Virus record (IMG/VR): IMGVR_UViG_3300034018_001774
Location: 1-23,538 of that record
Strand: one strand, 5' to 3'
Length of the DNA: 23,538 bases
Source of the DNA: a virus
Position numbers and translations under genes: made by a program. The notes beneath the pieces are model-generated. The model was given only the letters and a program-made list of their open reading frames with translations, was not told the DNA's origin and ran no database searches. This document shows positions 1-23,538 of this stretch, piece after piece. Numbering within the stretch: the stretch's first letter is position 1; each line of letters begins with the position of its first letter.

Positions 1-717
1 TGCTGCTTTCCTTTCGGGTTTTGGGCGCGGCGGCTCATAGGCGACCGCGTAATGGGTTGCGCAGAATGGAGACGCGCAGCCGTTCCGGCGCGCGACGGTT
101 GGCGCTTCGCAGTAAGCATGGGTTGGCCGCTCGCGATTGCTCCAAAGCGGAAATTGGCATTTGCCGGCCAAAAAGACCGGACGCGGGTTTGACGCCGCGC
201 CCGGTGAGTTTGGTTGGGAGGAAACGCCAATCAGCCCGGAAGCAACCGCCGGGCGCGGATCACCCGGACGCGCCGGGGATGGGAAAGCCGCCCGCGCGCG
301 CCTCTCTCGGGGGAGTTCGGGACTGCGGGCGGTAGGCCGGGACACCACGCCCCAGCTTTTGCGATGCGCGTTCGCCTTCAGGGTGCGCGCCAATGCCGGA
401 TCACGTCCGGGCAGGTTCAATTCCCGCGCCACGGCTTTAATGCGCGTCTCGCCAAGACCGGTGTATTGTGAAATGCGCGCGAAAGAAGCGGTCGCCCAAA
501 GGTTGCGGATGATTTCTTTTTGCTGATTCATCACTGGCGAGGGCGGTGGCGGTGCGCGGCGCGCTCGGTTCGGCAAGGCTAAGCGATGCGCGCGGCCGAT
601 AATGCTATTCTTGGTGACGCCCATGCGGCGGCCAATCTCAGCCGTGGAATGGCCCGCGTCCCAATGCTGCCGCAGTTGCGCGTCCTGTTCGACGCTCCAG
701 AAATGACCGGCCGGCAT
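1..717 (-). CDS. GcrA-like cell-cycle transcription regulator, C-terminus off the left edge
   Basis: This frame is open from ATG at 717 to base 1 (239 codons, no stop), so the gene is partial. Residues 5-50 (FWSVEQDAQLRQHW, AEIGRRMGVTKNSIIGRAHRL) match the N-terminal helix-turn-helix of GcrA. Residues 65-105 form a second, HTH-like helical stretch. After a Pro/Arg-rich linker (about 123-180) comes a GcrA-type tail, KCQFPLW, YCEAP and PFCATHYAVAY, with Cys187, Cys203, Cys219 and His222 spaced like a possible metal site (that role is my inference). In alphaproteobacteria GcrA binds RNA polymerase sigma70 and acts at promoters with methylated GANTC sites. A phage copy could retarget host transcription or time phage genes to the cell cycle. 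The ATG overlaps the upstream stop (TGATG), so it is translationally coupled. ATG531 is an in-frame internal alternative, but starting there would lose the conserved first HTH. Confidence 0.82.
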   Translation of the reverse strand, partial: MPAGHFWSVEQDAQLRQHWDAGHSTAEIGRRMGVTKNSIIGRAHRLALPNRARRAPPPPSPVMNQQKEIIRNLWATASFARISQYTGLGETRIKAVARELNLPGRDPALARTLKANAHRKSWGVVSRPTARSPELPRERRARAAFPSPARPGDPRPAVASGLIGVSSQPNSPGAASNPRPVFLAGKCQFPLWSNRERPTHAYCEAPTVARRNGCASPFCATHYAVAYEPPRPKPERKAA

Positions 718-815
718 CAGCCGCGCCCCCGGATGCGGTCGCCGATGGCGCAAATGCCATCCCCGATGGCCCAGCACAGGCGCGCGAGGGCTTGACGGAT
801 GCGGTGCTTAATCAT
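717..815 (-). CDS. 32-residue hypothetical protein
   Basis: This short ORF sits exactly between the Cro-like gene and the GcrA-like gene. Its ATG (815) overlaps the upstream stop as ATGA, and its TGA overlaps the next ATG as TGATG. An AGGGAG ribosome binding site lies upstream. The product, beginning MIKHRIRQALARLCWAIGDG, is basic and amphipathic and contains a near repeat, WAIGDGICAIGDRIRG. I do not recognise a family. It could be a small regulatory or membrane-associated peptide, or a spacer ORF kept for translational coupling. Support comes from the perfect packing and the ribosome binding site rather than homology. Confidence 0.5.
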   Translation of the reverse strand: MIKHRIRQALARLCWAIGDGICAIGDRIRGRG

Positions 816-1018
816 GCTGCATCTCCCTGCCGGGGCACGAAATCGGCGGCGGTGACGGCGCCATTGGTGGCGCGCTCAATGGCGGGGATGCGATCCCAAG
901 AAGGCAGCGCGTCACCGCGCCGCCAACGAATGACGGTAACGACGGAAACCCCGACCGCTTTCGCCAGCCTGGTCATCCCGCCGCGCCCTTCGGCATCTAG
1001 AAAATCGGATAGGGTCAT
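812..1018 (-). CDS. Cro/YdaS-like HTH repressor
   Basis: The product has 68 residues and is essentially one helix-turn-helix domain: residues 1-13 (TLSDFLDAEGRGG), then TRLAKAVGVSVVTVIRWRRG (about 16-35) as the HTH, then IPAIERATNGAVTAADF. The ending IE-ATxGAVT is typical of the YdaS/Cro-like family of phage early repressors. It is the first gene of the leftward operon and is transcribed divergently from the XRE repressor at 1121. The region between the two carries paired operator-like sites. By position it is the Cro-type partner that would favour the lytic direction (inference). AGGTAGGA, 8 nt upstream of the ATG, can act as Shine-Dalgarno sequence and is also part of the operator copy. Confidence 0.8.
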   Translation of the reverse strand: MTLSDFLDAEGRGGMTRLAKAVGVSVVTVIRWRRGDALPSWDRIPAIERATNGAVTAADFVPRQGDAA

Positions 1019-1023
1019 GAGTG

Positions 1024-1062
1024 ATTCCTACCTCACGAGTAAGTTACCCGTCAAGAAGGAAT
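1024..1062. promoter_or_regulatory. Back-to-back operator pair in the divergent control region
   Basis: Two related 19-mers face away from each other with a single G (1043) between them. The minus copy (1042 down to 1024) reads TTACTCGTGAGGTAGGAAT and the plus copy (1044-1062) reads TTACCCGTCAAGAAGGAAT. As an inverted repeat the halves agree at 15 of 19 positions. Each begins with the 15-bp core TTAC-N7-G(T/A)A(G/A). A third copy lies at 1531-1549 and a weaker core at 1497-1511. A possible leftward promoter overlaps the site: TTGACG (minus, 1054-1049), 18 bp, TAGGAA (1030-1025). A GANTC methylation-type site (GATTC) is at 1023-1027. Binding by the flanking HTH proteins is inference. Confidence 0.65.
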
Positions 1063-1120
1063 TTACAAGTTTACGTGCAAGGGCATTTTTCTTTTAACGC
1101 GCCAAGGCTACCCTTGATGT

Positions 1121-1504
1121 GTGGCCAGGAAACGAAAACCCCTATCAATCACCTTAGCCCCGGATGAAGCGCACCCCTTCGGGCACTTGGCGGCATGGCG
1201 GGATCACTCAGGCTTGACTCAAGAACAAGTCGCAATCATTTTTTCCGTTACCGATGTAACTATTCATCGCTGGGAAACGGGAAAGGCGCCTATGACAGTG
1301 GCTAACATGATGAAATTGTCGGAAATTTACGGCGCTTCTTCTATCGGAGAGTTAACGTTTTCGCCGTCTCATCGTCATTTGGCGGCTGATGCCAAAGAAG
1401 CCTTTCAACTCATTACCGCACTATCTGACGCGCGCCGCCGCCGCTGGTTAGACCTGGGTGCGGAGCTTTCGGAATTGGACGCTCCCAAAAAAATTGTTAC
1501 CTAA
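1121..1504 (+). CDS. XRE-family repressor (CI-like)
   Basis: The product has 127 residues. HLAAWRDHSGLTQEQVAIIF and SVTDVTIHRWETGKAPM (about residues 23-60) form a classic XRE helix-turn-helix. The rest is helical (LAADAKEAFQLITALSDARRRRWLDL) and may dimerise. There is no LexA/CI-type peptidase domain, so RecA-driven self-cleavage looks unlikely. GTG at 1121 is the only in-frame start after the stop at 1115; an ATG at 1117 is in another frame. The Shine-Dalgarno sequence is weak (AAGG about 14 nt upstream), suggesting low expression or leaderless translation. Divergent from the Cro-like gene and upstream of the integration operon, it occupies the prophage repressor position. AT content is higher than in its neighbours. 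Confidence 0.8.
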   Translation: MARKRKPLSITLAPDEAHPFGHLAAWRDHSGLTQEQVAIIFSVTDVTIHRWETGKAPMTVANMMKLSEIYGASSIGELTFSPSHRHLAADAKEAFQLITALSDARRRRWLDLGAELSELDAPKKIVT

Positions 1505-1549
1505 AGAGTAAATTAGGTCTTGCACTAAAATTACCTATAAGGTAGGAAT
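1497..1549 (+). promoter_or_regulatory. Operator cluster and candidate promoter of the integration operon
   Basis: Two more copies of the TTAC-N7-GTAR core occur here, at 1497-1511 (overlapping the end of the repressor gene) and at 1531-1545. The second extends to 1549 and, through ACTC at 1554, matches the leftward operon leader over AGGTAGGAATNACTC at 14 of 15 positions. A candidate promoter is TTGCAC (1520-1525), 17 bp, TAGGAA (1543-1548); its -10 is poor, so this is tentative. ACCTAA/TTAGGT (1499-1504 and 1513-1518) adds a 6-bp inverted repeat. The placement suggests the operon from 1579 is controlled by the same repressor as the divergent promoters. Confidence 0.5.
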
Positions 1550-1551
1550 AA

Positions 1552-1572
1552 CTCCATCGCCAACCGATGGAG
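1552..1572 (+). promoter_or_regulatory. Hairpin covering the ribosome binding site of the first integration-operon gene
   Basis: CTCCATCG (1552-1559) pairs perfectly with CGATGGAG (1565-1572) around the loop CCAAC. The 3' arm contains GGAG of the Shine-Dalgarno sequence GGAGG (1569-1573), which lies 5 nt before GTG 1579. A folded leader would therefore hide the ribosome binding site. There is no T-run, so it is not a typical intrinsic terminator. Confidence 0.5.
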
Positions 1573-1578
1573 GCCGCA

Positions 1579-1950
1579 GTGCTTGCTCTTTCGCCCACTC
1601 AACCGCCCGAAGCGCCAGTTAAGCACGAAGCATTAGTCAGCCTGGCGGGTTATCGCGCTCGTCTGGAAAAGTGCCCTGATGACAAAAACGGTAACTGGCA
1701 CGAAGCCGCCACCACGGCTTGGACTGCCATGTTGCAGATTGAGCGCATGGTGTCGCAGCTTCTTGACATTGCCGCCAGTGCGCCAAGCCAAGACGCATCC
1801 GAGGCGATTGACTACGCGATTGACCAGCTCGTGGAAGCTGCCGCCACCATTACGGTTGAAGCCGAGCGTCGCGCGGAAGATGACGCCGTAAATGGCTCGT
1901 TTTATCGCGCGATTGATAATTGGAACATGCGCCGCGGTGCCGCGCAATGA
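1579..1950 (+). CDS. Hypothetical acidic helical protein, first gene of the integration operon
   Basis: I do not recognise this protein. I choose GTG 1579 (123 residues) because GGAGG lies 5 nt upstream. The in-frame ATG at 1567 has no Shine-Dalgarno sequence and is buried in the hairpin stem; it would add four residues (MEAA). The product has a Pro-rich start (SPTQPPEAP). After that it is mostly helical and acidic, e.g. EAIDYAIDQLVEAAATITVE, and ends NMRRGAAQ. No membrane segment or catalytic motif is visible. Its stop overlaps the next start (ATGA), as is usual through this operon. Confidence 0.65.
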   Translation: MLALSPTQPPEAPVKHEALVSLAGYRARLEKCPDDKNGNWHEAATTAWTAMLQIERMVSQLLDIAASAPSQDASEAIDYAIDQLVEAAATITVEAERRAEDDAVNGSFYRAIDNWNMRRGAAQ

Positions 1951-2114
1951 ACCACGAACGCATTATCTGGTGGATTGTGCTTGGCCCGCTTTGCGCGCTG
2001 CTGATCCTGACGATGGCGATTGGCGCTGGCCCGGTCAACGCCGCGTTTGAGGCGCTGTTCCAAGGCATTGCCTGGGTTGTGGCGGTGTGGCTTGTGCTGC
2101 TGGGGGTGGCGTGA
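1947..2114 (+). CDS. Small membrane protein, two predicted TM segments
   Basis: The product has 55 residues with two hydrophobic stretches: about 7-26 (IWWIVLGPLCALLILTMAIG) and 36-54 (ALFQGIAWVVAVWLVLLGV). A short polar turn (GPVNAAF) separates them. The start at 1947 overlaps the previous stop (ATGA), and its own stop overlaps the next ATG (TGATG). I do not recognise the family. In a prophage-expressed operon, small two-TM proteins are sometimes superinfection-exclusion factors, but nothing here shows that. Confidence 0.6.
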   Translation: MNHERIIWWIVLGPLCALLILTMAIGAGPVNAAFEALFQGIAWVVAVWLVLLGVA

Positions 2115-2359
2115 TGACGCGCGATTATATCGCCACCGTGGCAGGCCTGCACGCCACGCGCCTTATTGAAGCCCGCCGCCTTGAAGCGTCTGCCGCGCGC
2201 TGCGAGCATTCCGATCCTGACCGCGCCGCGCAATGCTTGGACGGTGCGGCAGATTACCGCCGCGAAGCCGTGGCGCTTGCCGCGCTGCTGATTGCCGCCG
2301 GTGCTGACGTGTTCATCCCGGAACCAAACCAGCTTTCACTGTTTGGAGACGGACAATGA
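2114..2359 (+). CDS. Small helical protein with a C-terminal beta-clamp-binding motif
   Basis: The product has 81 residues from the ATG at 2114, which overlaps the previous stop. Residues 1-65 are alpha-helical and Arg/Ala-rich (ATRLIEARRLEASAARCE, GAADYRREAVALAALLIAAG). The C-terminus is a flexible tail, IPEPNQLSLFGDGQ. QLSLF (residues 73-77) matches exactly the QL[S/D]LF consensus by which polymerases, Hda and some other proteins bind the DnaN sliding clamp. Such a tail suggests the protein docks on the host clamp, to recruit or to block replication or repair proteins (inference from a five-residue motif). No catalytic domain is visible. Confidence 0.6.
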   Translation: MTRDYIATVAGLHATRLIEARRLEASAARCEHSDPDRAAQCLDGAADYRREAVALAALLIAAGADVFIPEPNQLSLFGDGQ

Positions 2360-2433
2360 CCGCCGAAGAAATTGCCGCCACCTTGCGGGGGGCCGTGCGC
2401 GCCGCGCCAAGCGCCCGCCGATCTTTCCGATGA
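2356..2433 (+). CDS. 25-residue hypothetical ORF, possible gene remnant
   Basis: The ATG overlaps the preceding stop (ATGA) and has GGAG 8 nt upstream. The product starts MTAEEIAATLRGAVRAA and stops early. That opening is reminiscent of the first residues of some phage primase-like proteins, but no zinc-binding or Toprim sequence follows in any frame, so a decayed primase start is only a guess. A further tiny ORF, ATG 2430 to 2480 (16 residues), overlaps its end. It may be a real peptide, a coupling ORF or debris. Confidence 0.35.
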   Translation: MTAEEIAATLRGAVRAAPSARRSFR

Positions 2434-2445
2434 AATCCCTTTCTG

Positions 2446-2571
2446 ATGACCGGCGGCATATTCCCCGGCCCCGGCCCTGAGCCTTCCCGCGTCACCGCGC
2501 GGGAATGGCGGATCATGTGCGCAATAGGCGCGGCGGTAATCGCGCTAGTGGCGTGGAGCGTTGCGGGATGA
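2446..2571 (+). CDS. 41-residue single-TM protein
   Basis: ATG 2446 opens a frame giving a Pro/Gly-rich N-terminus (MTGGIFPGPGPEPSR), then TAREWR and one hydrophobic segment at about 24-40 (CAIGAAVIALVAWSVAG) reaching the C-terminus. This is the layout of a tail-anchored small membrane protein. The stop overlaps the next ATG (ATGA), supporting its place in the operon. No clear Shine-Dalgarno sequence precedes the start. Family unknown. Confidence 0.5.
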   Translation: MTGGIFPGPGPEPSRVTAREWRIMCAIGAAVIALVAWSVAG

Positions 2572-2786
2572 CCAAAGACGAACAACTGGCGCGCGCGGAA
2601 ATGTTGCGCGCCGCCATCGAAGGCGACAGGCCAAAGCCAAGGCTGGAAACGCGCGTGGAATGGCTGGAGGATGACGGATCGGCGCAGCGCACGGCTATTC
2701 TGCGGCTGGAGCGGGAAATAAAAATGCTTGCCTGGGCGGTTGCCCTTGCCGGTATTTTTGCTTCGGCGCTGGCGGTGCTGACATGA
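2568..2786 (+). CDS. 72-residue coiled-coil and C-terminal TM protein
   Basis: ATG 2568 overlaps the preceding stop; longer in-frame upstream extensions would run through the neighbouring gene and are rejected. The sequence starts with charged helix (TKDEQLARAEMLRAAIEGD). A coiled-coil-like stretch at about 27-52 (ETRVEWLEDDGSAQRTAILRL) follows. One TM helix at about 53-71 (MLAWAVALAGIFASALAVL) ends the protein, the layout expected for a tail-anchored protein with an N-terminal cytoplasmic coil. It shares this layout loosely with the preceding 41-residue protein. Function unknown. Confidence 0.6.
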   Translation: MTKDEQLARAEMLRAAIEGDRPKPRLETRVEWLEDDGSAQRTAILRLEREIKMLAWAVALAGIFASALAVLT

Positions 2787-3133
2787 GCATAACCACGGAA
2801 GAAGCGGAGCGGCTGGCGAAATGGTGCGGCACTGGCTTACCCACAATTGCCGCCGCCCTCCGATCCCTCGCTGCCGAGCGTGACGCGCTACGGGCGGAGA
2901 AGGTCAACCTTCAAGACGATCTCGTCAGCGCGGAACGCGAGCGCGCCCATCAGCACGGCAGGGCTGACCGGAACGCGGCGGAATATGCGCGCGAGCAGAA
3001 GAAGCGCGAGCAGCTACAGGCCGAGAACGAAAAACTGCGGGCGGTGCTGCAAAGGATTGTTGAAAACGAAGATCAATTCAGCATGGCATGGGCCGCTGAA
3101 ATTGCCCGTGCGGCGCTGGGAGAAAAAGAATGA
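2783..3133 (+). CDS. Coiled-coil phage protein, 116 residues
   Basis: The ATG overlaps the previous stop (ATGA). After a short N-terminal region (TTEEAERLAKWCGTGLPTI), residues about 25-100 form a long heptad-like coiled coil (ERDALRAEKVNLQDDLVSAE, EQLQAENEKLRAVLQRIV). The end is AWAAEIARAALGEKE. Similar short coiled-coil proteins are common in the early regions of temperate phages, generally without known function. The segment EKLRAVL recurs in the next gene, with near-identical DNA (CTGCGGGCGGTG), suggesting partial duplication or recombination between them. Confidence 0.65.
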   Translation: MSITTEEAERLAKWCGTGLPTIAAALRSLAAERDALRAEKVNLQDDLVSAERERAHQHGRADRNAAEYAREQKKREQLQAENEKLRAVLQRIVENEDQFSMAWAAEIARAALGEKE

Positions 3134-3504
3134 GCAAGGATCACATTGGCGTAGTAATCAATGGCGTCCTGTATGTGAAATTTGAGGATGCCAAGAAGCT
3201 GCGCGAAGGCTGGGATAAAGCTGATGCCGAAATCGAAAAGCTGCGGGCGGTGTTGGGCCTTGCCATTGATGCCGTTGAACATTGGGCATCATACGCTTCC
3301 CCATACTTTCAAAAAAAGCACGACTTAGCGGGGGATTTGCAGAAATTGCGCGCGGCGTTGGAAGAAGCGGAAATCGCGGCAAAAAAGGCCGGTGAGCGGC
3401 ACCAAGAAATAGCCCGGCGCATTGGTTTTGAGCCAACAATTGACGGCGCGATTGGACATGCCTGCGCTGATATTCGCGCCCTGAAAGGGGAAGGCGATGA
3501 GTGA
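3130..3504 (+). CDS. Hypothetical coiled-coil protein, 124 residues
   Basis: This gene starts at ATG 3130, overlapping the previous stop. The N-terminus (HIGVVINGVLYVKFEDAKKL) looks like a short beta-rich unit and is followed by helices: KADAEIEKLRAVLGLAIDAV, then LQKLRAALEEAEIAAKKAGE. It ends with GFEPTIDGAIGHACADIRAL. The EKLRAVL coil repeats the upstream gene. No recognised domain, no membrane segment. It may pair with the upstream coiled-coil protein (inference). Confidence 0.6.
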   Translation: MSKDHIGVVINGVLYVKFEDAKKLREGWDKADAEIEKLRAVLGLAIDAVEHWASYASPYFQKKHDLAGDLQKLRAALEEAEIAAKKAGERHQEIARRIGFEPTIDGAIGHACADIRALKGEGDE

Positions 3505-3784
3505 CCCCACCGCCCTCCTCGCCCTTGCCGAACGCTGCGAACAGGCAGCCGGGCCGGATCGCGTGCTTGATTCAGACATCGCATACGCCCTCGGCTGGAC
3601 ATTCGAAAAGCGCGGGAACGAAAAGCGCGCTTGGTGGCGCGACCGGAACGGCGAAAAGAACGTGCCGCCGCGCTTTTCAGTTCTGCCCAAAGCTTCCGCC
3701 GAAATTTTACGCGCGAAAGCAGAGACCACGCTGGCGGTGTGCGCCGCCGCCGCGCTACGGGCGAGGGCTGCTGCGCATGACTGA
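3497..3784 (+). CDS. Small phage protein resembling the Phage_ABA_S type
   Basis: The product has 95 residues. The opening ALLALAERCEQAAGPDRVLD followed by SDIAYALGW is the pattern seen in many short proteins of alphaproteobacterial temperate phages, often assigned to a phage alpha-beta-alpha sandwich group whose role is unknown. A basic middle (RGNEKRAWWRDRNGEKN) and helical Ala-rich C-terminus follow. A strong GGGGAAGG ribosome binding site precedes ATG 3497, and the start overlaps the previous gene by 8 nt. Family call is from memory of the pattern and is moderate. Confidence 0.62.
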   Translation: MSDPTALLALAERCEQAAGPDRVLDSDIAYALGWTFEKRGNEKRAWWRDRNGEKNVPPRFSVLPKASAEILRAKAETTLAVCAAAALRARAAAHD

Positions 3785-4166
3785 CCGCACCACCCTCCGC
3801 ACCCTAGCCGACCTCGCCGCCCTCCTCCAATGCGCCCCAAAGACCGCTCGGGTCCGGCTGAATGACGCAATGGTGAAGGATCCCGGCTTGCATGTCACCC
3901 GCCGGGGCCGCACCATTCTATTTACCGAACAGCAACTCACCCGGGTTATTCAGGCCCTCCAATGGCGATCCACCTCCGCAAGCGCGGCTCCGTCTGGTAT
4001 GCCTCGGGCACCGTCCGCGTTGGCCGGGAAAGCCATGCGGTTGCCGAATTCAGCACAGGAGCGCGTGCGCGAATTGACGCGGAAGCTATCGCGGCCGCCG
4101 AAGAAGCCCGCATCCGACAAACCGCGCTTGCAGGCCCTTCAGGGCGGGCGCGCGTCCTCACCATAG
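3777..4166 (+). CDS. Excisionase-like HTH protein overlapping the integrase gene
   Basis: The ATG at 3777 overlaps the previous gene's end by 8 nt. Residues about 6-65 (LRTLADLAALLQCAPKTARV, GLHVTRRGRTILFTEQQLTRVIQAL) form a winged-helix/MerR-like DNA-binding unit of the sort seen in phage excisionases. It lies directly before the integrase, the usual xis-int order. The frame does not stop there: it continues for 205 nt inside the integrase gene, adding a basic, low-complexity tail (VRELTRKLSRPPKKPASDKP) to reach 129 residues. Only the first 65 residues look domain-like. Xis directs integrase toward excision (family knowledge); activity here is inferred. Confidence 0.65.
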   Translation: MTDRTTLRTLADLAALLQCAPKTARVRLNDAMVKDPGLHVTRRGRTILFTEQQLTRVIQALQWRSTSASAAPSGMPRAPSALAGKAMRLPNSAQERVRELTRKLSRPPKKPASDKPRLQALQGGRASSP

Positions 4167-4987
4167 CGGCGGCGATTGAAGCCTACCTAACCCGTCCGGG
4201 TGGCGTAGCCCGGCAAGACGCCCAAAAATTGGGCCGCGTAAATGACGCTATTGGCGCCTATACCCTAGCCGATGCGCCGGCCGCCTGGGCCGCCTGGCAG
4301 GCCGAAAACCCCGACCATACCCCCGCCACTGCCACCCGTTACCGCGCGCTGCTGACCGCCGCCATTCGCACCGTCTGCGCCAGCATAGGGGCTGATGCGC
4401 CCGCCTTGCCGGCAGTGCGGCACCGCAAGCGGGAAATGCTGGCACACCTGACCGACACAGAACGCGCCGCCCTGCTGCGCGCGTATAGCCCCCACGCGGG
4501 CGCCGTGGTGCTGGTGCTGGCCTATCAAGGGATGCGCACGCGCGAAGCGCTCAGGCTGGATTGGCGTGATGTGGATTGGCGCACGGAAAGCCTGCGCATC
4601 CCGGCGCAGCGGGCCAAGGCGGGCCGGGCGCGCGCCGTGCCGATGCACCAGCGCGTGCGGCTGATGCTCTATGGCCTATGGTGTGCCGCTGGCCAGCCCC
4701 AGGCCGGGCCGGTGTTCCTATCCGCACGCGGTGAACCCTACGCCGACACGCGCGATATTGGCGGCAATCCCCTGGCAGCGGCGCACCGCACCGCGTGCCG
4801 GAAGGCTAGCGTGAAGGACTTCAGGGTGCATGACTGGCGCCATGACTGGGCCGCGCGCATGGTGCTGGCCGGTGTGGATTTGGTGACGCTGATGGAATTG
4901 GGCGGCTGGCAGTCGCTTGCTATGGTGCAGCGGTATGCCACCATCCGGGCGGATCACCGCCGGGAAGCGGTTGCCCGGCTGGCGTGA
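3962..4987 (+). CDS. int: Tyrosine recombinase (phage integrase)
   Basis: The product has 341 residues, a normal length for phage integrases. The N-terminus (AIHLRKRGSVWYASGTVRVG) resembles the beta-sheet arm-binding domain of lambda-type integrases. Residues about 60-150 fit the core-binding domain. The catalytic domain keeps the full set: Arg192 (in GMRTREAL), Lys219, His290 and Arg293 (HDWRHDW), Trp316 in the usual His/Trp position (LGGWQS) and nucleophile Tyr325 (QRYA). It should catalyse site-specific recombination between attP and the host tRNA site. The start lacks a clear Shine-Dalgarno sequence and lies inside the excisionase-like gene, so translation is probably coupled. The candidate attP begins 13 bp after the stop. 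Confidence 0.93.
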   Translation: MAIHLRKRGSVWYASGTVRVGRESHAVAEFSTGARARIDAEAIAAAEEARIRQTALAGPSGRARVLTIAAAIEAYLTRPGGVARQDAQKLGRVNDAIGAYTLADAPAAWAAWQAENPDHTPATATRYRALLTAAIRTVCASIGADAPALPAVRHRKREMLAHLTDTERAALLRAYSPHAGAVVLVLAYQGMRTREALRLDWRDVDWRTESLRIPAQRAKAGRARAVPMHQRVRLMLYGLWCAAGQPQAGPVFLSARGEPYADTRDIGGNPLAAAHRTACRKASVKDFRVHDWRHDWAARMVLAGVDLVTLMELGGWQSLAMVQRYATIRADHRREAVARLA

Positions 4988-4999
4988 CCGCCGAATCGC

Positions 5000-5021
5000 T
5001 GCCGAGATTTTGCCGGATTGA
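5000..5021 (+). repeat. Candidate integrase arm-type site, left copy
   Basis: TGCCGAGATTTTGCCGGATTGA is a direct repeat of 5229-5250 with 20 of 22 bases identical. Each copy itself contains two TGCCG half-units. The copies lie on either side of the tRNA-derived core, as arm-type integrase sites do in attP. Binding is inferred. Confidence 0.6.
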
Positions 5022-5025
5022 GATG

Positions 5026-5052
5026 GGCAAAACAGGCAAAAACCGGGCAAAA
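5026..5052 (+). repeat. Triple GGCAAAA direct repeat next to the att core
   Basis: GGCAAAA occurs at 5026-5032, 5035-5041 and 5046-5052, nearly one helical turn apart (9 and 11 bp). A short hairpin, GGGCG/CGCCC (5055-5059 and 5065-5069), follows. These could be further binding sites for integrase, excisionase or a bending protein, or simply a low-complexity stretch. Confidence 0.35.
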
Positions 5053-5120
5053 ACGGGCGCAAATCGCCCCTGGGGGTTTGGGCCGGTTTTAGAAATTCCT
5101 TAGTATTTCAGGGGATTTTT

Positions 5121-5173
5121 TGGTAGCGGCGAGCGGACTTGAACCGCTGACCCCGGCATTATGAGTGCCGGGG
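5121..5173 (-). other. attP: Candidate attP core: 3' half of a tRNA gene (anticodon CAT)
   Basis: On the minus strand this is the 3' half of a tRNA. It has the anticodon arm CGGCA-CTCATAA-TGCCG (5170-5154), a five-base variable loop GGGTC, the T arm AGCGG-TTCAAGT-CCGCT (5148-5132), the 3' acceptor strand CGCCGCT, discriminator A and encoded CCA (5121). The sequence upstream of the anticodon arm shows no D arm and no matching 5' acceptor strand (AGCGGCG would be needed), so it is not a functional tRNA. The loop and the T at position 72 fit tRNA-Ile2(CAT) or elongator Met better than initiator tRNA. Phages that integrate in tRNA genes carry this 3' part to restore the gene. Position between int and the late operon, with repeats on both sides, supports an intact attP. 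Confidence 0.8.
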
Positions 5174-5228
5174 ATATGCGTAATTTATCGCGCTTTTTCT
5201 GATACTTAGGCCACTAACCTGCAAGGCT

Positions 5229-5250
5229 TGCCGAGATTATGCCGGATAGA
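5229..5250 (+). repeat. Candidate integrase arm-type site, right copy
   Basis: TGCCGAGATTATGCCGGATAGA matches the left copy at 5000-5021 at 20 of 22 positions and lies in the same orientation on the other side of the tRNA core. It overlaps the last codons and stop (5237-5239) of the endolysin gene, so the coding sequence and the site share bases. Confidence 0.6.
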
Positions 5251-5695
5251 CCGCCGCCGGCAACTCAAAATGCGGCCCGTCAAGGAACGGCTTGCGCCCC
5301 GCCGAGCGCCGTTCCGCCGCATAGGCATCCTGTGCGGACTTAGCGCCGCCCTTCGGCCAATCCTGCACGGACCGCCCCCATGCGCCGCCCCAGATGAGGG
5401 GCACACCCTCTTTCCGGGCCGCGTCCGCAATGGCGTCCGCCAATGGGAAGAAATGCTTCCAATCCCAGGACACAGCGCCGTCCACCACCGGGGCTAGGTC
5501 CACCGCGTGCCCGGTCAGGTGGCGGCTGTTCATCGTCTGCGATGCGCCAGACGCCACTAGGTCGCGCTGACGCTCTTGTGAGCGCAGCCCTTCCACCACC
5601 CGAAACGCCACGCCGCCCTCCGCCGCGCGCCGCACCACCCGCACAAGATCAGGATGCACCCCAGCCAGGCGCAATTCGCACCGGGCGGAGATCAC
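5237..5695 (-). CDS. Endolysin, M15-family L-Ala-D-Glu type peptidase
   Basis: The product has 152 residues, the size of T5-type endolysins. It carries the M15 signature SRHLTGHAVDLAP with zinc ligands His59 and Asp66, and LDGPHFEL with catalytic Asp139 and zinc ligand His142. The D-x-x-H spacing matches the T5 endolysin (Asp130/His133). The front part (GVHPDLVRVVRRAAEGGVAF, RSQERQRDLV) is also typical of this family. It should cut peptidoglycan peptide cross-bridges at lysis. No signal peptide is visible, so release would depend on the holin encoded just upstream. The start overlaps the holin stop (ATGA). It is the last gene of the late operon and converges on integrase across the candidate attP. 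Confidence 0.88.
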   Translation of the reverse strand: MISARCELRLAGVHPDLVRVVRRAAEGGVAFRVVEGLRSQERQRDLVASGASQTMNSRHLTGHAVDLAPVVDGAVSWDWKHFFPLADAIADAARKEGVPLIWGGAWGRSVQDWPKGGAKSAQDAYAAERRSAGRKPFLDGPHFELPAAVYPA

Positions 5696-6093
5696 CGCGC
5701 CACCCCGCGCAGCTTCTCAAACGTCCGCAATCCGCCGATGCCCAGCATGGCCAGGACCAGCTCGAACAGGTGATCAAACTGAATGGCCGGCAGCTCGGCA
5801 CGGATGCCCAGCACCACCAGCGCCCAGGATGCAATCGGCGCCAGAACAAATGCCCAGGCTAGCCCGGCGGCGCAGACCCAGCCGATCGATGGCCGCCACC
5901 CGGCAACGAATACGTTGGAATGCGCGGCCTCCACCTTATTGACCTCGACCTGTGCCATTGCAGCCGCGTTTGCAGCCGTCACAAGCTGCTGCTCCATCTC
6001 CGCCTTGGCGCGTTCAGCCGCCGCGCGGTCAGGGATTAGCCGGTCAATTAGCGTGCCCAGGGCGGGCAGTAGGGCGGTGATTACGGGGATCAC
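5692..6093 (-). CDS. Holin of the 3TM (GTA-type) family
   Basis: The product has 133 residues. It has a hydrophobic N-terminus (about 2-20, IPVITALLPALGTLIDRLI), a charged Ala-rich helix (24-60, RAAAERAKAEMEQQLVTAAN), the family hallmark GWRPSIGW (65-72) running into a TM segment (to about 96), and a last TM segment (about 108-122). This order is that of the three-TM holin family found in gene transfer agents and alphaproteobacterial phages. It would make the inner-membrane holes that release the endolysin. The start is GTG 6093 with GAGGAGG 8 nt upstream. The endolysin follows directly with a 4-nt overlap. Confidence 0.85.
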   Translation of the reverse strand: MIPVITALLPALGTLIDRLIPDRAAAERAKAEMEQQLVTAANAAAMAQVEVNKVEAAHSNVFVAGWRPSIGWVCAAGLAWAFVLAPIASWALVVLGIRAELPAIQFDHLFELVLAMLGIGGLRTFEKLRGVAR

Positions 6094-6096
6094 GGG

Positions 6097-6327
6097 TCAA
6101 TCCTCCTCGCTATCGGTTTCAACGTCGGGAAAAAGCGCATCGTCAGCGCAGGAAATCAGCCCAACCGCGAGCGCCTTGCTCTGCGGCACCGTGGCGACCT
6201 CAATCCCTTTGTCGCCTTCCCAAATCAGCATCGCGACGCGCGCGCCATTGGCTATCGCTTCCTCGACATGGAAGCGCAGCGCGGCGGCGAAGGGGTTATT
6301 CTCGGGCGGCTTGCGGCTTGCGGTCAT
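6097..6327 (-). CDS. Hypothetical protein, 76 residues
   Basis: I choose ATG 6327 because it overlaps the upstream stop (ATGA) and has GGAGG 4 nt before it; an in-frame ATG 54 nt upstream would run into the previous gene. The product (ASRKPPENNPFAAALRFHVE, ARVAMLIWEGDKGIEVATVP) looks like a small alpha/beta protein with an acidic tail (VETDSEED). No family recognised. It sits between the metallophosphoesterase pair and the holin, so it may belong to the lysis cassette, but it has no lipobox or TM segment expected of a spanin. Confidence 0.65.
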   Translation of the reverse strand: MTASRKPPENNPFAAALRFHVEEAIANGARVAMLIWEGDKGIEVATVPQSKALAVGLISCADDALFPDVETDSEED

Positions 6328-6563
6328 GGTGCCTCCATCATGGATTGAATGCGCGCGACCAAGCCCCAAGCCTGATCGCAACCAAAAACAGTTGCACGTT
6401 GTTTTGCCGCCTCACCAAAAGCAGCGCCAAGCGCAAATTGCAGGCTTAGAAAATCTATCGCCCCGCCCGATTGCGCCAGTTGCGTCATCGCGGCGGTCAC
6501 AATGGCGTCCCGCTGGTCGCGCCAGCTTTCCGCATCGGCAAGGCGCGCTTCAATATCAGCCAC
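6324..6563 (-). CDS. Hypothetical protein, 79 residues
   Basis: The product is small and mostly helical, beginning MADIEARLADAESWRDQRDA. Its middle (QLAQSGGAIDFLSLQFALGAAFGEAA) is moderately hydrophobic but not clearly membrane spanning. It overlaps the end of the metallophosphoesterase gene by 8 nt and the next gene by 4 nt, so it belongs to the same transcript. No motif or family recognised; no signal peptide. Confidence 0.6.
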   Translation of the reverse strand: MADIEARLADAESWRDQRDAIVTAAMTQLAQSGGAIDFLSLQFALGAAFGEAAKQRATVFGCDQAWGLVARIQSMMEAP

Positions 6564-7566
6564 GGCCCGCCTTCACTCTCACGCGCCCGGCTACAGGCTC
6601 ACCACGGAACCATGCCGCGCCGTTCACCACTTCGCATGGCTCCGGCGTCATCAACTCGCCGTCTTTCCATGTCAGCACAATGAAGCCCGGCTGCTGCTGG
6701 CCAGGCTGCGCCAAGCGGTAATTGAAACAAGGCCAAGCCGGATCGCCGATCATGCCGCACTGCACACCCCAAAGGCGCCGGGTCCAATTATTCCAGGGCT
6801 TCACCTCAAGCGCATGAGTGTCGCCGCTGATAACCGTGCGGGCAGATTTCATGGCATTGTTGTAACCGGCATGAATTCCGTTATGGAACCGATGCACAAA
6901 TGAGACATTATCGCCAACGTCCAAGCGCCAGCACATGCGCCAGTCTTGGAACCAATCGGCAAGCGTGAAAGCGCCCATGCCCTCAAACGCGGCGGCATGG
7001 GCTGCCAGGTATTTGTCAAAGCGGTCATCGTGATTTCCGCGTATCCAGTAGCATTCAGGGTCGCCCGCCGCTTCGCGCAAATCGCGCAAATGCGTCTGCC
7101 CGGCAGCGAGTTCGTCTTTCACCTTGGGCTTCGATACGTCCGACCACATGAGCGGCAAATGGCGTGAGGTGCTGCCCATGTCCAAAGCATCGCCAACACA
7201 AAATAAAAAACCCGGCTTCAGGTGCCGGGCTAAGATAAGAAGCGCTTCATGTGCGAGACTTCGAGGCTGTATCAAGCTTGTCCAGTGGCAGTCAGAAAAG
7301 GCAAGCGCGGTGCCGTTTTGGATTGGCGGCAGATTGATTACCAATTCACTTCGGGCAGCCTGTGGGGCTTCCACAACCGGCGTATGGGCAAGGCTTTTCG
7401 GATGGTGCCGCACATCCGGCAAGGCAAGATCCGTCATTGCTTGCGTGTAGTATTTTCTTATGGTGGTGTAGGGAATGCCGGTTGCCTTGGACGCGACGTT
7501 TATCGCGCCGTGTTCCTTCACCGCCGCATGAGCGTGCAGCAGTTTTTCGCGCAACGCGTCGTGCAT
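6556..7566 (-). CDS. Metallophosphoesterase with N-terminal HTH domain
   Basis: The product has 336 residues. Residues about 12-44 (AHAAVKEHGAINVASKATGI, PYTTIRKYYTQAM) form a Fis/psq-like helix-turn-helix. From residue 85 comes a calcineurin-like phosphoesterase: SDCHW (Asp92, His94), GDALD (Asp126), RGNHDDR (Asn178, His179), His225/His228 in VHRFHNGIHAG, and SGDTHALE (His251). The canonical GHxH is GDxH here, with the first His replaced by Asp249. Such enzymes hydrolyse phosphodiesters or phosphomonoesters with two metals; the substrate is unknown. HTH plus phosphoesterase suggests a nucleic-acid target (inference). The ATG overlaps the previous stop (TAATG). It is placed oddly, late in the operon between tail tip and lysis genes. 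Confidence 0.82.
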   Translation of the reverse strand: MHDALREKLLHAHAAVKEHGAINVASKATGIPYTTIRKYYTQAMTDLALPDVRHHPKSLAHTPVVEAPQAARSELVINLPPIQNGTALAFSDCHWTSLIQPRSLAHEALLILARHLKPGFLFCVGDALDMGSTSRHLPLMWSDVSKPKVKDELAAGQTHLRDLREAAGDPECYWIRGNHDDRFDKYLAAHAAAFEGMGAFTLADWFQDWRMCWRLDVGDNVSFVHRFHNGIHAGYNNAMKSARTVISGDTHALEVKPWNNWTRRLWGVQCGMIGDPAWPCFNYRLAQPGQQQPGFIVLTWKDGELMTPEPCEVVNGAAWFRGEPVAGRVRVKAGRG

Positions 7567-9470
7567 TATATCCGCTCCGTGACAAGAAAGCTGCGCTCAT
7601 TGATATTGTAAGCGGTCATGACAGTGCCGGAATTGCCGCCCGGCTCGTTCAATGCGCCCCACAAGGCGCGGCGGTTGCGCTCGGCCAAGCCATCCGCAAT
7701 GTCAGGGATGACAAGCCCATCGCCGGCCGCGCCAAGCACGCGCACCAATTCGCGGTGAGAGGCTTTGACTTCGGCGTCTGACAGCACCGGTAAGGTGAAG
7801 CGCGCATAGCGTGGATTGGCGATGGCCGGCACGGGGAATTCAGCCCCGGTGAAGGGGTTTCGGTCGCGCCGGTCAAGCATGAGGCGCCCTTCCTCGATAC
7901 CGTAAGCGATGCTGCGAATGGTTCGCCACAGCGCCCCCGCCGCCAGCACGCCAATGTCTGTGTAAGCAGCCGCAGGGTTGTCGATGTCGATGCGTAGGTA
8001 CCGCCCCAAGGCAGGCGCTGGCAGGGTCAGGATCACATTGCCCTGGTTGGCGTCTTCCGCTTCGGCTGCGATGGTGCCGGTGTCGCCCGTGACTTCGCCG
8101 GGCACCAGCGATGATCCTGTGCCGGACAGGGCGACAAGCTGCGCATTCGAAAGCCGCGTTGGGTAATAGGCAAGGCGGCTGATCCAGCCGTTACAAGACT
8201 GACTCCCACCCAGAAAGGTTCCTATTCTCATGCTGGTCAAGCCAATCGGAACGGAACCTAATGTATCAACAATAGGTGCTGCACCATTCAACGAAGTGGC
8301 AAAATTATTGACTTGATAAGCTAATATCTTTTTGTTCAAACGATCATTAACGCCAGCACCAACCTCCAAAAGTAGAGCAACTTGACTTGCGGCGCCTTGT
8401 CTAATTGCGGCTATTTGACTTACGGGATCTGTATAAAGACCAATAAACTCATCAAAGGTTCCGTTAGAAAAACTAACTTCAAATTGATTAAATCCAACAA
8501 ATGGTCGCCGATATTCAACTAATATGGTGCCTTCGTTTGGATTAAACCAAGGCGTGAGCGTGTTGACTGTTGCGTTATCAGCCGCCCGCGCCACCGATGC
8601 TGCATTGGTAATGATCGGGCTGGTAGGGGCGCCTGCAACCTCACATTGCGCCACATCAACCGCGATCACATCGCCATTGGTCCCAAGCCGGAAGCCAATC
8701 ACTGGGTTTGCTACCGTAGCGGCTGGCACATTGAAACGCTGCCACGCGGCGGTTAGCGTGATGGCCGTCCAAGTCACGCCGTTGTCCTGCGTAATATCCA
8801 CCGGGCCGGTGCCAGTGATGCGATGAGCAAAGAAGCTGCTGACATGCGTGGCGCTTGCCGATGTGATGGTTTGCAGCGCCGTCCCGTTACCAGCCGTGGC
8901 GGTCAGGCGCGATGCACTATTGGCCGCGCCGTTAATGCCGGTGACATTTAGCGCGGCAGTGATGTTGGTCTTGACCCAGGCGGCATTTGTTAAGTCGCGC
9001 GAATACAGCGCAATGTTTGAACTACCGCCTTCAATCAACAACCCGCGCGCCTGAAGCGTGGCAGGATCATAGTCAAAGCGCGGCTCGTTCGTGCTGGCCT
9101 GCACCAGATTGCCCGCGCCATTAAAATACCAAGCGTTAGACGCCCGCGTGAAGCTAATCCGCGGATCAAGCGCACCGCTCAGGAAATTAAGCGCGAGTGA
9201 TGGATCGGCTTCCACAAGCGCCGCGTCAGGCCCAACACGCGCCCGCACTGTGGCGCCAGCACCAAGCGTCGTGGAAATCAGCGCGGCGCAGTCCACGGAT
9301 TTACTGCTACCCAAATCAATCATAATGGTGGCCGCGCTGCCCATCAGGCGCGTGCGGCGGCGCGGTTGCGCGTCTTGCAGGTTGCTCAAAGGCAAGGTGC
9401 CCACGCTTGCTTCTGCGCTGGCCAGCGTGGCGCCCTGCACCACATTGTCATACAGGAATGCGCCCGGCAT
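7566..9470 (-). CDS. Tail tip/receptor-binding protein with LamG-like insertion
   Basis: I choose ATG 9470 (634 residues) because it overlaps the previous stop (TGATG) behind a G-rich ribosome binding site; GTG 9485 is a weaker alternative. Residues about 1-85 (LYDNVVQGATLASAEASVGT, IMIDLGSSKSVDCAALI) and about 450-634 (GRYLRIDIDNPAAAYTDIGV, RNPFTGAEFPVPAI, YNINERSFLVTERI) look like one structural protein interrupted in the middle. The insert starts with FTRASNAWYFNGAGNLV and LLIEGGSSNIALYSRDLTNA, a pattern seen in phage spike and fibre proteins. It ends with a jelly-roll of LamG/concanavalin type (GTILVEYRRP, GWISRLAYYPTRLSNAQL). That part (about 8200-8550) is clearly AT-richer than its flanks. 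It is probably a carbohydrate- or receptor-binding module. Confidence 0.7.
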   Translation of the reverse strand: MPGAFLYDNVVQGATLASAEASVGTLPLSNLQDAQPRRRTRLMGSAATIMIDLGSSKSVDCAALISTTLGAGATVRARVGPDAALVEADPSLALNFLSGALDPRISFTRASNAWYFNGAGNLVQASTNEPRFDYDPATLQARGLLIEGGSSNIALYSRDLTNAAWVKTNITAALNVTGINGAANSASRLTATAGNGTALQTITSASATHVSSFFAHRITGTGPVDITQDNGVTWTAITLTAAWQRFNVPAATVANPVIGFRLGTNGDVIAVDVAQCEVAGAPTSPIITNAASVARAADNATVNTLTPWFNPNEGTILVEYRRPFVGFNQFEVSFSNGTFDEFIGLYTDPVSQIAAIRQGAASQVALLLEVGAGVNDRLNKKILAYQVNNFATSLNGAAPIVDTLGSVPIGLTSMRIGTFLGGSQSCNGWISRLAYYPTRLSNAQLVALSGTGSSLVPGEVTGDTGTIAAEAEDANQGNVILTLPAPALGRYLRIDIDNPAAAYTDIGVLAAGALWRTIRSIAYGIEEGRLMLDRRDRNPFTGAEFPVPAIANPRYARFTLPVLSDAEVKASHRELVRVLGAAGDGLVIPDIADGLAERNRRALWGALNEPGGNSGTVMTAYNINERSFLVTERI

Positions 9471-11029
9471 CAGCCTGCCCCCCACAAGGTTATCTCAATC
9501 CGCCGCGCGGTCAGGTTTTCACGCCAGCCAACCACCACGCCGGTAAAGCCGTTATCAAACCCAAACGCCGGATAGGTGACGCGGCCAATCTGGCCAATTT
9601 CCACCTGGCCCAGCAGCCGGTCTGTCAGCACCCGCACCATACGCGGGCCAGCCTCCAAAACCGTGCGCCATTTGGCGGCACGCGCCAGGGCTTCCGCTTC
9701 GGTCCAATACGCGGACGGGAAGGCGATTTCGCGCTGCTGCGCCACGCGGGAAGTGATGACGCCGCTTTCAGAACGGGCGAAGCTGCCTTCCTGCCCCAAC
9801 CGTTGCCGGTCAGCCGCCGATACCGCGCCCGCGATATTGGATAGCGGCGCATAATTACGCTGCCACCGCACTGCCACCGCGCGCGGCAAAGGGCGCAGAT
9901 TGGCGGGCAATGGCAAAGGCTCACAGGCCAGAATGCAGGCTGACGGCAGATCGAATTGCGCGGTGTCTGTCGCCAGCGGGTCTGCCAAGCGAATGCGCCC
10001 GCCGCGGCCGGATGCCAGCATGGCGCCTGACCCGGCCAGGATTTCTTCCGCCGCCGCAAGCGCGCTGGTGACGGTAGCAGTCTGGTGAAAGCCAATAATG
10101 CCGGGCAAATCCACTTCGGCAAAACCCCAGGCGGTATCATCGAATTCGCTTTGCGCGTATCCGGCGCCCAAGGTTTGCAGCATCCGCCGCAACACGGTGC
10201 CAGTGCTATTCACATAGAAGGGCACGTTATCGCCGCGCAAATCGGCCGTCACGTCGCCATCCGGCGCACCGCCAAGCTGGAACATGCCCAGCGCCGGCCA
10301 ATCCCGCGCCTGCCCTACGGTTGGCGTGCCACTGGTGATGATGGATTGCGACACGCCACGGATGCGCACCACATCATGGCCTTCAACCGCGCGCCAATGG
10401 CTTTGATAGGTTGGCAGGCTACCGGCGCCTAAATCCACATTGCCCAGGAACACCGGGGCGATATTGAACACCTGGCCGAGCGTCACAGGCTTGGGCCTGC
10501 CCTTCAGTTCCGCCCCGCCTTCCTGCCCGCCGGTGCCTTGATACAGCACCGCTTGCAGGGGTGTCGCCATGCGTTCCGTCACGTCACCCAGCGCCATACG
10601 CGCGGCGAATTCGCCCGTGCGGTCTATGCTGCGCAGCACGCCCGTGAAAGGCACAGCCGCAGCGGCGAGCGTGGTGCCAAAATCCGTGGCGCGAGCATCC
10701 ACCACCGGAAGCGACAGCACCCGCACAGCGCGGCCATCTGCCACGCCATACCGCGCCAGATCGGCGCTGAAGCCATCACCGTCGGCCAGGGCTACCTCAG
10801 ACACCGCAAGGGCCACGCGCCCGCCCACGGCCAGCGCATCGGCGGCGGATTGGCCTATTTCAATATCGCCCAGGATGCGCGGCTCGAAATAAGTGGTGGC
10901 AGGCGTATCGCTTGCAGCCGAGACAAACCCCGCCGAGGCCAGGCGCAGCGTGGCGATGTTCTGCGGTGAGACAAACGCATCTGGGATGAAGGCCGGGGCC
11001 ATTACGCCAGGCGCATCAAATGCCATCAT
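9470..11029 (-). CDS. Tail tip / hub-like structural protein, 519 residues
   Basis: This is a 519-residue protein with no signal peptide or TM segment. It is beta-rich, with segments such as YFEPRILGDIEIGQSAADAL, VPFTGVLRSIDRTGEFAARM and the C-terminal FTGVVVGWRENLTARRIEIT. Size, beta content and location among fibre and tip genes suggest a hub or central tip component, but I cannot name a family with certainty. Two ATGs are in tandem (11029, 11026). The first overlaps the upstream stop (TAATG). The downstream tip protein overlaps its TGA, so the two are coupled. The N-terminal peptide DAPGVMAPAFIPD resembles the start of the adjacent 51-residue protein. Confidence 0.6.
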   Translation of the reverse strand: MMAFDAPGVMAPAFIPDAFVSPQNIATLRLASAGFVSAASDTPATTYFEPRILGDIEIGQSAADALAVGGRVALAVSEVALADGDGFSADLARYGVADGRAVRVLSLPVVDARATDFGTTLAAAAVPFTGVLRSIDRTGEFAARMALGDVTERMATPLQAVLYQGTGGQEGGAELKGRPKPVTLGQVFNIAPVFLGNVDLGAGSLPTYQSHWRAVEGHDVVRIRGVSQSIITSGTPTVGQARDWPALGMFQLGGAPDGDVTADLRGDNVPFYVNSTGTVLRRMLQTLGAGYAQSEFDDTAWGFAEVDLPGIIGFHQTATVTSALAAAEEILAGSGAMLASGRGGRIRLADPLATDTAQFDLPSACILACEPLPLPANLRPLPRAVAVRWQRNYAPLSNIAGAVSAADRQRLGQEGSFARSESGVITSRVAQQREIAFPSAYWTEAEALARAAKWRTVLEAGPRMVRVLTDRLLGQVEIGQIGRVTYPAFGFDNGFTGVVVGWRENLTARRIEITLWGAG

Positions 11030-11184
11030 TATTCGGCCGCCTTCACTGTGATTTCCACCAGCACCACCACCGCGCCGGGCTGGCCGCCAAGCGTCAGCGC
11101 GGGCCGTGTGGCAAACCCCGCATTGGACATGCCCGCCGCAAGGATGGCAGGCGCGTCCATGCCGGGTGCGTCATCTGCGAGCAT
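11029..11184 (-). CDS. 51-residue hypothetical protein of the tail module
   Basis: Found by reading the gap: ATG 11184 to TAA 11029-11031, preceded by AAAGGGG. It begins MLADDAPGMDAPAILAAGMS and ends with a beta-like stretch GAVVVLVEITVKAAE. It overlaps the upstream membrane protein by 14 nt, and its stop overlaps the next start (TAATG). The segment DAPGMDAPAILA resembles DAPGVMAPAFIPD at the start of the next protein, so the two may share a binding sequence. Function unknown. Confidence 0.6.
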   Translation of the reverse strand: MLADDAPGMDAPAILAAGMSNAGFATRPALTLGGQPGAVVVLVEITVKAAE

Positions 11185-11572
11185 TGCCAGCCCCTTTCAA
11201 GCGCAGCGTTGTGCCCCACCAAAGGCCGATGACAGCGGCCAAAACCGCCACGATGAAAAGCAGCGCCAGCCCTTCGGCAATCGCCACCGCTACAGCCGCG
11301 CCGCTGGTGACGAAAAGCGCATCCTGCACACAATCCCGCGCCGCTGCCCAAGATGGTGCGCGGCAGAAATCAGGCAGTTCCTTTGCCAACGCATAGCCAA
11401 GCGCCGCCGTGGCGAAAGCCCAGCCGGGCGGCAATACAAACAGCAAGCCGCCCGCGATAACCGCGCCGATCATGGCGTGCGCCATTTGCCCGGCGCACCA
11501 CAAAAACCAGTGGTCACGTTGCGCGCTTGGCGTGTTGAGTTCCGCCAGAATTAGGCGCAGCGTTTTCATCAA
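11171..11572 (-). CDS. Membrane protein, about three TM segments
   Basis: The product has 133 residues. The N-terminus (KTLRLILAELNTPSAQRDHW) is amphipathic. Hydrophobic stretches lie at about 30-47 (MAHAMIGAVIAGGLLFVL), 50-63 and a long one at 84-118 (LFVTSGAAVAVAIAEGLALL continuing through FIVAVLAAVIGLWWG). ATG 11572 overlaps the previous stop (ATGA); a second ATG follows at once. A membrane protein here, among tail fibre genes and far from the holin at 5692, could be a second holin or antiholin, or an exclusion factor; no motif decides. It is not part of the virion by sequence alone. Confidence 0.6.
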   Translation of the reverse strand: MMKTLRLILAELNTPSAQRDHWFLWCAGQMAHAMIGAVIAGGLLFVLPPGWAFATAALGYALAKELPDFCRAPSWAAARDCVQDALFVTSGAAVAVAIAEGLALLFIVAVLAAVIGLWWGTTLRLKGAGNARR

Positions 11573-11919
11573 ACACTTATTGCCGATGCCGCAACGAACA
11601 TTTCATCAAGCTGCGCATTGGTTAGGTTCAGTTGCGCGCCAATGGCGGCAATCAGCGCCGACTCACGCGGGAAGATGGTGGTGTATTCCCACGCCTGCCA
11701 TTCCACCCCGCCAAGTGCGCGCAACGTATCATCCACATCTTGGAACAGGCTGCGGCCCGCCGCGCTGCCCGGCATGTTCATCAGCAGGGCGCGGGCTTGG
11801 AAGTTGGTGACTTCACGCGGGATAAGCGCCGGCGGCGCCGGCGGTATCTCCGCGATTTCTTCCGGCGTCATATCGCGCTCAATGGCGCCGTTGGCGTTGA
11901 CTTCCAGAACCTTCATCAT
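11569..11919 (-). CDS. Small fibre-associated protein, 116 residues
   Basis: The product starts with a beta strand (MMKVLEVNANGAIERDM), a Pro-rich segment (IPPAPPALIPREVTN), then helices: FQARALLMNMPGSAAGRSLF, GGVEWQAWEYTTIFPRESAL and IAAIGAQLNLTNAQLDEMFV. Short proteins with this VTNFQARAAL...WEYA...RDSALVAALA...LT..QLD pattern commonly follow tail fibre genes in phages and may be chaperones or fibre-bound proteins (pattern recalled, role not proven). It overlaps the fibre gene by 4 nt. Confidence 0.68.
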   Translation of the reverse strand: MMKVLEVNANGAIERDMTPEEIAEIPPAPPALIPREVTNFQARALLMNMPGSAAGRSLFQDVDDTLRALGGVEWQAWEYTTIFPRESALIAAIGAQLNLTNAQLDEMFVAASAISV

Positions 11920-13445
11920 GACTTCATCCCCAGAACAACAATCTTGCCAACCGCCGCGAAATTCGTGGCGCCGCCAACAAAGGAAATGCGGGCGCCATCA
12001 AGCCAGCCAGAACCGGCATCTGTGTTCGCCGTGAAAATGGATCGCGAATGCGCCGGGGTGTTTGATGTGTGGCGCGTCTTACTATCAATCACGATGCGTT
12101 CAGTATTTGCCGCTTGCATCAGATTTATTTCAGCGAACATCGGCTCCCCATTCATGCCAGCCTGCGCCAACAAGGAATATGAGCCAGCGCCCGCTTGATT
12201 TCCAACTGCTGTGCCGTTCCACCAAGAATCGCCCGTATTGTAATCCGTGGCGCCCGCCAGAAATGTGCCGTTTCGCCGAACGCGCAGAAACAAGTCATTG
12301 TTGGTTGCGGCGCCTGGCTTCAGGCCAAGAATAAAGATTTTGTAAAACAGATACGCGCCGCCGGTCCAAGTCAGATCAATCTGCGAAACCGCCGTGATAT
12401 TCGCGCTGGCAAGCTGAACCCACTGATCAGAAACGCCAATAACCGTCCGCGCCGCCGCGGCATCCGCAGCCGCAACCAGCGCAGCGCCGGTCGCGCTAGC
12501 AGACATCGGCAAGCCCGCCGCGCGCGTAAAGCTTTCAATCACCCAATTACCCGAACCGAGCGACCGCGCCACCGCAGTATCGCCCGCCGCCGTGGTGATG
12601 TTCGCAAGGCCCGGCGTTTGAAGGCTGGTCGCGTTATAGGTAATGGTCAGCACCGCCGCGAAAGTCAGAAAGCGCCGCACACCAGCCGGGGCCGTACCAA
12701 GGCTGGTGATGGTTGTGGTGCCGGTTACCCGCACATTCGGCGAAGTGGCAGAACCAATATCCGTGGTGGCGGCGCTGGCAATATCCACCGGCGCTGCACT
12801 CAATACATCAGCGGCGGCAGCGCCGTTCAAGGCGGCCTGTAACGCCGCACCAATCGCGGTGCTGCCCAACAAAGCCGCCTGCCAAGCGCCAGAAACGCGC
12901 AGGATCATTGCCGCTTGGCCCGCCTGCAATACTAGCGTGGATGCGCCGTTCACTTGTTCGGCGCCGTTCGGATCAATGGTAAGCGCAGCCGTGCCCCTAT
13001 TCATCACCAGCCAACCCGCGCCATTAGGTACGGTTGCCACGGCGGGCAGATTGAGCGTGGCCGCACTGGAACCAGTGAACACCACCGTATTGCCCAAATC
13101 TGCCAGCGCCAGCGTTGCCGTGCCGGAAATGGCCACCACTTCCCGCGCGGCGGGTTCAAACACCGCAAAGACATCCTTGGTGCCGGCGGGCAGCGTCACC
13201 AGCGAACCGGCGTTTGAGGACGCCAGCACGGTCGCCCGCGTCAGGCTGCCAGGCGTGCCGCCATCAAAATCGCCGTAGCCAATCTCGAAACCCGTGGACC
13301 ATGAAATGCAATACATGATGCGCCGGGCGGATGCGCCAAAGGCGGCGTTGAAGCTGCGCGCATTGGTCGCCGCCGCGTTCAGCACCAGCGTGCCGGTGCC
13401 TGCGGTGTCCGTGGATTGTTTGGCCCTGAAAGCCGGAATTGGCAT
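11916..13445 (-). CDS. Tail fibre protein
   Basis: The product has 509 residues. The N-terminus (ARRIMYCISWSTGFEIGYGDFDGGTPGSLTRATVL in part) is a typical fibre head-domain pattern in which each virion-proximal unit holds the sequence GYGxxDGGTPxSLxR. A beta-rich, Ala/Thr-rich shaft with little charge follows (TLALADLGNTVVFTGSSAAT, ASAATTDIGSATSPNVRVTG). The C-terminal domain (about 355-509; LTWTGGAYLFYKIFILGLKP, FLRVRRNGTF, SFVGGATNFAAVGKIVVLGM) is a compact beta unit likely to form the trimeric tip that touches the cell. AAGGAG lies 10 nt before ATG 13445. It follows the tape measure gene directly. Receptor specificity cannot be read from sequence. Confidence 0.75.
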   Translation of the reverse strand: MPIPAFRAKQSTDTAGTGTLVLNAAATNARSFNAAFGASARRIMYCISWSTGFEIGYGDFDGGTPGSLTRATVLASSNAGSLVTLPAGTKDVFAVFEPAAREVVAISGTATLALADLGNTVVFTGSSAATLNLPAVATVPNGAGWLVMNRGTAALTIDPNGAEQVNGASTLVLQAGQAAMILRVSGAWQAALLGSTAIGAALQAALNGAAAADVLSAAPVDIASAATTDIGSATSPNVRVTGTTTITSLGTAPAGVRRFLTFAAVLTITYNATSLQTPGLANITTAAGDTAVARSLGSGNWVIESFTRAAGLPMSASATGAALVAAADAAAARTVIGVSDQWVQLASANITAVSQIDLTWTGGAYLFYKIFILGLKPGAATNNDLFLRVRRNGTFLAGATDYNTGDSWWNGTAVGNQAGAGSYSLLAQAGMNGEPMFAEINLMQAANTERIVIDSKTRHTSNTPAHSRSIFTANTDAGSGWLDGARISFVGGATNFAAVGKIVVLGMKS

Positions 13446-13459
13446 GGTGCGATTTCTCC

Positions 13460-16400
13460 TTAGACGCTGGCGCGGGCCAGCAAGGCTTCATTCTGTGCGA
13501 TCGAGCGGCGCAATTCCGTCAGTAGGTTGCGCAGCAATTCTATCTGCATGTTGCCGGTGCTGATGACGGCCAATTCTAGCCGGTCAGAACCCGCGACCTG
13601 GGCTTCCAACAGCGCGCCAAGGTTGGCCGGGTCACTGCCCGGCGCGGCGGTGCGCAGCGTGCGGGCAACGTCCGCCACCAGTTCCGCAAAGGAACCGGAC
13701 ACGCCCAAAAATTCCTTGGCGACGGGCAGCGCAATTTGCGCCACGCGTGAGAATTCCGCCAATTCTTCCGGCGTGGCACCATCCAGCAAGGGCCGCTGCG
13801 CCGCCGATAGGCTGGACAGCGCCGCGCCATAGCGCGCTTCAAGCGGCAGGCCACCCAAATCGCCAAGCGTCAGGCTTTCCAGCAAGCCTTGCGTTATGCC
13901 GCGCATCTGCTGATCATATTGGCGCATCACCGCCAGGCGTTCATCGGCAATGGTCTGTTCCAGCGCCACCACGCGGCGGCGGTATTCATCGCCGGTTTCT
14001 TCCAGGCCGTATTGGAAAAGCTGATCGCGGAAGGCGCGCAATTCCGCTTCCGCCCGCAGATCAAATTGTGTCAGGCCCGCGCCACGATTATCGCCACCCA
14101 GCGCCATGCGGCGGGCGGCAATGGTGCGGTCAATGATGTCCAAGTCCCGCGCGCGGTCGGCTTCAAGCTTGGCCACACGTTCGGCGCGTTGGGTTTGCAA
14201 GTCTGTCTCGGCCAGGCCTAAATCCTTGGCCCGGGTGATAGCGTCGTCATAGGTCTTCGTGAGCGCTTCCATGGCGTCTTTGAAAGCGCTGGTTTTTTCC
14301 ACCGCCTTGCCCAGCGGCTCGAAAATCTGCACCACGAAATCAGCCGCCGAAAGAGCTTCCTCAAGCCCCGCACCGCGCCCGGCCAAAGTGCCGAAGGCGC
14401 GCATCTGGTTGGCGTTTTCGCTGCGAAGCTGGCCAACCAATGCGGTCAAGGACAACTCACGCGGCGAACCGGAAGCCTGGCCAAAGCCAACCGCCGCTTG
14501 CCCTGGCCCGGCGAAGGTCAGGCCGCGCGCGCTGGTTTGCGCGTTGATGGCGTTAAGCTGCTCCTGCACCGCCGCCGTAGCGCCGCCCTGGTCCCAACGC
14601 TTACCGCGCGCGCCGGTGATTGTAAGCTGGCCATTGGCATCCACACCAAGGAACACGTCGCCACCCGCGCGGGATGCGTTGCCTCTGGTGGTGGGGCCGA
14701 ATAGGCCGCCGATGGTGCCGCCGATAGCGCCGCCAACCATGGCGCCAACAGGGCCGCCAATCAGAAAACCGCCAACAGTGCCGATGCCCGCGCCAATAGC
14801 GCTACCCGCTGTGGGGTTTGCCGTGCCTCGAATGCCGCCAGAAATACTACCGCCCAACATACCAAGACCAAAGCCTGCGGCTCCAGCGCCGAGCGTTTGT
14901 CCAACAGTTACCCCAGGCAAACCAACTGCGGCTGGTGTGGCAGGCCCCATCATACCACCCGGCATGGCGGCAAGCGCGCTATTGGTAGATGAGGCTAAGG
15001 CGGCCTGGCCGAAGATTGGCGTAGCTAAAAAGCTACCAAACCCAGCGCCAGCACCGCCGATGCCAAGCATTTCCATGAAGCCTCCACCACCGCCCATGCC
15101 ACCAACGCTGGGAATGAAAGAGGTGATAGAGCCGACGCTAAAGCCGCCATTCGCAGGCGCTCCGGTGCCGGCCGCCGCTGTCCCACCGAACCCAAACGCG
15201 CCCATGATTGGCGTCACAACATTGGAAACAATTGGCGTCACGATTGGCCGGATGACAGCCTCCGCCGCGATGCGCGCAAACGTCCGGCGCACCATTTGCA
15301 GCATACTCTCCATGAGCCCCGCAAACCCGCGTCCGGTGTTGCTCCAAAGATCGGCAAAGCGGTCCGCCGAATAGCGCACGATTTCATCCGTGGTGCGCTG
15401 GTTCAGACGCTCGCGTTCCTGCAAGGCGCGTTCTTCGGCGCGCAAAGCCTCTTGCCGCGCCCGTTCCTCTTCGCGCTCGGCTCTGGCCCGCTCGCGTTGC
15501 TCTTCACGCTCCGCTTCACGCTGTAGGCGCAATGCTTCACGCTCTGCATCGCGGTTGCCGCGCTCACGCTCTGGCGCCGGTGGCATGTTGGCCTCTTCGG
15601 GCATCACCACGCCAGCGTTGCGGACCCGCTGTAACGCATCCAGCAATTCACCAATTCGGGCGCTTTGGCGCGAGCTATCCACCTCAAGTTCTGCAATGCG
15701 CTGCCGCAGAGGGAAAAGTGTTGCCTCGTCCTGGCGCTGAAACTCATTGACGCGAGAACCAGTCCTGGCGCGGATAGCTTCGTCGCGGCGGGCAATTCTT
15801 TCCTCTGCCTGCTGCAACTCTCGCTGCGTCATTGTCAATTCCAGCGCGTTGCCTTCATTGCGCTGGATTGTAATATCCAGCAAGCGCTGGGCATTCGACG
15901 CCAATTCCGCCGATTGCCGGTTAGCCGCCGCCGCTGAGCGTTCCGCCGCCGTCAGAAATAAGTCGTTGATTTCCTGAATGACCGTTTTGACTTCCTCGGC
16001 CACACTCTTCATGCCTGCAAAGTTTCGCTCAATCCGCTGCGCTTCCTTTTCGGCGCTTTCCCCTGCCAAAAGAAACTGCGAAGCCAAAAGTCCAACCGTC
16101 ACCACCGCGCCCGCAATGGCGCCGCCGGTTCCAAAAATACCCGCAAATTGCGCAAACTGGACACCGAACGCGGTCAATGCGTTCTGCCCCATGCTTACTT
16201 GCGTGGCGAAATCCTGAATTTGAAAACCAGCCTGCCCCATCGCCTGCCCGAAACGGCCAGAGGATCGCGTGGCGTTGTCGTTGGCGGCGGCAAAATTGTT
16301 CTGCTGATTGGTCGCACCGAGCAAGATTTGGTTGCGGCGTTCTTCCACCGCAATCTGCTGGCCAACCTTGGCAATATAGGTATCGCGCGCGGTATTAGCA

Positions 16401-16708
16401 CGGGCGATTAGTTCATTGGCGCGCTGCTGTGTAGTCTGACCACGCTCAACGGCGAGATTTACCCGTTCAATCTGCCGCGCCATTGTCTCATCAGCGCGCG
16501 CCTTGGCCTGCGCCATTCGCGCCCCGGAATCAAGCCGCGCTTCAAGCGCCTCAAAGCTTTGCGACACGCGGCGAGCGCGCGTTTCCACAGTTTCGGACGA
16601 CTGCCCAAGCTTCTCCATTGCCTGCGCCGCCGCATTGGCGCCCTGGCTCATCTGGTCGTTGAATCGGGCGGTGTATTCGGCAGTCGTAAGCTGCGCTACC
16701 TGTGCCAT
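13460..16708 (-). CDS. Tail tape measure protein
   Basis: The product has 1082 residues and is the largest gene in the window, as expected of the protein that sets tail length. Residues about 1-155 are helical and coiled (TARFNDQMSQGANAAAQAME, LNVAVERGQTT-like). Residues 160-215 hold GFQIQDFATQVSMGQNALTA and the hydrophobic FGTGGAIAGAVVTVGLLASQ. About 380-445 is an extreme Glu/Arg-rich coil (EREALRLQREAEREEQRERA). About 450-520 contains ADRFADLWSNTGRGFAGLME and further hydrophobic helices. About 520-720 is Gly/Ala-rich with hydrophobic patches (GPVGAMVGGAIGGTIGGLFG). The remainder is again helical. GGAGG stands 8 nt before ATG 16708. At roughly 0.15 nm per residue a tail of about 160 nm would be predicted, using the general rule for tape measures. 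Confidence 0.92.
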   Translation of the reverse strand: MAQVAQLTTAEYTARFNDQMSQGANAAAQAMEKLGQSSETVETRARRVSQSFEALEARLDSGARMAQAKARADETMARQIERVNLAVERGQTTQQRANELIARANTARDTYIAKVGQQIAVEERRNQILLGATNQQNNFAAANDNATRSSGRFGQAMGQAGFQIQDFATQVSMGQNALTAFGVQFAQFAGIFGTGGAIAGAVVTVGLLASQFLLAGESAEKEAQRIERNFAGMKSVAEEVKTVIQEINDLFLTAAERSAAAANRQSAELASNAQRLLDITIQRNEGNALELTMTQRELQQAEERIARRDEAIRARTGSRVNEFQRQDEATLFPLRQRIAELEVDSSRQSARIGELLDALQRVRNAGVVMPEEANMPPAPERERGNRDAEREALRLQREAEREEQRERARAEREEERARQEALRAEERALQERERLNQRTTDEIVRYSADRFADLWSNTGRGFAGLMESMLQMVRRTFARIAAEAVIRPIVTPIVSNVVTPIMGAFGFGGTAAAGTGAPANGGFSVGSITSFIPSVGGMGGGGGFMEMLGIGGAGAGFGSFLATPIFGQAALASSTNSALAAMPGGMMGPATPAAVGLPGVTVGQTLGAGAAGFGLGMLGGSISGGIRGTANPTAGSAIGAGIGTVGGFLIGGPVGAMVGGAIGGTIGGLFGPTTRGNASRAGGDVFLGVDANGQLTITGARGKRWDQGGATAAVQEQLNAINAQTSARGLTFAGPGQAAVGFGQASGSPRELSLTALVGQLRSENANQMRAFGTLAGRGAGLEEALSAADFVVQIFEPLGKAVEKTSAFKDAMEALTKTYDDAITRAKDLGLAETDLQTQRAERVAKLEADRARDLDIIDRTIAARRMALGGDNRGAGLTQFDLRAEAELRAFRDQLFQYGLEETGDEYRRRVVALEQTIADERLAVMRQYDQQMRGITQGLLESLTLGDLGGLPLEARYGAALSSLSAAQRPLLDGATPEELAEFSRVAQIALPVAKEFLGVSGSFAELVADVARTLRTAAPGSDPANLGALLEAQVAGSDRLELAVISTGNMQIELLRNLLTELRRSIAQNEALLARASV

Positions 16709-16720
16709 GCTCGCCGCCTC

Positions 16721-17359
16721 CTACGCATCACGCCAGCGGAGTATCACCGCCGGGTAAGTCATCATCTCGCCGGGATTGGACATGCGCGCCCGCCGAAAGC
16801 GCCGCCGCGACACTACGCCGCCGCGCATTCTGTATGGCGCGGGCGCCGGCCCGCCTGGCAGTTCAAGGAAATCATGAGACACCATCAAGCCTGGAAACCG
16901 CCTGCGCAGCGCATCAGCACAAAGCCGCGTGGTGCTGCGCTGCAAGCCGCCGGTCATTTCCAGCTTCCGGTGATAAGGCTGAGTGTTCACGATATACACT
17001 TCAGACCCCGCCGGAATATCGCGGAAATCTGCATTCCACGCGCGGCCATCCACTAAGACAAACCAGCTTTTGCGATAGCGGCCCGTCCTGAACGGCGAGC
17101 GCGCGATGCAAAAGCCAAGCGCAAAAGCAACCGCTTCAGCCAAGCCGTTGAAGCGATAAACGATGGTGCCTTGCGGCTTGACAGTCTCCGGCGCCGCGCC
17201 TTCGCGCCCATCGACGAAAATCGTGTAATCCAATGGCGCGCGGCGCGCATTCTGCAACCGTGCAACATCCGCCCGCGCATAACTGGCAAGCGCCGCCGAT
17301 TGCGCCTGCGGGGTTAGGTGTTGGCTCACAAAAAGCTTGACGGAACGGGAGAAACTCAT
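16721..17359 (-). CDS. Tail-module protein of unknown function, 212 residues
   Basis: The product lies between the tail chaperones and the tape measure. Its ATG overlaps the stop of the frameshifted chaperone frame (ATGA), which indicates coupled translation. It begins SFSRSVKLFVSQHLTPQAQS and has a basic, mixed alpha/beta middle (ALDYTIFVDGREG-like, YRKSWFVLVDGRAWNADF, SEVYIVNTQPYHRKLEM). The C-terminus is strongly basic (RMRGGVVSRRRFRRARMSN). Its SPFRTGRYRKSW segment loosely recalls phage minor tail proteins of the gp10 type, but I cannot assign a family. The basic tail may bind DNA or RNA or another tail protein. Confidence 0.65.
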   Translation of the reverse strand: MSFSRSVKLFVSQHLTPQAQSAALASYARADVARLQNARRAPLDYTIFVDGREGAAPETVKPQGTIVYRFNGLAEAVAFALGFCIARSPFRTGRYRKSWFVLVDGRAWNADFRDIPAGSEVYIVNTQPYHRKLEMTGGLQRSTTRLCADALRRRFPGLMVSHDFLELPGGPAPAPYRMRGGVVSRRRFRRARMSNPGEMMTYPAVILRWRDA

Positions 17360-18113
17360 TGCGAAGCCTTCACCCGGTCCGAATGCGCGGCGAAAAACTC
17401 ACCGTCAATCGCGCGTAAGCCGTCAAGCAGTAATTCGCGGTCGGCGCCATAAATGCCGCGATGATCGGCCCATGCCAGCGCGGCGCGAAATGGCGTCTCG
17501 CTCGGCATCATTGGCCCCATGCCGCCCGCAATCCAGGGGCGCTCACTCGAAAGCCCCTGCCATGCGGTCCAAAGCCAAAGCAGATCAGGGCCAAGCGCGG
17601 GGGGCTTTGCTTCATCATCGCCAAGCGCTTCGATTATTCCTGCGGCGCGGCTCCACCGGAATTGATGGGCCGCGAATTGCCGAAGTTTCCCAAGGCTTCC
17701 TCACGGTCCGCCGCGCGCCGGTCAGTCGCAATCGCCACCGCTTCACGGGCCAAATCCAGCAATGGCCGGAAGCGCTCAGTCAGCGCCATTTCCCGATATT
17801 CCTTGATGGAAACCGGGCCATGCTCGCCTTCAAGGTTCCGCACCCCAAGCACTAGGCGCGTAAGGATCAATTCATCCTCGGCAATCTGAACCGTTGACGG
17901 CGGCAGATCGGAAATGCCTTGCCGGGATTTCAGGCGGCCATCTTCGCGGGCCTTGCGGACCAATTCACGGTAAGCGACCGAAAGCGCATCAAGGAATGAC
18001 GCATCGCGGGCCTTCACCAGCAATTCCATGTCAAGGTTTTTGGGGTCGGGATTTACCCAAACGCCATCGGTGAGCGCAACGGTATCGCGCTCGAACATGC
18101 TAAGCTTTGTCAT
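17356..18113 (-). CDS. Tail assembly chaperone GT, -1 frameshift product (joins at 17685)
   Basis: The second frame, ending at TGA 17356-17358, encodes 109 residues and has no ATG, GTG or TTG near its beginning; its first ATG lies well inside conserved-looking sequence (WIAGGMGPMMPSETPFRAAL). It is open in the -1 frame exactly from the heptamer G-GGA-AAC in the upstream gene (17691-17685). Slippage there would give a 252-residue fusion: residues 1-143 of the G protein followed by LRQFAAHQFRWSRAAGIIEA, then LWLWTAWQGLSSERPWIAGG and RGIYGADRELLLDGLRAIDG. In lambda the corresponding GT protein links the tape measure to the tail tube protein during assembly. Position between tail tube and tape measure agrees. 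Confidence 0.75.
17634..18113 (-). CDS. Tail assembly chaperone G (unshifted product)
   Basis: The product has 159 residues. It is helical and acidic to neutral: FLDALSVAYRELVRKAREDG, VQIAEDELILTRLVLGVRNL, EYREMALTERFRPLLDLARE. It starts with FERDTVALTDGVWVNPDPKN, a pattern of small tail-assembly proteins. ATG 18113 has AGAGG 6 nt upstream. It lies between tail tube and tape measure, where siphophages keep their G/GT pair. Near its end (codons 141-143, TTG GGA AAC) it carries the slippery heptamer; normal termination is at TAA 17634. In lambda, G and GT coat the tape measure before tube polymerisation (known for lambda, inferred here). Confidence 0.75.
   Translation of the reverse strand: MTKLSMFERDTVALTDGVWVNPDPKNLDMELLVKARDASFLDALSVAYRELVRKAREDGRLKSRQGISDLPPSTVQIAEDELILTRLVLGVRNLEGEHGPVSIKEYREMALTERFRPLLDLAREAVAIATDRRAADREEALGNFGNSRPINSGGAAPQE
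17646..17691 (-). other. Programmed -1 frameshift site (slippery heptamer plus stem)
   Basis: On the minus strand, G-GGA-AAC at 17691-17685 is in the zero frame (GGA is codon 142) and fits X-XXY-YYZ; lambda uses G-GGA-AAG in the same gene pair. Ten nt further a 6-bp stem CGCGGC/GCCGCG (17674-17669 with 17651-17646) could pause the ribosome. The -1 frame is open from here to 17356. Confidence 0.72.
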
Positions 18114-18148
18114 TGAAACCTCTGCGGGGTGGCGGGTGGCGGGAAGGT

Positions 18149-18220
18149 GGGGCTACCGGCGACCCGCCGTGCCGGTAGCCCCATGCTCCGCGCGGGAGCA
18201 TCGCGGCAATTACGCCGCGA
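18149..18220. repeat. Three consecutive perfect hairpins after the tail tube gene
   Basis: Between the tail tube stop (18226) and the G start (18113) lie three perfect inverted repeats in a row. They are 18149-18160 with 18171-18182 (12 bp, GGGGCTACCGGC), 18183-18189 with 18195-18201 (7 bp, ATGCTCC), and 18201-18207 with 18214-18220 (7 bp, TCGCGGC). No U-run follows on either strand. Such structure after the gene needed in most copies could protect the upstream RNA end, or reduce read-through to the chaperones. Confidence 0.6.
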
Positions 18221-18225
18221 TTTCG

Positions 18226-19428
18226 TTAGGCGGCGAAACGATCAATCTGGATGGCAGGCAGTGCGAGATCATTGCCGCCTTCAATGTCGAAGCGCGCCAG
18301 AATGGCTTGGTTCGGACCGCCGACCTGAATGTTCGGGTTCATCAGATTAGCACCGGGAAGGGTGAAGATGTAGTTATTGCCCTGCGGGTCACGCTTACGC
18401 CACGCCACACGCGAGCGCGTTTCGTTCTTGAATAGCGCGTATTGCGTGAAGTCCTTGAAATAGAGTTCAATCTGCCCGGCGACTTGCACCTGGCCCCACC
18501 GCGCGCCCTGAGCGGCGGCGCTGCCCATGCCGTAATCCATGCCAGCGCCTTCGCGGGATACCGTGAGCGCCACAGAATTGACGGCGGCAGACAGCGCCGT
18601 GTCATCAATCTGCACGCCACCGAAGGCCGCGACGCTATCAAAGAAGCCGCCGGTCGGCGCCGCAGTTACCGTGCCGTTACCGGCGGCGGTAATCGCGCTC
18701 ACTTCATCGCGCGCCGCGATGTTTAGGCTACCCGTGAAGAATTGGCCCGTGCCGCCAGACAGCGACAGCGAGGACACCATGGCGCCCGCGTAGCGCAGCC
18801 AAAGCGCAGCGGCAAAACGGTTTTGCAAGTGGAAGCTTTTCACCAAGTCGCCATTGCGGAGCATCCCCGCGTTGCGGACAGACGCCGCCGTGCCCGCCGG
18901 GGTTTCCGTGCTGGCGATGGTCTTGCCGGCAAGGGTGAGGCTCTGGTTGTTTGTCTTGGTGGCGATACGATAAAAGCCGTTGTTGGCGCCGCTGCCAGCC
19001 GTAAAGCCGCGCAATTCAATCCACTGGCCTTCAAGCAAGTTCTGAAACTTGTTCGACGTGGTAGAGGAAAGCACGTTCGTGCCGGTGGTGACGGTAATGT
19101 CTGCCGCAACGCCCGCGATGGTTTGCGCCGCCGACCAATCACCGCCAAGCGCGCCCGCAAAGAAATCGTCGAACGTGCCATAAGACAGGTTGAAATTGAT
19201 AGCGCCGCTGGCCTGTTCGCTTTGCGTCACGGAAGGCGACACGCGGCGGGTGCCGGTGATTTCATTCGGGCGCGTGCGGGCCTTGCTGCCCGAGAGGCTT
19301 TCGCTGGTGATGCGGAGCGCGGTGAATGCGCTATTCGGCGCCGTTCCCCAGGTTGCTTCCGGCACATAGGAAAGCGTTGTTTCAGTCGTTTCAATACCGG
19401 CCTGATAGCCGGTGACAGAACCGCTCAT
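18226..19428 (-). CDS. Major tail (tube) protein
   Basis: The product has 400 residues. It starts AGIETTETTLSYVPEATWGT then APNSAFTALRITSESLSG, the signature beginning of phage tail tube proteins of the Phage_tube_2 type. It continues with many beta strands (GAINFNLSYGTFDDFFAGAL, QWIELRGFTAGSGANNGFYR, GQVQVAGQIELYFKDFTQYA). About residues 95-190 look like an added beta domain on the tube surface. The C-terminus (IFTLPGANLMNPNIQVGGPN, ARFDIEGGNDLALPAIQIDR) is typical for a tube fold. AAGGAA lies before ATG 19428. It is flanked by the tail terminator and tail chaperones, exactly the expected order. Confidence 0.87.
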   Translation of the reverse strand: MSGSVTGYQAGIETTETTLSYVPEATWGTAPNSAFTALRITSESLSGSKARTRPNEITGTRRVSPSVTQSEQASGAINFNLSYGTFDDFFAGALGGDWSAAQTIAGVAADITVTTGTNVLSSTTSNKFQNLLEGQWIELRGFTAGSGANNGFYRIATKTNNQSLTLAGKTIASTETPAGTAASVRNAGMLRNGDLVKSFHLQNRFAAALWLRYAGAMVSSLSLSGGTGQFFTGSLNIAARDEVSAITAAGNGTVTAAPTGGFFDSVAAFGGVQIDDTALSAAVNSVALTVSREGAGMDYGMGSAAAQGARWGQVQVAGQIELYFKDFTQYALFKNETRSRVAWRKRDPQGNNYIFTLPGANLMNPNIQVGGPNQAILARFDIEGGNDLALPAIQIDRFAA

Positions 19429-19477
19429 GCTCTAATTCCTTTTCAGGTTCTGCGGCTGGGCCGCGTTGAAGCCCGCG

Positions 19478-19870
19478 CTATGCAGGCCGGTCCGTGTAGG
19501 TCCATTCAACCGTGACGGTCAGAACCCACCACTTCCCGTCTTCGCTGGGGACGCCAGCGCCGATGGAGGCGCGGCGATAGACGGTGTACCCGACCACGCC
19601 GCGATAAATGTTCGCTATGTCTTTCGCCACTTGGCGCGCGGTAGCGCTGCCTGTGCCGAGCGGCACGATGACATGCACCATGAAGGTGCCGCGCTCTTCC
19701 CACGCGCCGTTGCCGAGTTCGATTGGCTCCAGCACATCGCCTTCAGCCTCAACCGAAAGCCAAGCCGCCAAGTCAGGCGCGGCGAATGCCTCATTCGGCC
19801 ACTCGATAGGATAGGGCAGCGCGGCGGCTACAAGGCGCGCTCTGGCGTCGTTCCAAGGTTCCGGGCTCAT
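19478..19870 (-). CDS. Tail terminator-like protein (DUF4128 type)
   Basis: The product has 130 residues: N-terminal helix (WNDARARLVAAALPYPIEWP), then strands (DLAAWLSVEAEGDVLEPIEL, ERGTFMVHVIVPLGTGSATA), a helix (RQVAKDIANIYRGVVGYTVY), and final strands (EDGKWWVLTVTVEWTYTD). This alpha/beta order and size match the DUF4128/gpU-type tail terminators, which cap the tail tube and join it to the head. ATG 19870 begins 3 bp after the previous stop. Its position just before the tail tube gene agrees. Confidence 0.78.
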   Translation of the reverse strand: MSPEPWNDARARLVAAALPYPIEWPNEAFAAPDLAAWLSVEAEGDVLEPIELGNGAWEERGTFMVHVIVPLGTGSATARQVAKDIANIYRGVVGYTVYRRASIGAGVPSEDGKWWVLTVTVEWTYTDRPA

Positions 19871-19873
19871 GTG

Positions 19874-20227
19874 TCACCCGCCCCGCACATGAAGGGCATA
19901 GGCGACCGCCGTAGAGGCAACCATGAGGGGGTTGCAGCCAAGCACAGCCCAATTCTTTCCATCAATCGCCACGAAATCGCCTTTGACCGGGGGCGCAAAG
20001 CCTGCCGATGCCAAGACCGGCGCGGCGTTGATTGTCATTTCAGCGTCGCCATTCATCACCCCGCCCGTGATTTCTTCCGGGCTGAAGCTGCGTAGCCATC
20101 CTGTCACGGCGATTTCCGTGAAGGTGGTTGTCATTGCTTGCCGGCGGCGCAGCGTGGCAGGGCGGCCAAAGCGCGCAATCAGACGCGGCACGGCTGAGGC
20201 GATGCTCACGCGCCCATCTTTCGCCAC
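19874..20227 (-). CDS. Head closure / neck protein
   Basis: The product has up to 117 residues and is beta-rich: an N-terminal helix (IASAVPRLIARFGRPATLRR), TFTEIAVTGWLRSFSPEEIT, then VKGDFVAIDGKNWAVLGCNP near the end. The KGDxVxIDGKxWxV pattern is common among small head-closure (gpFII-like) proteins. The start is uncertain: GTG 20227 overlaps the upstream gene by 22 nt, whereas GTG 20209 overlaps by 4 nt (GTGA) like its neighbours and would give 111 residues. Location between the connector and tail terminator supports a neck role. Confidence 0.65.
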   Translation of the reverse strand: MAKDGRVSIASAVPRLIARFGRPATLRRRQAMTTTFTEIAVTGWLRSFSPEEITGGVMNGDAEMTINAAPVLASAGFAPPVKGDFVAIDGKNWAVLGCNPLMVASTAVAYALHVRGG

Positions 20228-20796
20228 GGCGCCAGCAGCGCGGCGGCTTCAATCGGGATGGCTTCGGCCCCGGCGCGCGGGTCAAGGTATGAGACGGACC
20301 CGACACCATCGGCGCTCTCGGAGCGGATGCGCGGATCGCGGCCGCGCGCGGTTTGCAGGCCAGCCAAGGTGGCGAGACACGCGCGTTCAATGTCTTGCGG
20401 CAGATCGGTTAGCAGCGCATAGCCCGCCGCGTAGGTGACTTGCACCACCGCCGCGCGCCATTGGATGCGATAATCGCCGGACAGCCGATAAAGCAGCGAG
20501 CCGTCGAGTTCGTAATCTGTCGCGGCAAGCGTGGTGCCGTCCTCGATGACTGAGGTAATGGCCGGGTTCAGATCCCGGTCGAGAATGATGCACGGCAGAT
20601 CGACGCCGCGCTCAGTCTGCCGCACGGTTGCCCGGCCAAAGCCTTCCGCCCGCCCGCAATACCGCGCGCAAGCGTCCGAAGCCTGACCGATCAATTCTTG
20701 CAAGCCCGCCGTCGCGTCCGAGATAGCCAATTCGCGCGCCGCCGTGGCCAGCACGGTCAGCATGTTCGTGGCGGGCGGGGTTGTGACTGTGATCAT
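20206..20796 (-). CDS. Head-tail connector, HK97 gp6-like
   Basis: I choose ATG 20796 (196 residues), which overlaps the upstream stop (ATGA). A longer open frame to 21114 exists, but its extra N-terminus is Cys/Arg-rich and is the shadow of the repeat-protein gene. The product starts with helices typical of gp6-like connectors (MLTVLATAARELAISDATAG, LQELIGQASDACARYCGRAE). It then has a beta part (AITSVIEDGTTLAATDYELD, IQWRAAVVQVTYAAGYALLT) and a last helical part (LPQDIERACLATLAGLQTAR) ending near SVSYLDPRAGAEAIPIEAAA. Such proteins form the ring below the portal through which DNA passes. Confidence 0.8.
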   Translation of the reverse strand: MITVTTPPATNMLTVLATAARELAISDATAGLQELIGQASDACARYCGRAEGFGRATVRQTERGVDLPCIILDRDLNPAITSVIEDGTTLAATDYELDGSLLYRLSGDYRIQWRAAVVQVTYAAGYALLTDLPQDIERACLATLAGLQTARGRDPRIRSESADGVGSVSYLDPRAGAEAIPIEAAALLAPWRKMGA

Positions 20797-21149
20797 GGCC
20801 TTGCCTGCGCTGGAATGAAGTTGCCGCGTGATGCAGCCGGGGTGAAAGTCCTGCCCTGAGCCGCCTGAAAAGCAGCGCGGGCGAAAGAAGCAGAGAAAGC
20901 ACCGCGAGAAACCGCCAGAGAAGGCGCTTGGCGGGATTGCGCCGCATGGAAAGCCGGACGTAGCAGCGCCGCAACCAAAGCCGCCCTTGCGCTTGCTACA
21001 GGCAGCGCGGGGCGGTTTGTCGCAAGATTGAAGCCGCCGCGATTGAGAGCGGGAATAAAAACGCCGCGCGAGAGCGGCAGATTGTTGGTGATAACGCCCC
21101 AGGCGTTGCCCCATGAATTACCCCATGCCGCACCCCAGGCGGAAGCCAT
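20793..21149 (-). CDS. Repeat protein: WGxx repeat followed by about ten 9-residue repeats
   Basis: The product has 118 residues. Residues 1-18 (MASAWGAAWGNSWGNAWG) are four tandem WGxx units (Trp5, 9, 13, 17). From Arg28 to the end it can be written as nine-residue units beginning with Arg: RGVFIPALN, RGGFNLATN, RPALPVASA, RAALVAALL, RPAFHAAQS, RQAPSLAVS, RGAFSASFA, RAAFQAAQG, one 8-residue unit RTFTPAAS, then RGNFIPAQA and a final RP. Consensus is R-[G/P/A]-x-[F/L]-x-x-A-x-x. Short Trp-Gly-rich ORFs are seen near connectors in other phages, but I know of no function. The ATG overlaps the previous stop (TAATG) and the TGA overlaps the connector start, so it is a real, coupled gene. It may be a structural or assembly protein. 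Confidence 0.72.
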   Translation of the reverse strand: MASAWGAAWGNSWGNAWGVITNNLPLSRGVFIPALNRGGFNLATNRPALPVASARAALVAALLRPAFHAAQSRQAPSLAVSRGAFSASFARAAFQAAQGRTFTPAASRGNFIPAQARP

Positions 21150-21664
21150 TACACCGGCCCGAAGGGATCAGCTTCAGTGCCAGCGCCATCCACAGTGACC
21201 GCGTTCACCTTTCGGATGTCCGCATGGATCGGCGTTGCCGCCGCCGCCGCCAGCACCGCCGCCGCGTTCTGTGCAGCGGTAGGAACGCTACCGCCCGCCG
21301 TGACCACGGTTGAAGCCGCAGACTGGATCAGGAGGGTTTGGACGCCGGCAGTATAGGCAATGGGGTCTCCGCCTGGTCCGCCGATGAAGTTTCCACCCGC
21401 GATTCGGGCGACGTAATCTCCGGCTGGGAAGCGAAGTTGCCACGCCCCCAGTACTTCGACGGTGAGGCCGACCTGAACACCGGGGCCAAGGTTATTGAGC
21501 CCTGATCCGCGTCCGATTCGGTCATAGATGATTCCCTCCTCACTTGCCTGCGCTGCCTTCACCGCAGCGTAAAGCGTGGCGCAATCAACATCCGCGACAC
21601 CCACATCCACATCAATGCGGGACGTCACGAAATCAAAGGTGAAAGGCGCGGCGTAATAGGCCAT
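21149..21664 (-). CDS. Virion-module protein of unknown function, 171 residues
   Basis: The product begins AYYAAPFTFDFVTSRIDVDV, contains TLYAAVKAAQASEEGIIYDR and a beta-rich centre (GLTVEVLGAWQLRFPAGDYV), and ends in an Ala-rich helix and the motif ADIRKVNAVTVDGAGTEADP-FGPV. The last element, RKVNxVxVxGxGTxxxPFGP, is frequent at the end of phage surface and tail-spike proteins, where it may help oligomerise (recalled, not proven). Start and stop overlap the neighbours by one base each (TAATG). It lies between a large surface protein and the repeat protein in the head region. Confidence 0.62.
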   Translation of the reverse strand: MAYYAAPFTFDFVTSRIDVDVGVADVDCATLYAAVKAAQASEEGIIYDRIGRGSGLNNLGPGVQVGLTVEVLGAWQLRFPAGDYVARIAGGNFIGGPGGDPIAYTAGVQTLLIQSAASTVVTAGGSVPTAAQNAAAVLAAAAATPIHADIRKVNAVTVDGAGTEADPFGPV

Positions 21665-23100
21665 TAGACATCACTGTTACGGCTGGCATTGACGCTGCCG
21701 CCCGCATTTGTGATGGAAAGCGTGGTGCTGAACGGCACAATAGGCGAAGCGCCGGACCCGTTCCTGACATCAACCCGCGTATTGAAATTCGCCGCATAGA
21801 TGAAGGTGACGCTTTCCGTCGCACCCGCAGCCTGCCGATCAATGTAAGGCACGAAAACATCATCCGCCGTGACAATGTTGCTCGCCAGCGCCGGGGAAAG
21901 GCCGCTGAAGGTCTTGGTGCCAGCGTTGAAGGAGGAATAGGTGTAGCGCAGGCCCTTGATGCGTATGACGCCAGAACTTGGCGTGTCTGTCTTGATGCTC
22001 TCCACCACAGTCAAAGCCGTGGCGCCGGATGATGCCGCGACCGGCGTGTATTCATCCTTTAGCAGCGCGCCGGACCCATTGTCGCGCGCCACCAAAACGC
22101 GGTCGCCGGACACCAGATTGCCGATGGTAATGCCGATAAGGGTTGGCGGCACCTGCGCGGTGCCGTCATGCGCGATAAGCTGATACCGTGTACTTTCAGC
22201 CGGCAGGACGCCAGTGATGAACCAGCCCTGCGCGACAAAGAACGTGCCGCCCGCGAAGGTGCCGAAGGGCGCCGATGGGATTTCAGTGTAAGCGGCATTC
22301 AGAACGCGATACCGCCAGCCGGGAATGCTATTCAAGGTGGCAGCGCTATTCTCGCGCGTCAGGTATTGAAGGTACTGATACGCTTCTTGCAGTGTGCAGG
22401 AATTGGAAAGCGTGATGGTTCCTTTGTAAAGCTTGCCGCCATTCCCGTTGCCCAAGTCTTGCGTGGTATCGCCAAAGGCTACCGCCACCTTAGTTGAAAG
22501 AAGCGCCGCCTGCGCCTCAGTCAGCAGGATATTGCTGTCAATCGCGGTTGAAAGCGCCGCGTTGCTTTCGCCACCAGCGGAAAGCCCCACATCAAAGTGC
22601 GAATAAGTCTGTCCCCATTTGCGGCTGAAGGCGGTGACGTTGCCGCTATCAATAAATGCGTTTGCAGTTTTGACCTTCACCAAAATCTGCACATGGCCAT
22701 CAGCCCAAAACTTCGTCAGTTTGGAACCCGACTGCACCACATAGATCGGGCTGCCGGCCACAATGCCGCCGATGGTTTTCAGGCCGGAATACTGGACAAA
22801 AGCGCCCTGCTGCTTAATGGAACCGAAATTGATAAACTGCGCCGCCGTGTCATCCAGATTGAACGCCACCGATCCATCTGTCAGCAGGTTTAAGCGCGAA
22901 GCAACCGCCGGATCGCGCGGGCCATCCAGCCTTGTCGGGTTCGGTGCCAGAATATCTAGCAAGTCATTTCCCGCCGCCGTCGCATCATCAGCCAAATCTT
23001 GCAGGAAGGCGTGCAATTCCAGAACCGTGTAAACGGTCGAGCCGCTGACGTGCCGAATGTCACCAGTGACGGAAATTGAAAAGTCTGTAGCAATGGGCAT
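21664..23100 (-). CDS. Large virion-module beta-rich protein, 478 residues
   Basis: The product begins PIATDFSISVTGDIRHVSGS followed by TVYTVLELHAFLQDLADDAT, a recognisable opening of proteins found in the head/neck region of many alphaproteobacterial phages; their role is not known to me. It continues beta-rich (AFNLDDTAAQFINFGSIKQQ, GGKLYKGTITLSNSCTLQEA, FFVAQGWFITGVLPAEST). It includes the unit IGNLVSGDRVLVARDNGSGA, which resembles IDGIVSGSRILIRRTDTQAV in the next gene upstream. It may be a capsid fibre or decoration protein. AGGGAAA lies before ATG 23100. No signal peptide. Confidence 0.65.
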   Translation of the reverse strand: MPIATDFSISVTGDIRHVSGSTVYTVLELHAFLQDLADDATAAGNDLLDILAPNPTRLDGPRDPAVASRLNLLTDGSVAFNLDDTAAQFINFGSIKQQGAFVQYSGLKTIGGIVAGSPIYVVQSGSKLTKFWADGHVQILVKVKTANAFIDSGNVTAFSRKWGQTYSHFDVGLSAGGESNAALSTAIDSNILLTEAQAALLSTKVAVAFGDTTQDLGNGNGGKLYKGTITLSNSCTLQEAYQYLQYLTRENSAATLNSIPGWRYRVLNAAYTEIPSAPFGTFAGGTFFVAQGWFITGVLPAESTRYQLIAHDGTAQVPPTLIGITIGNLVSGDRVLVARDNGSGALLKDEYTPVAASSGATALTVVESIKTDTPSSGVIRIKGLRYTYSSFNAGTKTFSGLSPALASNIVTADDVFVPYIDRQAAGATESVTFIYAANFNTRVDVRNGSGASPIVPFSTTLSITNAGGSVNASRNSDV

Positions 23101-23112
23101 TGCGGATTTCCC

Positions 23113-23538
23113 TTATTGATCCGAAACTTGGGCGGCAGTGATGGTGGCGTTGACGCCTGCAAGCGTGGAAACCGCGCGCCAGGGCTGATAAGCGGGCGAC
23201 CCGCTTGCATTGCGCAATAAAATTTCGACAGGTACGGAACCCGCGACCACATAGGGATAAGCGTAAGACGTGCCTGTTATTGCGTTTGCCAGAACCGCCT
23301 GCGTGTCCGTGCGGCGGATCAAGATGCGAGAGCCGGACACAATGCCATCAATGGTAAGCGTGGCGCTCACCGCATTATCCACCGTGATGCTCGGACCAGA
23401 ATTCACGAAGGTCACGCCCGGCTGAAGCTGGACTGTGACAGCCCCGCCGCTGGTATTGGCGAGCGTCAGGGTGCCGCTGATTGTCGCGCCGCGCAGGTCA
23501 TAAGTGCCAGCCGCCGTGAAGCGCACCGTGGCGGTTTC
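23113..23538 (-). CDS. C-terminal part of a beta-rich virion-module protein, gene runs off the right edge
   Basis: The frame is open from the window edge (23538) to its stop at 23113; GTG 23526 is the first possible start, but four open codons precede it, so the true start is probably outside. The visible part is beta-rich and repetitive: RGATISGTLTLANTSGGAVT, SATLTIDGIVSGSRILIRRT, then YPYVVAGSVPVEILLRNASG. It fits a beta-helical or jelly-roll surface protein. GIVSGSRILIRR is similar to a unit in the downstream neighbour, suggesting related modules. Function otherwise unknown. Confidence 0.6.
   Translation of the reverse strand, partial: ETATVRFTAAGTYDLRGATISGTLTLANTSGGAVTVQLQPGVTFVNSGPSITVDNAVSATLTIDGIVSGSRILIRRTDTQAVLANAITGTSYAYPYVVAGSVPVEILLRNASGSPAYQPWRAVSTLAGVNATITAAQVSDQ

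Follow-up and report, generated by a model that had tools for sequence, protein, structure and literature searches.

A small phage protein with a WGxx head and an arginine-led nonapeptide array, encoded between a fibre-like protein and the head-tail connector: a candidate neck tether

The analysed window, a virus-contig fragment of 23.5 kb, carries on its minus strand, in this order, a partial beta-rich ORF, an ORF of 478 aa, an ORF of 171 aa, the gene of the protein studied here (P0001), genes for a head-tail connector, a head closure protein, a tail terminator and a tail tube protein, and a long tape-measure-like ORF. ORFs were defined from stop to stop without a gene caller, and the contigs are fragments. 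The 171-aa protein (21149-21664, minus strand) is fibre-like and about 30% identical to the L061, L076, L014 and L138 proteins, which also precede genes with the WGxx head described below. It ends in a tag, IRKVNAVTVDGAGTEADPFGPV (21152-21217, minus strand), that is common to genes upstream of WGxx genes. Its AlphaFold model is of low confidence, and a fold search with that model was uninformative. P0001 (20793-21149 including the stop, minus strand) is followed on the same strand by the connector or adaptor (20206-20796; phrog_442, E 2e-25), the head closure protein Hc1 (19874-20227; phrog_161, E 1.5e-12), the tail terminator (19478-19870; phrog_179, PF13554) and the tail tube protein (18226-19428; PF18906, E 1e-34). 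P0001 overlaps both of its neighbours, its start codon sharing TAATG with the stop of the 171-aa gene and its own stop sharing ATGA with the first codon of the connector gene, which is the arrangement of translationally coupled genes. A plus-strand ORF of 341 aa (3962-4987) looks by eye like a tyrosine recombinase or integrase and suggests a temperate phage.

P0001 has 118 residues. Residues 1-18 form the WGxx module MASAWGAAWGNSWGNAWG (21096-21149, minus strand), with the four WGxx units at residues 5-18 or so. After a nine-residue spacer follows the Arg-led nonapeptide array (residues 28-118; 20796-21068, minus strand), which consists of ten complete units, one of them of 8 residues, and a final Arg-Pro. 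Arginine stands at residues 28, 37, 46, 55, 64, 73, 82, 91, 100, 108 and 117, so that nine of the successive spacings are 9 and a single one, the last but one, is 8. The unit consensus is R-[GPA]-A-[FL]-x-[AP]-A-x-x, and over lags 2-30 the body correlates with itself most strongly at lag 9 (autocorrelation z 8.6), a value reached in 0 of 5000 shuffles. The original prediction, four WGxx units followed by arginine at every ninth position with one 8-residue unit, is thus borne out by the residue positions, and its placement of the protein just before the connector agrees with the phrog_442 match and the ATGA overlap. The plus strand at 20802-21137, where the protein had been located, is non-coding; the ORF sits on the minus strand.

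The frame is translated, and its period is kept by selection on the protein. Between the window and six distinct near relatives, dN/dS is 0.17-0.39, which is purifying selection, and substitutions at the three codon positions of the P0001 frame number 16, 15 and 38, the third position being favoured; in the other sense frames over P0001 the same changes would be mostly nonsynonymous. Codon positions 1 and 2 account for the 27-base period of the array, to which position 3 contributes little. Recent DNA duplication is therefore no explanation for the repeat.

AlphaFold gives no confident fold for P0001 (mean pLDDT 47). No family in Pfam or PHROGs matches it at E ≤ 1, and tblastn of P0001, of its upstream protein and of single WGxx proteins against annotated phages gave no match. 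PDB searches with WGxx, tag and array proteins returned nothing relevant, and a DNA pattern for four consecutive nonapeptides found minisatellites only. The earlier statement that no family with this repeat is known stands as far as Pfam, PHROGs, PDB sequences and the literature searched are concerned, in which neither the WGxx/tag motif nor the Arg-9 motif is described.

P0001 has 11 close relatives and one divergent homologue, L038, which is 44% identical to it. In L038, 12 of 13 arginines lie in one phase of a strict nine-residue register, with autocorrelation peaks at lags 18 and 9 (z 10.8 and 9.2), and the residues invariant between the two proteins are mainly Arg1 and Ala7 of the unit. 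Loss of the period in relatives, which had been named beforehand as grounds for refutation, was looked for and did not occur. Among the matches listed, all 20 readable contigs that lack WGxx and whose connectors are 79-96% identical to that of the window encode nonapeptides of this type in the gene that immediately precedes the connector; the N-terminal part before these nonapeptides consists of 22-residue Ala/Gly/Thr repeats and not of WGxx. The array remains linked to the connector when the N-terminus is exchanged. The longest chains comprise about 2-6 nonapeptides in the WGxx-lacking contigs; the window has 10-11 and L038 has 12. The variation of unit number for which a check had been proposed is found, from about 2 to 12. 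In L020, L022-L037 and L039-L042, proteins with repeats of about 22 residues rich in Ala, Gly and Thr (GATLTASASFIPGAATGAAVAP) fill the slot of P0001 and have the same nonapeptide ending.

The original prediction missed that WGxx is a separate and very widespread module, paired with the tag of the preceding gene. A DNA pattern for four WGxx units detected in viral contigs, among the matches listed, minisatellites and some 40 ORFs that start with M-x-S-x-WGxSWGxSWG and have unrelated bodies; in all, the module was found N-terminally in about 100 phage proteins among the matches listed. When 28 genes directly upstream of WGxx genes were picked solely by their neighbour position, 27 ended in the tag ANIxxVNxxxVxGxGTxxxPWGP (among the matches listed). 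A scan in the opposite direction, starting from the motif VxGxGTxxDP[WF]GP and requiring a WG-type start within a few bases, found such a start next to 80 of 87 distinct tag genes, against 6 of 2450 control stops, i.e. other ORF stops of the same tag-bearing contigs (again among the matches listed). Several of the seven exceptions are followed by shortened or altered aromatic repeats. The window itself contains such a pair, since P0001 begins with at least three WGxx units and the upstream gene ends in DGAGTEADPFGPV, its TAA overlapping the ATG. These gene pairs show WGxx to be a mobile, widespread N-terminal module whose gene almost always follows directly on a tag gene. The genes after the pair are mostly those of head morphogenesis (scaffold, capsid, protease) and sometimes terminase, Gp77 or adaptors. 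In bacterial genomes the pair pattern gave chance matches only, among the matches listed, and tblastn of the tag against annotated phages gave two weak matches, of which MW202621 has a short WG-type partner. In the other, L413 (MW202627.1, 4082-4252), the tag ends in GDKWRA and the partner begins with AFDSDAFDTDAFDTDAFDLD, an AFDTD repeat and not WGxx, which suggests that the aromatic repeat can change together with the tag.

The bodies behind the WGxx heads are of many kinds. In L069, L080, L108, L116, L132, L139, L213 and L277 unrelated middles are followed by an acidic and then hydrophobic tail, for example DDEEALxLLLL; a tail of this type is seen in many WGxx proteins and forms a third conserved element of the module. 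Tryptophan recurs every ten residues (W-x9) behind the head in L081:998, L092:451(-) and L264:5261(-), and two WGxx blocks per protein, about ten residues apart, occur in L133, L209, L234 and L241. The WGxx proteins of L043, L115, L136, L160 and L216 are long and contain tandem repeats of another sort, with units of about 20-22 residues. An upstream protein in L214 (minus-strand match 5715-5752) has the C-terminal tag twice in tandem.

Among the 93 testable WGxx bodies of the matches listed, Arg-9 periodicity is found in the window clade, L038, L013 (11 of 12 units), L071 and L215. The next gene is a phrog_442 connector for the window clade and L038, and a Gp77 homologue (PF23148) for L013, L071 and L215. 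The remaining WGxx bodies before Gp77 or a connector are only L203/L249, L189 and L121 (among the matches listed), the last of which has eight arginines spaced by 8 or 7 and precedes a connector. Counted by lineage, the association of an Arg-9 body with Gp77 or a connector as the next gene has a Fisher probability of about 1e-6. A further arginine match with period 11, in L194, is weak.

Similar Arg-led nonapeptide tails are encoded directly before Gp77 in numerous unrelated phages. Contigs were chosen by a Gp77 DNA motif, the divergence of the aligned Gp77 proteins being too great for a scan at the protein level, and among the matches listed the upstream gene has at least three arginines at spacing 9 in 57 of 93. 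Shuffling of the tails gives a mean of about 5 (maximum 11), and periods 7, 8, 10 and 11 give 3-4. At least four arginines at spacing 9 are present in 44 of the 93 tails against 86 of 1750 control ORFs, which contain non-genes, so that their rate for at least three (323 of 1750) is inflated. The tag-first and the Gp77-motif scans are fresh selections, and some of the other tests were devised after the first examples. The consensus of the tails before Gp77 is R-[TS]-[LVI]-x-[VI]-[PA]-A-[ED]-[SND], and position 8 is Glu or Asp in about 76% of the units. Among the isolates examined, only Lacusarx, Mwe-JY26, Mae-JY28 and DSL-LC06 reach significance in the Arg-9 test; the tails of BcepIL02, Itty13, BcepMigl and PBC5 are too short to do so, and no Arg-9 tail was found in JY22, Faith1, CRP-603 and Atu_ph08. 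Taken together, the Arg-9 body of P0001 belongs to a class of arrays that lie directly before adaptor genes. Of the two suggestions in the original prediction, the evidence favours the chain of identical binding sites, since Arg-9 recurs in unrelated sequences before Gp77 and connectors; an AlphaFold model of such low mean pLDDT speaks neither for nor against a regular fibre or solenoid.

As to function, we consider it an even call that P0001 is a small accessory protein of the virion, an extended tether at the phage neck that ties a fibre to the neck. Its WGxx head would dock to the tag at the end of the 171-aa fibre-like protein. The nonapeptides would dock singly to subunits of the neck or adaptor ring, the connector here and Gp77 elsewhere, as the rope of vertex fibre I of the podophage GP4 may do. 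The unit number would then set reach or stoichiometry. A broader form of this idea is rather unlikely, namely that Arg-led nonapeptides are a general phage neck-docking code with one unit per adaptor-ring subunit and a number that sets stoichiometry: about three per fibre on a GP4-like Gp77 collar, and ten to twelve in the window and L038, enough for a belt round a twelve-subunit connector.

It is also conceivable, if unlikely, that P0001 is an assembly chaperone of the upstream fibre protein, whose WGxx head recognises the C-terminal tag during folding and which is absent from the virion or only transient there. Fibre/chaperone pairs are usually laid out in this way, the fibre gene coming first and a small gene whose product has a conserved pairing module coming next, and the bodies are very diverse, many of them helical and charged with a DDEEA-LLLL end. 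However, such a role leaves unexplained why Arg-9 bodies specifically precede Gp77 and connector genes, and why Arg-9 tails occur on long repeat proteins without WGxx. A receptor-binding tip, with WGxx fixed to the fibre end and the variable body binding the host as T-even gp38 does on gp37, might also account for a conserved head, a hypervariable body and a tag on the preceding fibre-like protein. We think this quite improbable, since it is precisely the Arg and Ala register positions, where a receptor binder should vary, that the array retains in the 44% identical homologue, and since the array follows the neck genes even where its N-terminus is a different one.

The composition of the array, with 11 Arg and no Lys, Asp or Glu, might point to a DNA-binding polycation, with packaged DNA or DNA near the portal as possible targets. 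That is very doubtful, given exactly one arginine per nine residues, a conserved Ala7, and the acidic residue at position 8 of most Gp77-type units, which makes those arrays no polycations. The idea that arrays and tags are recombination-prone boundary sequences without a specific binding role, at which modules are indeed swapped, is largely refuted by the dN/dS values, the period on codon positions 1 and 2 and the adaptor-specific placement, and can hardly be upheld.

Returning to the tether, the way in which tailed phages join interchangeable fibre parts appears to be marked by two short linear motifs that are absent from the searched libraries. One is the tag/WGxx junction of adjacent genes, the other the Arg-every-nine tail in front of an adaptor. 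If confirmed, this would give a function to many small unannotated proteins, allow fibre attachment to be predicted from the sequence, and open the role of the GP4 rope to tests in many phages.

Several known systems resemble parts of this arrangement. RTX nonapeptide repeats share the nine-residue period with P0001; however, their consensus GGxGxDxLx is absent from P0001, which has no Pfam match. In T-even gp37/gp38 and other pairs of a fibre and its partner, the small second gene encodes a constant attachment part and a variable body. The likeness to the pair in the window is one of gene layout, the tag and WGxx being short linear motifs.

A closer likeness exists with the tails encoded upstream of Gp77 in Lacusarx (LAV_00108), Mae-JY28 (XAI96198), DSL-LC06 (WKW35119) and Mwe-JY26. 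As in P0001, arginine recurs every nine residues at the C-terminus, the adaptor gene is next, and Pro/Ala6 and Ala7 are preferred. These tails, with units R-[TS]-[LVI]-x-[VI]-[PA]-A-[ED]-x, stand behind long beta-type repeats, whereas the units of P0001 stand behind WGxx and lack Val/Ile5 and Glu/Asp8, sharing Arg1, Pro/Ala6 and Ala7. With arginine excluded, the fit to the Gp77-type profile is modest (p 0.009 for the window, 0.0025 for L038). No homologue of Gp77 or of the GP4 bead protein was found in the window or in near relatives, an absence that is weak since the contig is a fragment. With these genes missing and Val5 and Glu8 absent from the units, it is not established that the two array types are homologous; P0001 probably works like the Gp77-type tails, a common origin being unproved.

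In the GP4 entry PDB 8jou, three chains of a Gp77 relative (fibre-tail adaptor, PF23148) are accompanied by ten chains of a 140-aa bead protein, presumably gp80, which has a homologue in the Burkholderia phage BcepMigl (E 2.5e-59). In GP4 a fifteen-fold Gp77 collar reportedly bears five fibres, each with five bead dimers on a rope protein. The GP4 paper (Zheng et al. 2023) is cited in PMC12810830 and PMC10925440, and the latter mentions a fifteen-fold collar like that of GP4. PDB sequence searches with relatives gave no match to the rope. In BcepMigl and BcepIL02, a repeat protein with a short Arg-led end adjoins the bead gene, near or next to Gp77. Judged by this synteny and by the reported make-up of GP4 fibre I, the slot of the array protein in the Burkholderia phages would be where the GP4 rope is expected, and three Gp77 per fibre would match the about three nonapeptides of the BcepMigl and BcepIL02 proteins. 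In the Burkholderia phage JC1 the homologue of the array protein, gp54, is absent from the virion proteins detected by mass spectrometry, among which are the bead protein and Gp77 (PMC9144972); this counts against the tether. GP4 fibre I has Gp77 and the bead protein, and the window has a homologue of neither. The likeness lies in the Arg-led tails, which in many phages are encoded directly before Gp77, also beside bead genes, just as P0001 is encoded directly before the neck adaptor.
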